Part shown: positions 1 through 64,000 of the stretch, piece after piece | How positions within the stretch are numbered: the first letter of the stretch is position 1 | Layout of the letters: the number at the start of each line of letters is the position of its first letter | Source of the DNA: Ruminococcus sp. Phil11 | Lineage (GTDB): Bacteria > Bacillota > Clostridia > Oscillospirales > Ruminococcaceae | Reading direction: 5' to 3' | DNA length: 64,000 bases | NCBI GenBank assembly: GCA_001940925.1 | Contig: MSGZ01000011.1 | Location: 1 to 64,000, forward strand | Program-made: the position numbers and the translations under genes | The notes under the pieces: model-generated | The model's database searches: none | Told to the model about the DNA's origin: nothing | What the model saw: the letters and a program-made list of their open reading frames with translations, nothing else

Positions 1-49
<49 letters not shown>

Positions 50-180
50 TTCTCAACAATGTTATTTTATCATATCCGGAGTGAAAAGTCAAGCAGGGAA
101 ATAAAAATCGTGATGTTGCACAAAAACCGTATACATTCGTACTTTTTCTCGGTGCGAGTGGCGGCAGATCGGAGGGGAAC

Positions 181-1356
181 ATGTCAGAAATGCTGGCAGC
201 ATTGTACATGCGCTTGTCGCGGGAGGAGAGCCTGCAGGACGCTGAACCGGACAGCATCGTCAGTCAAAGACTTTTTTTGATGCAGTACGCGCAGATGCAC
301 GGGATCAAGGTCGTCGCTGAATACGCTGACAGCGGCGTATCCGGAACGAAATGGGAACGCTGCGGCCTGCAGGATTTGCTGCGGATGATCGAGGACGGAA
401 GGATCAATACAGTTCTGGTGAAGGATCTTTCCCGGCTGAGCCGTGATTATCTGCGAACCGGCACGCTGCTGGAAAGCTGGTTCCCGATGCACGGCGTCCG
501 GCTGATTGCGGTGAACGACGGCGTCGATACAGGGGCACATTCCTCTGCGAACGACTATTCACCGATCCGCGCTGTCATGGACGACTGGTATGCGCGTGAC
601 ATATCGAGGAAGGTGCGGGCAGCGATCTACGCACGCCAGACAGCCGGGATCTGTACTGCTGCATCCTTGCCTTACGGTTATATCCGCTGCGGCGGGGAGA
701 TTTCTGCAGAGCCTGAAAAAGCTGCCTATGTTGCTGACATTTTCAGAAGCTATGCAGAATCCCGCAGACTGCATATTCCGGCTGACCGGCTGAATGCCGC
801 GGGGATCCCTTCGCCGCGCTGTTCTGAAAGCGGCTGGTCAACTGCAACGATCCGGCGTATTCTGCTTAATCCGGCATACTGCGGTGCGCTGCATATTCAT
901 GTGACGGAGAAAACCAGCTATAAATGTCCGCGCCGGATAACGATTCCGGAATCCGGACAGATCATCATTCCGGTACCGGAGATCATCCCGCGTACACTGT
1001 TTGATGCGGTACAGGCGATCCTGGCTGAACAGGCACATACCGCAAGGCATGTGCACTGGCTTTCCGGCAGAGTGATCTGCGGCGATTGCGGCAGCAGATG
1101 CATCATCAGTTCAGGGCGATTGATATGCGGCGGAAAAAAGCGCGGAAACGGCTGCCGCTGCAGGTCACTTCCAGTCGATGCTTTGCTCAGGCAGATCGCG
1201 GATGCAGTACATGCGGACGGGTTTCCGGCCGATTTCGCCTTACTTTCAAGATTGGTGCGCCGTATCCTGATTTCAGATACACAGCTGACTGTATTTGTCA
1301 CATACAGAAAGCCGCGGCTGTATCAGAAAGCCGATATGTATAATATCACCAAATGA
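181..1356 (+). CDS. Serine site-specific recombinase (resolvase/invertase family)
   Basis: The 391-aa product should cut and rejoin DNA through a phosphoserine link. The N-terminal resolvase domain shows the YMRLSREE motif with the likely nucleophile Ser14, and a DLSRLSRD helix near residue 85. The middle is a Recombinase domain (PYGYIR, then W-ATIRRILLNPAYCG), followed by a CxxC...C...C zinc ribbon near residues 300-325. It is shorter than most large serine recombinases because the coiled-coil tail is reduced. The start has a GGAGGGG ribosome site. It sits beside tRNA-fMet but has no visible phage or transposon partners, so it is an orphan recombinase or an element remnant. Confidence 0.85.
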   Translation: MSEMLAALYMRLSREESLQDAEPDSIVSQRLFLMQYAQMHGIKVVAEYADSGVSGTKWERCGLQDLLRMIEDGRINTVLVKDLSRLSRDYLRTGTLLESWFPMHGVRLIAVNDGVDTGAHSSANDYSPIRAVMDDWYARDISRKVRAAIYARQTAGICTAASLPYGYIRCGGEISAEPEKAAYVADIFRSYAESRRLHIPADRLNAAGIPSPRCSESGWSTATIRRILLNPAYCGALHIHVTEKTSYKCPRRITIPESGQIIIPVPEIIPRTLFDAVQAILAEQAHTARHVHWLSGRVICGDCGSRCIISSGRLICGGKKRGNGCRCRSLPVDALLRQIADAVHADGFPADFALLSRLVRRILISDTQLTVFVTYRKPRLYQKADMYNITK

Positions 1357-1383
1357 AAAAGAATTTTGATGCTGTGTTTTTTC

Positions 1384-1412
1384 TTGTTATTTTTCGGGTA
1401 ATATGGTATAAT
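1384..1412 (+). promoter_or_regulatory. Sigma-A promoter of rlmB
   Basis: TTGTTA (1384-1389), a 17-bp spacer and TATAAT (1407-1412), with a TGG extension before the -10 box. It lies 35 bp before the rlmB start. Confidence 0.65.
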
Positions 1413-1446
1413 AAAGACGATATCTCATGAAAAGAAGGCGTGCAGA

Positions 1447-2208
1447 ATGAAAAATCAGCTTGAAGAAAACGAGCGCGATGAACTGGTATTCGGAAGAAAT
1501 GCGGTTCTGGAAGCTCTGAAGGCGGATACGCCGATCAATCATATACTTGTGACATCCATGACAGGCAGCCTGGGGGCGATCTGCAATGAAGCGAAAAAGC
1601 GCGGCATCATCGTCAAGCAGGTTGACAGCCGCAAGCTGGATCAGATGACCGGAAACGCCAATCATCAGGGCGTCTGCGCAGAGGGAGCATGTGTCAGCTA
1701 TGCGACGGTCGAGGAGATTCTTGCCGTCAGCGAACAGAAGGGGACTGCACCGTTCCTTATTCTCTGCGACGGCATCGAGGATCCGCACAATCTCGGTGCG
1801 ATCCTCCGGACAGCCGAGGCCTGCGGTGCGGACGGCGTGATCCTGCCGAAACGCAGAAGCGCATCTTTGACCCAGACGGTATTCAAGACATCGGCCGGTG
1901 CTGCAAGCTGGATCCCGGTTGCACGCGTCGGCAATCTTGCGACAGAAATGATCGCACTGAAAAAGCGCGGAATCTGGTTTTTCGGTGCGGATATGGACGG
2001 CGCGGAAGCTTTCTCCTCCGACCTGACCGGCGCGGTCGGGCTTGTGATCGGATCAGAGGGCTTCGGACTGAGTGCGCCTGTAAAGCAGCAGTGCGACGGC
2101 ATCGTCTCGCTGCCGATGTTCGGGCATGTCAATTCGCTGAATGCATCCGTTGCAGCGGGCATTCTGATGTATGAGGCTGTCCGGCAGCGTTCCGCTAAAC
2201 AAAAATAA
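1447..2208 (+). CDS. rlmB: 23S rRNA 2'-O-ribose methyltransferase, RlmB/SpoU family
   Basis: The 253-aa protein transfers a methyl group from SAM to a guanosine ribose of 23S rRNA. Residues 10-85 form the substrate-binding domain (VFGRNAVLEAL; NHQGV). The C-terminal SPOUT knot carries the three family motifs: DGIEDPHNLGAILRTAEA, LVIGSEGFGL and LPMFGHVNSLNASVAAGI. Length and order match RlmB/TrmH-type enzymes. The start is ATG behind a weak AAAAGAAGG site, with its own promoter 35 bp upstream. Other SpoU methyltransferases (e.g. TrmH) are possible, but the N-terminal domain favours RlmB. Confidence 0.9.
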   Translation: MKNQLEENERDELVFGRNAVLEALKADTPINHILVTSMTGSLGAICNEAKKRGIIVKQVDSRKLDQMTGNANHQGVCAEGACVSYATVEEILAVSEQKGTAPFLILCDGIEDPHNLGAILRTAEACGADGVILPKRRSASLTQTVFKTSAGAASWIPVARVGNLATEMIALKKRGIWFFGADMDGAEAFSSDLTGAVGLVIGSEGFGLSAPVKQQCDGIVSLPMFGHVNSLNASVAAGILMYEAVRQRSAKQK

Positions 2209-2258
2209 CAGATCATCAAAAGAAAAGAGATCACACAACAAAAGAAAGAAAGGGATGC

Positions 2259-4850
2259 ATGAATATGTCGTCCAAACACCGTAAAAAGAAACAGCCCTCC
2301 CTGCCGGAACTGAACGAGCAGACTTCCGGCAGGGGAGCGGCTGCAGCAGATACAAAGCCGGCTGATACGGAAAAAGAAAATGCCGTTGAACAGCCCGGCA
2401 GCCCGGAACCGTCAGGCGAAAACAAATCTGCCGCCGACACCGAGAAAAAGAACAGCGCAAAGGTCGTCGTACCTGCAAGGATCAAGGTCAAAACCGACCG
2501 CGACGGCAATCTGATCGAAAGTGAGCCGGCAGGGGAGCCTGCGCAGAAGCCGGCATCCGGCGGCAGACGATCGGAACCGGTACGCACCGTAACACCTGCC
2601 GATATCAAAAAGCCGCAGGTCTCATTTATGAATTCCATTGCCAATGTCGAGGCGGAAGCCGCCGCGCAGCGTGCAGCCGCAGCGACCTCGCAGGCATACG
2701 ACCATGCAGTATTGGTATCCGATGCGGAGGAATCGAACAGCTACCGCCCGAAGATCCGCCGCATGAGCGATTCAACGCGTGCAAAGGAGCTGCGTCACCG
2801 GCAGTCACCGGACAGCCAGCCCTATCAGAAGGACACGCCAGTCGCTACGCCGAAAACGCTGCCCGCCTCCAAGCTGCGCAAGCGGAAGGATCAGCCGGTC
2901 TCTCCGGAGGTCCTGGAGCGCATCCCGGACAATCTGAAGCGGCATCCGCTGGAAAAGCCGAAGCCCGTGCGCTATATGCGGCAGGCGGAGCATACAAGGA
3001 TCAATCTTTCTGCTGACAGCGATTCTGTCCGGCAGAAGATCAACATTGATGTGCGCTATCAGGATGAGCGGCGCGAACGGACTGATCTGCCGCTCGAAGC
3101 AAAAACCGTCAGCCGGAACGAAAACAACGATTCGATCCGGAATGATCTGCAGGAACTCAGCACGAACCAGACGCTTCGCATTCTGATTCTAGGCATCCTG
3201 ACATTTTTCAGCGCGCTGGTCACACTAATGGACTGGATCCCTGCAATGCCGTTCCCGTCCTTCCTGTCAAGCAGAGAAGCACCGTTCGGGTATCTGACTG
3301 TGCAGCTGCTGCTCGGACTTGCGGCACTGCCGTTCTGTGCGTCGCTGCTGAAAAACGGTTATCTGAAGCTTTTGCAGCTCCGTGCAGACTGCGACAGCCT
3401 TGCGGCCATGTCTATGATCTCCGCGGAGATCGCCGCATTTCTGATGCTGCCGAGTACCGGGATGCTGAAAAGCGGGACGGTTTCCGTGTATATCTCCGTC
3501 GGCCTGCTTTCGCTGCTGATGAATGCCGTCAGCAAGAAGCTGATCGCAGACCGCGCACTCCGCAACTTTGACCGTCTGACGGACGGCAATCCGAAATACG
3601 GCATCCATTATGTCGAGGATGAGCACCGCGCGGAGAACCTGACCCGCGGCACGACCGGCGATTTCCCGATCCTTGCTGCCATGCAGCCGGTCGAAGAACC
3701 GGAGGATTTCCTGAAATACACGTTCTCAACGGATATTGCGGACAAATTCTGCCGCACCGCCGTTCCGCTAATCCTGATACTGGCTGCGCTGTTCTCAGTC
3801 GGGATCGCAGTCACGCGTGCCGATCATGTGGAAAGTGCAGTCTGCTACGGCATGTCGATCTTTGCGCTGTGCTTCTCGGCCTGTGCCTGCACGGCGATCA
3901 CGCTGATCTCAAATCTGCCGCTTGCATCCGGCACAAAGGAATACGTCAAGAATTCCGGCCTGATGCTCGGCTATCAGAGCGTGGACGATTTCTTCGATAT
4001 CAACACGATCATGGTTGATGCGTCCGCACTGTTCCCGCGCAATACGACGAAGCTTGAGAATATTCAGGTCATCGGCGAGAGCCATATCGAAGAAGCCCTG
4101 CAGTATGCGGCAAGCCTGACACAGCAGGGCGGCAGTATTCTGAAGGAGCTGTTCGCAGGCGCGATTCTCGCGGAGGAGAAAATGCTCCTTCCGGTCGAGG
4201 AATATGCGTATGACGAGGGCAAGGGCATCAGCGGCTGGATCAAAAACAAGCGCGTGCTGCTCGGCACCAGAGATCTGATGATCGAGCACAGCGTTGAGGG
4301 GATCCCGGTCACCGCAAAGGTGCGCTCCCTAACGCCGAACGGCGCAGAGCCGCTGTATCTCTCGATCTCCGGCAGCGTCGCGGCACTGTTCATGATCCGT
4401 CTGGAGGCAGGCAGATCGGTCAAAAAATGGCTCAAGGAACTCGAACGTGAAAACCTGTTCATGATCATCCGAAGCAATGATGCGATGCTGACACAGCGCA
4501 GGATCGCCAAAATGTTCCACATCCGCGAGGAGCGTCTGAAGATCATTCCGGCGCGGCTGGAAAAGGATTATGCCGCGGAAACCGAGCCGCTGCAGTCCGG
4601 CAGCCCGTCTATGCTCTGTGCAGGACGGCTGGCAGGCTTCATCCAGACGATCATCGGCGCAAGAAGGATCCGTGCCGCCTCGAATATCGGCATGGTGCTG
4701 CAGGCTGTGACCGCATGTCTCGGACTGCTGTTCGCCGTCATCTTTATTCTGCTCGGTGCGTATAAGGATGTCAGCGGCGGCGTGCTGCTGCTGTATCATG
4801 TGATCTGCACTGTGATTACCATTCTTTCCGTTCGGATGAAGGACACCTGA
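2259..4850 (+). CDS. Membrane protein related to P1B-type ATPases, catalytic motifs lost
   Basis: The 863-aa protein has about 300 charged, low-complexity residues, then eight predicted membrane segments arranged as in P1B metal ATPases (about 305-330, 345-365, 385-400, 408-425, 502-522, 530-555, then two after 805). Family landmarks align but are broken. The CPC membrane motif is C542-A-C544. DKTGT is D587-ASAL. The SEHP motif is replaced near residue 620. TGD is SND near residue 745, and the GDGxND loop is missing. The nucleotide-domain signature survives as EGKGISGW...LLGTRDLM near residue 655. It probably does not pump by the normal ATPase cycle. Role unknown; a regulatory or structural membrane protein is possible. 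Confidence 0.7.
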   Translation: MNMSSKHRKKKQPSLPELNEQTSGRGAAAADTKPADTEKENAVEQPGSPEPSGENKSAADTEKKNSAKVVVPARIKVKTDRDGNLIESEPAGEPAQKPASGGRRSEPVRTVTPADIKKPQVSFMNSIANVEAEAAAQRAAAATSQAYDHAVLVSDAEESNSYRPKIRRMSDSTRAKELRHRQSPDSQPYQKDTPVATPKTLPASKLRKRKDQPVSPEVLERIPDNLKRHPLEKPKPVRYMRQAEHTRINLSADSDSVRQKINIDVRYQDERRERTDLPLEAKTVSRNENNDSIRNDLQELSTNQTLRILILGILTFFSALVTLMDWIPAMPFPSFLSSREAPFGYLTVQLLLGLAALPFCASLLKNGYLKLLQLRADCDSLAAMSMISAEIAAFLMLPSTGMLKSGTVSVYISVGLLSLLMNAVSKKLIADRALRNFDRLTDGNPKYGIHYVEDEHRAENLTRGTTGDFPILAAMQPVEEPEDFLKYTFSTDIADKFCRTAVPLILILAALFSVGIAVTRADHVESAVCYGMSIFALCFSACACTAITLISNLPLASGTKEYVKNSGLMLGYQSVDDFFDINTIMVDASALFPRNTTKLENIQVIGESHIEEALQYAASLTQQGGSILKELFAGAILAEEKMLLPVEEYAYDEGKGISGWIKNKRVLLGTRDLMIEHSVEGIPVTAKVRSLTPNGAEPLYLSISGSVAALFMIRLEAGRSVKKWLKELERENLFMIIRSNDAMLTQRRIAKMFHIREERLKIIPARLEKDYAAETEPLQSGSPSMLCAGRLAGFIQTIIGARRIRAASNIGMVLQAVTACLGLLFAVIFILLGAYKDVSGGVLLLYHVICTVITILSVRMKDT

Positions 4851-4869
4851 CCGCTGATTGGAGTAAACC

Positions 4870-6432
4870 ATGAAACGATACCGTCTGTCCGCAATTTCTG
4901 CTTCGCTGATGCTTTTTCTCAGCGGATGCAGCCCGTTCGATCAGCCGGAACCCGAGTCTGCCGATTCCGGCGCACAGTCCGCTGACCGGTTTGGTATTTC
5001 GGCTTACAAGGAAAAGATCGAATCGCTGAAAGCGATCTGGACGCAGCCCGGGCATGAGGACGATCTCAAGACTGCGGTCCCGGAGCTGCTGCGGACGGCG
5101 GACGAAGTCTATGCCTCTTATATCCGGAAGGAAATCGCATATTACAGCGACTGGAATAACGACAAGCTGACAGCAGAACGGGACGCCGCCTATGAGGATC
5201 TCAATGTCGTGACGGACATGACCCGCTGGGCGATCCTCAACGGTGCAAAGCGGTCGGAATACAAAGAATTTTTTTCGGAGTATGACTTCGGCTGCAAACC
5301 GGATTACTATCTGCTGAACAATCTGATGCGGACGATCTCATATGCAAAGCAAAACGCCGCAGAGGATACAAAGCTGCTGGATCTCTATTATGATGCGGCC
5401 TACGGCGACAGCACAGATATTGACGAAAAGAACCGTGATTGCGCACAGCTGTATCTCGATATCCTCAACAGTATGCCTTCGTCGGATTATGATTACACCG
5501 CATACTACCGGGATTATACCCCGGAGGATGTGACCGCGTTATACGAAGAACTGGTGCCTGCTTTTCAGCCGCTCTACCGGCAGCTCGCCGACGCCCTGAC
5601 CGACGGAAAACGGGCACTTCCGAATCCAGGCGACACGATGCAGCTTTTGCAGCAGTATGCGGCAAAGCTTTCGCCTGAAATCGCCGAATCTGCGGATCTG
5701 CTGATCGGGGAAAAGCTTTATACGGCGGTCAGCGGCAGCGAATGCTATGACGGCAGCTTTACGGTTTCGATTCCGAATGAGCAGACCGCACTGATGTATC
5801 TCTATACCGACGGAACCTATCTGGATTTTACGTCTGCGGTGCATGAGTTCGGACATTTTCACAGTGAGCGCAAAGACAGCACGCCCGTTTTGCTGCAAAA
5901 AAACTGTATTGATCTTGCAGAGGTGCAGTCGCAGGGCATGGAGGTACTGTATACCGCTTTTTATCCGGAGATTTTCGGAAAAGACGCGAATACAGCCGAG
6001 CTCGCCGAGCTGTTCAATCTGACAGATGCAGTTCTGTCCGGCATGGCCGTCGGACGGTTTGAGACGGCAGTCATGGACAAAGCAGATACGCTGACGCCGG
6101 ATGAAGTCCTTGAATTGTTTGACCGCTACTGCACATCCTGCGGCATCAGTCTTGAGCTGTACGAGATCACGCATCTGTTTGAGCAGCCCGGGTATTACGT
6201 CAGCTACGGCGTATCGGCACTGCCGGCACTCCAGCTTTATACGATGATGCAGGAGGATGCGGAAGCCGCCCTGCAATGCTATGCAAGGATCAGCGCGATT
6301 TCCTCTGATGACGGAAAAACAGGATTCCGGCAGGGGATAAAAGAATGCGGCATGACGGATATCTTCACACCGGGAACGGTGACAGCATTAGCTGAACAGC
6401 TGCAAATCAGCCTGGAACGGCTCACAGAATAA
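4870..6432 (+). CDS. Lipoprotein zinc peptidase, M3 (oligopeptidase F)-like
   Basis: The 520-aa protein starts with a lipoprotein signal (MLFLSGC, Cys about 19), so it should be anchored outside the membrane. H325-E-F-G-H329 is the zinc site, and E351 in the following AEVQSQGMEVL segment is the expected third ligand, an arrangement typical of gluzincins such as family M3. The C-terminal half (YYVSYGVSALPALQLY) also resembles M3 peptidases. It begins 19 bp after the pseudo-ATPase gene and may be co-transcribed. Substrate unknown; peptides at the cell surface are the simplest guess. Confidence 0.75.
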   Translation: MKRYRLSAISASLMLFLSGCSPFDQPEPESADSGAQSADRFGISAYKEKIESLKAIWTQPGHEDDLKTAVPELLRTADEVYASYIRKEIAYYSDWNNDKLTAERDAAYEDLNVVTDMTRWAILNGAKRSEYKEFFSEYDFGCKPDYYLLNNLMRTISYAKQNAAEDTKLLDLYYDAAYGDSTDIDEKNRDCAQLYLDILNSMPSSDYDYTAYYRDYTPEDVTALYEELVPAFQPLYRQLADALTDGKRALPNPGDTMQLLQQYAAKLSPEIAESADLLIGEKLYTAVSGSECYDGSFTVSIPNEQTALMYLYTDGTYLDFTSAVHEFGHFHSERKDSTPVLLQKNCIDLAEVQSQGMEVLYTAFYPEIFGKDANTAELAELFNLTDAVLSGMAVGRFETAVMDKADTLTPDEVLELFDRYCTSCGISLELYEITHLFEQPGYYVSYGVSALPALQLYTMMQEDAEAALQCYARISAISSDDGKTGFRQGIKECGMTDIFTPGTVTALAEQLQISLERLTE

Positions 6433-6438
6433 AAACGA

Positions 6439-6477
6439 AGCCTGACACACGAAAACAACGTGTATCAGGCTTTTTTT
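6439..6477 (+). terminator. Rho-independent terminator, bidirectional
   Basis: AGCCTGACACACG pairs with CGTGTATCAGGCT (one mismatch) around a 7-base loop, followed by seven T. It lies between convergent genes, and the T-run overlaps the stop codon of the minus-strand gene. Confidence 0.85.
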
Positions 6478-9400
6478 ACTGATTGAATGCATCACGCAGC
6501 GCATCTGCGAGCGTTGAGCGGAAAACAGGCGGCCACAGCAGCCGGACAGTCGGGAAGTCCCGGAAGGTCGCCGCGGTCAGCGCGGAATCGTCCGCAACGA
6601 TGAATACAGGAATCCCGCCGGCATGAGCAACGATCTCATTCAGACCTGCCGCCGGTTCATCCCGGAGATCGGAGGCGCGAAGAATGATCAGATCGTAGTT
6701 CCTGCCCTGCGAACCCGCCAGCTTCAGATAGGCCATAACGCTTTCGTAATCCGCATGCCAGTCGCTCTGCATCCCGGATTCGCGCAGCATTTCCATGGTC
6801 GCGATCGCGGCAGGCTGTCTGGAATCCCAGACCAGTGCACGCTTGCCGAAGGTATGCCGCAGCGGGAAAATGATCTGCTGTCTGACAAAGTTCAGCGGCA
6901 GGCGCAGCAACACCGCACAGCTGTGATTCGGCATTTTGACGTATTCCAGTGCTCCGTGCATCATCCCGATCAGACGCTTGCAGAAATACAGATTGTGCGG
7001 CTGATAATTCGGATCGTTGACCAGAAAATCGGCTTCGATCGCCTTGAACGGGTCACGGGTATCCGGTGCAGCGCGCTTCTGCATACATCGCGTCACAAGT
7101 GAAAATTCGTAAACCGCCTGCGTGATCTGTCCCGCGATCGGGGACTGCGCAAGCTGGATCGTCACAGAGGAACGGTCCGGCAGTGCGCGAATCAGGCTGA
7201 AGAAGATCTGATCGAGCAGAAACGCAAGACGCTCACCGTCGCAGAGGACGGTCTCATCTGTCACATGCGTCGCGTATGAGATCACATGGATCTCCTTTTT
7301 CTCAAAGATCCTGCCGTTTGTCCGGCGCATCTTATTGAACAGTGCAAGGAGAGACATCGGCTGATTCAGCAGCGTCAGCTGATTGTTTTCCAGCAGCAGC
7401 ATATTTTTGGCGCATTCCGTCATCGAGGAAAGCTGCTCGTAGGTCTGATACATCTGCGTCAGCTCCGGCTGCTGCCCGGAAGAATCCGCATTGAGCGCAT
7501 CGAGATTGCTGTACAGTCTGTTCAGGCCGAGCTGCAGGCTACTAAAGATGTTCATGAACACATGCGCTCTGCGGATACGGCTGCGTTCCGCCTCACGGAT
7601 ATGCTCCTGCAGCTGTTCCTTTGCCGCATAAACGGCATGGAGATTCGCGTCACGCTTCTGAATGATCTCATTCATGTCCTCCGCACATACCATGAGATAG
7701 CTCTTGCCGATCTCATTGCGGAAGAACCTGACAGCAAAGCTGCACCAGATATAGTCGCCCTTTTCATGCGGATCAAGCAGGAACAGATGCCGGATCTCGG
7801 TCTGATGCTCACGGGCAGCCCGCAGGATCTGGTCATACGAGAAATGCTGCCGGAACAGCGAACGGTGCTCCGGATGCACAAAGCGTTCCGGAAATTCGGC
7901 ACAGAATCTGCTGAACTGGTCAGAGCCGGTGACAGTGATCTGATCCTGCTCGCTGAATTTATAATGTGTGATGACATCTGCGTCGGGATCGACCTCGGAA
8001 ATAAACTGCACGGAGTCATGGATCATGCTGTCGATGCGGCGGCGCAGCATCAGCTGTTCGTGCTCGGACTGCGTCACATAGATCTGGCTCTTGATCTCAT
8101 CGTCAATGTCAGAGACATAGATCATGGTGCGGAAGGCGTCCTGCGCTTCCTGCTGCATATAGATCTCTGCGCGGACGAACCGCCAGCCGTCGCCGTTTTT
8201 CTGCCGGTAGTCGATCGTGACCTGATGCTTGCCGAGCCGGTAGTTCTCTGCAGCAGCGGTCGGCAGCATGGCCATTGCGACGCGCTTGTAGTCCTCCGGA
8301 TGACAGTTCGGCATGATGATGCGCTCAAAGAACTGACCGAAAGGACAGTCATTCGGCGGCAGAACAGTATTGTCCTGAATGCGGTAGCAATGCGCAACCT
8401 GCGCCTGATAATCACACTCCGCAAACCAGAGGTAGCGGTTCCGGATGACAGTATAGAACTGGGAGGTCAGCGTTTCCTGCCGGCGTTTTGCTTCGAGCTC
8501 CTGCCGCTTCTGCAGGTCAATGTCCTGCACGGCATAGACAGCCTCCGTCGGCCGCTGATCGCTGTCAAAGGCAGTCAGCGTCAGCACGGAGCGCGTCCAT
8601 TTGGCCGTCTGGTCCGGATCGCCGTCCGGATCAATGCGGCGGTATTCGATCGTAATTTTGTTATCACGGATCGGCATCAGTCCGCAGAGAGCGTCCAGTG
8701 TCAGATAATCCCGCAGCGAAGCGCGGTCATCCGGATGCACCATGCCGATCAGCTGATCGACAACATCCTGAAACCGATAGACCGTGTCCATAGAAAACCT
8801 GCCGCCCACATCAGGGTGCATGGAGCATACGACGGTGTCACCGGTCGTCAGGTCGATATGGAGCATCAGCCGGAAAATATCGGCGATGCTGGTAAGAATA
8901 TAATCATTGCGCAGAGAAACGGTTTCCAGCTCCTCCTGCTGCAGATGGCTCTCGTTGCTGTCCTTGCCGAGCAGCATAATGATGCCGTTTCCGGCTGCGG
9001 AAAGCGAAAAGCTTGCCCAGCGGTATTCGTCATCGGCCATGCGGCGGACATTGCAGGGCTGAACGATATTCTGCTCCTGAAACATCCGGAGCTGTTCATC
9101 GGAAAATGCATTCAGAAACGCGGCACGGTCGTCCGGATGAATGACCGCATCGGCATAATGCAAAAGGAATTCATCGAAAGAAGGGAAATGCGCCTGCGTA
9201 TTCATCAGCGGATTCTTATCGCTGATAACAGCAACATTCCGGAGACGCAGGTCGATCCGCAGCGAAATAAAATAAGCGGAATTCAGCACAGCCGTCATCA
9301 GATCAATTGCTTCCGGCGGCGGCCCGTATGCACGGCGGTCAAACGTCAGTGCAACGGCAGGGACGCCTTCCCATTCCAGCCGGACGGCATGAAGCACCGC

Positions 9401-9655
9401 ACTGCCCTGTATAAACCATGGCTGTTCCTTCGGATAAAGCCCGTGAACACGGTCATTTGAAAGCGCAGTATTCAGAAGCTCCGTAACCTCAGGCTCCGGA
9501 AAGAGCGTTGAAAAATCTGCATCCGGCGCTGCACCCGGAAAGATCGTATTCGCAGCAGGGTTCCGGTAAAGCAGCCGCAGGGACTGCTGTCCGAATATCA
9601 AAACCGCATCATCGCGCAGCTCCAGAAACATGCGGTCCGTATCCTGATCCCACAT
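6476..9655 (-). CDS. Multi-PAS hybrid sensor with degenerate kinase and receiver domains
   Basis: The 1059-aa cytosolic protein has several PAS/PAC-type repeats over about residues 1-690 (repeated patterns such as VHPDDRA...L and IEYRRIDPDGD), then a dimerisation-like helix pair, an ATPase-like region (FCKRLIGMMHGALEYV near 905) and a receiver-like end. The H-box that should read like HEIRTPLN is SSLQLGLN at S705, so the phospho-accepting His is absent. The receiver Asp position is Arg993 (LIILRAS). It is therefore likely a pseudokinase scaffold or light/redox/ligand sensor. I chose the ATG at 9655 because GGAGGAG lies 6 bp before it; an ATG at 9688 is in frame but has no ribosome site. Confidence 0.75.
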   Translation of the reverse strand: MWDQDTDRMFLELRDDAVLIFGQQSLRLLYRNPAANTIFPGAAPDADFSTLFPEPEVTELLNTALSNDRVHGLYPKEQPWFIQGSAVLHAVRLEWEGVPAVALTFDRRAYGPPPEAIDLMTAVLNSAYFISLRIDLRLRNVAVISDKNPLMNTQAHFPSFDEFLLHYADAVIHPDDRAAFLNAFSDEQLRMFQEQNIVQPCNVRRMADDEYRWASFSLSAAGNGIIMLLGKDSNESHLQQEELETVSLRNDYILTSIADIFRLMLHIDLTTGDTVVCSMHPDVGGRFSMDTVYRFQDVVDQLIGMVHPDDRASLRDYLTLDALCGLMPIRDNKITIEYRRIDPDGDPDQTAKWTRSVLTLTAFDSDQRPTEAVYAVQDIDLQKRQELEAKRRQETLTSQFYTVIRNRYLWFAECDYQAQVAHCYRIQDNTVLPPNDCPFGQFFERIIMPNCHPEDYKRVAMAMLPTAAAENYRLGKHQVTIDYRQKNGDGWRFVRAEIYMQQEAQDAFRTMIYVSDIDDEIKSQIYVTQSEHEQLMLRRRIDSMIHDSVQFISEVDPDADVITHYKFSEQDQITVTGSDQFSRFCAEFPERFVHPEHRSLFRQHFSYDQILRAAREHQTEIRHLFLLDPHEKGDYIWCSFAVRFFRNEIGKSYLMVCAEDMNEIIQKRDANLHAVYAAKEQLQEHIREAERSRIRRAHVFMNIFSSLQLGLNRLYSNLDALNADSSGQQPELTQMYQTYEQLSSMTECAKNMLLLENNQLTLLNQPMSLLALFNKMRRTNGRIFEKKEIHVISYATHVTDETVLCDGERLAFLLDQIFFSLIRALPDRSSVTIQLAQSPIAGQITQAVYEFSLVTRCMQKRAAPDTRDPFKAIEADFLVNDPNYQPHNLYFCKRLIGMMHGALEYVKMPNHSCAVLLRLPLNFVRQQIIFPLRHTFGKRALVWDSRQPAAIATMEMLRESGMQSDWHADYESVMAYLKLAGSQGRNYDLIILRASDLRDEPAAGLNEIVAHAGGIPVFIVADDSALTAATFRDFPTVRLLWPPVFRSTLADALRDAFNQ

Positions 9656-9717
9656 CTCTCGCTCCTCCGTTTCCTCGTATTTCCACATAAAACCCGTAAA
9701 TCCTGTAAATTTCTTTT

Positions 9718-9746
9718 ATTATACCAAAACAGCCGCAGAAAGTCAA
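9718..9746 (-). promoter_or_regulatory. Promoter of the multi-PAS sensor gene
   Basis: On the minus strand TTGACT (9746-9741), 17 bp, TATAAT (9723-9718). It overlaps the hairpin that ends the HAD operon. Confidence 0.7.
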
Positions 9747-9765
9747 TGACCCCGCGGCTGTTTTC
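9725..9765 (-). terminator. Terminator after the HAD phosphatase gene
   Basis: An 11-bp perfect stem, AAAACAGCCGC with GCGGCTGTTTT, with the stem's own T-run at its 3' side on the minus strand. One arm lies in the spacer of the next promoter. Confidence 0.65.
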
Positions 9766-9785
9766 ATCTCAATATACAAAAAGCA

Positions 9786-10439
9786 TCAAAACATTTGCAC
9801 CATTTCTGCCGGAGTATGCGCGAAATACCGTGCCCCGTTCGCAAGCAGGAAATCGTGATCGCGGAAGCCCCAGAGCACACTGATGCAGGGGATGCCAGCA
9901 TTCTGCGCAGTCAGCACATCGACATCGGAATCCCCGACGTAGACCGTATCGTTCCGGTCGGTGCCGAGCAAACGCATCGCAGCCAGCAGCGAATCGGCTG
10001 CCGGTTTCAGCGGAACGCCCTCCTGCTGCCCGATCGCGGCGGAGATACAGCCGCCGAAAAAGTCACCGCAGAGCTTTTTGACCTGCGCGTCCGGCTTGTT
10101 GGATACAACAGCCAGCCGGTAGCCCTTTTCCTGCAGCGTCAGCAGCAGTTCGGGAATCCCGTCGTAGGGAGCCGTCGTATCGCGGCAGCGTTTCGCATAG
10201 ATCTGCCGGATATCGCGGAGCACCGCGTCAAACTTCGGATTCTCCCGGCCATCCGGGACTGCGCGCTGTACCAAAGCCGCAATGCCGTTCCCGACAAATC
10301 TGCGTACTTCTTCGGTCGTCCGCTGCGGCAGACCGTTTTTTTCAAGTGCATCATTCAGGCTGTTTTTCAGGTCGGTCAGCGTATTGAGCAGCGTGCCGTC
10401 CAGATCAAAAATAATGCCCTTTTTCTCTTTGAAATCCAT
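9786..10439 (-). CDS. HAD-family phosphatase, phosphoglycolate phosphatase-like
   Basis: The 217-aa product carries the HAD motifs in order: DLDGTLLNT (nucleophile Asp near residue 12), VVSNKP (Ser/Thr motif II near 113), a Lys in PLKPAADSL (motif III) and VGDSDVDV (motif IV near 168). The cap is the small helical C1 type typical of Gph/PgmB-like enzymes that remove phosphate from small metabolites. It is the last gene of a minus-strand group with the radical SAM, GDSL and lipoprotein genes. The exact substrate cannot be read from sequence. Confidence 0.85.
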   Translation of the reverse strand: MDFKEKKGIIFDLDGTLLNTLTDLKNSLNDALEKNGLPQRTTEEVRRFVGNGIAALVQRAVPDGRENPKFDAVLRDIRQIYAKRCRDTTAPYDGIPELLLTLQEKGYRLAVVSNKPDAQVKKLCGDFFGGCISAAIGQQEGVPLKPAADSLLAAMRLLGTDRNDTVYVGDSDVDVLTAQNAGIPCISVLWGFRDHDFLLANGARYFAHTPAEMVQMF

Positions 10440-10490
10440 ATTCCCCGTCCTTCCGGCAATAATGTACGTTTTTCAAGCAGATACGCTGTT

Positions 10491-11408
10491 TCACATGGAA
10501 CAATCCTCCGGCTGATACCGGCAGCCCTGAGAAAGCCCGTTTGCTGTCATCCGCCGGTCGATCGTCGTCAGGATCAGATCGCGCTGTATGATCCAGTCGG
10601 GTGCCAGCAGCAGATCGCGCAGGCAGTTTCCGGTCATACGGTGCACCACGATCTTCGGATCAAGATGCGTCAGTGCTTCGATCGCCCAGTCGATATAGGT
10701 CTGCATGGAGATCGGCGTAAAATCACCGGCAAGATACTGCTCCGCAAGGACGGTGTCCTTCATGATAAACAGACTGTGAATCTTGATTCCGTCTGCGCCG
10801 ACAGCGTTGACTGTCCGGATCGTCCGCATCACATCATCCAGTGTTTCATGCGGCAGCCCGAGGATCACATGCACGATGACAGGCAGCCCGTACTGCTTCA
10901 GGATGCGCACGGCATTCAGAAAGCAGGGGAGGTAATAGCCGCGGTTGATGCGGTCTGCAGTCTCGTCGTTGGCCGTCTGCAGTCCAAGCTCGACCCAGAC
11001 CTCATACGTTTTTGCGTATTCCGCAAGCAGTGCGGCGACCTCCTCGGTGATGCAGTCCGGCCGCGTGCCGATATCCAGCACCTTGATCCGGTCGTCGATC
11101 AGTGCGGCGTTATAGCGTTCCCGCAGAACTTCGACCGGCGCATAGGTGTTTGTAAAGTTCTGGAAATAGGCGATCCATGCTGAATCTGCCGGTGCCTTGC
11201 TGAGTACGGCCTCTGCCTGCTCGCGGATCGTTTTTGCCGGATCAAGCTGTTCGCCGGCACCGCGTTCGCCGCAGAAGGTACAGCCGCCCGAACCGCAGGT
11301 ACCGTCGCGGTTCGGGCATGTGAAGCCGCCGTCAATGCAGATCTTGCGGATCTTTTTGCCGAAATGCTCATGCATGAGCTGGTTCATCGTATAATACGGA
11401 TGCTTCAT
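10491..11408 (-). CDS. Radical SAM protein, TIGR01212/YhcC family
   Basis: The 305-aa product belongs to the YhcC-like group of radical SAM enzymes. The cluster cysteines lie in FTCPNRDGT...GGCTFC (C31, C43, C46), and the family's GLQTAND and HVILGLPHET motifs follow. The chemistry of this family is not settled; members are often linked to tRNA or redox regulation by context only. Its ATG overlaps the stop codon of the GDSL gene by 4 bp (ATGA), so the two are translationally coupled. Confidence 0.85.
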   Translation of the reverse strand: MKHPYYTMNQLMHEHFGKKIRKICIDGGFTCPNRDGTCGSGGCTFCGERGAGEQLDPAKTIREQAEAVLSKAPADSAWIAYFQNFTNTYAPVEVLRERYNAALIDDRIKVLDIGTRPDCITEEVAALLAEYAKTYEVWVELGLQTANDETADRINRGYYLPCFLNAVRILKQYGLPVIVHVILGLPHETLDDVMRTIRTVNAVGADGIKIHSLFIMKDTVLAEQYLAGDFTPISMQTYIDWAIEALTHLDPKIVVHRMTGNCLRDLLLAPDWIIQRDLILTTIDRRMTANGLSQGCRYQPEDCSM

Positions 11409-12400
11409 TCCGTCACGCCCATTTTTGCGAGGATCGTATCGGCGATCAGCTTCTGACCCGCTTCATTCGGGTGCGGATCGACATATTCCAGATCGGCAAG
11501 CGGACTGTCCGGCGAGACCTCCGCCGGAAGCTCCGCATCGGTCTTGCCGACGATCGGCAGGGGATCGCAGGCTGCAAATGCCGCCGCGACATCGACCGGG
11601 ATCAGGTCGCTGTGCTTGTCCGTGAACGCGGAAAGGATCGTGTTTGCGCGGTCAATCTGCGTCTGTGCATAAGCCGCCGCATCCTCCGGATTGCCGGGGA
11701 GCGTCAGTGCTTCGTTGCCGCGGTAGGGGTTGTAGATGTTGAGCACATAGATCTCCGCATCCTCATTCACATTACGGATCCATGTATAGATCTCCTCAAG
11801 GTCAGAGGCCAGCAAAGCAAGGTTTTCGTCGATGCGCGTTTCCAGCTCCTGCCGGACGGTCTCCTCATCGGCAAACGCGTCCTCGACCTGCTTCTGCATC
11901 TCCGCGATCTGCTCGTCGGTCAGCGATTCAAGGTCAATGTCATCCTCGTCAAAATCGACCTGATCGCGGACATAATCCTCATACACGCCGAGCAGATTGT
12001 TCGAGCCGATGTTAATGATGATCATGTCGGAGGAAGGCAGATATTTGGCTCTGCCCTTCTGCAGCCGCCAGAGCAGATCGGAGCTGTCGTCGCCGCTCAG
12101 CGCATAGTTGTAATCATGCCAACTGATGCCGTCCCGCGCAGTCAGTGCCTTGCTGACGATTGCGGAATACCGCTGCGTGTCCGGATCCTCCATGCCGTAG
12201 CCGAACGCGATCGAGTCACCGAGCGTGACAAGAGAGCGTTCCTCAGCCGGGACGGGTTCGGTCTCTGCAGGCGGTTCCGTTGAGACGGCTGCCGCCGTTT
12301 CAGGCGCACTTTCTTCCGGTGTTTCCGGCTTCGGTGCAGCAGTGCAGCCCGTCAGCAGCATTGCACTGCAGAGCAGTGCGATCATACCGTTTCGTTTCAT
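11405..12400 (-). CDS. Lipoprotein SGNH/GDSL hydrolase
   Basis: The 331-aa protein has a lipoprotein signal (MLLTGC) and an acidic, Pro/Glu-rich linker. The SGNH blocks then follow: block I LVTLGDSIAFGYG (catalytic Ser), block III IINIGSNNLLG, and block V DPHPNEAGQ with the Asp-His pair. Such enzymes remove ester groups, for example acetyl groups on surface polysaccharides. The ATG at 12400 is chosen because the signal peptide starts there (MKRNGMIALL) behind AAAGGA; an upstream ATG at 12421 would add seven charged residues. Confidence 0.85.
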   Translation of the reverse strand: MKRNGMIALLCSAMLLTGCTAAPKPETPEESAPETAAAVSTEPPAETEPVPAEERSLVTLGDSIAFGYGMEDPDTQRYSAIVSKALTARDGISWHDYNYALSGDDSSDLLWRLQKGRAKYLPSSDMIIINIGSNNLLGVYEDYVRDQVDFDEDDIDLESLTDEQIAEMQKQVEDAFADEETVRQELETRIDENLALLASDLEEIYTWIRNVNEDAEIYVLNIYNPYRGNEALTLPGNPEDAAAYAQTQIDRANTILSAFTDKHSDLIPVDVAAAFAACDPLPIVGKTDAELPAEVSPDSPLADLEYVDPHPNEAGQKLIADTILAKMGVTE

Positions 12401-12417
12401 ATCAAAAGCATCCTTTC

Positions 12418-13248
12418 TCATGTTGTGCCGGTTTGGAGAGGCGTTTTTCTGTGATAATACTGCAAAAGCATCTCTGTCAAAGCATCCCTGTCCTCCGCCT
12501 CGAACGCCTGATCAGCCGCGCTGCCGTTTTCATTCTTCGCGTGCACAAGCAGATTCAGACTCTCCGCATTTGCCTTCGCGGTCAGTATTTCGGTCAGCGT
12601 ACCGTTTTCCCAGATACAGTCTTTGACAGTCGCTTCCGACGCATCCTGTTCGATGACGGTCAGATGCCGATCCGCCGGGAAATACTGCGGGTCAGTCAAC
12701 ATAACAGGTGTCTCCGCAAAATGTGCGGTATCCGCATCCCAGAGAAACACGGCAAACCGCTTCTGCGATTCGGTATACAGCACCGGAACGGAGAGATCGA
12801 GGTCACCGTCAAAGTCGCTGTCGCAGAGATAATAGCCCGTCTCTGCGTCCAGCGGAGAAACTGCGGAAAGGTCAGCCTCCAGTGCCTGATACATGCCGCC
12901 GGCCAGACGCGCAGAAAAACCGTTTTCGTAAAACCGGTATGTGAAGTATTCCGGCAGCGGCGTTTCGGCATGTTCCTCGCCGCCGTCACCGCCCTGATAA
13001 TCGGGCTGCGAGATCTCCGGTGCCGGGATCAGTACGGCAGGTTCCTCCGGTGCGACTGGTACAGTTTCAGGATGCAGCGGCATCGTTTCTGCAGCTGTAT
13101 CTGCCTGGACAGGAGCCGCTTCGGCATCCGTCTGAATCGGGGGCAGGGTGCCGATTTCCGGCTGAGACTGCTCCTGCTTCGGTGCGGTACAGCCGCAGCA
13201 CAGGATACATGCAGTCAGCAGCACAGCAAGAGGGGCATGTTTCATCAT
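12418..13248 (-). CDS. Hypothetical lipoprotein
   Basis: The 276-aa protein starts with a lipoprotein signal ending in CILCCGC and a Pro/Glu/Ala-rich linker to about residue 90. The remaining part includes a Ca-binding-like DSDFDGDLDL stretch (near residue 145), like FG-GAP/VCBS or integrin-type loops, and an EDRDALTEMLLQYY tail. No enzyme motif is seen. The ATG at 13248 is placed 6 bp after GGAAGG; nearby in-frame ATGs at 13254 and 13245 are alternatives. It heads the lipoprotein-GDSL-radical SAM-HAD gene group. Confidence 0.6.
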   Translation of the reverse strand: MMKHAPLAVLLTACILCCGCTAPKQEQSQPEIGTLPPIQTDAEAAPVQADTAAETMPLHPETVPVAPEEPAVLIPAPEISQPDYQGGDGGEEHAETPLPEYFTYRFYENGFSARLAGGMYQALEADLSAVSPLDAETGYYLCDSDFDGDLDLSVPVLYTESQKRFAVFLWDADTAHFAETPVMLTDPQYFPADRHLTVIEQDASEATVKDCIWENGTLTEILTAKANAESLNLLVHAKNENGSAADQAFEAEDRDALTEMLLQYYHRKTPLQTGTT

Positions 13249-13306
13249 CTTCATCCTTCCGTAAACAGCACAAGGAAGCAGAGAGAATTCCCTGCTTCCT
13301 GTGTCA

Positions 13307-13930
13307 TTACTCAAAAAAGTCGCGGTATCTCTGGAGCGTATCGCTGATACGGTCCCAGATCGTGATATAGCCGTCGTGCTCCTCAAAGACCTTGCCGTGC
13401 GAGTTGCCGTTGTCGAATTTCATCTGCGAATAGTTGTTGTCGAAATGCGGCACATAGGTATTCGGGTGGCCGGTCGGGTCAGAGCATCTGCGGCGCAGGG
13501 CATCGAGCGTCACATTGCCGATCTCCTGCTTCAGCTCAAAGAACGCGCGCAGAATCTTGTGATTGTTCTGCTGCGGATTTCTTGCCCAGCGCGGAATGCG
13601 GTGGATCGCCTTGCCCCACTCACTGAATACATCGGTGCGCGGCTGCTGGGTTCTCTGTGCAGACTGCTGCTGATGATTCGGTGTGCCGTAGGACGGCTGG
13701 GAACCGGCAGCTGCTGCGGAATCGTTCCGCTGCGGCTGCACGGGACGCGGCGTGACATGCGGGTGAGAATCCGGCGTGCGGAACTCATTTGCTGCGGACT
13801 GCAGCGCGCGGGCGAGATAGCCGCGGACAAATTCCTCTGCAACAGCATCGCGGTTGTCGCCGGAAAGCTGCAGGGCAAGCTCAAACTTATCAGCCAGTGC
13901 ATCGGGCAGATTGAATGTGATCTGTTTCAT
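13307..13930 (-). CDS. Ribbon-helix-helix-like regulator with extra C-terminal domain
   Basis: The 207-aa protein begins MKQITFNLPDALADKFELAL, the strand-helix pattern of CopG/Arc-type DNA-binding proteins. A Gln/Pro/Ser-rich linker (about 65-115) leads to a C-terminal domain (about 120-205) containing WGKAIHRIPRWARNP and HFDNNYSQMKFDN, which I do not recognise. The start sits behind GGAGG. Its promoter carries two palindromes placed where a repressor would block RNA polymerase, which points to autoregulation (inference). Confidence 0.6.
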   Translation of the reverse strand: MKQITFNLPDALADKFELALQLSGDNRDAVAEEFVRGYLARALQSAANEFRTPDSHPHVTPRPVQPQRNDSAAAAGSQPSYGTPNHQQQSAQRTQQPRTDVFSEWGKAIHRIPRWARNPQQNNHKILRAFFELKQEIGNVTLDALRRRCSDPTGHPNTYVPHFDNNYSQMKFDNGNSHGKVFEEHDGYITIWDRISDTLQRYRDFFE

Positions 13931-13973
13931 CATAAACCTCCGTTGGTTGTGCGTCGGGTTGGTTCCTGATGAA

Positions 13974-14024
13974 AGTATAATACTAATTTGCAAATTTGTC
14001 AAGTTCTAATTTGCAAATTAGAAC
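13974..14024 (-). promoter_or_regulatory. Promoter with tandem palindromic operators
   Basis: On the minus strand TTGACA (14002-13997), a 17-bp spacer and TATACT (13979-13974). Two AATTTGCAAATT-centred palindromes flank the -35 box. One fills the spacer (centre 13990.5). The other, a perfect 22-bp palindrome at 14003-14024, is just upstream (centre 14013.5). The centres are 23 bp apart, about two helix turns, so both face the same side. Confidence 0.8.
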
Positions 14025-14047
14025 TTTTGTAACCATACTGTAATATT

Positions 14048-14995
14048 TCAGGCAGCTTTGGCGCGCTTTTTCCGTTTCTGCTTTGCTGGCTTCGGTTCAT
14101 CCTCAATGCCGAACGGATGCGGCTTGGTCATCTTTTCGATCCACGGCGTCAGCAGGTTCATAATGACGATCGCGAAAGTGATGCCCTCCGGATAGCCGCC
14201 GAAATGCCGGATCAGGAAGGTCAGCACGCCGCAGCCGAGGCCGAAGATGCATTTTCCGGAGCGGGTGACCGGTGTCGTCGTATAATCTGCCGTCATAAAG
14301 CAGGCACCGAGCATCAGTCCGCCGGAAAACAGCTGTGCCGGAACATCATAGCCGCCGAGTGCGGTCAGCAGCGTAAAACTGCCGAGGCAGGAGAGCGGCG
14401 CGATCGGAGATGCGGTACCCGTCAGCCAGAGGAACAGTGCGCCGAGCAGAATGCAGAGCACACTTGTCTCGCCGAGATTGCCCGCGGTATTGCCGAGGAA
14501 CAGATCCCAGTAGGTTGCAAATTCGCCGGTCAGCGGGGTCTGCGTCACAACCGTGCCGGACTGAGGCAGCCGCCAGACCGTCATATCGTCCATAAACAGC
14601 ACCATGAGCAGAATTTTGGCGGTTGCAGCCGGGTTCGCAAAATTCTTGCCGATGCCGCCGAACAGCGGCTTGACACAGACGATCGCAAAAATACTGCCGA
14701 CCGCGGCCTTCCAGAGCGGAAAGTCAGGCGGCAGCGTCAGTCCGAGCAGAAGACCCGTGACAGCGGCACTGAGATCATGCACTGTCTGCCGTTTGCGGAA
14801 AATTGCGCGGCAAAACAGTTCCGCCAGAATTGCCGTGCCGACTGTGATGCCCAGAAGCATCAGAGCCTGAAAGCCGAAGCTCATCCAGCCGGTGAGCACG
14901 GCAGGCAGCAGCGCAGCCAGTACGCAGAACATGATCCCCTGAACGGAGGATCGGCCGCGGATATAAGGAGACACAGTCTCTGTTGAATGCTTCAA
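14048..14995 (-). CDS. rnfD: Rnf complex subunit RnfD
   Basis: The 315-aa integral membrane protein belongs to the RnfD/NqrB family, which binds covalent FMN and moves electrons through the Rnf ferredoxin:NAD+ oxidoreductase. It has the typical HSTETVSPYIRGRSSVQGIM start and around nine hydrophobic segments (e.g. GVLTFLIRHFGGYPEGITFA). The FMN-Thr region reads TVVTQTPLTG. I chose the TTG at 14995, 5 bp after GGAGGA, which gives the family's usual N-terminus; longer in-frame starts lie inside rnfC. It follows rnfC by 13 bp. The rnfG, E, A and B genes that normally come next are absent. Confidence 0.85.
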   Translation of the reverse strand: MKHSTETVSPYIRGRSSVQGIMFCVLAALLPAVLTGWMSFGFQALMLLGITVGTAILAELFCRAIFRKRQTVHDLSAAVTGLLLGLTLPPDFPLWKAAVGSIFAIVCVKPLFGGIGKNFANPAATAKILLMVLFMDDMTVWRLPQSGTVVTQTPLTGEFATYWDLFLGNTAGNLGETSVLCILLGALFLWLTGTASPIAPLSCLGSFTLLTALGGYDVPAQLFSGGLMLGACFMTADYTTTPVTRSGKCIFGLGCGVLTFLIRHFGGYPEGITFAIVIMNLLTPWIEKMTKPHPFGIEDEPKPAKQKRKKRAKAA

Positions 14996-15008
14996 ACGGA
15001 TCCTCCTT

Positions 15009-16289
15009 TCATTCTTTTTGCAGCAGCAGCTTCGCAAGCTGATTCTTTTCAGCGAGCTGCCGGTGCGCAGGGCAGACATAAGAGCAGCATCCGCAGTCCA
15101 TGCAGAGCGCAACATGTCCCGCCTGCAGAGCAGCAGGATCCTTCCGCTGATAGGCGTCGTTCAGCTCCATCGGCATCAGATTCATCGGGCAGGCCTTCAT
15201 GCATCTGCCGCAGCGGATGCACGCAGATTCGCGGATATTGCCTTTCGTTCTCCGCAGTGCCGTCAGACCGTTCTGCTGCCGTACCACGGAGGCTTCTTCC
15301 GTATCGAGAACGGTACCCATCATCGGCCCGCCGCAGAGCAGCGTTCTGACGCGCTCGATATGGCAGGCTGCATATTCCAGCAGGTCTTTGACCGGCGTAC
15401 CGATCGGAACGCGCAGATTGCACGGCTTGTCAACGGCATCGCCATCCACAGTGACGACACGCTCGACCAGCGGGATACCGGTCTGCGCATACTGATACAA
15501 AAAAGCACAGGTGCTGACATTCAGCACAAGGATATCCTGATCGGCGGCGGTCTGATCTGCGGGGATCACGACGCCGCAGGTATGATAAACAAGCACCTTT
15601 TCCGCACCCTGCGGATAAACAGGGGGCAGGAGACAGACCGTGATGCCTTTTTTGTCTGCGCAGGCCTCGTTCATTTTCTGAATTGCAAGCGGCTTATCAA
15701 TCTGGATGCCGATGCGGGCTTCCTTGATCTTCAGCAGCTTCATGATCAGCTCGATACCGCCGACGGCATCCTCCGGCGTTTCGATCATCAGGCGATTGTC
15801 GGCAGAGAGATACTGCTCACATTCCGCACCGTTGACAATCAGCATCTTCGGATTTTTGACCGCGTCCAGTTTCCTGAACGTCAGATCGCCTGCGCCGCTG
15901 AATCCGACACAGCCGGACGCTTTCGCAGCAGCGATCAGATCGTCGCGGGTCTCAAGCACAGGCGGAACGCAGCTCTCGCAGAGAATCTGCTCATCATCGG
16001 GACGGATCTCGATGCAGGGGACAGTCTCCCCGCTGACCGTGCGGTATTCCTCAATCGCGCTGACCCTGCCGGATACGCTCGCGTGAATCGGGACGCTGTT
16101 TTTATTTCCGGACATGCCGATGCACTGCCCGACCGTCACGGTCTCACCTTTGCGGACGGCAGGGGTACAAGGCGTACCGGCATGCATCAGCATCGGGATC
16201 CGGACAAGTGCGGGCAGCGGGATCGGCTTGATCGGTTTATCTTCCGCGCGTTTTTTATGCGGCAGTCTGATACCGTTCAAACGCTTCAT
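15009..16289 (-). CDS. rnfC: Rnf complex subunit RnfC
   Basis: The 426-aa peripheral subunit contains the NADH/FMN-binding fold of the Nuo51/RnfC group (residues 30-340; GFSGAGDLTFRKLDAV resembles the G-G-A-G-FP-hinge) and two [4Fe-4S] motifs near the C-terminus: CIRCGRCMKACP and CMDCGCCSYVCP. It should pass electrons between NAD(H) and the membrane subunits. Length matches non-extended RnfC proteins. It lies upstream of rnfD on the same strand, 115 bp downstream of an XRE regulator gene. Confidence 0.9.
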   Translation of the reverse strand: MKRLNGIRLPHKKRAEDKPIKPIPLPALVRIPMLMHAGTPCTPAVRKGETVTVGQCIGMSGNKNSVPIHASVSGRVSAIEEYRTVSGETVPCIEIRPDDEQILCESCVPPVLETRDDLIAAAKASGCVGFSGAGDLTFRKLDAVKNPKMLIVNGAECEQYLSADNRLMIETPEDAVGGIELIMKLLKIKEARIGIQIDKPLAIQKMNEACADKKGITVCLLPPVYPQGAEKVLVYHTCGVVIPADQTAADQDILVLNVSTCAFLYQYAQTGIPLVERVVTVDGDAVDKPCNLRVPIGTPVKDLLEYAACHIERVRTLLCGGPMMGTVLDTEEASVVRQQNGLTALRRTKGNIRESACIRCGRCMKACPMNLMPMELNDAYQRKDPAALQAGHVALCMDCGCCSYVCPAHRQLAEKNQLAKLLLQKE

Positions 16290-16370
16290 GTTATCTCAAA
16301 CCTTTCTTTTCTCTTTCTCTGTCATCAGAACTGCGCTGTAATAAATGCTTCCGTGCATCGCTGTGACCCA

Positions 16371-16399
16371 TTGCAATTTCCGTGAGATTATGGTATAAT
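16371..16399 (+). promoter_or_regulatory. Promoter-like site facing into the XRE gene
   Basis: TTGCAA, 17 bp, then TATAAT with a TGG extension, on the plus strand. The next plus-strand sequence is antisense to the XRE gene at 16405-17118; no plus-strand gene follows for 900 bp. Confidence 0.4.
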
Positions 16400-16404
16400 A
16401 GAAA

Positions 16405-17118
16405 TCAAGGTCTGTGCTGTGTCTGAAGCGTATCGCGCGTTCTGGCAATGCTGTCTTCGCTGATCTTGATCAGATTCAGCAGGGAAGAAGCATACTCGGA
16501 GAAATCCTTAGAAAGTGTTGCGGTCGTGACATACAGCGTCTCCGCATCCTCAACGGAGTCATTCGTGCCGAGCGCAATGCCGCTGGATGCCGCCTTGATG
16601 TTCGACTCATTCAGTGAGATGATCGCATTCGCGCTGTCATTGGCAACGACCTTCGGAACCCGGAACAGCTTCTGGTCATTGTGCGGACAGGCATTGTAAA
16701 TGATGCGGAACAGCTTGTAGACCGACAGCATCAGGTAGGACGAGACCTCACGGATCAGCGTAACGGAATTTGCACGCTGCGAGAACGAGAACAGCAGGCT
16801 GATCGAATTGTTGATGATCTTGCGGTAGAAGCGGATCGCCTCATTGGACGGCATCTCGTTGTTGCCGTCGTCGTCAGGGATCTCCTCCAGCGTCAGGGTC
16901 TTGCCGCCCGGCTCCGGTGTTCTGCCGAGCAGATAGTCGCAGGATACGTTATAGTAGTCTGCGATCCGCACCAGAAAATCAAGTCCGCATTCACGGATAC
17001 CCTTTTCGTAGTGAGAGAGCAGTGCCTGCGAAATACCGAGATCGGTCGCAGCCTTCTTCTGGCTGATCTTGCGCTCCTTGCGCTGGAGCGTAATGATGCG
17101 CGGAAAATCGTCATTCAT
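16405..17118 (-). CDS. XRE-family transcriptional regulator
   Basis: The 237-aa protein has a Cro/CI helix-turn-helix at about residues 5-65 (QKKAATDLGISQALLSHYEKG, then YYNVSCDYLLGR). A helical C-terminal part of 150 residues of unknown function follows. The ATG at 17118 has AGGAGC 9 bp upstream; a longer form from 17175 lacks a site. It lies directly upstream of rnfC on the same strand, so it may act on or be co-transcribed with the rnf genes, but nothing in the sequence proves this. Confidence 0.8.
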   Translation of the reverse strand: MNDDFPRIITLQRKERKISQKKAATDLGISQALLSHYEKGIRECGLDFLVRIADYYNVSCDYLLGRTPEPGGKTLTLEEIPDDDGNNEMPSNEAIRFYRKIINNSISLLFSFSQRANSVTLIREVSSYLMLSVYKLFRIIYNACPHNDQKLFRVPKVVANDSANAIISLNESNIKAASSGIALGTNDSVEDAETLYVTTATLSKDFSEYASSLLNLIKISEDSIARTRDTLQTQHRP

Positions 17119-17299
17119 GGTTTTCAAGCTCCTTTCATCATGAATTCGGGTCATTCGCATATTGATACGCTTCAATTATATAACATGCAGTATAATTTGT
17201 AAAGACCTATCCGATAAAAATATGTCACAAAGATTCTGTCGAATTTTTGTGTAAAAAAACTATCAGGATAAAAAACGATCCGAAAGGAATGCTTTGTTT

Positions 17300-17935
17300 A
17301 TGAAAAATTATCATATTTCGCTGATCCGTCACGGAAGAACGGAGGCAAATGAGCGCGGCGTTTATATCGGCACGACCGATTATCCGCTCAGCGACCTCGG
17401 CAGAAACGAGCTGCTGGATAAGCTTGACCGCTTTGTTTACCCGAAGGTCGAACGGGTCTACAGCAGCCCGCTGCAGCGTTGCACCGAAACCGCCGAGATC
17501 TTGTTTCCGGACCGTGAGCTTGCAATTGCGGAGGAATTCCGTGAGCTGCATTTCGGCAAATTTGAAGGCCGTTCCGCGGAGGAGCTGCTCAATGACGAAG
17601 CCTACCGCACATGGATGAAGGGCGGTATGGACGCGAAGCCGCCGGAAGGAGAGAGCGTCGCGGAGCTTTCAATCCGCACCTATCAGGGATTATACCGCAT
17701 TTTACTCGAAATGATGCAGGAGGATCTCCGGCACTGTGCGCTTGTGACGCACGGCGGCGTCATCTCCAATATGCTTGCATGCTTCGGTATCCCGAAGCTC
17801 GACCCGCGGCAGATTCAGACCGCACCCGGAGAGGGCTTTGAGATCCAGATCAATCCGCAGATGTGGCAGCAGGCACAGGCGTTTGAGATCCTCGGTGTGA
17901 CGCCGTTTCTGCCGGAAGAATCCGAGACATTCTGA
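17300..17935 (+). CDS. Histidine phosphatase family protein (phosphoglycerate mutase-like)
   Basis: The 211-aa enzyme carries the RHG motif (SLIRHGRTEANERG, phospho-accepting His near residue 9), a second Arg/Glu set (SSPLQRCTETAEI; FRELHFGKFEG) and the catalytic LVTHGGVISNML. The Asn-Glu and FGKFEG patterns resemble alpha-ribazole phosphatase (CobC) and broad-specificity phosphatases. The ATG at 17300 follows AAAGGA by 11 bp. It is 12 bp upstream of a small membrane-protein gene and likely forms an operon with it. Confidence 0.85.
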   Translation: MKNYHISLIRHGRTEANERGVYIGTTDYPLSDLGRNELLDKLDRFVYPKVERVYSSPLQRCTETAEILFPDRELAIAEEFRELHFGKFEGRSAEELLNDEAYRTWMKGGMDAKPPEGESVAELSIRTYQGLYRILLEMMQEDLRHCALVTHGGVISNMLACFGIPKLDPRQIQTAPGEGFEIQINPQMWQQAQAFEILGVTPFLPEESETF

Positions 17936-17947
17936 AAGGATACCGTC

Positions 17948-18415
17948 ATGCTGCTTGAAATACTCATCGCAGCCGTGATCATCATTGCGCTGCTGTTGCT
18001 GATCGGCGTAAAGCTGCAGACAATTCTGCTCGGTCTCGGCGTGATCGTGCTTGTCCTGATTGCGCTTGCTATGCTTTCGATCATTCTCTTTTTCTTCCTG
18101 ACCGATCTGTTCCTGCCGTTCCGCAAGCCGGTCAAAGGGAAATTTCTGCGTGTCGATGACAGCGGCAGAATGGATCATGCAATCTATCAGGTCGGGGAGG
18201 ATGAATACACCTGCAGCTTTCCGGCGGAATCTTTCGCCAGAAAACGGATCTATCAGACAGATCATGAATATCTGCTTCTGATCCCGCGCTCCGGCAGCCG
18301 AAAGACGGCCTTTGACCGCCACAGTCTGTTTATTCTTGCCGTCGGCACTGTCATCTCCGTGTTACTGACATTTTTGCTGGCTTTCGGCATCGCATATTTC
18401 CGTTCTTTTATCTGA
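17948..18415 (+). CDS. Hypothetical membrane protein
   Basis: The 155-aa protein has two adjacent hydrophobic segments (about 3-22 and 25-52), a soluble central part of some 65 residues (KFLRVDDSGRMDHAIYQVGEDEYTC and so on, split by charged residues) and one more membrane segment at about 125-148. I do not recognise the family. It has a GAAAGGA ribosome site and follows the phosphatase gene. Confidence 0.65.
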   Translation: MLLEILIAAVIIIALLLLIGVKLQTILLGLGVIVLVLIALAMLSIILFFFLTDLFLPFRKPVKGKFLRVDDSGRMDHAIYQVGEDEYTCSFPAESFARKRIYQTDHEYLLLIPRSGSRKTAFDRHSLFILAVGTVISVLLTFLLAFGIAYFRSFI

Positions 18416-18420
18416 TATCT

Positions 18421-18468
18421 GAAACAGGCTTGTCTGCGGTATTCTGCACCAGCGGACAAGCCTGTTTC
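18421..18468 (+). terminator. Long hairpin ending the phosphatase/membrane-protein operon
   Basis: GAAACAGGCTTGTC pairs with GACAAGCCTGTTTC around a 20-base loop. The T-tract after it is weak, so termination is inferred. Confidence 0.6.
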
Positions 18469-18469
18469 C

Positions 18470-18516
18470 TAAAGAAAAAGCAAGCCCGAAAACACCGTAT
18501 ATCCGATGTTTTCGGG
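18470..18516 (-). terminator. Displaced original terminator of the tRNA-Ala gene
   Basis: On the minus strand CCCGAAAACA pairs with TGTTTTCGGG, followed by CTTGCTTTTTCTTT. It stands directly beyond the tRNA remnant, where the tRNA-Ala terminator would have been before the element inserted. Confidence 0.7.
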
Positions 18517-18520
18517 TGAT

Positions 18521-18566
18521 TTGGTGGAGCATACGGGATTCGAACCCGTGCCCCCCCCACTGCCAG
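18521..18566 (-). repeat. attL: duplicated tRNA-Ala 3' half
   Basis: The first 30 bases (18521-18550) are identical to 26337-26366; the next 16 differ at two positions, both A to C in this copy. It covers the acceptor 3' strand with CCA, the T-arm and the 3' side of the anticodon arm. It is not a functional tRNA because the 5' half is missing. Confidence 0.85.
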
Positions 18567-18666
18567 AGGGAGAAAAGGCACTTCATGTCATTTGATACTA
18601 TTCTGTTTTGCGCGTTACTACGTGTTTTTCTTATTATACCATACAATTTGATTTTGTCTTTTGTCA

Positions 18667-18693
18667 TCTCCGTAGTGTCCAAATAGTGTCCAA
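18667..18693 (+). repeat. Left arm-type repeat of the element
   Basis: Two copies of TAGTGTCCAA spaced 11 bp apart, within a 27-bp block that is identical to 26241-26267. It lies 100 bp inside attL. Such paired short direct repeats near element ends are typical integrase arm-binding sites. The rest of 18567-18791 shows no gene. Confidence 0.6.
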
Positions 18694-18791
18694 TGATTCG
18701 CTTTACAGTCTGTAATTCCGGCTTTTTTCAATCGTCCCTGCACGGGAGCTATTGCGTTATACATTTAGCAACACACTCTGTCAAATCCGGA

Positions 18792-19217
18792 TCATTCCCG
18801 CTTTTCCAGCAGACTTACTTTTAATACGATATAATCGCCTCTGACGCCGTGCAGAGAACGCATTTGCTTTTCGAGCGTTCCTTCAACGGTTACTTTCTCG
18901 TTGTCTGCAAAGCCGCTGTAATCGTCCCAGTCCAGTTCAAGTCCGATCCCCGGACCGGTGCCTGATGATTTGGCATAAATTGAATAAAACTTGCTGCCGC
19001 TGTCATCTGTTGAGGGATAAAGCGTACCGACCATGTGGTATTGTTTGCCGAGATACGCATCCGGATTCGCGTAAATATCCGTGATCGTATCGTAGAGCGA
19101 AACGCTTTTGACATAGATCATTTCCGGCTCGGATTCGCTGCTGCCCGGATCGCCGCAGCCGTTCAGCAGCAGCATACCGCCCAGGATCAAAGTCAATGCA
19201 GGCGTTTTCAGTTTCAT
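18792..19217 (-). CDS. Small lipoprotein of the zinc operon (third paralogue)
   Basis: The 141-aa protein has a lipoprotein signal (LLLNGC) followed by a single domain of about 105 residues: SLYDTITDIYANPDAYLGKQYHMVGTL and EKVTVEGTLEK, the strand pattern of an OB-like fold. It is related to the two lipoproteins just upstream but lacks their Cys-Cys pair. The ATG at 19217 has GGAGGC 3 bp upstream. It is the last gene of the zinc operon, 34 bp after its neighbour. Function unknown. Confidence 0.65.
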   Translation of the reverse strand: MKLKTPALTLILGGMLLLNGCGDPGSSESEPEMIYVKSVSLYDTITDIYANPDAYLGKQYHMVGTLYPSTDDSGSKFYSIYAKSSGTGPGIGLELDWDDYSGFADNEKVTVEGTLEKQMRSLHGVRGDYIVLKVSLLEKRE

Positions 19218-19251
19218 ACAGCCTCCTTTTTCAGAATGGAGAAATGCAGGC

Positions 19252-19758
19252 TCATTCAAGCACAGCATCCTTGAGCTGCACATAAGCACCGGTCTCATCC
19301 TCATAGGTATTGAATGTGCCGTGTATCACGATTTCTGAACCCAGTTCCGGATAATCTTCCGGATAGGTATGATCTCCTTCTAGCACAAACTCAATACCCT
19401 GCGCACAGCAGGCGGTCGCATCCGAGATCAGGACAGCAAAGTATTCTTTCTGCGTCTGCGGATCCTGATAATAGTCAAAATTTCCCTTTGCACGGACAAG
19501 CTTTCCGTTATAGTCAGTTTCACCGAACACCATGTCATAGACCTGCGCATAGACCATATTGCTGTCCAGCGTTGTCAGGTCAACATCATACTCGCCGTTC
19601 ACGGCATCCGGTACATCGACTGTCGGCTTCGGCACTTCGGAAGCAGAATCCGAGGATTGTTCCTGCGCAGAGATCAGATCATCAATTTTCTGTGTATTGG
19701 TGCTGCTGCAGCCGGTCAGCAGCAATCCGCAGCATAGCAGACATATCATTCGTTTCAT
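19252..19758 (-). CDS. Small OB-fold-like lipoprotein with Cys-Cys motif
   Basis: The 168-aa protein has a lipobox (LLLTGC), a Ser/Glu-rich linker and an OB-like domain at about residues 60-165 (YAQVYDMVFGETDYNGKLVRAKG; IVIHGTFNTYEDE). DATACCAQGIEF holds adjacent cysteines at a place also conserved in the neighbouring paralogue. The same CC placement in an OB-like domain is known from the YcgQ/TIGR03943 proteins of some zinc-regulated operons; the link is by pattern only. It could bind zinc outside the membrane and pass it to the ABC transporter (inference). The ATG at 19758 follows GGAGGAG. Confidence 0.65.
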   Translation of the reverse strand: MKRMICLLCCGLLLTGCSSTNTQKIDDLISAQEQSSDSASEVPKPTVDVPDAVNGEYDVDLTTLDSNMVYAQVYDMVFGETDYNGKLVRAKGNFDYYQDPQTQKEYFAVLISDATACCAQGIEFVLEGDHTYPEDYPELGSEIVIHGTFNTYEDETGAYVQLKDAVLE

Positions 19759-19762
19759 AGAT

Positions 19763-20167
19763 TCACTCCTCCGTTTTTGATACATAGATTCGTTCTGTCT
19801 GATTCAGGCAGCAGAAATCAACCCCATAGGATTGAAATGTGCCGAACACACCCTTGACCGTAATCTCCGAGAAATTTTCAATGCCGTCAAACGTGGATTC
19901 ATCCGCCGGGAAGATCGTGATTTTCGCCGCACAGCAGGCCTGTTCGTCCAGCACGCGGATAATCGGTTCATGATTGCCCTTGTAGTATTCCCCGCAGATC
20001 TGCACGGTCTGTCCGAGGTAGGAGCCCGGCTCATATAGCATCTGGTTCACCTGACTGTACTGCATCGTTTGATTGAGTGCTGTCAGATCCAGCATGGAAT
20101 CCTCTGCCGGATTTCCACAGGCAGTCAGCAGCAGCGCAGAGAACACTGCTGCAATATTGCGCTTCAT
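19763..20167 (-). CDS. Small OB-fold-like lipoprotein with Cys-Cys motif
   Basis: The 134-aa protein has a lipobox (LLLTAC) and one OB-like domain: YSQVNQMLYEPGSYLGQTVQICG, then DEQACCAAKITIF and ITVKGVFGTFQSYG. It is a paralogue of the two lipoproteins downstream. Its ATG at 20167 overlaps the stop of the permease gene by 4 bp, so translation is coupled to the zinc transporter. That coupling is the best evidence for a zinc-related role. Function otherwise unknown. Confidence 0.65.
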   Translation of the reverse strand: MKRNIAAVFSALLLTACGNPAEDSMLDLTALNQTMQYSQVNQMLYEPGSYLGQTVQICGEYYKGNHEPIIRVLDEQACCAAKITIFPADESTFDGIENFSEITVKGVFGTFQSYGVDFCCLNQTERIYVSKTEE

Positions 20168-21027
20168 CTGCGAATCCTGCCCGTGACAGCAGAAATGCCA
20201 CAGAAAACCAGAAATACTGCAATATCCGCCGTGACAATCGTTGAACCGACGGGCGTTGAGAACAAAATCGACAGCATAATCCCGACAGCCGCACACAGCA
20301 CCGAGATCACCGCCGAGCAGAGAATGACGCCGCGGAAGCTCCGGAATACGCGCATTGCAGAAAGCGCCGGAAAGATAATGAGTGCGGAGATCAGCAGCGA
20401 ACCGACCAGATTCATCGCCAGCACAATAATCGCTGCCGTAATCATCGCAATGATGAGATTGTACGCATTTGCGTTGACGCCGGACGCCTTGCAGAAGTTC
20501 TCGTCAAAGGTCACGGCAAATATTTTGTTGTAAAACAGCAGGAATGCCGCGATCACAATGACCGCCATAATGATGCAGAGTGTCACATCCGATTTTTTCA
20601 GCGTAAGAATGGATGTGGAACCAAACAGCGTGCTGCACACATCGCCCGAGACATTTGCCGAGGAAGGAAACACGTTCATCAGCATATAGCCGATCGCAAG
20701 CGCGCCGACCGAGATCATCGCGATCGCCGCATCCCCTTTGATTTTTGTATTCTGTCCGGTGCGCAGCAGCAAAATGGCCGAGAGCAGCGTGACCGGCAGA
20801 ATGATAACCATTTTATTCGTCAGACCGGTGATCGCTGCGACTGCCATCGCACCGAACGCGACATGAGAAAGACCGTCGCCGATGAATGAAAAGCGCTTCA
20901 GCACGAGCGTCACACCGAGCAGCGATGCACAAAGTGCAATCAGCAGCCCGACCGCAAACGCATACCGCACAAACGGATATGTGACAAAATAATCAATCAA
21001 CTTTTGCAGCTCATTCATGTTCCGCAC
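20164..21027 (-). CDS. Metal (zinc) ABC transporter permease, ZnuB-like
   Basis: The 287-aa protein is an ABC-3 family permease with eight or nine hydrophobic segments. Family patterns include LGVTLVLKRFSFIGDGLSHVAFGAMA near residue 38 and GSLLISALIIFPALSAMRVFRSFR near 225. It forms the membrane channel for zinc with the ATPase and binding protein encoded upstream. The gene overlaps the ATPase gene by 17 bp. ABC-3 permeases also move manganese or iron, but the His-rich loop of the binding protein favours zinc. An ATG at 21018 is an alternative start. Confidence 0.9.
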   Translation of the reverse strand: MRNMNELQKLIDYFVTYPFVRYAFAVGLLIALCASLLGVTLVLKRFSFIGDGLSHVAFGAMAVAAITGLTNKMVIILPVTLLSAILLLRTGQNTKIKGDAAIAMISVGALAIGYMLMNVFPSSANVSGDVCSTLFGSTSILTLKKSDVTLCIIMAVIVIAAFLLFYNKIFAVTFDENFCKASGVNANAYNLIIAMITAAIIVLAMNLVGSLLISALIIFPALSAMRVFRSFRGVILCSAVISVLCAAVGIMLSILFSTPVGSTIVTADIAVFLVFCGISAVTGRIRR

Positions 21028-21721
21028 CTCCTGCCGCTAAAAATATTCTGCCGATCTCGCTGCCGCAGTATTCCGCAGTCGTTCCGAAAAAGCGTTGTGT
21101 CTGTCCGCCGATGTGCAGAATATGGGATGCATACTTTACCGCCGCATGAACATCATGCGAGACCATAATGATCGTGACGCCGTCGCGGTTGAGCTTTGTA
21201 ATGAGTTCATAGAGTTCGATCTGCGCTTTCGGATCCAGCCCCGTGACCGGTTCATCGAGCAGCAGCATCGAATCCGCCGCACAGAGCGCACGAGCCAGCA
21301 ATACCCGCTGCTGCTGGCCGCCGGAGAGTTCACGATAGCAGCGCCGCGCAAGTGCTGTAATGCCGAGCCGCTCCATATTCTGCGCTGCACGCTGGCACTC
21401 CGTTTTCGTGTAAAACGGGCGGAATCCGCATTTTCCGAGACAGCCGGAACGGACGATCTCGCGCACCGATGCCGGAAAATCCTTCTGAACGACCGTCTGC
21501 TGCGGCAGATAGCCGATGCCGGTCACATTCCGTGTGATGCTGCCGCTCTGTGCCGGGTGCAGTCCGAGCAGCGCCTTGACGAGTGTGCTTTTGCCGGAAC
21601 CGTTTTCACCCAGAATACAAAGATAATCGCCGCGGTGGACTGTGAAATCCAGCCCTTCCGCGACCGTACCTGTTTCATAGCCGAGTGAAACCTTTTCGCA
21701 GACGATCTCTGCGCTCATCAC
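21011..21721 (-). CDS. Metal (zinc) ABC transporter ATPase, ZnuC-like
   Basis: The 236-aa ATPase has Walker A GENGSGKST (near residue 37), the Q-loop GYLPQQ, signature LSGGQQQR, Walker B MLLLDEP and the switch His in VSHDVH. It powers metal import with the ZnuB-like permease. The start is the first of two adjacent ATG codons; 21718 is the alternative. It lies 15 bp after the binding-protein gene. Confidence 0.9.
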   Translation of the reverse strand: MMSAEIVCEKVSLGYETGTVAEGLDFTVHRGDYLCILGENGSGKSTLVKALLGLHPAQSGSITRNVTGIGYLPQQTVVQKDFPASVREIVRSGCLGKCGFRPFYTKTECQRAAQNMERLGITALARRCYRELSGGQQQRVLLARALCAADSMLLLDEPVTGLDPKAQIELYELITKLNRDGVTIIMVSHDVHAAVKYASHILHIGGQTQRFFGTTAEYCGSEIGRIFLAAGGAEHE

Positions 21722-21736
21722 CGTATCCCCCTTCGC

Positions 21737-22759
21737 TTACTGCAATGCGCCTTTCAGGACTTCATAATTCGACTGCATCAGAGAAAGATAGGTCGCGCCG
21801 CTGCCGACCTGATCTTTTGTCACAGATTGCAGCGAATTCATCTCTGCAATGTTCTGATTTTTTACTTTGGTGTTGTCAATGATCGTCTGCGCGATCTTGT
21901 GATCGGAATTTTCGATCGTGAAGATCGTGCCGCAGCCAAGTGTATCCATTTTTTCTGCGAGGAATACGATGGTCTCAAAGCTCGCTTCGGTCTCCGCAGA
22001 GCAGCCGACAAATGCCGCATAGTAATCCAGACAGTAGTCATCGACAAAATAGCGGAACGGGAAACGGTCTCCGAACACGAGTGTTTTCTGCGATGCGCCG
22101 TCAGCCAGCGTTTGGAAGTCGCCGTCAAGCTTGTCAAGCTGTGCGGTGTAGGCGTCGAGATTTGCCTTGTAATCATCCTTGTTCGCGCTGTCCAGAATAC
22201 TCAGTCTGTCTGCAATCTCCGTGCAGAATGTCTTTGCGTTCTTCAGCGAGAGCCAGACGTGCTCGTCGTATTCGCCTTCTTCGTGTTCATGATCGTGGTC
22301 GTGTTCATCTTCTTCATGCTCATGATCATGCTCATCTTCCCCGTGCTCGTGGTCATGGTCGTGCTCCATGCCCTCCTTGACTTCTTCTTCCTTCGCGGCA
22401 TCGCCCATGACCTCCATCAGGTTGATGACCTGCATATCCTTGTTAGTCGCTTCGGCAAGCGCGTCCGCAACCCATTCGTCCGATTCGCCGCCGACATACA
22501 CAAAGAGGTCGCAGTCCGCGATCTTTGCCATATCCATTGCAGTCGGCTGATAGCTGTGCAGATCCATACCGGAGTCGAGCAGATAGGTGATCTCCGCGTG
22601 GGATGCATGATCGCCGAGAATCTGCTTTACCCAGTCATACTCCGGAAAGATCGTGCAGACGATGCTGAGCTTGTTGTCATCCTGCGCTGCATTTCCGCAG
22701 GCGGTCGTACCGAGCAGAATGGCTGCTGCGGCTGAATATGAAATAATTTTTCTGAACAT
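21737..22759 (-). CDS. Zinc-binding ABC lipoprotein, ZnuA/AdcA-like
   Basis: The 340-aa cluster A-I substrate-binding protein captures zinc outside the membrane. The lipobox is LLGTTAC. Metal ligands fit the family: H in MDLHSYQPT (near 76), H after the loop in DEHVWLSLKNAK, H-like contacts in FGDRFPFRYF (with an Arg where many members have His), and an acidic C-terminal site. The zinc-specific loop at about residues 137-175 is packed with HDHDHEH repeats, which separates zinc from manganese proteins. The ATG at 22759 follows GGAGGC by 7 bp. Confidence 0.9.
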   Translation of the reverse strand: MFRKIISYSAAAAILLGTTACGNAAQDDNKLSIVCTIFPEYDWVKQILGDHASHAEITYLLDSGMDLHSYQPTAMDMAKIADCDLFVYVGGESDEWVADALAEATNKDMQVINLMEVMGDAAKEEEVKEGMEHDHDHEHGEDEHDHEHEEDEHDHDHEHEEGEYDEHVWLSLKNAKTFCTEIADRLSILDSANKDDYKANLDAYTAQLDKLDGDFQTLADGASQKTLVFGDRFPFRYFVDDYCLDYYAAFVGCSAETEASFETIVFLAEKMDTLGCGTIFTIENSDHKIAQTIIDNTKVKNQNIAEMNSLQSVTKDQVGSGATYLSLMQSNYEVLKGALQ

Positions 22760-22892
22760 AAAAATAGCCTCCGAATCAAATATTGGCGCACAAAGCGCAG
22801 GGCTGCCGTTTATCCGGCACCCGGTGCACAGAAAAAGGGTATACTTCACCCGTAAACTGGCAGAGTAACCCTCTCATTTTTGCATCCAATAT

Positions 22893-23189
22893 TTAATTCA
22901 GAAGCTTGACCTTCAATGTAATCGGGGTATGGCTGCTGACAGTACGAACCGCAGAAACGGGCAGAGATACCGCCGTGAACATGACGCAAAGAAACATGAG
23001 AAGCGCGGAAACAGCCGCTCCGAGCGCACGCACGCGCTCATCGCACTGCTCCAGCACCATGCAGACCGCACAGCCTTCGCCGGTGCAGTCGTGGTGTGTA
23101 TGTTCTGCGATACAAAAGACAGCGCTCAACATTGAGACACAGAGTACAATTGTAAATAATACGATTATAATTTTGCTTGTGTTCTTCAT
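22893..23189 (-). CDS. Small Cys/His membrane protein at the head of the zinc operon
   Basis: The 98-aa protein has an N-terminal hydrophobic segment (about 7-27), then HTHHDCTGEGCAVC (about residues 31-44), a helical part and a second membrane segment (about 58-78). The His/Cys cluster would sit outside the membrane and could bind zinc (inference). It is the first gene after the consensus promoter at 23272-23300 and is followed by the zinc-binding lipoprotein gene. The ATG has a G-rich but poor ribosome site. Not recognised at family level. Confidence 0.6.
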   Translation of the reverse strand: MKNTSKIIIVLFTIVLCVSMLSAVFCIAEHTHHDCTGEGCAVCMVLEQCDERVRALGAAVSALLMFLCVMFTAVSLPVSAVRTVSSHTPITLKVKLLN

Positions 23190-23236
23190 GTAAAGCCCCC
23201 CCCTTTCTCTCAACCAGATCCATACGGAAAAGTGAA

Positions 23237-23261
23237 ACTGAAAACAAGTATCATTTTCAGT
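23237..23261 (-). promoter_or_regulatory. Inverted repeat operator at the zinc operon start
   Basis: ACTGAAAA and TTTTCAGT are separated by 9 bp, giving a 25-bp dyad centred at 23249, just downstream of the -10 box. TGAAAA...TTTTCA with partly symmetric inner bases is compatible with a Fur-family (Zur-type) box; the regulator itself is not in the window. Confidence 0.5.
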
Positions 23262-23271
23262 GCCGCAATAC

Positions 23272-23300
23272 ATTATACATTGAAAACGATGAATTGTCAA
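23272..23300 (-). promoter_or_regulatory. Consensus promoter of the zinc operon
   Basis: On the minus strand TTGACA (23300-23295), 17 bp, TATAAT (23277-23272), a perfect sigma-A promoter 80 bp before the first gene. Confidence 0.85.
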
Positions 23301-23386
23301 GAGGTAATTTGCTTTTTCCATTTCTGCTGAATCATAAAAAGCACTAAACAAATGAACAGGAACCGACACAGCCGGTTCCCGTTTCG

Positions 23387-23760
23387 TTATACCCTTATGT
23401 CGCCGCTCATCTTCTCCGACGGTTGAACTGCTCTCTCTCCGGCGGCGCATCCGCATCCGCCTGTCCGTTCGGAACAGCACCGGTCTCCGTATTGCGCCAC
23501 TGCAACTCTTTCTGTACCTTTTTTTTGCAGGAATGAGCCACCGAGCACCTGATCGCAGGTTTCGAGCAAGTCAATCGCTTCCCGCAGTTCCGTTTCGGCT
23601 TTATTGTGTGCGAGGTTTGCGCCGTGGGGATGCCCTTCATGACAGGGACATTGACATTGTAGTTTTGCATCATGTTCATAGTACCTCTCTTTCTGTTGCG
23701 GCAGTTCAGGGCTTTCTTCACTGCCATGGCTTGAACTTCTGCTTCACTTGGAACAATCAT
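23387..23760 (-). pseudogene. Small element gene, frameshifted
   Basis: Translation starts at 23760 (MIVPSEAEVQAMAVKKALNCRNRK), overlapping the preceding stop by 4 bp. The sensible continuation (YYEHDAKLQCQCPCHEG... then ELREAIDLLETCDQVLGGSF) is in another frame, entered at a GAGAGAG repeat near 23685. Restored, it would be about 120 residues with a Cys/His-rich centre. No known function. A sequencing error would give the same picture. Confidence 0.4.
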
Positions 23761-23952
23761 TCACTCTGCGACTTGGTGATTGCGATTTCGCTGATGACCT
23801 GTTCAATCTCCCGGCGCTTGTCCTCCGGCAGTTCAACGCGCATCCAGCGGGTCATTGTCGGTTCGAAGACGCCGAGCTTCATTGCAATCTCCCAGAAATA
23901 CCCCCCCTTTCTTAGCCGCATAGTCACGAATGTCCTGATTTGCCTTCTTCAT
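23757..23952 (-). pseudogene. Small helix-turn-helix gene broken at a C7 tract
   Basis: From ATG at 23952 the frame reads MKKANQDIRDYAAKKGG and then breaks. With one base fewer in the run of seven C (23901-23907) it continues YFWEIAMKLGVFEPTMTRWM...ISEIAITKSQSE to the stop at 23757, a 64-residue protein typical of small HTH genes on Firmicutes mobile elements. It is divergent from the XRE regulator and translationally coupled to the next small gene. Confidence 0.65.
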
Positions 23953-24009
23953 TGTTGTTTCCCCTTCCTATGTTTCCCCATAACTTCTGAACAATATTTG
24001 CTTCACCCC

Positions 24010-24060
24010 TTGACAAACCGTTTGAAACCTGTTATAACGACGCTAATGACAACAGGTTTC
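24010..24060 (+). promoter_or_regulatory. Promoter and operator of the element's XRE regulator
   Basis: TTGACA (24010-24015), 17 bp, TATAAC (24033-24038). A perfect 10-bp inverted repeat, GAAACCTGTT (24024-24033) and AACAGGTTTC (24051-24060), brackets the -10 region. It is placed to let the regulator repress its own gene and the divergent small genes. Confidence 0.6.
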
Positions 24061-24159
24061 TATCATCATTGTATCACACCGACCGGATATTGTTAAGAGC
24101 AAAACTGCGATTAAACCAATGATGTAACTTACGGTTTAGAAAAGGAGGATAAACACCAA

Positions 24160-24960
24160 ATGGACATACGAGTATTTTCTGATCGAATCCGCAAGCTTCG
24201 CGGAGACCAATCGCAGCGTGAAGTTGCAGAGGGAATCGGCACCACGCAGCAAAGCCTTGGCCGTTATGAAAGCGGAAAGAGAAAGCCCGATCTTGAAATC
24301 ATCGAGCGCATGGCAGTCTATTTTGAGGTGTCCGCTGACTATCTGCTCGGTTTGAACAGTGATCCAACTCCGGATTTTCAGATTCAGGCTGCCTCTGCAT
24401 TGACTGGCCTTTCACAGACAGTGATTGAGCAGCTGATCGAGATACGGATGGATGAGTCTATGCAGAATGTAGATGTGCTTCTGGATTATATCGTCGGTGC
24501 TCTGACACCGGAGTTCCTGCAAGGCATCATGGATGCACACAATCTGACAATGGATCGTTACAGGGAGCGCAGCAAGCTGCTTCATCAATATAACAAGGAA
24601 CATGGAACGGAGATTCCGGAAGAACTGCTCGCCGGTGATCTATACGACTATGCCGAAGCATCAAAGCGCGGCATGAAGGCGGAGATGCGTAAATTTGACG
24701 CATACTATGAGAAAGATGTTCTTGATCGCTGCCAAAATCAGTTCAAAGAGCCGGATACAACCTACAAAAAGCTGTTGTTTGAACGGCAGAGCCGGCAATA
24801 CGCTTCATACTATATGTATCGGTCAGACTATATGTATGCACTTGTCCGGGAGGATATCGACGAGATCGTGAAAAAAATCAAGCGGGAGCTGTTTGAACAT
24901 CGGGAGTATTTCGGTGAATCGACAGATGAATTCATTGAACTGTTCCGGAATATTGAATGA
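24160..24960 (+). CDS. XRE-family regulator of the integrative element
   Basis: The 266-aa protein has an N-terminal Cro/CI helix-turn-helix (residues 6-62: QREVAEGIGTTQQSLGRYESGKR, split at the turn, then YFEVSADYLLG) and a long helical C-terminal region without recognised motifs. It begins after an AAAGGAGG site and lies 13 bp upstream of the integrase gene. Its position between the integrase and the divergent small HTH gene is that of a phage-like master repressor. The operator candidate lies 100-150 bp upstream. Confidence 0.85.
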   Translation: MDIRVFSDRIRKLRGDQSQREVAEGIGTTQQSLGRYESGKRKPDLEIIERMAVYFEVSADYLLGLNSDPTPDFQIQAASALTGLSQTVIEQLIEIRMDESMQNVDVLLDYIVGALTPEFLQGIMDAHNLTMDRYRERSKLLHQYNKEHGTEIPEELLAGDLYDYAEASKRGMKAEMRKFDAYYEKDVLDRCQNQFKEPDTTYKKLLFERQSRQYASYYMYRSDYMYALVREDIDEIVKKIKRELFEHREYFGESTDEFIELFRNIE

Positions 24961-24973
24961 AAGGAATTAGCCT

Positions 24974-26190
24974 ATGGCAAGCATTGATAAACGCGGAGAT
25001 TCCTATAGAATAAGAGTATGCCGAGGATATGATGAAGCGGGTAAAAAGCTGAAGCAATATGTAATGGAATGGACGCCGCCGGAGGGAATGACGCCCAAAA
25101 AGATCGAGAAAGAGCTGAACTGCATTGCTACCGAATTTGAGATAAAATGCAAAAACGGCGATATTTCCGCTGCTGGAGACCCGAAACTCGCTGAATTCTG
25201 CAAGACCTATCTCGAAATCCAGGAGAACATGCTCGCGCCGCGCACATATGAATACTATGAAAATCTGATCCGTGACCTGATTGTTCCGATGCTCGGTCAT
25301 ATCAAGATGTCAGAGCTGCGTCCTGCTCATGTGCAGAAATTTGTCCAGCACATACAGACAATCCCGAAACGCGACGGTTCAATGCCGTCAGCGGCGACCG
25401 TCAAACGGAAAGTAGCCTGTTTACAGTCTATTTTCCGACAGGCAGTTAAGTTACAGATTATCAAAACCAATCCCGCTGATGCGAAGTCTCTAACGATGCC
25501 GCAGGTCGTGAGGAAGAAAGTCGAGATTATCACGAAGCAGGAAGCTGCAAAAATGATAGAGTGTCTGATCGGCGAACCGATCGGGTTTCAGTGCGCGATT
25601 CAGCTTGCCATTTCGACTGGTGCGCGTCTTGGCGAAATCGTTGCGTTGAAGTTCTCGGATTTCGACTACGACAGATGCAGGGTCACTTTCGAGCGGAGTG
25701 CTTACAAGGTCAAAAGCAAGCCGATCGGTCTGAAGCCGCCGAAAGACAATGATGTGCGCACCGTGACGATTTATCCGGAAGTCATCGAACTGGTGAAGCT
25801 GCTGCGGAGGAACGGCAGCGCGAAGCACAGGAGCTTGGTACGGCATGGCAGGGTGGTGACTGGCTGTTCACGAAATGGGACGGCTTAATTATGCACACGC
25901 AGACGCCTTCACGGCAATTTGCAAAGTTTCTCAAGCGTCACAACCTGAAACATCACAAGTTCCACAGTCTGCGCCACACCTCGGCGACCTTGCTCCTGTA
26001 CTCCGGTGTCAATATCCGGCAGGTGCAGGAAAGGCTCGGTCACGGATCACTGAAAACGACGCAGATCTATCTCCACAGCATTCAGGAGGCGGACGAACAG
26101 GCTGCAAGTGCATTACAGTCGATGCTCATCACGCAGCATAAGCAGCAGGAGGAGCCTGTCGGGGAAGTGTCAGAGAATTTACAAAAGTAG
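24974..26190 (+). pseudogene. Tyrosine integrase, frameshifted
   Basis: The first frame (24974-25888) holds the N-terminal DNA-binding fold, the SAM-like core-binding domain (residues 65-165) and catalytic Arg in STGARLGEIVAL. After VIELVKLL (about 25800) it shifts. The correct continuation ([23 protein letters not shown]) runs in the next frame to 26190 and contains HSLRHT, ERLGHGS and the nucleophile Tyr in TTQIYLHS. One base is missing near 25795-25805. Restored length is about 405 residues, normal for element integrases that use tRNA genes. As written, neither piece holds the full catalytic set. Confidence 0.8.
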
Positions 26191-26201
26191 AATAATCAAA
26201 A

Positions 26202-26240
26202 AAGAGGGGTTCGCCGAAAACAGCGAGCCCCTCAATAATT
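26202..26240 (+). terminator. Terminator after the integrase gene
   Basis: GAGGGGTTCGC pairs with GCGAGCCCCTC around an 8-base loop, followed by AATAATTT. Confidence 0.65.
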
Positions 26241-26267
26241 TCTCCGTAGTGTCCAAATAGTGTCCAA
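26241..26267 (+). repeat. Right arm-type repeat of the element
   Basis: Identical 27-bp copy of 18667-18693, with two TAGTGTCCAA units in the same orientation. It lies 70 bp inside the right att site. Confidence 0.6.
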
Positions 26268-26288
26268 GAGCGATTCCATAACGAAATA

Positions 26289-26320
26289 CGCTGTTTTCCT
26301 CAATTTCAGAAAACAGCGTA
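26289..26320 (-). terminator. Element-borne terminator for tRNA-Ala
   Basis: On the minus strand ACGCTGTTTTC pairs with GAAAACAGCGT, then ATTTCGTT. It replaces the displaced terminator at 18470-18516. Confidence 0.6.
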
Positions 26321-26337
26321 TTTGCGTGAATTTTAAT

Positions 26338-26413
26338 TGGTGGAGCATACGGGATTCGAACCCGTGACCCCCACACTGCCAGTGTGGTGCGCTCCCAGCT
26401 GCGCTAATGCCCC
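26338..26413 (-). tRNA. tRNA-Ala (GGC)
   Basis: A complete 76-nt tRNA with encoded CCA. The acceptor stem GGGGCAT/ATGCTCC contains the G3:U70 pair that marks alanine tRNA. The anticodon stem-loop is CCACA-CTGGCAG-TGTGG with anticodon GGC. Its 3' half is the attachment site of the integrative element on its left. Confidence 0.95.
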
Positions 26414-26418
26414 GTGAT

Positions 26419-26509
26419 TGGCGGAGATGGTGGGATTCGAACCCACGGAGCGTTTTACCGCTCAAACGATTTCGAGTCGTTCTCGTTATGACCACTTCGA
26501 TACATCTCC
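26419..26509 (-). tRNA. tRNA-Ser (CGA)
   Basis: A 91-nt tRNA with acceptor stem GGAGATG/CATCTCC, discriminator G and encoded CCA. The anticodon stem-loop is AACGA-CTCGAAA-TCGTT (anticodon CGA), and the long variable arm is typical of serine tRNAs. It is co-transcribed with tRNA-Ala, 5 bp apart. Confidence 0.95.
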
Positions 26510-26542
26510 GTCGATCCGACAGCCATTTCTGCCGACTAAAAT

Positions 26543-26571
26543 ATTATACCACATCCGAAAAGAAAAATCAA
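26543..26571 (-). promoter_or_regulatory. Promoter of the tRNA-Ser/tRNA-Ala operon
   Basis: On the minus strand TTGATT (26571-26566), 17 bp, TATAAT (26548-26543), 33 bp before tRNA-Ser. Confidence 0.75.
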
Positions 26572-26608
26572 GAGGTTTTTCAAAAAAAATTGTTTTTCCA
26601 GAAAACAC

Positions 26609-26637
26609 TTGTTTTTTTTTGAGAAATATGCTATACT
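26609..26637 (+). promoter_or_regulatory. Likely promoter of the GH9 cellulase gene
   Basis: TTGTTT (26609-26614), 17 bp, TATACT (26632-26637), 52 bp before the start codon. Confidence 0.5.
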
Positions 26638-26689
26638 ATATGTAAGAGTGCCCTAAAACAGACGGGTACCAAACAGAGGAGGGATTTTT

Positions 26690-29275
26690 ATGGAGTTATT
26701 CCGCAGCAGAACCCGTAGAAAGATCGCGGCGGTGATGGCAGTTATCACGGCAGCTGCTTCCGTACCGTTCTCGAGTTCTATGCCCGTTACCGCGGCCGTC
26801 ACGGATCCGGCCGGTGACTACAACTACGCAAAGGCATTGCAGTATTCGATCTATTTCTACGATGCCAACATGTGCGGAACAGAGGTCGGTGAACACACCC
26901 GCCTTTCATGGCGTGATGATTGCCACACCTATGACGCGCATGTTCCGATGGTGCCATGGGACGGTAATACGGTGGAAGGCGGCGGCACCAACCTTTCGCA
27001 GGCATTCATGGACAAATACAAGGATGTTCTTGACCCGGACGGCGACGGAACGATTGATGTTGCCGGCGGTATGCATGATGCCGGCGACCACGTTGAATTC
27101 GGTATGCCTGAAAACTACGCGGCCGCAACGCTCGGATGGGGATACTATGAGTTCCGGGATTCCTATGTCAAACTTCATCAGGATGATCACATCGAGACGG
27201 TTCTCCGTCACTTCAACGACTATCTGATGAAGTGTACATTCCGCGACAAAGACGGTACAGTCATTGCACACTGCTATCAGGTCGGTGAAGGCGGGATCGA
27301 CCATGCCATCTGGGAGGCTCCCGAGATCGACACGATGGTACGGCCGGCTTACTTCCTGACCGCTGAAAAGCCCCAGACTGATTATGTTGTATCTGCGTGC
27401 GGTTCTCTTGCGATCAACTACCTGAATTTCAAGGACACAGATCCGGAATATGCAGAGAAGTGCCTTGACTATGCAAAAGCTCTCTGGGATTTCGCCAACA
27501 CCAATGAAAAAGAACTTTCCGACAACGGCGACGGCCCCGGACAGTTCTATAATTCCAGCAAGTGGGAAGATGATTACTGCTGGGCAGCGGCATGGATGTA
27601 CAGAGCGACCGGCGATGCCTCTGTATTTGATTACGCCTACAAGATTTTCGACTATTATGCAGCTTCCGGCTGGGTATATTGCTGGAACGATATGTGGAGC
27701 GGTGCTTCCATCCTCTGGGCTGCAATCAATCAGGAACACCCTGAGCTTGACATGGTGCAGAAAATCAGAGATGCACAGGGCAAAAACGAGTATGTATTCG
27801 ATGACTTCTGGGATAATGACTGCGTCGGCAAGATTCTGAGTACGTATAAGGCAAAAACTACCCCGCAGGGTATGGTCTTTATTGACGTCTGGGGAAGCTG
27901 CCGTTATGCTTCTGCATTTGCACTTTGCTGTGCCGTATATGACAAGTACCATAACAACGGTCAGCCAAGCGAGTGGAGTGAGTTTGGAAAAAAGCAAATT
28001 GACTACATCCTCGGCGACAATGATATTACCTACAAGGAAACCGAAAAGCAGACGGTTCTGGCCGGAAGAAACGGCGATCACGGCAAGAGAGTTTTCCTGT
28101 GCGGCTATGACGAAACCTATTCCGTTATGAATCCGCACCACCGTGCTGCCTCCGGACTCACAATGGCAGAGGATCCCCGCAAGCAGAAGCATACACTCTG
28201 GGGTGCGCTGGCCGGCGGACCTGACAACAAAGATGCACACAGCGACAGCACCAATGACTGGCGTGAAAACGAGGTTACGATCGACTATAACGCAGCATTC
28301 GTCGGTGCCTGTGCAGCGATGTATCAGTACTACGGCACAGATGATATGAAGGTCACTGAGAACTTCCCGCCTGCCGAACAGATCAGCGAGGAAGAACAGC
28401 AGGGCGGAAGCGGCTACTGGGTCGAAGCAATGGGACGTGATGTCCGCAATGATGACGGCACCGGTGCTGTGGAGGTTTCCCTCAAGGTATATTCCGGTCT
28501 GCCCAAGCCCTCGAAGGACATTACAATCAGATACTATATCGACCTTTCTGAAGTCGCAAAACCGGATATTGTACATGCTAAGAAGCTGTACGATCAGGCA
28601 GAGGCCGAAATCAAGGGCTCTTCCATCGAAGTCAAAGATCCCGTTAAATGGGATAAGATGGATAATGTATACTATGTTGAGCTCAAATGGGATGGCTGTA
28701 CTTTTGCCAACAGCGGTAAGAAGACACAGTTTGAGGTCGGCTTCTACGGCATCGGTTATACCGATCCGGATACTCACAAATATATCGTATACGACTGGGA
28801 TCCGACGAATGACTGGAGCTTTAAGACACTGAAGCTGGGCGAAAAGGGCGACTTCTATGAAGTAGAGAACCCGCCTGAGGTGCTCAACGAACATATCTGC
28901 ATCTATGACAACGGTGTATTGGTCGGCGGTATCGAACCTGACGGCACAGAACCGGAAGAGAATGCTGCATCTGCTGCCACAACGACCGTCAACCCGAATG
29001 CTTCTGAAAACAAAACTACGACGACAAAGGCTGCTGTCACGACGGCCGGCACGCCGAATAAAGTAACTGTTACCTTGATCGGTGATGCCAACTGCGACGG
29101 CAAGGCAGACGTTTCCGATGCTGTTCTGATCGCCAGAATCGCTGTTGAGGACAAGGCTGCCGTGATTACCTCGCAGGGTATTGCAAACGGCGACTGCAAC
29201 AGAGACGGTTCTCTGTCTCCGGATGACATCGTCGCACTGCTGCGCCACATCGCAAAAATCGAGATCCTGAAATAA
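26690..29275 (+). CDS. Cellulosomal GH9 cellulase with CBM3 and dockerin
   Basis: The 861-aa secreted enzyme should hydrolyse cellulose. A signal peptide (about 1-36) is followed by the GH9 barrel (about 42-560). It carries D130-AGD-D133 (the pair that holds water/base), the NPHHRAASG motif and a late WRENEVTIDYNAAF with the acid Glu. A CBM3c-like module (about 575-745; YYIDLSEV, YVELKWDG) normally feeds a cellulose chain to the active site. A Thr/Ala linker leads to a C-terminal type I dockerin with two Ca loops (DANCDGKADVSDA and DCNRDGSLSPDD). This architecture is that of processive endoglucanases. The start has AGGAGGG upstream. Confidence 0.93.
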   Translation: MELFRSRTRRKIAAVMAVITAAASVPFSSSMPVTAAVTDPAGDYNYAKALQYSIYFYDANMCGTEVGEHTRLSWRDDCHTYDAHVPMVPWDGNTVEGGGTNLSQAFMDKYKDVLDPDGDGTIDVAGGMHDAGDHVEFGMPENYAAATLGWGYYEFRDSYVKLHQDDHIETVLRHFNDYLMKCTFRDKDGTVIAHCYQVGEGGIDHAIWEAPEIDTMVRPAYFLTAEKPQTDYVVSACGSLAINYLNFKDTDPEYAEKCLDYAKALWDFANTNEKELSDNGDGPGQFYNSSKWEDDYCWAAAWMYRATGDASVFDYAYKIFDYYAASGWVYCWNDMWSGASILWAAINQEHPELDMVQKIRDAQGKNEYVFDDFWDNDCVGKILSTYKAKTTPQGMVFIDVWGSCRYASAFALCCAVYDKYHNNGQPSEWSEFGKKQIDYILGDNDITYKETEKQTVLAGRNGDHGKRVFLCGYDETYSVMNPHHRAASGLTMAEDPRKQKHTLWGALAGGPDNKDAHSDSTNDWRENEVTIDYNAAFVGACAAMYQYYGTDDMKVTENFPPAEQISEEEQQGGSGYWVEAMGRDVRNDDGTGAVEVSLKVYSGLPKPSKDITIRYYIDLSEVAKPDIVHAKKLYDQAEAEIKGSSIEVKDPVKWDKMDNVYYVELKWDGCTFANSGKKTQFEVGFYGIGYTDPDTHKYIVYDWDPTNDWSFKTLKLGEKGDFYEVENPPEVLNEHICIYDNGVLVGGIEPDGTEPEENAASAATTTVNPNASENKTTTTKAAVTTAGTPNKVTVTLIGDANCDGKADVSDAVLIARIAVEDKAAVITSQGIANGDCNRDGSLSPDDIVALLRHIAKIEILK

Positions 29276-29285
29276 GAGATCATGA

Positions 29286-29327
29286 GGTGCCTGCTGCCGC
29301 TCTCAAGCGCCGGCAGGCATCCCGTTT
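29286..29327 (+). terminator. Terminator after the GH9 gene
   Basis: TGCCTGC pairs with GCAGGCA with further partial pairing inside, followed by CCCGTTTTT. Confidence 0.55.
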
Positions 29328-29350
29328 TTCAGAAAGGAAGGTTACAAGAT

Positions 29351-30427
29351 ATGAGACAGATCAGTGATATCCGCGAGCAGGCTTCCGATATCGGCGTCTT
29401 TTTCCCGCTCTCTTACGAAACGGAATCGCTTGATATGCCCGGTGAACTGCACGGACACGCAATTGCATCCCGCAATGTGCTGATGATGCAGCCGGGGCAT
29501 GATGCGGATGCATCCGGTGCGCCGACAGCCGCAACGATCGCGCGCTATCAGGCGGCCGTGCAGGAAAGACAGTACAGCATCGTTCTGCTGGAGCCTGCCG
29601 CGATCGCAGAAAATGCGCGTAAGCACGAGAATGATCTTGTGATCGGTGAACAGACGCAGCAGGCATTTGCAAAGCTGATCGAAGCGATCAGGCAGACGGC
29701 ACAGGAAGTATTCGGCAGCGAGCCGCTGGTCGTTGCACTGCTGGATCACGCCGGGCATCACGCGTTGTATCCGGTCTCCATGGAGCACAGCCCCTCACTG
29801 CCGACTGATGCACGCATCCTGTCTGACGACGAACTGACTGCGATGGTCGTTTCCTGCGGTCAGGCGGCAAAGGCTGCGGAGCAGGCCGGTGCTGACGGCA
29901 TCTCACTGAATGCAGCAGACCGCAGTCTCTTTGGTGAGAGCCTTGCGGCGTTCCACAGAGACGGCAAGTTCGGCGGCGATTTCGATGACCGTTCGCGCTT
30001 TATCCGCGACTGCTATACCGCCATGAAAATGCTGACAACGGACAAGTTGTTCTATACGCTCCGCCTGACACTGAGTGACGGCGTCCCGCAGCCGGACGGC
30101 TGGGGCATGGCATTCGAGGACAGCTCTGCGCCCGATCTGTACGAACCGGGACTGCTGCTGAAGATCATGCAGGCACTTTACGGCGTAGAGCTTGTGTTCT
30201 GTACGATCGGCATTCCGCAGATCAACTGGATGCTTGCCGCAGAACCGGAATCCGATCTGATCCGTCTGAGCCGCCTCTGCACCTGCATTGCGATGCTCGA
30301 CAGTGATCTGCAGCAGAATGTGCAGCTGGTCGTACCGGAGCTCCCGAGCGAGGATATCCCGTTTGCAAATCTTGCGTCCGGCATGATCGCAGGCGAATTT
30401 GCTTCGTTCGGCGGATTCCTCGGATAA
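29351..30427 (+). CDS. Old-yellow-enzyme-like TIM-barrel protein, degenerate
   Basis: The 358-aa protein resembles NADH:flavin oxidoreductases: QAAKAAEQAGADGISLNAADRSLFGES then KFGGDFDDRSRFIRDCY aligns with the family's AGFDGVEIHAAHGYL...YGGS-ENR-RF segment. The catalytic His pair is replaced by Asn-Ala-Ala-Asp, and the N-terminal flavin part is short, so redox activity is doubtful. The ATG at 29351 follows AAAGGAAGG; an earlier ATG lies in the preceding terminator. It lies 18 bp before rqcH. Function unknown. Confidence 0.6.
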   Translation: MRQISDIREQASDIGVFFPLSYETESLDMPGELHGHAIASRNVLMMQPGHDADASGAPTAATIARYQAAVQERQYSIVLLEPAAIAENARKHENDLVIGEQTQQAFAKLIEAIRQTAQEVFGSEPLVVALLDHAGHHALYPVSMEHSPSLPTDARILSDDELTAMVVSCGQAAKAAEQAGADGISLNAADRSLFGESLAAFHRDGKFGGDFDDRSRFIRDCYTAMKMLTTDKLFYTLRLTLSDGVPQPDGWGMAFEDSSAPDLYEPGLLLKIMQALYGVELVFCTIGIPQINWMLAAEPESDLIRLSRLCTCIAMLDSDLQQNVQLVVPELPSEDIPFANLASGMIAGEFASFGGFLG

Positions 30428-30445
30428 CCGCGAAAGGGGATATTC

Positions 30446-32203
30446 ATGGCATTAGACGGCGCATTTCTGCACTGTATCAAAGAGGAGCTTCTTCCGCTAA
30501 CCGGCAGCCGGATCGACAAAATTTACCAGCCGACACGCGACGAACTGATTTTGTCCTTCCGGACAAAGGGCGGTGCTGTCCGCGTACTCTTTTCAGTATC
30601 TGCAGATGCAGCACGTGTTCACATCACCGGCACATCGCCGGAAAATCCGCCGCAGCCGCCGATGTTCTGTATGCTTCTGCGCAAGCATCTGAGCGGCGGC
30701 AAGCTGGAAGCGGTCGAGCAAGACGGTCTGGAGCGCATCCTCCGGTTCCGCATCCGTGCGAATAACGAAATGGGCGATTCGATTGTCCTGACGCTCGTCT
30801 GCGAGATCATGGGACGGTTTTCCAACGTGATCCTTGTCAATGAGCACGGCAGGATCATCGACAGTCTGCGCCGCGTGGATGAGGAGATCTCCCGCGTCCG
30901 GCTTGTGCTGCCCGGTATGGAATATCTTGCCCCGCCGCGTGATGACAGGATCTGTCTGCTTTCCTGCACGGATGACGAGATCATTGCAAAGACCGCCGCC
31001 GCACCGCCGGTCGCGTTTTCCAAAGCGGCGATCAAGCTGTTTGAAGGCGTTTCTCCTGTTGTCGCACGCGAATGGGAGTTCTACATCGGACGCGGCAGCG
31101 ACATTCTGCTCCCGCTGAACGATGCGCAGAATGAGCGGATGCTTTTTACGCTGCACCGCACACAGGCAATGCTCTCGGATGCGTCCGCGCGGCAGTACAC
31201 GCTCCTGCGTACAAAAGAGGGACAGATCAAGGATTTTTCGTACATGCATATCGCACAGTACGGCTCGCTCATGGTGACTGCGGAATACCCGACGGCCAGT
31301 GAACTGCTTGATGCGTTCTATGCGCAGCGCGATCATTATACGCGGCTGCATCAGCGGGCGAACGACCTGTTCCGGTTCCTCATCAATACCTCGGAGCGCA
31401 TTGCCAAGCGTGTAGCAAACCAAAAGGAGGAGCTGCTGGCCTGCGATTCCATGGAGGCAGACCGCCGCCGCGGTGATCTGATCTCCGCGAATCTTTACCG
31501 CATCAATCGCGGAGATTCCGTCGCAAGGGTTGAGGACTTCTACGACGAAAATTGTCCGGTCACGGAGATCCCGCTGGATGTGCGCCTGACACCGGCACAG
31601 AATGCGCAGGCATACTATAAAAAATACCGCAAGGCCTGTACGGCGAAGAAAAAGCTCACCGAGTTGATCGCGTCCGGTGAGCAGGAACAGCAGTATATCG
31701 ACAGCGTTTTTGATGCGCTGACCCGTGCGGAATGCGAATCCGATATCGTGCAGCTCCGTGTCGAGCTGACCGAGCAGGGCTATCTGCGGGAGAACCGCAA
31801 GGCCGGCAAGCCGCCGAAGCCGATGCAGCCGCTGCATTTCCGTTCGAGCGACGGGCTTGATATCTTTGTCGGGCGGAACAACAAGCAGAACGATCAGCTG
31901 ACGCTGAAATTTGCCGCAAAATCGGATATCTGGCTGCATACGCAGCTGGTGCACGGCGCACATGTCATCCTCTGTACAGACGGGATGCCCGCGCCGGACC
32001 GCTCCGTCGAAGAAGCCGCAATTCTTGCAGCATACTATAGCAAGGGGCGCGAATCCGCACAGGTCAAGGTCGATTACTGTCCGGCAAAATTCGTGAAGAA
32101 GCCCTCCGGCGCAAGACCGGGCATGGTGATCTACACGAATTATCAAACCGCATTTGTCGATCCCGATGCGGAGCTTGCAGAACGGCTGCGCGTAAAAGAA
32201 TAA
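30446..32203 (+). CDS. rqcH: Ribosome quality-control protein RqcH (NFACT family)
   Basis: The 585-aa protein binds stalled 50S subunits with peptidyl-tRNA and directs addition of alanine tails. It has the NFACT-N domain (ALDGAFLHCIKEEL; SRIDKIYQP), a central coiled-coil region (about 290-440, with YYKKYRKA) and the NFACT-R domain at the end (FVGRNNKQNDQLTLKFAAKSDIWLHTQ split across the loop, then GAHVIL). The motif order is that of RqcH/Rqc2/FpbA. Older annotations call it fibronectin-binding protein. An AAAGGGG site precedes the ATG. Confidence 0.9.
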   Translation: MALDGAFLHCIKEELLPLTGSRIDKIYQPTRDELILSFRTKGGAVRVLFSVSADAARVHITGTSPENPPQPPMFCMLLRKHLSGGKLEAVEQDGLERILRFRIRANNEMGDSIVLTLVCEIMGRFSNVILVNEHGRIIDSLRRVDEEISRVRLVLPGMEYLAPPRDDRICLLSCTDDEIIAKTAAAPPVAFSKAAIKLFEGVSPVVAREWEFYIGRGSDILLPLNDAQNERMLFTLHRTQAMLSDASARQYTLLRTKEGQIKDFSYMHIAQYGSLMVTAEYPTASELLDAFYAQRDHYTRLHQRANDLFRFLINTSERIAKRVANQKEELLACDSMEADRRRGDLISANLYRINRGDSVARVEDFYDENCPVTEIPLDVRLTPAQNAQAYYKKYRKACTAKKKLTELIASGEQEQQYIDSVFDALTRAECESDIVQLRVELTEQGYLRENRKAGKPPKPMQPLHFRSSDGLDIFVGRNNKQNDQLTLKFAAKSDIWLHTQLVHGAHVILCTDGMPAPDRSVEEAAILAAYYSKGRESAQVKVDYCPAKFVKKPSGARPGMVIYTNYQTAFVDPDAELAERLRVKE

Positions 32204-32208
32204 CGAAA

Positions 32209-32245
32209 TACCGCCGGTGTACTGAAATACACCGGCGGTTCTGTT
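32209..32245 (+). terminator. Bidirectional terminator after rqcH
   Basis: ACCGCCGGTGTA pairs perfectly with TACACCGGCGGT around CTGAAA, followed by TCTGTT on plus and ATTTCGTT on minus. It separates convergent genes. Confidence 0.8.
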
Positions 32246-32249
32246 CATA

Positions 32250-33707
32250 TTATGCAGCATCATCCGAAAGCTGAATCTCTGCCGTACCGGCCTGTACCCA
32301 TCTGCCGTCGGACAGTACCGTGACCGCAACAGTCCCGGAGGCAGAATCAGCGGGGAGATAAGCAGAAAAGCCGTTTGCCTGATGCTGTTCCAGCTCAAGC
32401 GCTTCCTGTTCACAGGCAAGGAATGCCTCATAAGTCTGGCCGTTTACCGTCAGATAAACAGCATCGGCGTTATCGTATGCCGCATCAAACAGGCCGTAAA
32501 CATGCAGATATGCACCGGCCTGTTCACTTTCCATGCGAATCGGCATTGCACCGTCTGCAGGCTCCGCTGCGGGAATCTCCGCATAGGGTGCCGGCATTCT
32601 CGGCGCGTATGTCAGCAGACGCTGCAGATTGCGCTCAACCAGTTCGTAGACGACATAATCCGCAGGAGCCGTTTCCAGCATATCAAGCGGAATCGCATTG
32701 GCACGCTGGAAGGTGCAGGACGCGAACCGTTCCGCAAGCAGGGGGATCAGTGCTCTGCCGAATGAATCGCGGAACATCAGCAGACTGCCTTCTCCCGTAT
32801 CACAGGCCGTTTTGATCGAAAGATCGTCAATGCTGCGCATTCTGCCGATCGTCCGGTAGGTCTGCGGAACCGCATAGACCGCATTCCGATCCGGGTTCTG
32901 TTCGGCAGGGGAGAGCATCCCCCAGAGATCGCCTTCCCAGTCGCAGGTTTCCGTGCGCTCTGCATCCGCATAGCCGCGGTCGTCGAGAGAGAGCGTCTGC
33001 ATCAAAGTCTGATACCCGAGCATGGCACCGTCGCCGTTCCAGTGCGTATCGAGCTTGTGATAAAGCTGTCGGTCACCGGATGCAGCAGCGTCACGCAGGA
33101 CAGTCCGCCAGTCGCAGACCGTCAGATCACTTTGCCGGAGCGCGTCAGACAGCGCATCCAGATTGTTTTCGCTGCCGGTATGCAGATAGCGCGCCGGCAG
33201 ATTATCCGGATAGATGCTTGCTTTATTGGGCGCAGCTGCAAATACAAACGCCGCGCCGTGCTGTGCTGCATAATCGCGCATCAGCTGTAAATTCCGCACG
33301 CAATGTCTGATCTCGGCGTCATTCAGCGAACGGACACCGGTCGCATCGGGGATCGTCGGCGTAAAATAAAGCCATCCGTCCCTGCCGATGATGACGTCCT
33401 TTTCCGAGGAAACGCCGAAAAGCTTACTTGTCAGTTTGCCGTAAGCAGTCACAAGCTGCGTGCGCAGGCCGAACCGGTCGCTGAACCATGATTCGTACTG
33501 CATCGTAAAGTCTTTGTTAAGCGCACCGTCCTCCGTGCGGAGCTGCGGCTTATCTGCGAGCACGCGGTTTTCCGCAGTGACTTCCTCCGCATCAGCGTCC
33601 GGGTTTTGCAGTTCGCTGCGGATCAGCACCGCACTCGGAACGGCCAGCACACAGCAGACCGCCCCCGCATAGATGATCCGGAATGCATTTTTCAGTTTAT
33701 CCTTCAT
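32250..33707 (-). CDS. DHHW/AlgJ-like SGNH protein, O-acetylation partner
   Basis: The 485-aa protein has an N-terminal signal anchor and an AlgX/AlgJ-like SGNH domain (about 75-375): NRVLADKPQL, DRFGLRTQLV, DGWLYFTPT, YHKLDTHWNGDGAMLGY (the conserved D-x-H-W) and LMFRDSFGRALIPLL (catalytic Ser). A beta-rich tail of about 110 residues follows. Such proteins transfer acetyl groups to extracellular polysaccharide with an MBOAT partner, which is encoded immediately upstream. The ATG at 33707 follows GGGAGGC. Confidence 0.85.
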   Translation of the reverse strand: MKDKLKNAFRIIYAGAVCCVLAVPSAVLIRSELQNPDADAEEVTAENRVLADKPQLRTEDGALNKDFTMQYESWFSDRFGLRTQLVTAYGKLTSKLFGVSSEKDVIIGRDGWLYFTPTIPDATGVRSLNDAEIRHCVRNLQLMRDYAAQHGAAFVFAAAPNKASIYPDNLPARYLHTGSENNLDALSDALRQSDLTVCDWRTVLRDAAASGDRQLYHKLDTHWNGDGAMLGYQTLMQTLSLDDRGYADAERTETCDWEGDLWGMLSPAEQNPDRNAVYAVPQTYRTIGRMRSIDDLSIKTACDTGEGSLLMFRDSFGRALIPLLAERFASCTFQRANAIPLDMLETAPADYVVYELVERNLQRLLTYAPRMPAPYAEIPAAEPADGAMPIRMESEQAGAYLHVYGLFDAAYDNADAVYLTVNGQTYEAFLACEQEALELEQHQANGFSAYLPADSASGTVAVTVLSDGRWVQAGTAEIQLSDDAA

Positions 33708-33721
33708 GGCAGCCTCCCGGA

Positions 33722-35134
33722 TCAGAATCGGAAATAAATAAACGGATGATAGGTCGTCGCAGCCGCGTTCATGATACAAAGGACGAGCAGGACTGCGGTG
33801 ACAACGGAAAGCACCGCCTCAGCAGGCGCAGCGGCTTTCTTTTTCGCATACTCAGCGAGATTGAACGGAACCGGCGTCGCGCCGATCAGCGCAAGAATGA
33901 TAACTGTCAGCGTCAGCGGCGTCAGCAGTTGTGTGCAGGCAGAAAGTGCCGTCATGGACAGATTTTTCCCGCTGAACATGCAGACATAGAAGCGGAATGC
34001 CTGCGAAACGGTATCGGCGCGGAAAATGACGAATGCGCATACAACCGCAAGGACCGTATACAGATGCAGATACCAGCTGCGCTTCGGCGGGTCCTTTTTG
34101 CCCTTGCGGACGATCGACTCAAGATGCATGAGCGCACCGTTGACTGCACCCCAGAGGACAAACGTCCAGCTTGCACCGTGCCAGAGACCGGTACAAAGGA
34201 ACACGATCCACTTGTTCCGGACAGTCTTGGCCTCACCCTCGCGGTTGCCGCCGAGCGGGATATACAGATACTCCCGGAACCATGTCGTCAGGGAGATATG
34301 CCAGCGGCGCCAGAACTCCGTGATCGAAGCAGAACAGTACGGATAGCGGAAATTCTCCGGGAATTCAAAGCCGAAGATCCTGCCCATGCCGATCGCCATA
34401 TCGCTGTAGCCGGAAAAATCGTAGTAGATCTGCAGCGTATAGCAGAACGCCCCGAGCCATGCCGTCGGCAGTGCCAGCGTATCGGTCATGCCGAACACGG
34501 TATCGGCAATCAGTCCGACGTTATCGGCAATCAGCAGCTTTTTTGACAGGCCGAAGATCATTCTGCGGATGCCCGCTGCGAGCTGCTCCGGCGTCGAATG
34601 CCGCGCCGTCAGCGCATCCTCAACAGTCTGATAGCGGACGATCGGTCCGGCGATCAGCTGCGGGAAGAATGCGATATACAGCAGCAGCCGGAAATAATTG
34701 CGCTGCGGCTTCGCCTCATCTCTCGATACATCCATGATGTAGGAGATCGCCTGAAACACAAAAAATGAAATGCCGATCGGCAGGCGAAGTCCGAGCATCG
34801 GAACGCTGCACCCGAACAGGCTGTTGACTGTTCCGAGCAGGAAATCGGCGTACTTATAAAGACAAAGTACGCCGAGATCACCGATAATGCCGAGCGGCAG
34901 AAAGATTTTTCGATACAGCCCGCCTTTTTTGAGCAGAATTGCGCTGCCCCAGCTCCAGAGCACGACGCCGAGCATCAGAATGCAGGCGACCGGCTCTCCG
35001 AAGCCGTAAAAGATCAGGCTCGCGACGGTCAGCAGTGCATTCCGGACACGCAGCAGCTTGGCCGGGATCAGGAAATACAGCGCGACCGTCAGCGGAAAGA
35101 ACAGAAAAAGAAAAATCGGACTGCTGAATGTCAT
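33722..35134 (-). CDS. MBOAT-family O-acyltransferase (AlgI/DltB-like)
   Basis: The 470-aa polytopic protein moves acetyl groups across the membrane. It shows the AlgI patterns RFPIGISFFVFQAISY-like (here LPIGISFFVFQAISYIMDV), PQLIAGPIVRY, GYSDMAIGMGRIFGFEFPENF, WRRWHISLTTWFREYLY and the catalytic His in GLWHGASWTFVLWG. About ten membrane segments. It lies 14 bp upstream of the DHHW gene and 18 bp after a lipoprotein gene, forming a surface-polysaccharide acetylation unit. The target glycan is not encoded nearby. Confidence 0.9.
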   Translation of the reverse strand: MTFSSPIFLFLFFPLTVALYFLIPAKLLRVRNALLTVASLIFYGFGEPVACILMLGVVLWSWGSAILLKKGGLYRKIFLPLGIIGDLGVLCLYKYADFLLGTVNSLFGCSVPMLGLRLPIGISFFVFQAISYIMDVSRDEAKPQRNYFRLLLYIAFFPQLIAGPIVRYQTVEDALTARHSTPEQLAAGIRRMIFGLSKKLLIADNVGLIADTVFGMTDTLALPTAWLGAFCYTLQIYYDFSGYSDMAIGMGRIFGFEFPENFRYPYCSASITEFWRRWHISLTTWFREYLYIPLGGNREGEAKTVRNKWIVFLCTGLWHGASWTFVLWGAVNGALMHLESIVRKGKKDPPKRSWYLHLYTVLAVVCAFVIFRADTVSQAFRFYVCMFSGKNLSMTALSACTQLLTPLTLTVIILALIGATPVPFNLAEYAKKKAAAPAEAVLSVVTAVLLVLCIMNAAATTYHPFIYFRF

Positions 35135-35152
35135 AACAGGCTTCCTCTTGGA

Positions 35153-35875
35153 TCACGCTTTGGACAGGTCGATCTCGGTCACGACGCCGTTCGCAAGAAT
35201 GATCTCAAGCAGGCCGTCCGCAGTCGTCTTGCTGATGAAGTCATCACTGTCTCCTGCACCGTAAGCCTTCTTCACATCTTCCAGCTTGCTTCCGACATGA
35301 ATGCCCTCTCTCGTGGAGACGCCTGCGCCTGTGAGCTTGATTATCTCGATCTTTTCGACACCGTTATCCACGTTGACGAGAACGCTGAAATCCTGATAGT
35401 AATATTCATAGTTTATGCCGCTGAGGCAGCTGTCGCTTTCGGTCTTATCGAGGGGATTGTGCGATGCACGGTAATCCGCCGCACTTGCGCCGATCTTCAG
35501 CGCATCAAAGAGATGCTGCTCCTGCTTCGGAGCCTCCGTTGCAGGAGCGGGTGCCTCCGTCTGCGGTGCCTGTGTTGCGGGTGCTTCGGTCTGCTGTGCC
35601 TGCTCTGCGGTCGTGACGGCAGCCTCCGTGACGGTCGTCGTTTCGGTTTCCGCCGCATCCGTCGCGGTCTCGGTTGCCTGTTCCTCGGCTGCAGTCGTCT
35701 TTTCAGCAGCCGTCGTAGTTTCCTCGGTTTCTTCGGCAGTCGTTTCCGTCACCTCGGTGACGGCCGTGGTCTCAGCCATGCTGTTGTCCGTCGTGATCGG
35801 ATCCGAACCGCAGGCGGTCAGAGCCGCAGCACCGAGCACCGCCAGAAGAATTGCCGTAAGCTGTAATTTTCTCAT
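35153..35875 (-). CDS. Lipoprotein with Thr/Glu-rich linker
   Basis: The 240-aa protein has a lipobox (AALTAC), then about 90 residues of Thr/Glu/Ala-rich low-complexity linker. The C-terminal domain of about 115 residues shows two similar halves (ALKIGASAADYRASHNP and GIHVGSKLEDVKKAYGAG), a repeat typical of BLIP/SmpA-like beta-lactamase-inhibitor folds. It is the first gene of the unit with the MBOAT and DHHW genes. Role unknown; a surface-exposed binding domain on a flexible stalk is likely. The ATG at 35875 fits the signal peptide; an ATG at 35887 is also in frame. Confidence 0.65.
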   Translation of the reverse strand: MRKLQLTAILLAVLGAAALTACGSDPITTDNSMAETTAVTEVTETTAEETEETTTAAEKTTAAEEQATETATDAAETETTTVTEAAVTTAEQAQQTEAPATQAPQTEAPAPATEAPKQEQHLFDALKIGASAADYRASHNPLDKTESDSCLSGINYEYYYQDFSVLVNVDNGVEKIEIIKLTGAGVSTREGIHVGSKLEDVKKAYGAGDSDDFISKTTADGLLEIILANGVVTEIDLSKA

Positions 35876-35906
35876 TTCAATCAACATCCTTTTCTAATGG
35901 TTTCTA

Positions 35907-38045
35907 TCAAATCGGGGTATATGTCGCACTGACCAGTGCACCCTTATGATCGTAAGTAGCATTGACATAACCGCGCAGGGTATAGCCCGGCCTGCCGTTA
36001 TTTCTGTCAGCCTGATTCTGCTGCTCCATCGTGATATGGCAGCGGTTCATGCCGTAGGTCGGGTCATAGTTCCACCAGACACCGTCAATCAGCACCTGAC
36101 ACCAGTAATGGTGCGAATTGTGCCATGCGTATACAACGCGGGAGGTGAAACCAGCACGCTTGAACGTGAAGTCGAGTGCTGCAGCCAGATGATAGCAGAC
36201 GCCGCCGCCTCTGTTGATACTGGTGTCAATCAGTGTTTGCCAGCCGGCGTTCAGCAGCCGATCTGTCGTGCGCGCAACTTCGATTTCTTTGTACTTGTAT
36301 TTTGCACAGAAACTCTGATACACGCCGTTCACGGTCTTGGCAGAATTATTGATGATATTGTCAAAGGTGATTGCACGGTTGTTGCGCGCAGAACCGTTCG
36401 CGTCGATCGTGCAGCCGTCCACCGTTGAGGAAACGACCATAACGCCGTCCGCGCCGAAGTAGCTGGACTGATCCGGCAGCTCCTGCCAGCCGGTATGGGC
36501 AATACCGTTTGCATCTGCATAATATTTTTTGCCGTTTGCCGCAGTAAACAGACCTGTCGCAAGTGTGCCGTCCGTTTTGAACACATAGACTTTGCTGTCA
36601 ACCGCAGTCGGAACCGTCACCAGTACGCCGGACGCGCTGAAGTAATACTTGACGCCGCCGATCGTCTGCCAGCCGGTCACGGCAGCACCGTCTGTTCCGA
36701 TATAACGCTTCGTACCGTCAGCCGCGGTGCTCCAGCCGCCTTCCAGCAGACCGTCCTTATTGAAGTAATAGGTCTGGCCGTCAATGACAGTCGCAGACGT
36801 TGCCATGACGCAGTCTGCATCGAAGTAATATTTGTTTCCGCTGATCGTCTGCCAGCCGGTCACAAGCACACCGTCAGCATCGGCATAGTATTTTTTCCCG
36901 TTGTCAGCCGTGTACCAGCCCGTCACGATATCGCCGTTCGCATCGAACAGATAGGTCTTTCCGTCGATCTTCGTCGGGGTCGCGGCAATGCTGCCGTCCG
37001 GATTCAGGTAATACTTCTTGCCGCCGACCGTGATCCAGCCCGTAAGCCGTTTGCCGTTCGCATCAAAGAAGCAGCGCAGCTTCTTTCCGCTCGCATCGGT
37101 CACATCCTGAAAACCGGTCTGCATGATGCCTTCGGAATCAAAATAGTATGTGTCACTGCCGACCGTGCAGAGGCCGGTCAGCATAACGCCGTTTTCGCCG
37201 AAGTACCGTTTTCCGCCCTTTGTATCGGCAAAACCGGTCACCATGGCACCGTCATCGCCGAACAGATAGGTCTTGCCGGAAACGGTATACATCCCCGTGA
37301 AGATCTGACCGTCGTCAAGCAGCTTATATTGCCTGCCGTCGATGACCTGCCAGCCGGTCAGCACACCCTTTTCCGCATCAATATAGAAGCGTTTGCCGTC
37401 TGCATCGGTGATAAAGCCGGTGACTTTGCCCTTTTCCGCGTCGGCATAGAACTTGCTGCCGTCTGTTTCGGTGATCCAGCCGGACTTGATCTCATGCGTT
37501 TTGGCATCGTAATAGCGGGTGATGCTGTCCGTTGCAGCAGTCTGCCAGCCGGTTTTCAGCACGCCGCTGTCCGTGAACAGATAGGGGACACCGTCGATCA
37601 GCATTTCGCCGTAAGCATCCTCATAGACCCAATCGCCGTCCGCAGTCTGCTGCCATTTGTCACAGACACCGTATTCATCGAACATGAGCGTCCGGGAACC
37701 GGTCGTCACCTTGCCGGTGCGCTTGCCTTCTTCCTTGGTGACGTAATAGGTTTCGCCGCGCCACTCGACCCAGCCGAACACGGCCTCGCCCTTCTGATTA
37801 TAGTAGTAGCGCTTGCCGTCAACGGTCTGCCAGCCGAGCTGCTGTACGCCGTTCGGTGCAAAAACATACGCAACGCCGTCGATCGTGACGGTACCGGTCG
37901 CTTTTTTGCCGTCAGCGTCATAATAAAACCGCTTTCCGTTTTCGGTTTTCCAGCCGGCTTCCGCCGCAAATGCAGGGAGCGCAAGTGCTGATGCTGCACC
38001 CAGGCAGACAGCCGAAAGCGTGATCGCGGTCAGGGATCGTTTCAT
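35907..38045 (-). CDS. Cell-wall-binding repeat protein with transglutaminase-like domain
   Basis: The 712-aa secreted protein has a signal peptide (LPAFAAEA) followed by over twenty 20-residue GWxTxxGKxYYxxxDG repeats of the choline-binding/glucan-binding type (about 30-540). The C-terminal transglutaminase-like domain (about 565-690) shows the Cys in GGGVCYHLA, the His in NSHHYWCQVLIDG and the Asp in NYDPTYG. The repeats should hold it to wall polymers or glucans; the domain may cleave or crosslink peptides. The ATG at 38045 starts the signal peptide behind GAGGTG. Confidence 0.85.
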   Translation of the reverse strand: MKRSLTAITLSAVCLGAASALALPAFAAEAGWKTENGKRFYYDADGKKATGTVTIDGVAYVFAPNGVQQLGWQTVDGKRYYYNQKGEAVFGWVEWRGETYYVTKEEGKRTGKVTTGSRTLMFDEYGVCDKWQQTADGDWVYEDAYGEMLIDGVPYLFTDSGVLKTGWQTAATDSITRYYDAKTHEIKSGWITETDGSKFYADAEKGKVTGFITDADGKRFYIDAEKGVLTGWQVIDGRQYKLLDDGQIFTGMYTVSGKTYLFGDDGAMVTGFADTKGGKRYFGENGVMLTGLCTVGSDTYYFDSEGIMQTGFQDVTDASGKKLRCFFDANGKRLTGWITVGGKKYYLNPDGSIAATPTKIDGKTYLFDANGDIVTGWYTADNGKKYYADADGVLVTGWQTISGNKYYFDADCVMATSATVIDGQTYYFNKDGLLEGGWSTAADGTKRYIGTDGAAVTGWQTIGGVKYYFSASGVLVTVPTAVDSKVYVFKTDGTLATGLFTAANGKKYYADANGIAHTGWQELPDQSSYFGADGVMVVSSTVDGCTIDANGSARNNRAITFDNIINNSAKTVNGVYQSFCAKYKYKEIEVARTTDRLLNAGWQTLIDTSINRGGGVCYHLAAALDFTFKRAGFTSRVVYAWHNSHHYWCQVLIDGVWWNYDPTYGMNRCHITMEQQNQADRNNGRPGYTLRGYVNATYDHKGALVSATYTPI

Positions 38046-38192
38046 TCCGAGCACCTCATTTCTTAGATTGCGCGGCCGTTTCCGGCGTTCGCGCATACAT
38101 ATTCAACATATTATATCACATGGCGAAATCTTTGTCAAGCGTTCAGACGGGGGAGTAAATTATGAAATTTTTGTTAATTTTGATCCGGGATA

Positions 38193-38221
38193 TTGACAGG
38201 TTAAAAGAAATATGATAATAT
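38193..38221 (+). promoter_or_regulatory. Promoter of the dockerin/solute-binding gene
   Basis: TTGACA (38193-38198), 17 bp, TAATAT (38216-38221), 61 bp before the start codon. Confidence 0.7.
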
Positions 38222-38281
38222 ATTGCTTAATCCAGTCCATTCCATTCCGACATTTCAGTTTTACAGCGAAAGGATCTTCTT

Positions 38282-39862
38282 ATGAAAAACATGACAAAAA
38301 GATCGGTTAGCCTCATTTCTGCAATCCTGCTCTGCGCAGGCAGCACAGTCAGTGCATTTGCCGAGGCCGGGCAAGATTTGTATCTGCGGGGGGACATTAA
38401 CAGAGACGGCGCAGTGACAGTCGAGGATGCACAGCTTGCGCTGGTCGCGTACACAAACACGGTTGCAGAGAAACCGACCGGTTTCAAGCATCCGGTTCAG
38501 ATGGAGGCTGCCAATGTTCTGTGTGACAATGAGTTTGATGTTGCTGATGTACAGTGCATTCTCAAGTACTACGTGGAAAATACTGTCAGCAAGAGAACCG
38601 TCACATGGGATCAGGTGACCGGCCGTGACAAGCTGACCGTCCCGGATACCGGCGAGGAGCTGGTCATCCGTGCCGCAACCAATTACTACGATCTTGAAGT
38701 GATGATCCGTCAGTTCACTGAACGGCATCCGGAATACAAAGGCAAGGTACGTGCGGAGTATCTTTCACTGCCTGACGAGAACGGTGCTGCGAGCTGGAAG
38801 CCCGAAGAATGGGAAGAATATATCGAAAAGGCCGAGGATACGGATATCTTCTATATGGACAAGTGGTTTATGTTCAACTGCGTGAACAATGATACGCTCT
38901 CGTTCCCGGTTTCCGCACTCGGATTTACAGACTCCGATTTTGCGAATATGTATCCCTATACCCTTGAAATCGGAACAAGCCTCAACGGTGATCTGAAAGC
39001 ACTGACAGCCACAGCTACACCGAGCGGATTTATCTACCGCACCGACCTTGCCGAGAAATATCTCGGAGTAAAAACACCCGCCGAAATGCAGAAGCTGATC
39101 GGCAGCTGGGAAGACTTTGAAAAGACTGCCAAAACGGTTCGTGACAAATCAGAGGGCAAGACGGCATTAACCGAAGGCGGTATCGGAATGGATAACGCCG
39201 TGCTCTGTAATCTGACCGAACCGTGGTTTGATGAAAATCTGAAAGAAACTGTCCCGGAACAGCTGAGGCAGGTTGCTTCGCGTTACGAATCTTTCAGCCG
39301 GAACGGTTATCTGTGCGACGACTATATGTTCTCTGAAAGCTGGGAAGACACCTTACAAAGCGATGCGCTCTTGGGCTACTTTATTCCGAATTGGCTGCTG
39401 AAAGACGATTTATTATTTATACCGGGTTTCGGCGACGTTGAGGACAGGCCGTTTTACGGCAAATACAATTTGGTACAAGGACCTGCTGCTTACCACTGGT
39501 CCGATCAGTATTTATTTGTTTCGCCTCACTGTGATAACAAAACGCTTGCTTATGAGTTTCTGAGCGAGTTCACAGTCAATGAAGAAACCATGACTGCATT
39601 TGCCAATGAGACCGGTGATTTCCTCAACAATTCTTCCGTCATGAAGAAGTTTGCCGCTTCGGATAAAGGCACTGCTTCGCTCGGAGGACAGAAGATCATC
39701 GGGCTGCTGGATGAGATCGCTGCCGCATCCCATTCGCTGAAAGAATATACGCCGGCTTGTGAAAATCTCAGCAGCACGTTCATGTTCGAAGTGAGAGAGG
39801 CTGTGGAAAACGGCACTCCGATTGAAGATCTCTACCAGAGGGAAGTCGAATATGTTTTATAA
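38282..39862 (+). CDS. N-terminal dockerin fused to an ABC-type solute-binding protein
   Basis: The 526-aa protein has a signal peptide (TVSAFA), then a dockerin at about residues 34-100. Its first Ca loop is good (DINRDGAVTVEDAQLAL); the second is weaker (NVLCDNEFDVADVQC). Residues 120-526 resemble family 1 extracellular sugar-binding proteins: LVIRAATNYYDLEVMIRQF, a Lys/Trp-rich middle, TPAEMQKLIGSWEDFEKTAK, and a C-terminal AYEFLSEFTVNEE. No lipobox or transporter genes are nearby. It would be displayed in a cellulosome or on the surface rather than serve a classic ABC importer (inference). Confidence 0.75.
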   Translation: MKNMTKRSVSLISAILLCAGSTVSAFAEAGQDLYLRGDINRDGAVTVEDAQLALVAYTNTVAEKPTGFKHPVQMEAANVLCDNEFDVADVQCILKYYVENTVSKRTVTWDQVTGRDKLTVPDTGEELVIRAATNYYDLEVMIRQFTERHPEYKGKVRAEYLSLPDENGAASWKPEEWEEYIEKAEDTDIFYMDKWFMFNCVNNDTLSFPVSALGFTDSDFANMYPYTLEIGTSLNGDLKALTATATPSGFIYRTDLAEKYLGVKTPAEMQKLIGSWEDFEKTAKTVRDKSEGKTALTEGGIGMDNAVLCNLTEPWFDENLKETVPEQLRQVASRYESFSRNGYLCDDYMFSESWEDTLQSDALLGYFIPNWLLKDDLLFIPGFGDVEDRPFYGKYNLVQGPAAYHWSDQYLFVSPHCDNKTLAYEFLSEFTVNEETMTAFANETGDFLNNSSVMKKFAASDKGTASLGGQKIIGLLDEIAAASHSLKEYTPACENLSSTFMFEVREAVENGTPIEDLYQREVEYVL

Positions 39863-39883
39863 TTCCGATCATATCTGAATGAC

Positions 39884-39921
39884 AGCAGCCCTGCCGGGAA
39901 AAACCGGCGGGGCTGCTTTTT
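39884..39921 (+). terminator. Bidirectional terminator
   Basis: AGCAGCCCTGCCGG pairs with CCGGCGGGGCTGCT (one G:T/mismatch) followed by TTTTATTTT. It lies between convergent genes. Confidence 0.85.
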
Positions 39922-39925
39922 ATTT

Positions 39926-40891
39926 TCAGCAGGAGGAAATAATTGTTGCAGACGTAGCAGCACTGACTGCGATCATGACCGCAATATAGATCGCGGCATT
40001 GACGGAGATGTATTCCGTGATCGCGTAATGCGGCTTCTGCAGCGTGGAAAGGATCATCGCGGCGTGCATCAGGCGCGTCTGCTGATCTTCGCCGAAAAAG
40101 CCCTTGTATTCCGGATGTTCTGCCAGAACAGCGTCGATCTCAAGGATCTCCGCGGCAGTCTGTGCAGGTTCAAGCTCCGGGAGCACTAATGCAGCAAGGA
40201 TCGTCATGCGGATATCCTTGGCATATTTCCGGCCGTTCTGCGCCAGCGCGTCATACAGTGCCGCGATGCGTCCGCACTTTTCTTCGACAGGCGCATCCGA
40301 CAGTGCAAACACATGCGAAAGCGTCTGCACGGCATTGTCGCTCGCAAATTTCCGCAGATATGTATAGATCTGTTCCGTTTCCGCAATCAGCATTTCGTCC
40401 GGCTTCTGCGACTGTGCCAGCATCACGCAGTAGGGGGCATCCTCGGTGCCGGTCAGCAGCGGGTGCAGCTTCTGCATATTTTTATACAGCGCACGGCTGC
40501 GCTCGATCACAGCCGGGATTTGCTCCGGACTGCAGGTGTCGTCGAGCAGAAAGGCCGTCGTCGCAAGATGCGAGGAATCAACATAGCTCTTTTTCAGCAG
40601 CTGATAATTCTGCTGCACGCGGGCAAGCTTGGTTTCCGGCTCACCGCTCAGCAGCATCGAGCTGCAGGTGAACATTTCCGCACTGGCACGGAAAGAGGAA
40701 AACATCCCTTCCTTCGACTTCAGCAGTCTGCGGCACTGTTCCAGACCTTCCGCATCTGCTGCGGCATCCTTCGCGCAGAACAGATTTGCGCAGGCCGCGT
40801 AGTTGACGCCGTTATCGAGCTTGAACACCGATTTCAGCACCCGGTAGTTCTCAAAATAGCTTGCGATCATCGCATTCGTTGCTTCGTTCAT
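39926..40891 (-). CDS. DUF4003-like protein
   Basis: The 321-aa protein is all-helical, with the DUF4003 patterns KLDNGVNYAACANLFCAK, GMFSSFRASAEMFTCSSMLL, SSHLATTAFLL and PYCVMLAQSQK. A hydrophobic C-terminal tail (about 297-318) could be a membrane anchor. The family has no known function. It is followed on the same strand from the CobW-like GTPase gene by 14 bp, so the two are probably one operon. Confidence 0.7.
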   Translation of the reverse strand: MNEATNAMIASYFENYRVLKSVFKLDNGVNYAACANLFCAKDAAADAEGLEQCRRLLKSKEGMFSSFRASAEMFTCSSMLLSGEPETKLARVQQNYQLLKKSYVDSSHLATTAFLLDDTCSPEQIPAVIERSRALYKNMQKLHPLLTGTEDAPYCVMLAQSQKPDEMLIAETEQIYTYLRKFASDNAVQTLSHVFALSDAPVEEKCGRIAALYDALAQNGRKYAKDIRMTILAALVLPELEPAQTAAEILEIDAVLAEHPEYKGFFGEDQQTRLMHAAMILSTLQKPHYAITEYISVNAAIYIAVMIAVSAATSATIISSC

Positions 40892-40905
40892 AAAAACCTC
40901 CTGTG

Positions 40906-41880
40906 TTAAATGCAGACATAATCGTCCGCAAGATTGACCGAACGGATATGCCGGTCAATTGCATCAAGTGACAGATGCTCGCCGATGACGATCAGCACAG
41001 GCTGTCCCTCCGGCACCGGCGCAATCTCCGTTTTTCCGTTGACTGCATTCAGCTTCATCCAGCGGCCGTCATCGGACTGAAACGAGCCCTTGATCCTGTG
41101 GATCTCCCCGCAGGCGGGGTCCGAGAGAATCGCATTCAGCAGCGGCTTCAGCTTTTCGTCCGGGATCCGGAAGCGCATGAAATAATGCACAGTGCTTTGC
41201 AGAGCCTCTGTCCGGTATTTTTTGACATAGGACGCATTCTGCCAGCCGGCCTCTGTCAGCTGCCGGAAATCGTCATCGGTAAGCGTGTTCCAGTCCTTCG
41301 CGAGCAGCTGCTCCCGCGAGAATCTCCGGCTGCACTGAATTGCGGCCAGTGCCGGGTTCAGCCGTTCCAGAACCGCAGCGGCAGCGGCTTCCGCATCATC
41401 TGCCGCATTCAGCTTGCTGAGCACCAGCTTTCCGCAGCAGGCCGCCTCCGAAGCAAGCAGATACGACATTTCGTCAGACAGATCCTCCCGCAGATGTGCA
41501 TCGCAGACCGTCAGGATACTGCCGATCTCATACCACCTGTCCAGCGGGGATTCGTACAGCAGATCGAAGAACTCGTCCATATCGAAAATGCCGGACGGCT
41601 CCACGATGATGCGGTCAAAATGCTGCATTCCGAGCGCGATCAGCTGCGTGCGGAACCGCCGTCTGTGACAGTGCGGGTCGGTGCAGCCGGAGACCGTTTG
41701 CAGCAGACAGTTTTCGCATTTGAGCTCCTGCAGCAGGAGCATATCGACATTGACGGCACCGAAATCGTTTTCCAGCACGGCGATCTTTTCGCCGCGGTCA
41801 AGACAGTACCGCGCATAGCGGAGCAGAAATGTCGTTTTTCCGGCACCGAGAATGCCGGTGATCAGGTCGATCTTTGTCAA
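40906..41880 (-). CDS. CobW-like G3E GTPase
   Basis: The 324-aa protein shows Walker A GILGAGKTT (residues 9-17), LENDFGAVNVDM (family E-N-(D/E)-x-G), IIVEPSGIF and SKLNAAD (guanine-specificity, N/T-K-x-D variant). A CobW C-terminal domain follows at about 205-320. The usual CxCC metal motif is altered to separate cysteines in LKCENC...SGCTDPHCH. G3E GTPases hand metals to apo-proteins; the metal here is unknown. The start is TTG at 41880 with GGAAGGAG upstream. Confidence 0.8.
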   Translation of the reverse strand: MTKIDLITGILGAGKTTFLLRYARYCLDRGEKIAVLENDFGAVNVDMLLLQELKCENCLLQTVSGCTDPHCHRRRFRTQLIALGMQHFDRIIVEPSGIFDMDEFFDLLYESPLDRWYEIGSILTVCDAHLREDLSDEMSYLLASEAACCGKLVLSKLNAADDAEAAAAAVLERLNPALAAIQCSRRFSREQLLAKDWNTLTDDDFRQLTEAGWQNASYVKKYRTEALQSTVHYFMRFRIPDEKLKPLLNAILSDPACGEIHRIKGSFQSDDGRWMKLNAVNGKTEIAPVPEGQPVLIVIGEHLSLDAIDRHIRSVNLADDYVCI

Positions 41881-41911
41881 GCGTCAGCACTCCTTCCATT
41901 GATACAGTCTT

Positions 41912-41940
41912 ATTATAGCGCAATTCGGCCCATCTTGCAA
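41912..41940 (-). promoter_or_regulatory. CobW-gene promoter sharing its -35 box
   Basis: On the minus strand TTGCAA (41940-41935), 17 bp, TATAAT (41917-41912). TTGCAA is self-complementary and could also serve a plus-strand TATAAT at 41960-41965, with a less good 19-bp spacer, toward the ECF operon. Confidence 0.6.
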
Positions 41941-42054
41941 GCAATATTTAGAAAAATCATATAATCTTAATCTGTCCGATCGGGCTGTTTTTTGAAAACA
42001 GTGTAAGTTTTTTGGCATTTTGTTGTCTATATAGTTGAAGGATAAAGAAAGGCG

Positions 42055-42621
42055 GTGATTGCCATAGAAGATGCACAGATTCTTTCGATGCTGCGGAACC
42101 GGGACGAACACGCGCTGGAAGTGACCGCGGAACAATACGGCGCGCTCTGCAGGAAGATCGCGTGCGATATTCTGGGGAATGAGCAGGACGCCGAGGAATG
42201 TCTGAACGACGCGCTGCTGCAGATCTGGAATGCGATCCCGCCGGCTGAGCCGGAAAACTACTGCGCGTACCTGATGAAAGCTGTCCGCAATCATGCTCTG
42301 AACCGGTATAAAGCCGGACACAGTGAAAAGCGCGGTGGGGGTCAGCAGGCAGCGGCACTGGACGAGCTCTCCGAGCTTCTGCCGGCTTCTGACAATGTGC
42401 TATCCGAACTGGAAGAACGTGAGCTGCTTGCGGCAATCACACGCTTTCTGCAGAAACTTCCGCAGAAGCAGCGCAGCCTGTTCGTCCGCAGATACTGGGG
42501 CTTTACGTCGTTTGCCGAGTTGGCAGAAGCGTTCGGGATGCGCGAGAACAATGTACAGGTCACGCTGTCGCGCATCCGGAAAAAGCTGCTGGCCTATCTG
42601 AAAGAGGAGGGATTGCTGTGA
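42055..42621 (+). CDS. ECF-type RNA polymerase sigma factor
   Basis: The 188-aa protein has sigma region 2 (about 5-75: ALCRKIACDILGNEQDAEECLNDALLQIW, split, then YLMKAVRNHALNRY) and region 4 (about 115-185: LPQKQRSLFVRRYWGFTSFAELAEAFGMRENNVQVTLSRIRKKL as a helix-turn-helix in pieces), with no regions 1 or 3. It should direct RNA polymerase to a small regulon. The start is GTG behind AAAGG. The next gene overlaps its stop and encodes a single-pass membrane protein, the usual layout of an ECF sigma and its anti-sigma. Confidence 0.9.
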   Translation: MIAIEDAQILSMLRNRDEHALEVTAEQYGALCRKIACDILGNEQDAEECLNDALLQIWNAIPPAEPENYCAYLMKAVRNHALNRYKAGHSEKRGGGQQAAALDELSELLPASDNVLSELEERELLAAITRFLQKLPQKQRSLFVRRYWGFTSFAELAEAFGMRENNVQVTLSRIRKKLLAYLKEEGLL

Positions 42622-43562
42622 ATGGAATGAAACTGTCCGAAATGCTGAACGGTCTGCCGGATGATATGATCCTTGCTGCATATACCGGTTCATACCGAAC
42701 AGCGCAGACTGAATCCGCGGCAGATTTTGCAGCCGGTCAGACTGTGCAGCAGGGGAGTACGGCAGGTATTTCCGCGCCGCGCTGGATCACAGCGGCTGCA
42801 CTGGCTGCCTGTATGCTGTTTGCGGTCGGCGTCGCTGCGGTGCTGATCCGCTCAGACCGAGAAGAACTGACGATGCAGAGTATGCAGGAAGATTCCGCGG
42901 TGCAGGTCGTGACTGCGGCTTATACCGTGACATATTCCGCAGCACAAAGTGTAATAACGCAGACATCGTATACAGCGGCAGTGATCGTGACCGAAGATAC
43001 GCAAACCGAGACTGCTGCTGAAATGCAGACTACAGAATCAGAGCAAACTGCGCAGGAAGAAACGACAGCTTCTACAGCCGGCACTAAGACGACTATGCCC
43101 GAATCAACCACGGTTACACAGATCGAAACAAGTATGCTACCCGCTGAAAAGTATTCCTCAAAAGTGATGAATGATGTTGTGAATGCAATTGAAGCGGGTG
43201 AAACCAGAATCCCCGTTCAGCTGACCTTCAAACGGGTCGATGTAGAAGCGCAGGCACGGAAAGCCGCGCAGGAATACGAACAGACACTTGATCCTGCATT
43301 CTATTCACCGGATGAGATCAATCAGATGACCGGTGATTATTATATTCGAATCCACAATGAACTATATGTTCAGGCAATCAAAGAGCGTTCTGCCGAAATC
43401 ATGGAGAAACTGAGTATCGACTCGGATTCCGCAGTCTGTTATTCCGAATCCGAAAAAATCTCATGCACACTCACACCCGAACAGATCGCTGCTGCAGATC
43501 AATATGACATGATCACACGGATTGCAAAGGGTTATGTCTGGAGCTATACCGAGGAAAACTGA
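42618..43562 (+). CDS. Putative membrane anti-sigma factor
   Basis: The 314-aa protein has a short cytosolic part (about 1-55; KLSEMLNGLPDDMILAAY), one membrane segment (about 57-80), a Thr/Glu-rich linker (about 85-175) and an extracellular helical domain (about 180-310; YSPDEINQMTGDYYIRIHNELY). It overlaps the sigma gene by 4 bp and starts with GTG, 7 bp after GAGGAGG. Position and topology indicate an anti-sigma factor with an outside sensor; no zinc HxxxCxxC motif is present. A secreted dockerin protein is encoded next in the operon. Confidence 0.65.
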   Translation: MNGMKLSEMLNGLPDDMILAAYTGSYRTAQTESAADFAAGQTVQQGSTAGISAPRWITAAALAACMLFAVGVAAVLIRSDREELTMQSMQEDSAVQVVTAAYTVTYSAAQSVITQTSYTAAVIVTEDTQTETAAEMQTTESEQTAQEETTASTAGTKTTMPESTTVTQIETSMLPAEKYSSKVMNDVVNAIEAGETRIPVQLTFKRVDVEAQARKAAQEYEQTLDPAFYSPDEINQMTGDYYIRIHNELYVQAIKERSAEIMEKLSIDSDSAVCYSESEKISCTLTPEQIAAADQYDMITRIAKGYVWSYTEEN

Positions 43563-43587
43563 TACCGATTTAAAAGGAGGTAATATT

Positions 43588-44223
43588 ATGAAAACATTGA
43601 CGAAAGCCGTATTTTGCTCTGCTGCCGCAATCTCTCTGATGTGTACTGCGATTTCTGCATTCCCGGTATCTGCAGAGATTCAGCCTGAGAGCCCGACAAT
43701 TGTTTTTCCGAACGCTGTGAATTCGACCACAACGACCACAATTACGGTTGCAGAGGCCGAAAAAATCGACGACCCGGAAAAAGTCCGCAAAATGATAACA
43801 AAGCTGATTTCGGAGAACGGCTTGCAGGCAAGAGTTGCAAACAACGAGCAATATCCGGGATATATGCAGCCAATCATCATTGAAGTCGTAATCGTGGAAG
43901 GACAGACCTCGGCAAATCAGGTCATCACTGACTTTGCAGAAGCGTACCGTATAGACAGACGAACATTCACCATTGTCCCATTCGTGAACGGATCAGCCGT
44001 TACAACCGTAAATCCTGTTTCAGAGCTTATGCTTTGGGGTGATGCGGACTGTTCCGATCAAATTGATATTTCCGATGCGGTTCTCACGGCAAAATTTGTC
44101 GCAGAGGACGCAGGAGCAAGCATTACGGATCAGGGAAAACTGAATGCCGATACGAACGGAGACGGCAATATTACGCTTGAGGATACCGAACTGATCCTGA
44201 AGCGGATCGCGAAAAAAATCTGA
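43588..44223 (+). CDS. Small secreted dockerin protein in the ECF operon
   Basis: The 211-aa protein has a signal peptide (SAFPVSAE), a Thr-rich patch, a small alpha/beta domain (about 50-135; VRKMITKLISENGLQARV and PIIIEVVIVEGQTSANQV) of unknown family, and a C-terminal type I dockerin (DADCSDQIDISDAVL and DTNGDGNITLEDTELIL). It follows the anti-sigma gene by 25 bp with AGGAGGT. Its link to a membrane signalling pair suggests a cellulosome-state sensor or regulated structural part (inference). Confidence 0.8.
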   Translation: MKTLTKAVFCSAAAISLMCTAISAFPVSAEIQPESPTIVFPNAVNSTTTTTITVAEAEKIDDPEKVRKMITKLISENGLQARVANNEQYPGYMQPIIIEVVIVEGQTSANQVITDFAEAYRIDRRTFTIVPFVNGSAVTTVNPVSELMLWGDADCSDQIDISDAVLTAKFVAEDAGASITDQGKLNADTNGDGNITLEDTELILKRIAKKI

Positions 44224-44238
44224 TAAAATTCGGAAAAA

Positions 44239-44268
44239 CCCCGCCCGATTTCCACAGACCGGGCGGGA
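44239..44268 (-). terminator. Terminator for the GH43-like gene
   Basis: CCCGCCCGGTCTG-type stem with CGGGCGGG; on the minus strand it ends in GTTTTT. On plus the tail is weak but may still stop the ECF operon. Confidence 0.7.
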
Positions 44269-44277
44269 TGATTCATA

Positions 44278-46857
44278 TTATGCAAGCAAAATGCGTTTCA
44301 GGAGCGTCAGATCAACCGCATCAATGCGGCCGTTATCATTGAGATCGCCTGCCTGCCAGTCAGCAAGAGAGCTGCTCCCCGCAAGGAATTTTACCATTGC
44401 AACGGCATCGGCAATATTGACCGCACCGTCTGCATTGACGTCGCCTTTCAGCTTGGCGGCGGTTGCCTGACCGGTGATCTCCGCCTCGCTGAGCGCATAA
44501 GGATAAACCGCAATATTATCCAGATATCCGGAAAAGCCGACATCGTCGGAATAGAACGATTTGCCGAACAGCAGCTTCGTATTCGTACCCATGTCGGACG
44601 GATTCGTATTCAGCGTATCGGTCTCCGCGGCAAGCTGTCCGTCCACATACAGCCTGCACGTTGTCGGCGTGACCGCAAAGACATACCGGTGCCACTGTGT
44701 TCCGTCGAGGTCAAAACGCATACCCGTTTCGCCTTTCCACGTATCTACGGTCGTCTGGAAGCGGAAATGATCCTTTGCAATTTTGAAGAATGCATATTTG
44801 TATTCATCCTGCCCCGTTGCGAAGGTGAAGAAATTGCCGTCCGAAGACGATTTTGCGTCCATGCAGACCGTGTATTCCCGGCAGTTGTCCAGCAGTCCGG
44901 GTTCGACTGCAGCGTAGTCATCGGCCGTGCCGCCGAAATACAGCACATTGCCGCGCTGCGCATCCTGCTGCACTTTGGTATTGCCGTACAGCGTCAGCGT
45001 ATGGCCGTTTCCGGTCGTGTCGGGAATGTTTTTGCCGTTTGCCTGCTCAAAATCAAAGGCTGCGCCGTTCTTGTTCTGTGCCGGTTCGCCGAGCGGATCG
45101 CCGTAGATTTTGACCTCATAGACCGTCGGGTTATACCAGTTGTTCGTCGGGTTATTCTGCAGCGTCGCGCTTTTGACATTCAGACGCACATATCTTGCCC
45201 TGCCGGAAATGAGATTGCTGTTGAAGCCATAGGTTTTGGAAACAATTTCCTTGCTCGTGTTGGTATGATCGTAGATCGTTGTCCAGTTCCGGCCGTCTGA
45301 ACTGCCGTCCACCGTATAGGCATAATAGCCCTCGGAGCCCTTGCAGATATACCATGAAATCTGGATGTTTTTCAGTTCACATTCCCGTTCCAGATCAACT
45401 GTCAGCGTGAACGGCCATTTCTTGGAGCTCTCGACCGCCGAAAAGCAGCTGCGGTAGGAGCCGTCAAACGCCTTGCAGGGCGCATTCCAGCCCTGTGCCG
45501 CAAGCGACGAAGTCGCGGGTTTATCCTGCGAGAGCAGCTGTCCCTGCTGCACCGGATAGAGGTCGCCGGTCTTGGTGCTGTACTTGAAATACGGATAATA
45601 ATCGTAAAACGCAAAGCCGTTGTCGAAGTAAAGCGGGCAAAGCGTCGTGCCGCTCGATTCCGAAGCGCGCAGCCAGCGGTAGGCGTGCATGAGGTAATTT
45701 TTGTCCTGCAGATTGACGATCCAGCCGGACTGCGACGAGAATGTCGAGGTGTTGCCGATATCCCGCAAACCGCTCCAATCGCCCGCAATATCCTTCGTGA
45801 CCGCATACGCGCCGCTGCTCGGATACCAGCCGGCCGCCTGCGAGGTAAACAGGAAATAGTAGCCGTTCTTCTTGATCATGTTCGGAAATTCGCGGTACTG
45901 ATCGGCAAACAGTTTTTTGACGACTGCTGTGACGTCGCTGTATTCCTTGTTCATGCGGAAAATGTACATGGTCGCATTTGCGCCCTGTCCCTTCGTATTT
46001 GCGGCCGCGATCAGATAACCGGTGTGATCCGCGTCGTCGTCAAAGAAGATCGCCATGTCGCGGACTTCGATGTCAAGCGGATTGTACACATGATGCACCG
46101 TGAACTGTCCGCCCGGCGTTCCGGTGATGACCAGTGCCTTGCCGTCCGCATAGCCGCTCGGCTTTTCCCAGTGCGCCCAGACCACGACCTTGTTTGCGTG
46201 TTCGAGATATTCGATATGCACGGATTCGATCTTGCAGCTCGCGAGTGCACTGTTCTGCGAGGAATCCGCGACGTTGCGCTCATTGCCGAAATGCACGCCG
46301 TCAGACGAGGTCGTTTCCGCCAGATAGATATCGTCCTTGCCTGCGTGCTTTTTCAGCGAATAGCTGTAATAGGTATTGCCGGATTTGTAGCCGCCCGTTT
46401 CGTAGACAAGGCTGCTGCCCTTCTGGTTGTCGTAGGTGCTGAGACCGGACGGCAGGGCGCAGGGCTTCAGCGAGCGCACGCCGGAATACAGCGCGCCCTT
46501 GTCTGTCACCGCCTTGAGCTGATAGTAGTATTCCGTGCCGACTGTCAGGTCGTCATCCTCATACGAATTGCCGTAGCCCTCATATACCTTGACAAAGCCG
46601 GTTTCCGGATCAGTCGAGCGGTAAAGCGTATAGCCGTCGGCAGAAAGCGTCGTTGCCCACTGGAGCGCGGCATGATCAGCATTGCTGCTGTCCGGTGTAC
46701 AGAACAGATTGCCGACCAGACCGATCTGTTCGGAGATGTCTGCCGAAGCTTTCTGTCCCTGCACTGCGGCCTTTGCCGGAAATGCCGCAAGCATCGCAGT
46801 CAGTGCAGTGACCGCACCGATCAACAGGGCGGTCAGCTTTTTTCTGTAACTTTTCAT
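44278..46857 (-). CDS. Modular GH43-like, CBM32-like, LamG, dockerin protein
   Basis: The 859-aa secreted protein has a signal peptide (AAFPAKAA) and a fibronectin-III-like segment (about 30-135: ALQWATTLSADGYTLYRS). A five-bladed propeller region (about 140-455) contains SRDM-type VRDMAIFFDDDADHTGYLIAAA as in GH43 subfamily 24 exo-galactanases. An F5/8-type C (CBM32-like) domain (about 465-590), a LamG-like domain (about 605-790; WHRYVFAVTPTTCRLYVDG) and a C-terminal dockerin (DVNADGAVNIADA; DLNDNGRIDAVDL) follow. It probably acts on galactan or arabinogalactan side chains; the exact activity is uncertain. Confidence 0.75.
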   Translation of the reverse strand: MKSYRKKLTALLIGAVTALTAMLAAFPAKAAVQGQKASADISEQIGLVGNLFCTPDSSNADHAALQWATTLSADGYTLYRSTDPETGFVKVYEGYGNSYEDDDLTVGTEYYYQLKAVTDKGALYSGVRSLKPCALPSGLSTYDNQKGSSLVYETGGYKSGNTYYSYSLKKHAGKDDIYLAETTSSDGVHFGNERNVADSSQNSALASCKIESVHIEYLEHANKVVVWAHWEKPSGYADGKALVITGTPGGQFTVHHVYNPLDIEVRDMAIFFDDDADHTGYLIAAANTKGQGANATMYIFRMNKEYSDVTAVVKKLFADQYREFPNMIKKNGYYFLFTSQAAGWYPSSGAYAVTKDIAGDWSGLRDIGNTSTFSSQSGWIVNLQDKNYLMHAYRWLRASESSGTTLCPLYFDNGFAFYDYYPYFKYSTKTGDLYPVQQGQLLSQDKPATSSLAAQGWNAPCKAFDGSYRSCFSAVESSKKWPFTLTVDLERECELKNIQISWYICKGSEGYYAYTVDGSSDGRNWTTIYDHTNTSKEIVSKTYGFNSNLISGRARYVRLNVKSATLQNNPTNNWYNPTVYEVKIYGDPLGEPAQNKNGAAFDFEQANGKNIPDTTGNGHTLTLYGNTKVQQDAQRGNVLYFGGTADDYAAVEPGLLDNCREYTVCMDAKSSSDGNFFTFATGQDEYKYAFFKIAKDHFRFQTTVDTWKGETGMRFDLDGTQWHRYVFAVTPTTCRLYVDGQLAAETDTLNTNPSDMGTNTKLLFGKSFYSDDVGFSGYLDNIAVYPYALSEAEITGQATAAKLKGDVNADGAVNIADAVAMVKFLAGSSSLADWQAGDLNDNGRIDAVDLTLLKRILLA

Positions 46858-47123
46858 GATAACCCCTTTCGTTCCCCCGTAAGTTTGAATTTGTATGATA
46901 TGTTTCTCTGCTAACCAGTATAGCACATTTTTTTACGATTTGCAAGAGCATTTTGTATGGTATATACCGCAATTTCTGAACAGGAAACCGCAAAAGCGCA
47001 AAAAACAGGATAACATTTTGATATAAAAGTACATGATGTGATATCAGAATCCGGCATGATACGGTATAATAATAGCATAAATAAGTCCGCATCCCCCTTG
47101 TGCGGACATCGGGAGGAATTACC

Positions 47124-48569
47124 ATGAAGAAAATGCGAATTCCGGTTTTGCTTGCTGCGCTGACACTGCTGACCGGCTGCGGCACAGAACCGGAAACACC
47201 GTCTTCACCGGATTCGTCCGAACCGGAGGTCACCGCAACGGAACCGGCTGAAACGGAGCCCGCTGATACCACGGCTGCTCCGGCGGCAGATTCCGGCGAG
47301 GTACCGGAGCTGAAAGGCTACAGCCTGCTCTGGAATGACGAGTTCGACGGCTCTGCACTGGATGAGACGATCTGGAACTATGAGCCGCATGAACCGGGCT
47401 GGACGAACGAGGAACTGCAGGAATATACGACCTCAACGGACAATGTGTTCCTGCGCGACGGAAAGCTCGTCATCAAGGCGATCAAGACCGAGAAGAACGG
47501 CGGCGACTACTACACCTCCGGCAAGGTCACGGCGCAGAACAAGAAGGACTTTACCTACGGCAAGGTCGTTGCGCGTGCGAAGGTTCCGGCAGGAAAAGGT
47601 CTCTGGCCGGCGATCTGGATGATGCCGCAGGATGAGCAGCATTACGGCCAGTGGCCGAAGTGCGGCGAGATCGACATCATGGAGGTGCTCGGCAGCAGAC
47701 TGGAAACTGCCTACGGCACGCTGCATTACGGCGCACCGCACGCCGAGCAGCAGGGCATCTATGTCCTCGAGGACGGAACGACCTTTGCGGACGACTTCCA
47801 TGAGTATTCCGTGGAATGGGAACCGGGCGAAATTCGCTGGTACATTGACGGCAATCTGTATCATACGGTCAATGACTGGTTCACAGCCGTTGAGGGCGAG
47901 GACGAAAAGCCGTATCCCGCACCGTTCGATCAGCCGTTCTTTGTGCAGATGAATCTTGCAGTCGGCGGAACATGGCCGGGCAACCCTGACGCCTCGACCG
48001 ATTTCGACAAAGCGGAGTTCGAGATCGACTATGTGCGTGTGTATCAGAAGCCTGAATATGATACGAACGTCAAGAAGCCGGAAAAGAACTACCGCGAAGC
48101 AATGGAGGACGGCAACTTCATCTACAACGGCGATTTTGCGGAGGCAGAGGATCTGACGGACGATGTCAACTGGAAGTTCCTGCTGTTTGAAGGCGGCAAG
48201 GGCTCTGCGGAGATCAAGGACAACACCATGATCATCAAGACGGAAAACGAGGGTACGGTCGATTATTCCGTGCAGCTCGTTCAGCCGGAAATGCCGATGA
48301 TCAAGGGCAAAAAATACCGCGTGACCTTTGACGCATGGGCAGATGAAACGCGCGATATCATTGTCTGTGTTTCCGCGCCGAATGCGGGCTGGATCCGCTA
48401 CCTGAAGGACACCACGCTGGAAGTCACCAAGGACAAGCAGACGTTTACCTACGATTTCGAGATGAAGGACAAGGACGATCCGACCGGACGTCTGGAATTC
48501 AACCTCGGACACAAGGGCTCGACGGCGACCGTTTATATCCAGAACGTGCGCCTCGAAGAAGTAAAATGA
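47124..48569 (+). CDS. GH16 beta-glucanase lipoprotein with CBM4/9
   Basis: The 481-aa protein has a lipobox (TLLTGC), a Pro/Glu/Thr linker and a GH16 jelly-roll (about 60-310): LLWNDEFDG, WNYEPHEPGW, LWPAIWMMP, catalytic E182-I-D184-I-M-E187 and MNLAVGGTWPGNPD. The pattern fits laminarinase or mixed-linkage glucanase. A CBM4/9-type module ends the protein (about 330-480; NFIYNGDFAEAEDL; KKYRVTFDAWAD). Unlike its neighbours it carries no dockerin and should stay on the membrane. The ATG at 47124 follows GGGAGG. Confidence 0.92.
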   Translation: MKKMRIPVLLAALTLLTGCGTEPETPSSPDSSEPEVTATEPAETEPADTTAAPAADSGEVPELKGYSLLWNDEFDGSALDETIWNYEPHEPGWTNEELQEYTTSTDNVFLRDGKLVIKAIKTEKNGGDYYTSGKVTAQNKKDFTYGKVVARAKVPAGKGLWPAIWMMPQDEQHYGQWPKCGEIDIMEVLGSRLETAYGTLHYGAPHAEQQGIYVLEDGTTFADDFHEYSVEWEPGEIRWYIDGNLYHTVNDWFTAVEGEDEKPYPAPFDQPFFVQMNLAVGGTWPGNPDASTDFDKAEFEIDYVRVYQKPEYDTNVKKPEKNYREAMEDGNFIYNGDFAEAEDLTDDVNWKFLLFEGGKGSAEIKDNTMIIKTENEGTVDYSVQLVQPEMPMIKGKKYRVTFDAWADETRDIIVCVSAPNAGWIRYLKDTTLEVTKDKQTFTYDFEMKDKDDPTGRLEFNLGHKGSTATVYIQNVRLEEVK

Positions 48570-48577
48570 ATCACAGG

Positions 48578-48612
48578 CGGGAGCTGAAAATGCTCCCGCT
48601 TTTCTTTTTATA
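48578..48612 (+). terminator. Terminator after the GH16 gene
   Basis: GCGGGAGC pairs with GCTCCCGC around TGAAAAT, followed by TTTTCTTTTT. Confidence 0.9.
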
Positions 48613-48675
48613 TACAAACAAGCGATCGTTTCAGAAGGCAGATTTGACTGATGCTACAAAAATGGTGCGCAGGGA

Positions 48676-48706
48676 TTGACTCTGACGTTACGTCATAGTA
48701 TATACT
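48676..48706 (+). promoter_or_regulatory. MerR-type promoter with operator dyad
   Basis: TTGACT (48676-48681), a 19-bp spacer and TATACT (48701-48706). The long spacer is the mark of MerR-activated promoters. It holds the perfect dyad TGACGT-T-ACGTCA (48683-48695). It lies 26 bp before the MerR gene, so the gene is autoregulated. Confidence 0.85.
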
Positions 48707-48731
48707 GAATGCAGCAGGGGAGGGATTCAAT

Positions 48732-49466
48732 ATGATGACTGTAAAAGAAGTCAGCGAGCTGACCGGTGTCAGTGTGCGCACACTGCAATACTACGACAGG
48801 ATCGGGCTGCTGCATCCGGATGCACGCAGCGAAGCAGGTTACCGGCTGTATGACGATACGGCACTGGAAACGCTGCAGCAGATCCTGCTGTTCCGGGAGC
48901 TGGAATTCCCGCTCCGGCAGATTCAGGACATAATCACAAGTCCGGATTATGACAAGTCAAAGGCCCTTGCACAGCAGATCACGCTGCTGACGCTGCAGAA
49001 GGAGCGTCTGGAACGGCTGATCCGGTTTGCGCAGGGCATCCAGGCCAAAGGAGGAACCGATATGGATTTTACGGCATTTGACCGCACCACGCTTGACGAA
49101 TACGCAAAACGTGCAAAGGAAGCATGGGGCAATACCAAGGAATATCATGAGACAGTCGAAAAGCAGGCCGCCCGCACCGAAGCGGAAAACGATCAGGTCA
49201 TCCACGGTTTTATGCGGCTGTTCACGGAATTCGGCGGAATGCGGGATATGCAGCCCGATGCAGAGCCGGTGCAGCAGCAGGTAAAAAGACTGCAGGATTA
49301 TATCACGGCGCACTGGTATACCTGCACCGATCAGATTTTGCAGGGTCTCGGGCAGATGTATGCAGCGGGCGGCGAGTTCACCGAAAACATTGACCGCGCA
49401 GGCGGGGAGGGGACTGCCGCCTTCACCGCCGCAGCAATTGCCGCATACTGCGCAAAAGCGCAATAA
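48732..49466 (+). CDS. MerR-family regulator with TipAS drug-binding domain
   Basis: The 244-aa protein has an N-terminal MerR winged helix (residues 3-70: VKEVSELTGVSVRTLQYYDRIGLL), a dimerisation helix and a C-terminal TipAS domain (about 120-240; AWGNTKEYHETV, GLGQMYAAGGEFTENID). TipAS domains trap thiopeptide-like and other ligands, and the protein then activates its own promoter. The start is the first of two adjacent ATGs behind GGGGAGGG. No obvious efflux target follows directly. Confidence 0.9.
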   Translation: MMTVKEVSELTGVSVRTLQYYDRIGLLHPDARSEAGYRLYDDTALETLQQILLFRELEFPLRQIQDIITSPDYDKSKALAQQITLLTLQKERLERLIRFAQGIQAKGGTDMDFTAFDRTTLDEYAKRAKEAWGNTKEYHETVEKQAARTEAENDQVIHGFMRLFTEFGGMRDMQPDAEPVQQQVKRLQDYITAHWYTCTDQILQGLGQMYAAGGEFTENIDRAGGEGTAAFTAAAIAAYCAKAQ

Positions 49467-49538
49467 ACGGCTTGACTTTCGCTGTGCCTTTCGCTACAAT
49501 GAGGACAGAGGGGAATTTTGCGCGAAAGGCGGCATATT

Positions 49539-50441
49539 ATGAAACAAATCAGAAAAGCGGTCCTGGCGGCTGCGGTACTGGCAGCACTGACCGTCTGTCC
49601 GGCTGTTTCTGCGGAAGAAGCCGCAGTCACAGGCGATCTGAACGCAGACGGTACCGCTGACAAAGCAGATGTTCTGCTTCTGCGGGATCATCTTCTCACA
49701 AAGGAAACAGCATCGGATGCAGCGGCAGCGGATCTCAATGCAGACAGTTCTCTGGACGCAAGGGACCTGACGCTCCTGAAACGGCTGTTCCATGCTGCGG
49801 AACCCGACCCGGAGCACACATGGATCCTCGAACCGAAGGGCACCGTACACAGCGGCTTTGCGACGTTTTACGGCGGCGGCTATGAGGGCGGCTGTGCAAT
49901 GCTTGATCCGGTGTCGAAGGATTACTGGATCACGGCGATGAACCTGCCCGACTGGAACAACGCGGAGCTTGCGGGTGCTTATCTGGAGGTGACCGGAGAG
50001 CTCGGCACGATCAACGTGCTGGTGACCGATCTGCTGCCGGAGGGTGCCAAAGGCGACCTCGATCTCTATACAGATGCATTCCCGCTGATCGCGCCTGCCG
50101 AGAAAGGCAAGGTGCCGGTCACATGGAAAATTCTGCCGCTGGATACGGCGGAGGACGCGCCGTTCACCTACAAATACAAGGTCGGCAGCACGGAGTTCTG
50201 GTGCGCGGTACAGGTGCGCAATCACCGGTACCCGATCGAAAAGCTGGAATATCTGAACGACGACGGCGAATTTGTGGAACTGCCGCGCCGGAATTTCAAC
50301 TATTTCGAGGCACAGTCCGGGCTCGGCAAAGGGCCGTTCACCTTCCGCATCACCGATATTTACGGGCAGGTCGTCATTGACGAGGACATTCCGTTCACGC
50401 CGGACGAAATGCCGCAGGGACATGTACAGTTTCCGGAATAA
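49539..50441 (+). CDS. Secreted protein with N-terminal dockerin and bacterial expansin
   Basis: The 300-aa protein has a signal peptide (PAVSAEE), a dockerin at about residues 32-90 (DLNADGTADKADVLLL; DLNADSSLDARDLTLL) and an expansin unit (about 100-300). Domain 1 has GFATFYGGGYEGGCAMLDP and VTDLLPEGAKGDLDLY, with both key Asp residues. Domain 2 has FWCAVQVRNHRYPIEKLEY. Expansins loosen cellulose-matrix contacts without hydrolysis. Compared with Bacillus EXLX1, the catalytic-site Tyr is Leu and one of the surface Trp residues is Phe. It should be cellulosome-bound. The ATG at 49539 starts the signal peptide. Confidence 0.85.
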   Translation: MKQIRKAVLAAAVLAALTVCPAVSAEEAAVTGDLNADGTADKADVLLLRDHLLTKETASDAAAADLNADSSLDARDLTLLKRLFHAAEPDPEHTWILEPKGTVHSGFATFYGGGYEGGCAMLDPVSKDYWITAMNLPDWNNAELAGAYLEVTGELGTINVLVTDLLPEGAKGDLDLYTDAFPLIAPAEKGKVPVTWKILPLDTAEDAPFTYKYKVGSTEFWCAVQVRNHRYPIEKLEYLNDDGEFVELPRRNFNYFEAQSGLGKGPFTFRITDIYGQVVIDEDIPFTPDEMPQGHVQFPE

Positions 50442-50450
50442 CAAACAAGC

Positions 50451-50480
50451 CGGTTTCCGCTTAAAACGGAAGCCGGCTGC
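50451..50480 (+). terminator. Bidirectional terminator
   Basis: AGCCGGTTTCCG pairs with CGGAAGCCGGCT around CTTAAAA, followed by GCTGTTTTA. Lies between convergent genes. Confidence 0.75.
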
Positions 50481-50484
50481 TGTT

Positions 50485-51858
50485 TTATGAAGCTTCGGAG
50501 GCAATGTCGCTGATCCAGATCCCTTTCCGGATCATGAACACTCCGATCATGATTTTGATGAGGTCTGCCGACTGAACGATCACATAAACCGTGATGATCG
50601 GCAGCTTCGTGAGAAAGCAGAGCACCAGTGCAAGCGGCACGGTGAATGTCCATGAAAAGACGCTGTCAAACAGGAATGTGACCAGCGTCTTGCCGCCGGA
50701 GCGCAGCGTGAAATACAATGTATTGAGAATGCCCTGCACCGGAAAGAAGATCGCCGTCACGATGATAAACTGCTGTGCGGTGCGCCGGACGGTTTCCGTC
50801 GTATCATACAGGCGGGGGAACAGCCCGGAAATCGCGATCAGTACGGCAGTCAGAATAAGACAGATGCCTGCGGTGAACCATGTCAGAGAGGCGGAATCGC
50901 GCTTAGCCTGTTCAAATTTCCGTGCGCCGAGTGCCTGCCCGATCAGAATGCCGACGGCATTGCCGAGTGCGACAAAGACCACATTCAGCAGATTGCAGAT
51001 CGCATTGGAGATGTTCAGGCCGGAAACGATATGCAGGCCGCGCGTCGAATAGCACTGCGTCAGTGCGGCAAGTCCGCCCGCCCACAAAAACTCATTGCAG
51101 AAAAGCGGAATGCTCTTTTTCAGCATAGCCCTGCGGATCGCGGCCGGAACATGCAGCGTTTTCCAGATGCCTTTCAGGAACGGGTGCGCCGAAGCCTTTG
51201 CATGGGACCAGATCAGCAGCACGCTGACTTCGGTCAGACGGGCGATCACGGTCGCGATCGCGGCACCGCGGACACCGAGCTGCGGGAATCCGCATTTGCC
51301 GTAGATCAGCAGATAATTGAGCAGCACATCGGTCAGGACAGACACAACGCCTGCGATCATCGGTTTGAAGCTGTCGCCGGTCTCACGGAGCGTTCCCGCA
51401 TAGACCTGCGTCAGCGAATTGAACGGCAGGCCGATCAGCATAATCATGAGATACTGCACCGCATAGCTTGTGGTCAGTACGGGATCGACCTCGGTGCTTT
51501 CGCCGTGCAGATAGAGCCCGATCAAAAAGTGTTTGCCGTACCGCAGGATCAACATGCCTGCGGCAGTCACGGTACCGGCGATCAGCACCTTCATGCGAAA
51601 GCTCTGCCGGACGCCTTCGGTGTTGCCCTGCCCGTAAAACTGTGCAGAGTAGATGCCGGGGCCGGACAGTCCGCCGAAGATCGCAAGATAAAACACAAAC
51701 AGCAGCTGCCCGACGATCGAGACGGCAGTCATGGCCTCGGTGCCGATGCTGCCGACCATGATATGATCGACCAGCCCGACCGCGTTCGTGATGCCGTTCT
51801 GAATCATGATCGGAACGGCCAGCTTCAGTGCGCGGCGGTAAACGGATTGATTTTGCAT
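50485..51858 (-). CDS. MATE-family efflux transporter
   Basis: The 457-aa protein has about twelve membrane segments in two similar halves. Family features include AVPIMIQNGITNAVGLVDHIMVG near the N-terminus, GLPFNSLTQVYAGTLRETGD near 140 and FPVQGILNTLYFTLRSGGKT near 380. It should export drugs or metabolites in exchange for Na+ or H+. The start is ATG with a GAGGCTTC-type site. It is separated from the upstream TfoX-like gene by a terminator. Confidence 0.9.
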   Translation of the reverse strand: MQNQSVYRRALKLAVPIMIQNGITNAVGLVDHIMVGSIGTEAMTAVSIVGQLLFVFYLAIFGGLSGPGIYSAQFYGQGNTEGVRQSFRMKVLIAGTVTAAGMLILRYGKHFLIGLYLHGESTEVDPVLTTSYAVQYLMIMLIGLPFNSLTQVYAGTLRETGDSFKPMIAGVVSVLTDVLLNYLLIYGKCGFPQLGVRGAAIATVIARLTEVSVLLIWSHAKASAHPFLKGIWKTLHVPAAIRRAMLKKSIPLFCNEFLWAGGLAALTQCYSTRGLHIVSGLNISNAICNLLNVVFVALGNAVGILIGQALGARKFEQAKRDSASLTWFTAGICLILTAVLIAISGLFPRLYDTTETVRRTAQQFIIVTAIFFPVQGILNTLYFTLRSGGKTLVTFLFDSVFSWTFTVPLALVLCFLTKLPIITVYVIVQSADLIKIMIGVFMIRKGIWISDIASEAS

Positions 51859-51878
51859 GAAGCCTCCTTTTCAGAATC

Positions 51879-51909
51879 AAAAAGCGTCCCGGGGCTTATC
51901 CGGAACGCT
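51879..51909 (-). terminator. Terminator after the TfoX-like gene
   Basis: On the minus strand AGCGTTCCGG pairs with CCGGGACGCT (one mismatch) around ATAAGCC, followed by TTTTTGATT. Confidence 0.8.
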
Positions 51910-51919
51910 GACGGACGGA

Positions 51920-52234
51920 TCATTTGCGCTTTTTCGGCTCCGGAAGCTCTGCGGCGGCTGCGGTCAGCAAAGCCTCCAGCAGAGCTCTGTCATCGGGATC
52001 GGTGACAAGGAGCATTTCCGTTGCGCCGGGATACGGGATCTCCCGCGGCGCATCCGGCATCAGCTGCACGGCGGATTTCAGCGGTTTGATCAGAAACCGG
52101 TTGTCGTAGATTCCGCCGGCGACCTTGCCGTCAACGTAAATGATATATTCGCCCATCATGGCGCGGTATGAAACGCCTTCCACGCCGGAAAGCTGATCCA
52201 TGATATAATCAAGATAGGATTTGTCCGATGCCAT
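51920..52234 (-). CDS. TfoX/Sxy N-terminal domain protein
   Basis: The 104-aa protein matches the TfoX N-terminal domain: YLDYIMDQLSGVEGVSYRAMMGEYIIYVDG in outline (read in pieces), then VAGGIYDNRFLIKPL and PYPGATEMLLV. It ends with a basic KKRK tail. In Gram-negatives the two-domain protein affects competence; the single-domain form in Firmicutes has no settled function. It has a GGAAGGAGC ribosome site. Confidence 0.85.
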   Translation of the reverse strand: MASDKSYLDYIMDQLSGVEGVSYRAMMGEYIIYVDGKVAGGIYDNRFLIKPLKSAVQLMPDAPREIPYPGATEMLLVTDPDDRALLEALLTAAAAELPEPKKRK

Positions 52235-52272
52235 ACTGAATGCTCCTTCCGTATGATATGCATGGAATAATT

Positions 52273-52303
52273 GCAGCGTTCCGGATAAACTCCGAAACGC
52301 TGC
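52273..52303 (-). terminator. Hairpin after ssrA
   Basis: GCAGCGTTTCGGA pairs with TCCGGAACGCTGC (one mismatch) around GTTTA on the minus strand, directly after the tmRNA 3' end. The T-tract is weak. Confidence 0.65.
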
Positions 52304-52312
52304 TGCGGTTGA

Positions 52313-52658
52313 TGGTGGAGGCGGCGGGAATTGAACCCGCGTCCGAAAGCCGATCCATACAGTCTTCTACGAGCGTAGTTTATCTTTTGCATTCCCTTTC
52401 CGCAGCGCCGGTAAACAGGCTATACGGATCGGTAGCGCATTGTGCGACTGCCGCCTATGCGCATGAGCGGCAGACGTTCACCGCGTCATGACGCCAGACA
52501 CCGGTTACGCGGTACTCGCCGGGCTGACGGAGGCCTTAAGCGGCCATCAAAACGGAATCGTTGTTCTCGTTTAAATTTATAAGGTTGCACATTTTACGGG
52601 TTATGCGCCCGGCTCGCAAACGATACTTCCCAGCCCCCGTCGAAACCTTTACGCCCCC
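52313..52658 (-). ncRNA. ssrA: tmRNA (transfer-messenger RNA)
   Basis: The 346-nt minus-strand RNA rescues stalled ribosomes. Its ends form an alanine acceptor stem GGGGGCG/CGCCTCC with the G3:U70 pair and encoded CCA, and the 3' end has a TTCAATTCC T-loop. The tag frame ends NENNDSVLMAA followed by TAA, with resume codon probably a few codons upstream. The 5' region GGTTTCGACGGGG is conserved in tmRNAs. smpB lies 1.2 kb upstream. Confidence 0.93.
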
Positions 52659-52686
52659 ATTGAACGGGAACAGAGCCGTCTGTTAT

Positions 52687-52715
52687 ATTATATCGTATCT
52701 GCTGCGGTTTGTCAA
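52687..52715 (-). promoter_or_regulatory. Consensus promoter of ssrA
   Basis: On the minus strand TTGACA (52715-52710), 17 bp, TATAAT (52692-52687), 29 bp before the tmRNA 5' end. Confidence 0.85.
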
Positions 52716-52724
52716 GCCGCTTTT

Positions 52725-53837
52725 TCAGAGCAGCAGGATCTCCTGCCGTCCTGCATCGACCCGGACCGCCGCGCCGTAAGGCAGGATCGCTCTCGGTGCC
52801 GCGTGTCCGAAATTGACATTATAAAGAACCGGAAGCTCCGGACGGTCCACGGTCTCAAGCCAGACCGCCTTGTATTCCTCGTACCAGCGCTCATTCAGCG
52901 GTTTGCCGATAATGATCCCGCTGATTGCCGCAAAGACGCCGGCATCCTTCAGTGCCTGCAGGATCACGCGCAGACGCTCCGGCTCCGGAGTTTCTTCGCT
53001 GGTCTCCGCAAACAGAATTTTGCCGCGCCATTCTCCGGCAGACGGAAAAATATCAAATCTGGCAGTGACCGCACCTTGCTCCAGGAAGCAGCCGGCATCC
53101 TGCAGTCCGGCCCGCGCAAACTTTTCTGCATAGATCTCAGCGCAGTCAGACAGCAGCATTTCGCCGAGGCTCTCGATACAGCCGCCGAGCAGTTCGCCTT
53201 CAAAGACCGGATCGCCCTGCAGCAGCTCATAGCCGTGTGTCTCCGGATGTGAGACACGTTCCGTGCCGAGTGCATCCGCCGAAAAATCGGTGCGCTCCTC
53301 ATACCAGACCGGCGACGGCGTGATCTTCCGTCCGTGATACGAAGAAAAGCAGCTCTCAAACTGTGCACGGGAATAGGGGAGCATCTCATCGGAAAGCTCC
53401 GCCAGATCGGGCAGAAGTGCCTGACCGTAAAAGGTCTGCAGCCCCAGCCGGTAAAGCATCAGGTGATTGTTTGTCGTATCGGAATAGCCCAGAAAGAACT
53501 TCGGGTGTTCCTTTACCGCGCGGATAAATTCAGCATCCTCCATCAGATACGGAAAGGTGCGGAACGTATCTATGCCGCCGATCGCAGTGATGATGCCGCG
53601 GATGCTGTCATCCAGAAACGCAGCTTTCAGATCGGCTGCACGGAGCTCCGGATGATCCCACAGCACAGCTGAACCGGCAAGCGCATGTTCCGTATAGACC
53701 GGCTCCAGACCGAAAGCACGCAGCCTGCGTTCGGCAAGCTCTTTTTCGTGCGCACACCACGGTTCACCCAGAATCCCGTTTGACAGGCTGATGACAGCTA
53801 CACGGTCACCTTTTTTCAGCGGCTCCGGACAGATCAC
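52725..53837 (-). CDS. S66-family peptidase (LD-carboxypeptidase/MccF-like)
   Basis: The 370-aa enzyme has the S66 Ser-Glu-His layout. It shows RVAVISLSNGI at the N-terminus, FFLGYSDTTNNH with catalytic Ser about residue 119, FEGELLGGCIESL with the Glu and NVNFGHAAPRAILPYG with the His. It may trim murein tetrapeptides (LdcA) or inactivate microcin-like peptides (MccF); the sequence cannot decide, but the long middle loop is MccF-like. I chose GTG at 53837 behind AAGGAG; the longer ATG form would run through the smpB stop region. Confidence 0.8.
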   Translation of the reverse strand: MICPEPLKKGDRVAVISLSNGILGEPWCAHEKELAERRLRAFGLEPVYTEHALAGSAVLWDHPELRAADLKAAFLDDSIRGIITAIGGIDTFRTFPYLMEDAEFIRAVKEHPKFFLGYSDTTNNHLMLYRLGLQTFYGQALLPDLAELSDEMLPYSRAQFESCFSSYHGRKITPSPVWYEERTDFSADALGTERVSHPETHGYELLQGDPVFEGELLGGCIESLGEMLLSDCAEIYAEKFARAGLQDAGCFLEQGAVTARFDIFPSAGEWRGKILFAETSEETPEPERLRVILQALKDAGVFAAISGIIIGKPLNERWYEEYKAVWLETVDRPELPVLYNVNFGHAAPRAILPYGAAVRVDAGRQEILLL

Positions 53838-53853
53838 GGCGAACTCCTTTCGG

Positions 53854-54318
53854 TTACTGATTTCTTGATTTGACTGCGCGGTCAATATCGCGGTTCGCGG
53901 ACTTGATCGCGGCATCCTCGCGCTTGTCGTAGAGCTTTTTGCCCTTGCAAAGCCCGAGCTGCACCTTCACTCTGCCGTCCTTGAAATACAGCGAGAGCGG
54001 GATCAGCGTCAGCCCCTGCGTTTTCAGCGTGCCGAACAGCTTTAGGATCTCGCGCTTATGCATGAGAAGCTGCCGCACTCTGCGGGGATCCTTATTGAAC
54101 ACATTGCCCTTTTCATAAGCGGAAACATGCATGTCCCGCAGCAGAAGCTGCCCGTCCTCGATCGAACACCAGCTGTCCTTCAGATTGACATTGCCGTTCC
54201 GGATGGACTTGACCTCTGTGCCGACAAGCGCAATGCCTGCTTCGTATGTTTCCAGCACAAAATAGTCGTGTCTGGCCTTGCGGTTTTCTGCAATTTGTTT
54301 GATGCCTGTCTGCTTCAC
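53854..54318 (-). CDS. smpB: tmRNA-binding protein SmpB
   Basis: The 154-aa protein binds tmRNA and guides it to stalled ribosomes. It has the family signatures [19 protein letters not shown]-type start, [25 protein letters not shown]-like [42 protein letters not shown] (in parts) and the basic C-terminal tail. The start is GTG, 6 bp after AGGAGGG. ssrA lies just downstream of the S66 gene on the same strand. Confidence 0.95.
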
Positions 54319-54344
54319 AGCCAGCCCTCCTTTCGCAGTACCTC

Positions 54345-54373
54345 ATTATAACACGGTTTTGCGGGAAAGTCAA
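54345..54373 (-). promoter_or_regulatory. Promoter of smpB
   Basis: On the minus strand TTGACT (54373-54368), 17 bp, TATAAT (54350-54345), 27 bp before the start codon. Confidence 0.75.
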
Positions 54374-54419
54374 GTTACAAAGCCGTATCATTTCCGCGAA
54401 TGCTGCCGATCTGTGACGA

Positions 54420-54448
54420 TTGACTTTCCGTGCTGTTTGTGATAGAAT
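54420..54448 (+). promoter_or_regulatory. Promoter of the PflX-like gene
   Basis: TTGACT (54420-54425), 17 bp, TAGAAT (54443-54448), 36 bp before the start codon. Confidence 0.6.
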
Positions 54449-54484
54449 AAGCATGAATCAATCTGTCAGTCAGGAGGCGGGGAT

Positions 54485-55396
54485 ATGCAGCGCAAATGTA
54501 TGGACTGTCCGCGCAGATGCGGCATCAGCAGAACGGAACACCGCGGATACTGCGGTGAGACCGGAACGCTCCGCATCGCAAGAGCCGCGCCGCATTACTG
54601 GGAGGAGCCGCCGATCAGCGGAGAGAAAGGCTCCGGCACGGTCTTTTTCAGCGGATGCAGCCTGCGCTGCATCTTCTGCCAGAATCATGAGATCGCAGTC
54701 TCGCATATCGGTTACAGCGTCACGCCGAAGGAGCTGCTCCGCATCTTTTCTGATCTGGAGCAGCAGGGCGTGCACAATATCAATCTGGTCACGGCGAGCC
54801 ACTTTACGGCACAGCTTGTCCCGGTGCTCCGGCAGGCAAAAGCGAACGGCCTGCGCATTCCGTTTGTCTGGAACAGCAGCGGCTACGAGCTGCCGGAAAC
54901 GCTCCGTCTGCTGGACGGTCTGATCGACATTTACCTGCCGGATTTCAAATATCTGAATCCGGAGACTGCAAAGGCTTATTCCAATGCACCGGATTATCCG
55001 GAAACCGCAAAGGCAGCGCTTGCGGAAATGGTACGCCAGTGCGGTGCGCCGCAAATTGATCCGGAAACAGGCCTGATGACGCGCGGCGTACAGGTGCGGC
55101 ATCTGGTGCTGCCCGGTCATGCACAGGAATCGCGGCAGGTGCTCTGGTATCTGTATCAGACCTACGGAAACGGCATCGGGTACAGCATCATGAACCAGTA
55201 CACGCCGATGCCGCAGATGAAGGATCACCCGCTGCTGTCGCGCAGGGTCACAGCGCAGGAATATGCAAATGTCGTGCGCTATGCGGAGCAGATCGGTATT
55301 GTGAATGCGTATACGCAGGAGGGGGAGGCGGCTTCTGAATCATTTATTCCGGAATTTCATGCCGAACCGCAGCAAAATCTTACGATTTCGACATAA
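54485..55396 (+). CDS. Radical SAM protein, PflX/COG1313-like
   Basis: The 303-aa protein has an N-terminal Cys set (CMDCPRRCGISR, then GYCGETG) and the radical SAM motif CSLRCIFCQN (near residues 58-67). Later LIDIYLPDFKYL and RHLVLPGHAQES are typical of the PflX group. These resemble glycyl-radical activases, but no glycyl-radical enzyme gene is near, so the partner is unknown. The start has an AGGAGGCGGGG site. Confidence 0.85.
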   Translation: MQRKCMDCPRRCGISRTEHRGYCGETGTLRIARAAPHYWEEPPISGEKGSGTVFFSGCSLRCIFCQNHEIAVSHIGYSVTPKELLRIFSDLEQQGVHNINLVTASHFTAQLVPVLRQAKANGLRIPFVWNSSGYELPETLRLLDGLIDIYLPDFKYLNPETAKAYSNAPDYPETAKAALAEMVRQCGAPQIDPETGLMTRGVQVRHLVLPGHAQESRQVLWYLYQTYGNGIGYSIMNQYTPMPQMKDHPLLSRRVTAQEYANVVRYAEQIGIVNAYTQEGEAASESFIPEFHAEPQQNLTIST

Positions 55397-55410
55397 AGCG
55401 GGGCAGAGCC

Positions 55411-55439
55411 TTGCATTCTGTGCCCGATTGTGATATAAT
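55411..55439 (+). promoter_or_regulatory. Promoter of the malic enzyme gene
   Basis: TTGCAT (55411-55416), 17 bp, TATAAT (55434-55439), 46 bp before the start. Confidence 0.65.
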
Positions 55440-55485
55440 GAGACGGTAAACCGCAATCTATATCTGTACAAAGGAGTCTGTTCAC

Positions 55486-56670
55486 ATGGATATTATGGAA
55501 AAGGCACTTGCCGCACATCAGGAATGGGGCGGCAAGCTCGACATTCGCTCCAAGGTCGCGATCAAGGACAAGGATGCACTTTCGGTCGCATATACGCCGG
55601 GCGTTGCGCGTCCCTGCCTGGAGATCCAGAAGAACCCGTCGCTTTCCTACGACCTGACCGGCAGAGCAAATCTGGTCGCGGTCATCACGGACGGCACCGC
55701 GGTGCTCGGTCTCGGCGATATCGGGCCGCTCGCAGCGATGCCGGTCATGGAGGGCAAATGCGCCCTGTTCTCGGAATTCGGCGGCGTGCAGGCGATCCCG
55801 CTCTGCGTCGATTCCAAGGATCCGGAGGAATTCTGCAGGACAGTTGCCCTGATCGCAGGCAGCTTCGGCGGCATCAACCTCGAGGATATCTCCGCACCGC
55901 GCTGCTTTGAGATCGAGCGCAAGCTGAAAACCATGGTCGATATTCCGGTATTCCACGATGACCAGCACGGCACAGCTGTTGTCGCATCGGCAGCGATCAT
56001 GAATGCATCGAAGCTGGCCGGAAAGGAACTCAGCAATCTGAAGGTAGTAATCAACGGCGCAGGCGCAGCAGGCGTTGCAATCGCGGAAATGCTGCTTTCA
56101 ATCGGCGTGCAGGATATTCTGATGCTCAACTCCAAGGGCATCGTCTGCGAGGGCGACAAGCTGTCCTCCGAGGCACTGACCTCTCTGTCCATGCGTACCA
56201 ATAAGCAGAAGATTCACGGCGGTCTTGCCGATGCCATGAAGGGTGCAGACGTATTTATCGGCGTTTCCAAGCCGAATCTTGTCACGCCGGACATGGTCAA
56301 ATCCATGAACGACAAGCCGTTCATCTTCGCAATGGCGAACCCGACGCCGGAGATCATGCCCGACCTTGCAAAGGAAGCAGGCGCATTTGTCGTCGGCACC
56401 GGCCGAAGCGATTTCCCGAACCAGATCAACAATGTTCTGGCTTTCCCCGGTATCTTCAAGGGCGCACTTTCTGTCCGCGCATCGGATATCACCGAGGGCA
56501 TGAAGCACGCAGCCGCGAAGGCAATTGCCGGCTGTGTTTCCGAGAAGGAGCTCTCTCCGGAATGCGTCATTCCGAATCCGTTTGATCCGCATGTCGCACA
56601 GGCTGTTGCAGAGGCTGTTGCAGAGGCGGCAATCAGGGACGGCGTTGCGCGTATCTGCTCTGAAAAATGA
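55486..56670 (+). CDS. Malic enzyme (oxaloacetate-decarboxylating malate dehydrogenase)
   Basis: The 394-aa enzyme converts malate to pyruvate and CO2 with NAD(P)+. It is the short bacterial form: SVAYTPGVARPCLEI, GLGDIGPLAAMPVMEGK, metal-binding VFHDDQHGTAVV near 155, the GAGAAGVAIAEML dinucleotide loop near 187, ANPTPEIMPD and FVVGTGRSDFPNQINNVLAFPG (in parts). AAAGGAG precedes the start. It overlaps the YdcF-like gene by 4 bp. Cofactor preference is not decided by sequence here. Confidence 0.93.
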   Translation: MDIMEKALAAHQEWGGKLDIRSKVAIKDKDALSVAYTPGVARPCLEIQKNPSLSYDLTGRANLVAVITDGTAVLGLGDIGPLAAMPVMEGKCALFSEFGGVQAIPLCVDSKDPEEFCRTVALIAGSFGGINLEDISAPRCFEIERKLKTMVDIPVFHDDQHGTAVVASAAIMNASKLAGKELSNLKVVINGAGAAGVAIAEMLLSIGVQDILMLNSKGIVCEGDKLSSEALTSLSMRTNKQKIHGGLADAMKGADVFIGVSKPNLVTPDMVKSMNDKPFIFAMANPTPEIMPDLAKEAGAFVVGTGRSDFPNQINNVLAFPGIFKGALSVRASDITEGMKHAAAKAIAGCVSEKELSPECVIPNPFDPHVAQAVAEAVAEAAIRDGVARICSEK

Positions 56671-57485
56671 TGATGCCGAAACTTATGCAGTCTGCCGCGG
56701 CAGCAAACGGTTCACACCGTCTTCTGACAGCGGTACTCCTGCTGCTGTCGGCTGCGGGAATCGTCCTGTTTACGATTCCGTTCTTTGTGCATATCAAGAA
56801 TATCGGCAATCTGTTCGGGCTGGCATGTTCCGTCCTGCTGTTTGCGGGTACACTGTTCCGAAAACAGCTCGGCGGACTTTTCAGCCAGATCCGGGAATAC
56901 CGCGCAGGGAGAACCGTGCTTCGCATACTCGGTGTTCTGGTATTACTCGGTTTACTGTATTGTCTTGTCATGAGCTGCATCATGCTCCATGCCGCGCATA
57001 AAAAGCCCGGTCAGAAGCCGCAGGCGGTGATCGTCCTCGGCTGCAAGGTACGCGGCACGGTACCGAGCCGGATGCTCTCCCGCAGAATCCGTGCTGCGTA
57101 TGAAAAGCTCAGTGCCGACCCGGCTCTTGTTGCGGTCGTATCCGGCGGCAAAGGCGACAATGAGGACATCTCCGAGGCACAGTGCATGTACAATGAGCTG
57201 ACAAGGCTCGGCATTTCCGCCGACCGCATCCTGATGGAGGATCAGTCCACATCCACTTCGGAGAACCTGCGCTTTTCCAAAAAGCTGATCAATGAAAACG
57301 GCATCACAGGGCCGCTTTACATCGCAACGGACGGCTATCACGAACTGCGCGCACAGATCCTTGCGAAAAAGGAAGGTCTGCCGGAATGCGTCCCCGCGGC
57401 TGCGTATACCTCATGGTATCTGCTGCCGACCTACTGGGTGCGCGAATGGTTCGGGCTCGCACATGCTTTTGTATTCGGAAACTGA
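56667..57485 (+). CDS. YdcF/SanA-like DUF218 membrane protein
   Basis: The 272-aa protein has three N-terminal membrane segments (about 20-40, 48-65, 85-112) and a DUF218 domain (about 118-260): AVIVLGCKV, SRMLSRRIRAAYE, VVSGGKGDNEDISEA, EDQSTSTSENLRFSK and IATDGYHELRAQILA. Members are linked to cell-envelope integrity and vancomycin tolerance in enterics (SanA) but the chemistry is not firm. It overlaps the malic enzyme stop by 4 bp, a co-translation layout with no clear functional link. Confidence 0.85.
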   Translation: MMMPKLMQSAAAANGSHRLLTAVLLLLSAAGIVLFTIPFFVHIKNIGNLFGLACSVLLFAGTLFRKQLGGLFSQIREYRAGRTVLRILGVLVLLGLLYCLVMSCIMLHAAHKKPGQKPQAVIVLGCKVRGTVPSRMLSRRIRAAYEKLSADPALVAVVSGGKGDNEDISEAQCMYNELTRLGISADRILMEDQSTSTSENLRFSKKLINENGITGPLYIATDGYHELRAQILAKKEGLPECVPAAAYTSWYLLPTYWVREWFGLAHAFVFGN

Positions 57486-57564
57486 ATCGGACGGCGGCTG
57501 TTTTTGCAGCTGCCGTCTTTGTTTTCAGCTGAAAAAGGATGTTCAAAAAAAGTTTGTGAAAATA

Positions 57565-57593
57565 TTGACAAACTTCTGAAAATCGGTTATAAT
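57565..57593 (+). promoter_or_regulatory. Consensus promoter of ddh
   Basis: TTGACA (57565-57570), 17 bp, TATAAT (57588-57593), 40 bp before the start. Confidence 0.85.
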
Positions 57594-57633
57594 AGGAAAT
57601 GTAATTTTTTTGTTTACCAAGGAGGGCTTTCCT

Positions 57634-58623
57634 ATGAGTCAGATTCGTATCGGCATTGTCGGCTACGGCAATCTCGGCAAGGGCGTTGAGCTCGCAATCC
57701 GCAGCAATCCGGATATGAAGCTTGCATTTGTTGCGACCCGCCGTGCACCGGAAACCGTTTCGATCAAAACTGAAAATGTACCGGTTTATCAGTACAGCGA
57801 CCTTGCTGCACACAAGGATGAGGCCGATGTCGTTGTCGTCTGCGGCGGTTCCGCGACCGATCTGCCGGTTCAGACGCCGGAGCTCGCAAAGCTGTTCAAT
57901 GTCATTGACAGCTTTGATACACACGCACGCATTCCGGAGCATTTTGCCAATGTCGATGCGGCTGCAAAGGAAACCGGCCATGTTGCAATGATCTCCGTCG
58001 GCTGGGATCCGGGCATGTTCTCGCTGGCCAGACTGTACGGCAACTGCATCCTGCCGGACGGCAAGGATTACACGTTCTGGGGCAAGGGCGTTTCACAGGG
58101 GCATTCCGATGCGATCCGCCGAGTTGACGGCGTGCAGGACGGCAAGCAGTATACCGTTCCGGTTGCGGCTGCCATGGAGGCAGTCCGCCGCGGTGAACAG
58201 CCGGATCTGACGACCAGACAAAAGCATACCCGTGAGTGCTATGTCGTCGCAAAAACGGGAGCCGACCGCGCTAAGATCGAGCAGGATATCAAGTCCATGC
58301 CGAACTATTTTGCGGACTATGATACAACCGTCCATTTTGTTTCGCAGGAGGAGCTGAACCGCGATCATGCAGGCATTCCGCACGGCGGATTCGTCATGCG
58401 CAGCGGTGTAAGCGGCGAAAACGGTGAACACAAGCATCTGATCGAATACAGCCTCAAGCTTGATTCCAATCCCGAGTTCACAACGAATGTTCTGGTCGCA
58501 TTTGCGCGCGCAGTCGCACGCTTTGCAAAGGAACAGAGCTTTGGCTGCAAAACTGTTTTCGACGTTCCGCCTGCATATCTTTCGCCGCTTGACGGCAGTG
58601 TTCTTCGTGCAAAGATGCTTTGA
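57634..58623 (+). CDS. ddh: meso-Diaminopimelate dehydrogenase
   Basis: The 329-aa NADPH enzyme makes meso-diaminopimelate from tetrahydrodipicolinate in one step, supplying lysine and peptidoglycan. It has the Rossmann GYGNLGKG (residues 9-16), RRAPETV, VCGGSATDLP, SFDTHARIPEHF, SVGWDPGMFSLARLY and FWGKGVSQGHSDAIRR signatures of the family. The ATG at 57634 lies after AAGGAGGG. The gene stands alone with its own perfect promoter. Confidence 0.95.
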   Translation: MSQIRIGIVGYGNLGKGVELAIRSNPDMKLAFVATRRAPETVSIKTENVPVYQYSDLAAHKDEADVVVVCGGSATDLPVQTPELAKLFNVIDSFDTHARIPEHFANVDAAAKETGHVAMISVGWDPGMFSLARLYGNCILPDGKDYTFWGKGVSQGHSDAIRRVDGVQDGKQYTVPVAAAMEAVRRGEQPDLTTRQKHTRECYVVAKTGADRAKIEQDIKSMPNYFADYDTTVHFVSQEELNRDHAGIPHGGFVMRSGVSGENGEHKHLIEYSLKLDSNPEFTTNVLVAFARAVARFAKEQSFGCKTVFDVPPAYLSPLDGSVLRAKML

Positions 58624-58710
58624 TCCAAAATGTCTATATGTAAAATTCGCCAAGATTTGACGGGCATTCGACGCTTTTCTGATTGAAAAATCCGAATTAT
58701 CATTTTCGAT

Positions 58711-58739
58711 TTGACAATCACGTATTTTCGTTATATAAT
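58711..58739 (+). promoter_or_regulatory. Consensus promoter of the HU gene
   Basis: TTGACA (58711-58716), 17 bp, TATAAT (58734-58739), 34 bp before the start. Confidence 0.85.
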
Positions 58740-58773
58740 ACATATAGACTTTATTTTTAGGAGGATCTCTCAC

Positions 58774-59055
58774 ATGAAGAAGAACGATCTTGTTGCTGCA
58801 ATCGCAGCAAAGGAAAACTGCCCGAAGAAGGAAGCCGACAAGGCTCTGAATCTTGTTCTGGATGCAATCACCGATGCTCTGATCAAGGGCGAGAAGGTGT
58901 CCATCACCGGTTTCGGTACCTTTGAAGTTCACGAGCGTCCGGCAAGACAGTGCAAGAACCCGCGCACCGGCGAGATCATGACCACCAAGCCGTGCAAGGC
59001 TCTCGCATTCAAGGCCGGCAAGACTCTGAAGGACGCAGTGAATCCGGAAAAGTAA
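58774..59055 (+). CDS. HU-family DNA-binding protein
   Basis: The 93-aa nucleoid protein bends and compacts DNA. It has the HU fold: KKNDLVAAIAAKENCPKKEAD helices, the GFGTFEVHERPARQCKNPRTGE beta-arm with its Pro tip read in parts, and the KAGKTLKDAVN end. AGGAGGATC precedes the start. It is the first gene of a strong transcription unit with the DUF6465-like gene. Confidence 0.95.
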   Translation: MKKNDLVAAIAAKENCPKKEADKALNLVLDAITDALIKGEKVSITGFGTFEVHERPARQCKNPRTGEIMTTKPCKALAFKAGKTLKDAVNPEK

Positions 59056-59086
59056 TTTCTGAATCATGGCAGAGGAGGGTATAATC

Positions 59087-59503
59087 ATGCCGAGAGCAAA
59101 GAAAGACGCTGCTGCAGAAGCAGTTGAAAAGGTAAAGGCTGTCGCAGAGGACGCCAAGGCGACCGTCAAGGCTGCTGCGGAATCCGTTGCGGATAAGGCT
59201 GAAATCGTTGTGGAAAAGGCAAAGACCGCAAAAACAGCCCGTGCTGCTAAGAAAACCGAGGAGAAAGCTGCAAAGGCTTCCCGCCCGAAGAAAACACCGC
59301 AGGTCGAGACAAAGGTCGTCATTGAGCTGCCTTCCGTTTCGGAATCCGCTGATTCCCTGGTTGCGCGTGCAAAGGCCGACTGGACTGCGAAGGGCAACTC
59401 CCTTGATGATATGAAGCAGCTGACGCTGTATATCAATGCCGTTGAGGGTATGGTTTATTATGTGGTCAATGATGATTACCTCTCCGGCAATTTTGCGATC
59501 TGA
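59087..59503 (+). CDS. Ala/Lys-rich protein with DUF6465-like C-terminus
   Basis: The 138-aa protein has an N-terminal region (about 1-75) made of Ala/Lys/Val/Glu repeats like histone H1 tails or long amphipathic helices. The C-terminal domain of about 55 residues (DSLVARAKADWTAKGNSLDDMKQL, split, then YINAVEGMVYYVVN) resembles DUF6465. Co-transcription with HU suggests a nucleoid-linked role (inference). The ATG at 59087 follows GAGGAGGG. Confidence 0.7.
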   Translation: MPRAKKDAAAEAVEKVKAVAEDAKATVKAAAESVADKAEIVVEKAKTAKTARAAKKTEEKAAKASRPKKTPQVETKVVIELPSVSESADSLVARAKADWTAKGNSLDDMKQLTLYINAVEGMVYYVVNDDYLSGNFAI

Positions 59504-59513
59504 ATAAGCAATC

Positions 59514-59546
59514 AAAAAGCGCATCGGTTCGACCGGTGCGCTTTTT
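59514..59546 (+). terminator. Terminator after the HU operon
   Basis: AAAAAGCGCATCGG pairs with CCGGTGCGCTTTTT around a TTCGA loop. Confidence 0.9.
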
Positions 59547-59601
59547 GCATATTCCTGCGTTTTCCGCGCATACTCCTTTCAGCTATGAAGGGGGCTTTTT
59601 T

Positions 59602-61203
59602 ATGCGGAATCAGCCGGCACGGCTTTTGTTTCTGGAATCTCTGCTGTTCATTTGCCTGTTTGCGATCGCATTCAGGCTGCACGGCATTTCACGCGGCGGA
59701 CAGGCAGTACAGGCCGGCGTTCGGCAGGGACAGTATCACCTGCATATCCCGCTCTCCGGCGGTGTGATCTACGACAGGCATTTTGCGCCGCTGAATCAGT
59801 CAGAACCGGTGCTGTACGCTGTCGTGAACCCGACACCCGATGCAGTCGCTTCGGTATTCGCAAAGCTGGATGACCGCGCTGCCGTAACAAATGATCTGCA
59901 AAAGCGCAGACCGTTCCTCTGTAAACTGAAGGAACCGGCAGACAGTACAAAGGATCTGATCGTTCTCAACGGCACAGAAAACAAAACCGGGATTCTGCCC
60001 GCACAGCATCTGCTCGGATATATCCAGAACGGAAAAGCTGCTTCAGGTCTGGAAAAGGCTTATGCGCCGTGGCTGGAGACCTGCAGCAGCAGCGCGGATA
60101 TCACCTTTTCAGTCGATGCGAACGGAACCGTGCTGTCCGGTGCGGAAAGCAGCTGCACCGTAACCGGAAAAACGGGCGGCGGCGTTGTCACGACACTGGA
60201 TGCGGACATTCAGCAGATCGCAGAATCGGCATTGGCGAAAGCCGCACCCAATGCGGGCGCTGCGATCGTGCTGGACTGCAATACCGGTACGATCGCAGCC
60301 TGTGCCAGTACGCCGGTCTATGACCCGGATCATCTTGCAGATGCGATCAATCAGCCGGATGCGCCGTTCCTGAACCGCGCACTCTCCGCATACAGCGTCG
60401 GCTCGGTATTCAAGCTTGTGACCGCCGCGAATGCACTGGAACAGGGCTTCACTACGAAGTATCTGTACGACTGCACCGGCGACATCTCGTTTTACGGACA
60501 GCGTTTTCGCTGCCATGACCTGAACGGTCACGGCCTGCTGGATATGCAGGGCGCACTGATCCAGTCCTGCAACCCGTACTTCATTTCCCTGAGCCGGCTG
60601 ATGTCTCCGGCCTCCATGCATGATACTGCCGAAAAGCTCGGCTTCGGTTCCGCTTCGGAGATCGCAAACGGACTGTACAGTGCCGCCGGTTATCTGCCGT
60701 CTGTGCAGGACCTTGAAATTGAAGCGGAACGGGCAAATATGAGCTTCGGGCAGGGAAAGCTGCTCGCGACGCCGCTGCAGATTGCGGCAATGACAGCTTG
60801 CATCGGCAATGACGGCATCTATACGCCGCCGCAGCTGATTGCCGGTCTGACAGCAGACGGTTCACAGCTGATCCCGCAGGAACAGCCGGAATCTGTCCGC
60901 GTCCTTTCGCATCAGACTGCGTTTGAGCTGCGCAGAATGATGACAGCTGTGCTCGAAAAATCGAAAAAGAGCAAGGGCAAGCCGTCCAATGTCCGCGCCG
61001 CGGGAAAGACCTCGACCGCACAGACAGGGCAGTTTGCCCCGGACGGGACGGAATACTGCCACGCATGGATGACCGGCTTTTTTCCGGTCTACCAGCCGCT
61101 GTATGCCGTGACCGTTTTTGTCGAGAACGGCGGCTCCGGCAATGAGAAAGCCGCGCCGCTGTTCCGGGAGATCATCGAACAGATCGTTGAACTGCAGTCA
61201 TAA
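59602..61203 (+). CDS. Class B penicillin-binding protein (transpeptidase)
   Basis: The 533-aa protein has an N-terminal membrane anchor (about 8-28), a short pedestal and a transpeptidase domain (about 205-530). It carries SVFK (active Ser in SVGSVFKLVTAAN), SCN (SCNPYF) and KTS (GKTSTAQTG) motifs. It crosslinks peptidoglycan stems. It is shorter than FtsI or PBP2 and closer in layout to PbpA/SpoVD-like short forms. The ATG at 59602 lies behind AAGGGGG. Its stop overlaps the convergent amidase stop. Confidence 0.88.
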   Translation: MRNQPARLLFLESLLFICLFAIAFRLHGISRGGQAVQAGVRQGQYHLHIPLSGGVIYDRHFAPLNQSEPVLYAVVNPTPDAVASVFAKLDDRAAVTNDLQKRRPFLCKLKEPADSTKDLIVLNGTENKTGILPAQHLLGYIQNGKAASGLEKAYAPWLETCSSSADITFSVDANGTVLSGAESSCTVTGKTGGGVVTTLDADIQQIAESALAKAAPNAGAAIVLDCNTGTIAACASTPVYDPDHLADAINQPDAPFLNRALSAYSVGSVFKLVTAANALEQGFTTKYLYDCTGDISFYGQRFRCHDLNGHGLLDMQGALIQSCNPYFISLSRLMSPASMHDTAEKLGFGSASEIANGLYSAAGYLPSVQDLEIEAERANMSFGQGKLLATPLQIAAMTACIGNDGIYTPPQLIAGLTADGSQLIPQEQPESVRVLSHQTAFELRRMMTAVLEKSKKSKGKPSNVRAAGKTSTAQTGQFAPDGTEYCHAWMTGFFPVYQPLYAVTVFVENGGSGNEKAAPLFREIIEQIVELQS

Positions 61204-61938
61204 GCGGACAAACTCGCTGCTGACATAGCCGGTGATGCCGCTGTATTCCGTCACATACCAGCCGTCCGTCTCCCCGAACAGGATCAGCTGTGTGTTGTCC
61301 GGGATCTGTGTCAGAATGCTGCCGTTCAGTGCCGGATAGCTGCGGAGATTCAGCCGTGAACCGTTTGTATCGACTGTGCCGTAAAACGGTTCACCGGCCG
61401 GGATAAACGGAATGCCGAAATAGTCAGTCAGCGAAAGCACAAGATTCTGTGCGATCCGGTCGAGATTGCTGCGGAGCCACTGTTCATCCGCTTCGTTGTC
61501 GTGATAGCCGATCTCCGCAAGCACGGCGACTGCCTTCGTCTGCAGCACCTCTCCGAGACTGGCCGTCGGCCTTGCAAGCACCTGATTCGGGAGCGGATAG
61601 ATCCGCTGCAGATTGTTCGCGATGATCGTCGCAAGCATTTCGCTGTCCGCGCTGTTCGGCGCATAGTAAATGTCGATCCCGCGCAGGATCCCCGCAAACT
61701 GCTCCGGTGCCGCATTCGTATGCAGCGCAAGATGTACGTCAAACCGGCCTGCGTTGGAATCTGCGATCGCACCGGCGACATTGCGCTCCGGATCGTTCCG
61801 GACAAAGCGGATACCGCTTGCCCGCAGATACGGCTCCATTGCATTTGCAAGCCTGTTCATGACAAGCTCCTCGTTGTTTCCCTCTGATACGTAAGGGTTC
61901 CACTCCTGTGTGGACGGACTTAAAAAGATGATCGGCAT
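61198..61938 (-). CDS. Amidase_3-like protein with SH3b domain
   Basis: The 246-aa protein matches N-acetylmuramoyl-L-alanine amidases: FLSPSTQEWNPYV, NNEELVMNRLANAME, FDVHLALHTNA with the second zinc His, and VAVLAEIGYHDN with the catalytic Glu. The first zinc His is not visible (Ser-Pro-Ser instead of PGHGG), so activity is uncertain. The C-terminus (about 180-246) is a bacterial SH3 fold (RLNLRSYPALNG; DGWYVTEY). It has no signal peptide. Its stop overlaps the PBP stop by 6 bp, tail to tail. Confidence 0.8.
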   Translation of the reverse strand: MPIIFLSPSTQEWNPYVSEGNNEELVMNRLANAMEPYLRASGIRFVRNDPERNVAGAIADSNAGRFDVHLALHTNAAPEQFAGILRGIDIYYAPNSADSEMLATIIANNLQRIYPLPNQVLARPTASLGEVLQTKAVAVLAEIGYHDNEADEQWLRSNLDRIAQNLVLSLTDYFGIPFIPAGEPFYGTVDTNGSRLNLRSYPALNGSILTQIPDNTQLILFGETDGWYVTEYSGITGYVSSEFVRL

Positions 61939-62018
61939 ATCAGCGCACCTCTTTCTGAAATATTGCTATATATTATGCGGGAAATCAAAAATTTGTGCAC
62001 AAAATTACAGCAAAACGC

Positions 62019-62047
62019 TTGCTATTTTTCATTTGTTCGTGTATAAT
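62019..62047 (+). promoter_or_regulatory. Promoter of the two-component operon
   Basis: TTGCTA (62019-62024), 17 bp, TATAAT (62042-62047), 27 bp before the response regulator start. Confidence 0.65.
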
Positions 62048-62073
62048 AGTAGTATAAAGAGATACTATGGAAG

Positions 62074-62763
62074 GTGGTCAAAATGCGTATTCTGTTGGTC
62101 GAAGATGAAGTTGCATTATCCGATGCGCTCGTGCAGATTTTCCATAAAAACAAATATATCGTGGATGCCTGCTATGACGGCGAATCCGGACTGGACAATG
62201 CGCTCTCCGGCATCTATGATATCATCGTGCTGGATGTGATGCTGCCGCGCATGAACGGTCTGGATGTGCTGCGCGAGATCCGGAAGAACAAGCTGACGAC
62301 GCCAGTTCTGCTGCTGACCGCGAAGGACACTGTGCAGGATAAGGTCGCAGGTCTGGATGTCGGTGCGGACGACTACATGACAAAGCCGTTTTCTTCCGAC
62401 GAGCTGCTTGCACGCATCCGTTCGATCTACCGGAGAAATGCGAATGTCATTTTCGAGAACGTCCTGACATGGAGCGATCTGACGCTCAATCTGTCTACAT
62501 ACGAGCTGTTCTGCGGCAAAAATTCGTTCAAGCTCGGTCTGAAGGAATTTTCCATGATGGAGCTGTTCCTGAAAAACGGCAGCCGGATCCTTTCCAAGGA
62601 AACGCTGATCGTCAAGATCTGGGGCTATGAATCCGACGCAGAAAACAACAATGTCGAGGTATATGTCAGCTTCCTGCGCAAGAAGCTCGCGCACATGAAA
62701 TCCAAGGTCGCAATCAAGACCGTGCGCGGCGTGGGCTACTGCCTCGAGGAAAAAGATGCTTAA
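62074..62763 (+). CDS. OmpR/PhoB-family response regulator
   Basis: The 229-aa protein has a receiver (about 1-115) with VEDEVAL (acidic pair), LDVMLPRMNG (phospho-acceptor Asp near residue 52), LLTAKD and the Lys in YMTKPF. A winged-helix DNA-binding domain follows (about 130-226; LGLKEFSMMELFLKNGSRILSKETL in parts; NNVEVYVSFLRKKL). It should act on envelope or polysaccharide genes under the kinase encoded 36 bp downstream. Confidence 0.93.
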   Translation: MVKMRILLVEDEVALSDALVQIFHKNKYIVDACYDGESGLDNALSGIYDIIVLDVMLPRMNGLDVLREIRKNKLTTPVLLLTAKDTVQDKVAGLDVGADDYMTKPFSSDELLARIRSIYRRNANVIFENVLTWSDLTLNLSTYELFCGKNSFKLGLKEFSMMELFLKNGSRILSKETLIVKIWGYESDAENNNVEVYVSFLRKKLAHMKSKVAIKTVRGVGYCLEEKDA

Positions 62764-62799
62764 AACAAACAGACCGATCCGGAAAGGAGGGCGATATCT

Positions 62800-64000
62800 A
62801 TGATTAAAAAGCTGAAGCTGCGCTATTTGATTACGAATATGTCGCTGCTCTGCGGAACACTGCTGATTTTCCTCGGCGTGCTGTTCGGTTTTATGTACCA
62901 TGCCGAGATCAATGCATCCTACCGTGTCATTGAAGGAATGCTGGAGCAGGCTCAGATGCCGAAGCCGCAGATGGATGAGCCGTCTCCGGCCGTTCAGCGG
63001 TATCAGGAGGGCGGGTTTATCCTGCTGGACAATGAGATTCAGGATCAGCCCGCTGAAACGACGCCCGGATTTGACCCGAACCAGATCAACCCGTGGGAAA
63101 ACCAGTGGGGAACTGAGTGGAACTCATCTCCGTGGGGCTATAATCCGTGGATCTACACGCCGTGGATCTATAACCCGTGGGCATATCAGTGGTACACCGA
63201 CCCGAACAATCCCTACAACAACGGTGATCAGGGAAGCGGCTGGGGACAGGATCCGAACAGCGGCAGCTACGGCTGGGGCTATTACCAGCAGCCGCAGTAT
63301 CCGGATCAGCAGCCGGCACCGCCCGATCAAAACAATCAGAATCCGTCAGGCGGCCAGACACCCGAGGAGCCGAGCGATCCGCAGCCCCATGCCCAGCAGG
63401 GCAGACAGGAACAGCAGCCGGAGCTCCCGGATGAACGTCCGGCGGTTCAGCAGGAGCCGCAGGAACAGGCACCTGCACATTCGACACCTTCCTATGGAAA
63501 GGGAGGACCGTACATTCCGTGGTCTGCCGGCGGCTACGGCGGACATTCGATTGACCATTTCACGACGGCACCCGCAGACAAGAAGGTTCAGACACATACC
63601 GAAGCTGCCAAGCCGGAGAAAGCAGAGGAATCTCCTGCAGTAAATCCGGCGGATACACCGGCACCTGCGCAGAACCCCGCCAATGAGAATCCGCATCAGG
63701 ATCATGACGACATGCCGTATGCAGCGATAGAAGAAACACCCGATAATCCGGCGCAGCGGCTTGACCAGTTTCCCGCCGGCAGCTATGAGCCGCACTCCGT
63801 CGTGCCGATTCAGGAAGGCCAGTATGTGCCGAATGCCATGATCGCGCAGACGGACGGAAACGGCAATGTTTCAGCATATGCCGGTCTCAGCAACTCTGCT
63901 GACGAGGCGGAAGATAATTTCAATATCGTCAGCAATGCATGGGATAAGATCCGCAAAACAGGTTCACAGCAGGGTGTCGTGAGCAGCGGTGATTATGAAT
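62800..64000 (+). CDS. Sensor histidine kinase, N-terminal part; W/P/Q-rich sensor region
   Basis: The frame is open from ATG at 62800 (GGAAAGGAGGG upstream) through the window end, giving 400 residues with no kinase domain yet. One membrane segment (about 13-35) follows a basic start, as in kinases paired with OmpR regulators. The next 350 residues are outside and of low complexity. Residues about 98-130 contain repeated NPW, TPW and SPW units with aromatic residues; Pro/Gln/Glu-rich sequence follows to about 320. The identification as a kinase rests on position after the response regulator. Confidence 0.7.
   Translation, partial: MIKKLKLRYLITNMSLLCGTLLIFLGVLFGFMYHAEINASYRVIEGMLEQAQMPKPQMDEPSPAVQRYQEGGFILLDNEIQDQPAETTPGFDPNQINPWENQWGTEWNSSPWGYNPWIYTPWIYNPWAYQWYTDPNNPYNNGDQGSGWGQDPNSGSYGWGYYQQPQYPDQQPAPPDQNNQNPSGGQTPEEPSDPQPHAQQGRQEQQPELPDERPAVQQEPQEQAPAHSTPSYGKGGPYIPWSAGGYGGHSIDHFTTAPADKKVQTHTEAAKPEKAEESPAVNPADTPAPAQNPANENPHQDHDDMPYAAIEETPDNPAQRLDQFPAGSYEPHSVVPIQEGQYVPNAMIAQTDGNGNVSAYAGLSNSADEAEDNFNIVSNAWDKIRKTGSQQGVVSSGDYE

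Follow-up and report, generated by a model that had tools for sequence, protein, structure and literature searches.

Ruminococcus sp. Phil11 carries a gene (38282..39862; this and all parts of the gene given below lie on the forward strand) for a protein in which a signal peptide is followed by an N-terminal dockerin and then by an ABC-type sugar solute-binding protein (SBP) domain. Our reading of this protein is an anchor swap on a duplicated SBP, and relatives appear to have made the same exchange of lipid anchor for dockerin several times. The gene would then encode a duplicated, CebE-like ABC SBP that serves in the scaffold-displayed capture of oligosaccharides for a separate ABC uptake system, an account that we hold tentatively, at slightly less than an even chance. 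The window, that is, the whole stretch of DNA analysed, spans 64,000 nucleotides with a GC content of 54% and belongs to a 3.7-Mb genome. This is a cellulosome genome, with 28 cohesin matches at E<=1 (21 of them over cut-off) and at least 149 dockerin matches (150 of 291 candidates scored).

A dockerin joined to a sugar-binding fold

The gene is a single open frame of 526 amino acids. Sequence and relatives indicate a signal peptide at residues 1-27 (38282..38362) with a proposed cut after AFA, and the dockerin occupies residues 34-115 (38381..38626) and the SBP domain residues 119-526 (38636..39862, stop codon included). The earlier note, made from the sequence alone, had proposed a dockerin fused to an ABC-type sugar-binding protein, and the Pfam SBP domain, dockerin homology and the structural model confirm the fusion. 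Its remark that a lipobox is absent is likewise confirmed by the sequence: Leu precedes Cys18, and the AxA site AFA (residues 25-27) comes after it.

The SBP domain matches PF13416 with an E-value of 1.7e-7 (31.7 bits, cut-off 27); PF01547 scores 20.4 bits, below its cut-off of 26, and an NCBIfam scan of the protein assigned no family. Among solved structures, the cello-oligosaccharide-binding protein CebE (8bfy) is matched at 3.1e-8 with the single sequence and at 5.2e-20 with a family profile, and 5ixp at 1.4e-8 with the family profile. An AlphaFold2 model built on a 28-row alignment reached a pLDDT of 83.6 and a pTM of 0.81, and Foldseek placed 5ixp first (TMt 0.79), CebE with cellotriose second (0.66) and further sugar SBPs thereafter. 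The model of a sibling fusion (L012) is better (pLDDT 89.1) and has the identical top two matches. The two-lobed SBP fold is found by AlphaFold2, Foldseek and PF13416 alike; a C-terminal domain of another fold, which the earlier note had named as the result that would count against it, is ruled out by the first two. A plain pseudogene is ruled out by the open frame and by dN/dS values below 1 (see below). In a single scan of genome contigs, one relative turned up: a distant SBP from a MAG of Mageeibacillus.

Lipid anchors and dockerins in the SBP family

The nearest relative in the same genome is the C30 SBP (L002), a member of the same SBP family that is 39% identical over residues 116-481 and is followed by two BPD_transp_1 permeases. 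It is a lipoprotein, with a lipobox and a low-complexity tether where the window protein has its dockerin, and its cleft motifs CWT, SWQATP and WGG are intact, unlike those of the window protein. All six lipoprotein loci examined in the genus pair the SBP with two permeases. The genome of the window has another, distant lipoprotein SBP (L039, G000:C27:55000-70000; 24% to the window protein), which has a permease nearby and adjoins ORFs read manually as a putative GH3 beta-xylosidase and a xylose isomerase, surroundings that resemble the xylo-oligosaccharide locus of FD-1 (PMC2721979).

The window fusion gene stands alone. Searches with the two cognate permeases found no homologue among the ORFs of at least 80 residues in the 64-kb window (phmmer E<=1e-3), and Pfam reported no ABC permease or ATPase among 20 ORFs scanned between about 26.7 and 55.4 kb, the window gene included, so that, within what was scanned, the earlier note's remark on the absence of a permease and ATPase nearby is supported. 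Permease homologues were also absent from nine other stretches around fusions of the genus (7.4-19 kb) and from the surroundings of three fusions in other genera (12-16 kb).

Within the genus, 24 of 30 genomes had a match at E<=1e-20, and eight of the 30 have dockerin-SBP fusions, ten in all; G016 has three, and the one in G019 is truncated by the end of its contig. In the family, 57 of 197 genomes had a match at E<=1e-25, with at least three further fusions in three other genera (two dockerin repeats in L102, a single one in L108 and in L114); all three genomes hold a separate lipoprotein copy with two permeases. In the order sample, a match was found in 27 of 394 genomes, with no additional fusion among the loci read. 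N-termini were read for the 75 distinct proteins (hmmsearch E<=1e-25) of the fetched loci, so the fusion counts for family and order are lower bounds; two suspected fusions (G031 and G208) proved to be lipoproteins. Cohesin matches exceeded the cut-off in all ten other fusion genomes, although those of G166 are weaker (best E 3.4e-6), leaving it outside the 48 of 197 genomes with matches at 1e-7. The search for the same fusion in other cellulosome producers, suggested in the earlier note, thus found it in other cohesin-bearing genomes of the genus and of three other genera. This recurrence rules out a one-off fusion or an assembly artefact, and the maintenance of the architecture in other genomes argues that it is more than chance.

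The two anchors are distributed in a mutually exclusive manner. A lipobox-like motif, by a broad pattern of our own drawn up after the sequences had been seen, is present in 61 of the 63 members without a dockerin and in none of the 12 with one; the two remaining members are incomplete at the N-terminus. In a tree of the SBP domain from which the anchor region was excluded, the dockerin label requires four changes, all forced by starred branches, and none of 500 label shuffles was as low (mean 11.0). Nine fusions of the genus form one starred group; starred branches also join each of L102, L108 and L114 to a lipoprotein partner. The tree was built by a 'quick' method and contains long rows; four rows, among them all three of the window clade, have an unusual letter composition. 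It holds 56 of the 75 proteins, those dropped before the label changes were counted being the incomplete L110 and, apart from the outgroup L039, dockerin-less members scoring below 330; the contig-end-cut G019 fusion lies outside both the tree and the 12 dockerin members. The tree itself does not separate gain from loss of the dockerin, but gain is the simpler reading because these lineages keep lipoprotein copies with permeases.

The dockerin and its candidate partner

The dockerin falls below the Pfam cut-off (12.7 bits, E 0.15; cut-off 22.9). It matches the solved ScaH dockerin 8ajy at 0.0011 as a single sequence and at 4e-7 with a family profile, and dockerins of the same genome resemble it down to about 2e-17 in tblastn-type searches and to 1.4e-19 with phmmer. 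These matches to 8ajy and to many dockerins of its own genome indicate that it is real and rule out a chance resemblance. Helices were modelled at residues 47-61, 71-77 and 87-102. The protein is secreted and has the paired F-hand repeats and calcium loops of a dockerin, the second loop being degenerate. Loop 1 (residues 38-49, 38393..38428; D38, N40, D42 and D49, from the sequence and the 8ajy alignment) is canonical, with V47-E48 where Ruminococcus flavefaciens ScaH has Gly-Arg. Loop 2 (residues 78-89, 38513..38548; N78, L80, D82 and D89, from the sequence) has V87-A88 at the recognition positions, so that Gly-Arg is absent here too, and its N-x-L-x-D pattern is common to the window protein and both orthologues.

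Loci fetched from the same genome contained 33 distinct ORFs matching this dockerin, all of which were scanned with Pfam. Twelve are leucine-rich-repeat (LRR) proteins and seven bear cohesins: Pfam at E<=0.01 identifies five (two below cut-off), and the others are L003 (below cut-off) and the ScaB-like protein at L096:12248-14917, whose cohesins come from the genome cohesin search and were not reported by Pfam at 0.01. Six others carry NPCBM, PIG-L, GDSL lipase, DUF6935, Flg_new and zinc-ribbon domains, one is a serpin (the weakest kind of match), seven are uninformative, and no glycoside hydrolase domain was found by Pfam in any of the 33. Two tandem arrays were noted in this genome: six dockerin-serpin genes in a row, confirmed by Pfam (L041:2164-14107; G000:C42, about 137.2-149.1 kb), five on one strand and one on the other, an exceptionally rich complement of protease inhibitors borne on the scaffold; and five head-to-tail LRR-dockerin genes (L078:1027-10559; G000:C25), all of the window protein's dockerin class.

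In R. flavefaciens FD-1, group-4 dockerins, including that of ScaH, bind ScaE through Gly-Arg pairs, which places them at the cell surface (PMC5301203, PMC2930009), and most dockerins of LRR proteins are reported to have bound none of the cohesins tested (PMC5301203). Since the Gly-Arg pairs are absent, a strict group-4 assignment of the window dockerin was rejected in favour of a group-4-like one, and any cohesin partner is a prediction. Halves of the ScaB-like protein's own dockerin match the window dockerin (E 0.00057 and 0.0086), and this member of the sca cluster has the related motif VSVDDVQ. The gene after it (L096:15014-16003) encodes a cohesin, and its C-terminus, with VQTGE followed by a hydrophobic stretch and KRRK, resembles a sortase-type anchor; by its sequence it looks like a ScaE-like gene with a sortase-type tail. 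The ScaE-like cohesin of the genome lies at C5:37157-37558. The dockerin class would point to scaffoldins or the cell surface as the location of the window protein. The placement in the cellulosome or at the surface put forward in the earlier note is therefore likely, being backed by the scaffoldins and LRR proteins of the class and by the likeness to ScaH.

A remodelled cleft

CebE holds cellotriose by W303, F282, F70 and D173, among other residues, with most contacts at the non-reducing end and the pocket closed to solvent around the sugar (PMC10714786). A manual reading of the alignment puts W318, W296, W85 and Q191 of the lipoproteins at these four positions. The window protein stays aromatic at the first two, with W371 (39392..39394) aligned to the sugar-stacking W303 and F350 (39329..39331) aligned to F282, where the lipoproteins have Trp; both assignments are by alignment. 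An aromatic residue has been lost at A132 (38675..38677), the position of lipoprotein W85 and, by manual mapping via 5ixp, of CebE F70. W406-S407-D408 (39497..39505) stand where the lipoproteins and the other fusions have WGG, and the remaining changes from the lipoprotein are W190 to A243, Q191 to T244 and Q295 to M349.

The window clade stands apart at two of these sites. W85 is Trp in all 24 lipoproteins and all nine other fusions, and Ala, Ala and Ile in the three-species clade of the window; WGG is kept in all nine other fusions and replaced by WSD, YDD and WPV in the window clade. Among the 122 SBP positions kept in at least 22 of the 24 lipoproteins, members of the window clade retain 53-59 and the nine other fusions 78-91. 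The G015 orthologue has Val at the position of W371. Loss of the ligand cleft, a result that the earlier note took as evidence against its proposal, is therefore half borne out: W85, W190, Q191, Q295 and WGG are changed, and W371 and F350 are still aromatic. We conclude from these alignments that the window-clade cleft has probably been remodelled rather than erased. Because several conserved cleft residues changed, the ligand is probably not the one of the lipoprotein paralogue, and sugar capture is plausible for the family and, with less confidence, for the window protein.

The changed cleft would also suit a protein that targets in the manner of a carbohydrate-binding module, gripping chain ends or side chains on insoluble glycans of plants to promote adhesion of the cell or complex, with no role in uptake. 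The occurrence of its dockerin class on scaffoldins and LRR proteins, without enzymes, the lack of a permease nearby and the predominance of non-reducing-end contacts in CebE (PMC10714786) all agree with such a role. The closed CebE pocket, however, suits short soluble ligands rather than polymers (PMC10714786), and the nine other fusions retain most importer-type residues, so we regard this role as unlikely.

Direct delivery to the importer is less probable again. A second SBP handing sugar from the wall side to C30-type permeases would extend the reach of the importer, and it would draw on two facts, namely that the window protein shares its family with a permease-linked lipoprotein and that every genome with a fusion outside the genus also has the lipoprotein operon. 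Yet all 12 fusions lack the membrane tether, and the window clade is far from the lipoprotein (29-33%).

Divergence within the window clade

The locus is syntenic with that of G015, a sister species. Proteins of the MBOAT, DUF4003, CobW and GH43-like genes are 94-97% identical between the two (dS 0.21-0.25) and the lipoprotein paralogue is 99% identical, whereas the two genes upstream of the fusion stand at 80-81% (dS 0.58 and 0.63). Within the fusion gene, signal peptide and dockerin are 83% identical (dS 0.32) and the SBP domain 58% (dS 1.87). In 150-bp steps, identity is 95-97% before and at the gene start, 83-87% in the dockerin, 56-65% in seven of the eight steps of the SBP module (83% in the other) and 99% at 40001-40150. 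Other diverged stretches are the choline-binding repeats at 36551-37600 (66-83%), 35351-35500 (63%) and 42851-44200, where identity drops to 39-70% between well conserved flanks; this last stretch takes in a small dockerin protein (43522-44223) as well as the final part of the gene that follows the one for the ECF sigma factor. The excess in dS of the SBP module relative to the rest of the fusion gene approaches saturation and stands out clearly in one pair, window and G015. The branch leading to the window clade in the SBP tree has a length of 1.59.

This pattern fits a recombination event that replaced the SBP module in one of the lineages. Contrary to such an exchange, window and G005 show no contrast between the parts of the gene (dS 0.84 and 0.76), a second syntenic pair (L033 and L014) has no excess divergence of the SBP module, and a third comparison (L013 and L015) shows a threefold rise across the whole fusion gene. 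We consider it somewhat unlikely, though worth weighing, that cellulosome bacteria repeatedly (four switches) moved a duplicated ABC sugar receptor off its membrane lipid and onto a cohesin scaffold, and so produced a scaffold-borne oligosaccharide trap that would retain hydrolysis products at the wall and connect the cellulosome with the importer, its module in the window clade being fast-changing, exchanged by recombination and of new specificity.

The same figures could be taken to mean that sugar binding has been or is being lost in the window clade, leaving a surface protein that varies, for example to avoid phages or antibodies, or simply drifts. The module's dS set against that of its neighbours and of the signal peptide and dockerin, the long branch and the lost cleft residues would all be expected of such a protein. 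However, dN/dS is below 1 in every stretch for which it could be computed (highest 0.88), so that the SBP domain seems constrained; the two upstream neighbours are raised as well, which suggests that the whole locus is lively; and W371 and F350 are kept and L033/L014 is free of excess. Lost binding is, on balance, improbable.

Genomic surroundings

Upstream on the opposite strand lie a gene for a choline-binding-repeat protein with a transglutaminase-like domain, one for a small protein and one for an MBOAT protein; downstream are genes for a DUF4003 protein and a CobW protein and then an ECF sigma-factor gene. A sensor subunit signalling the presence of extracellular glycans to a membrane receptor, in the manner of the SBP CuaD of Ruminiclostridium cellulolyticum, which works with the two-component system CuaSR (PMC10384115), could be imagined from this sigma-factor gene 2.2 kb downstream, but the idea has little probability, since two opposite-strand genes intervene, nothing ties the two functionally and no two-component system was seen among the 20 window ORFs scanned with Pfam.

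Three other proteins of the window deserve mention. That at 35907-38096 is the secreted choline-binding protein, with its transglutaminase-like domain at the C-terminus and repeats that diverge between window and G015. The protein at 44278-46926 combines GH43-like, F5/8C and laminin-G-like domains with a dockerin of the enzyme type, which differs from the one on the window SBP, and the one at 26690-29275 combines GH9 and CBM3, with no dockerin by Pfam at 0.001.

Proposed role and comparison with known systems

In the favoured account of scaffold-displayed capture, the lipoprotein original would stay beside its two permeases, and the dockerin copy would be secreted and plug into cohesins of small or wall-anchored scaffoldins, a ScaE-type anchor being the first guess for the partner. 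A cleft-type glycan receptor would thereby come to sit on a cell-surface scaffold adjoining the cellulosome. There it would most likely capture and retain soluble oligosaccharides or glycan ends that cellulosomal enzymes have freed, so that their concentration at the wall would rise and the separate ABC system could take them up. We infer cohesin partner, surface position, sugar binding and benefit alike. Against this account stand the missing Gly-Arg pairs and degenerate second loop of the dockerin, the cleft aromatics lost in the window clade and the greater distance of a scaffold-bound SBP from the permease, as well as the prevalence in the dockerin class (12 of 33) of LRR proteins, a type whose dockerins are reported to have mostly failed to bind the cohesins tested (PMC5301203).

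The fusion bears on how cellulosome bacteria keep released sugars from rivals. A glycan receptor that docks into the scaffold and arose repeatedly from an importer's SBP would, if true, be a direct link between hydrolysis and uptake, and would offer a ready-made module for designer cellulosomes. No dockerin-bearing sugar SBP of a cellulosome producer was recognised in titles and abstracts among the matches listed from the open-access literature, and the word 'solute' is absent from the main texts of the three dockerin surveys examined. As a Pfam SBP domain exceeds its cut-off only in the window protein and three of the ten other fusions scanned, they may be counted in published surveys as dockerin proteins of 'unknown' type.

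The nearest precedent found is in ANME archaea, in which dockerins are likewise joined to ABC substrate-binding components and such proteins are called common (PMC9012536). These are, however, of the NikA/OppA and TroA types, in methanotrophs, rather than sugar SBPs; the same source describes archaea with such domains as lacking large scaffoldins, yet scaffoldin-like proteins of ANME are reported in it (PMC9012536). The group-4 dockerins of R. flavefaciens (ScaH, ScaF, ScaB and CttA, all binders of ScaE) resemble the window dockerin through the match to ScaH (8ajy), and scaffoldins of the window genome bear dockerins of its class. The window dockerin differs from group 4 in the absence of Gly-Arg, in its degenerate second calcium loop and in its N-terminal position. 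CuaD, too, is an SBP of a cellulosome producer, but it acts in signalling rather than transport and is encoded beside its own two-component system; the abstract makes no mention of a dockerin (PMC10384115). CebE, the cluster B cello-oligosaccharide SBP of Streptomyces scabiei (8bfy), is with 5ixp the best solved relative and shares the fold at about 16% identity in the structural alignment. The equivalents of its W303 and F282 are aromatic in the window protein, but CebE serves an ABC importer, whereas the window protein has a dockerin, no lipobox, no permease nearby and changes at other contact positions.
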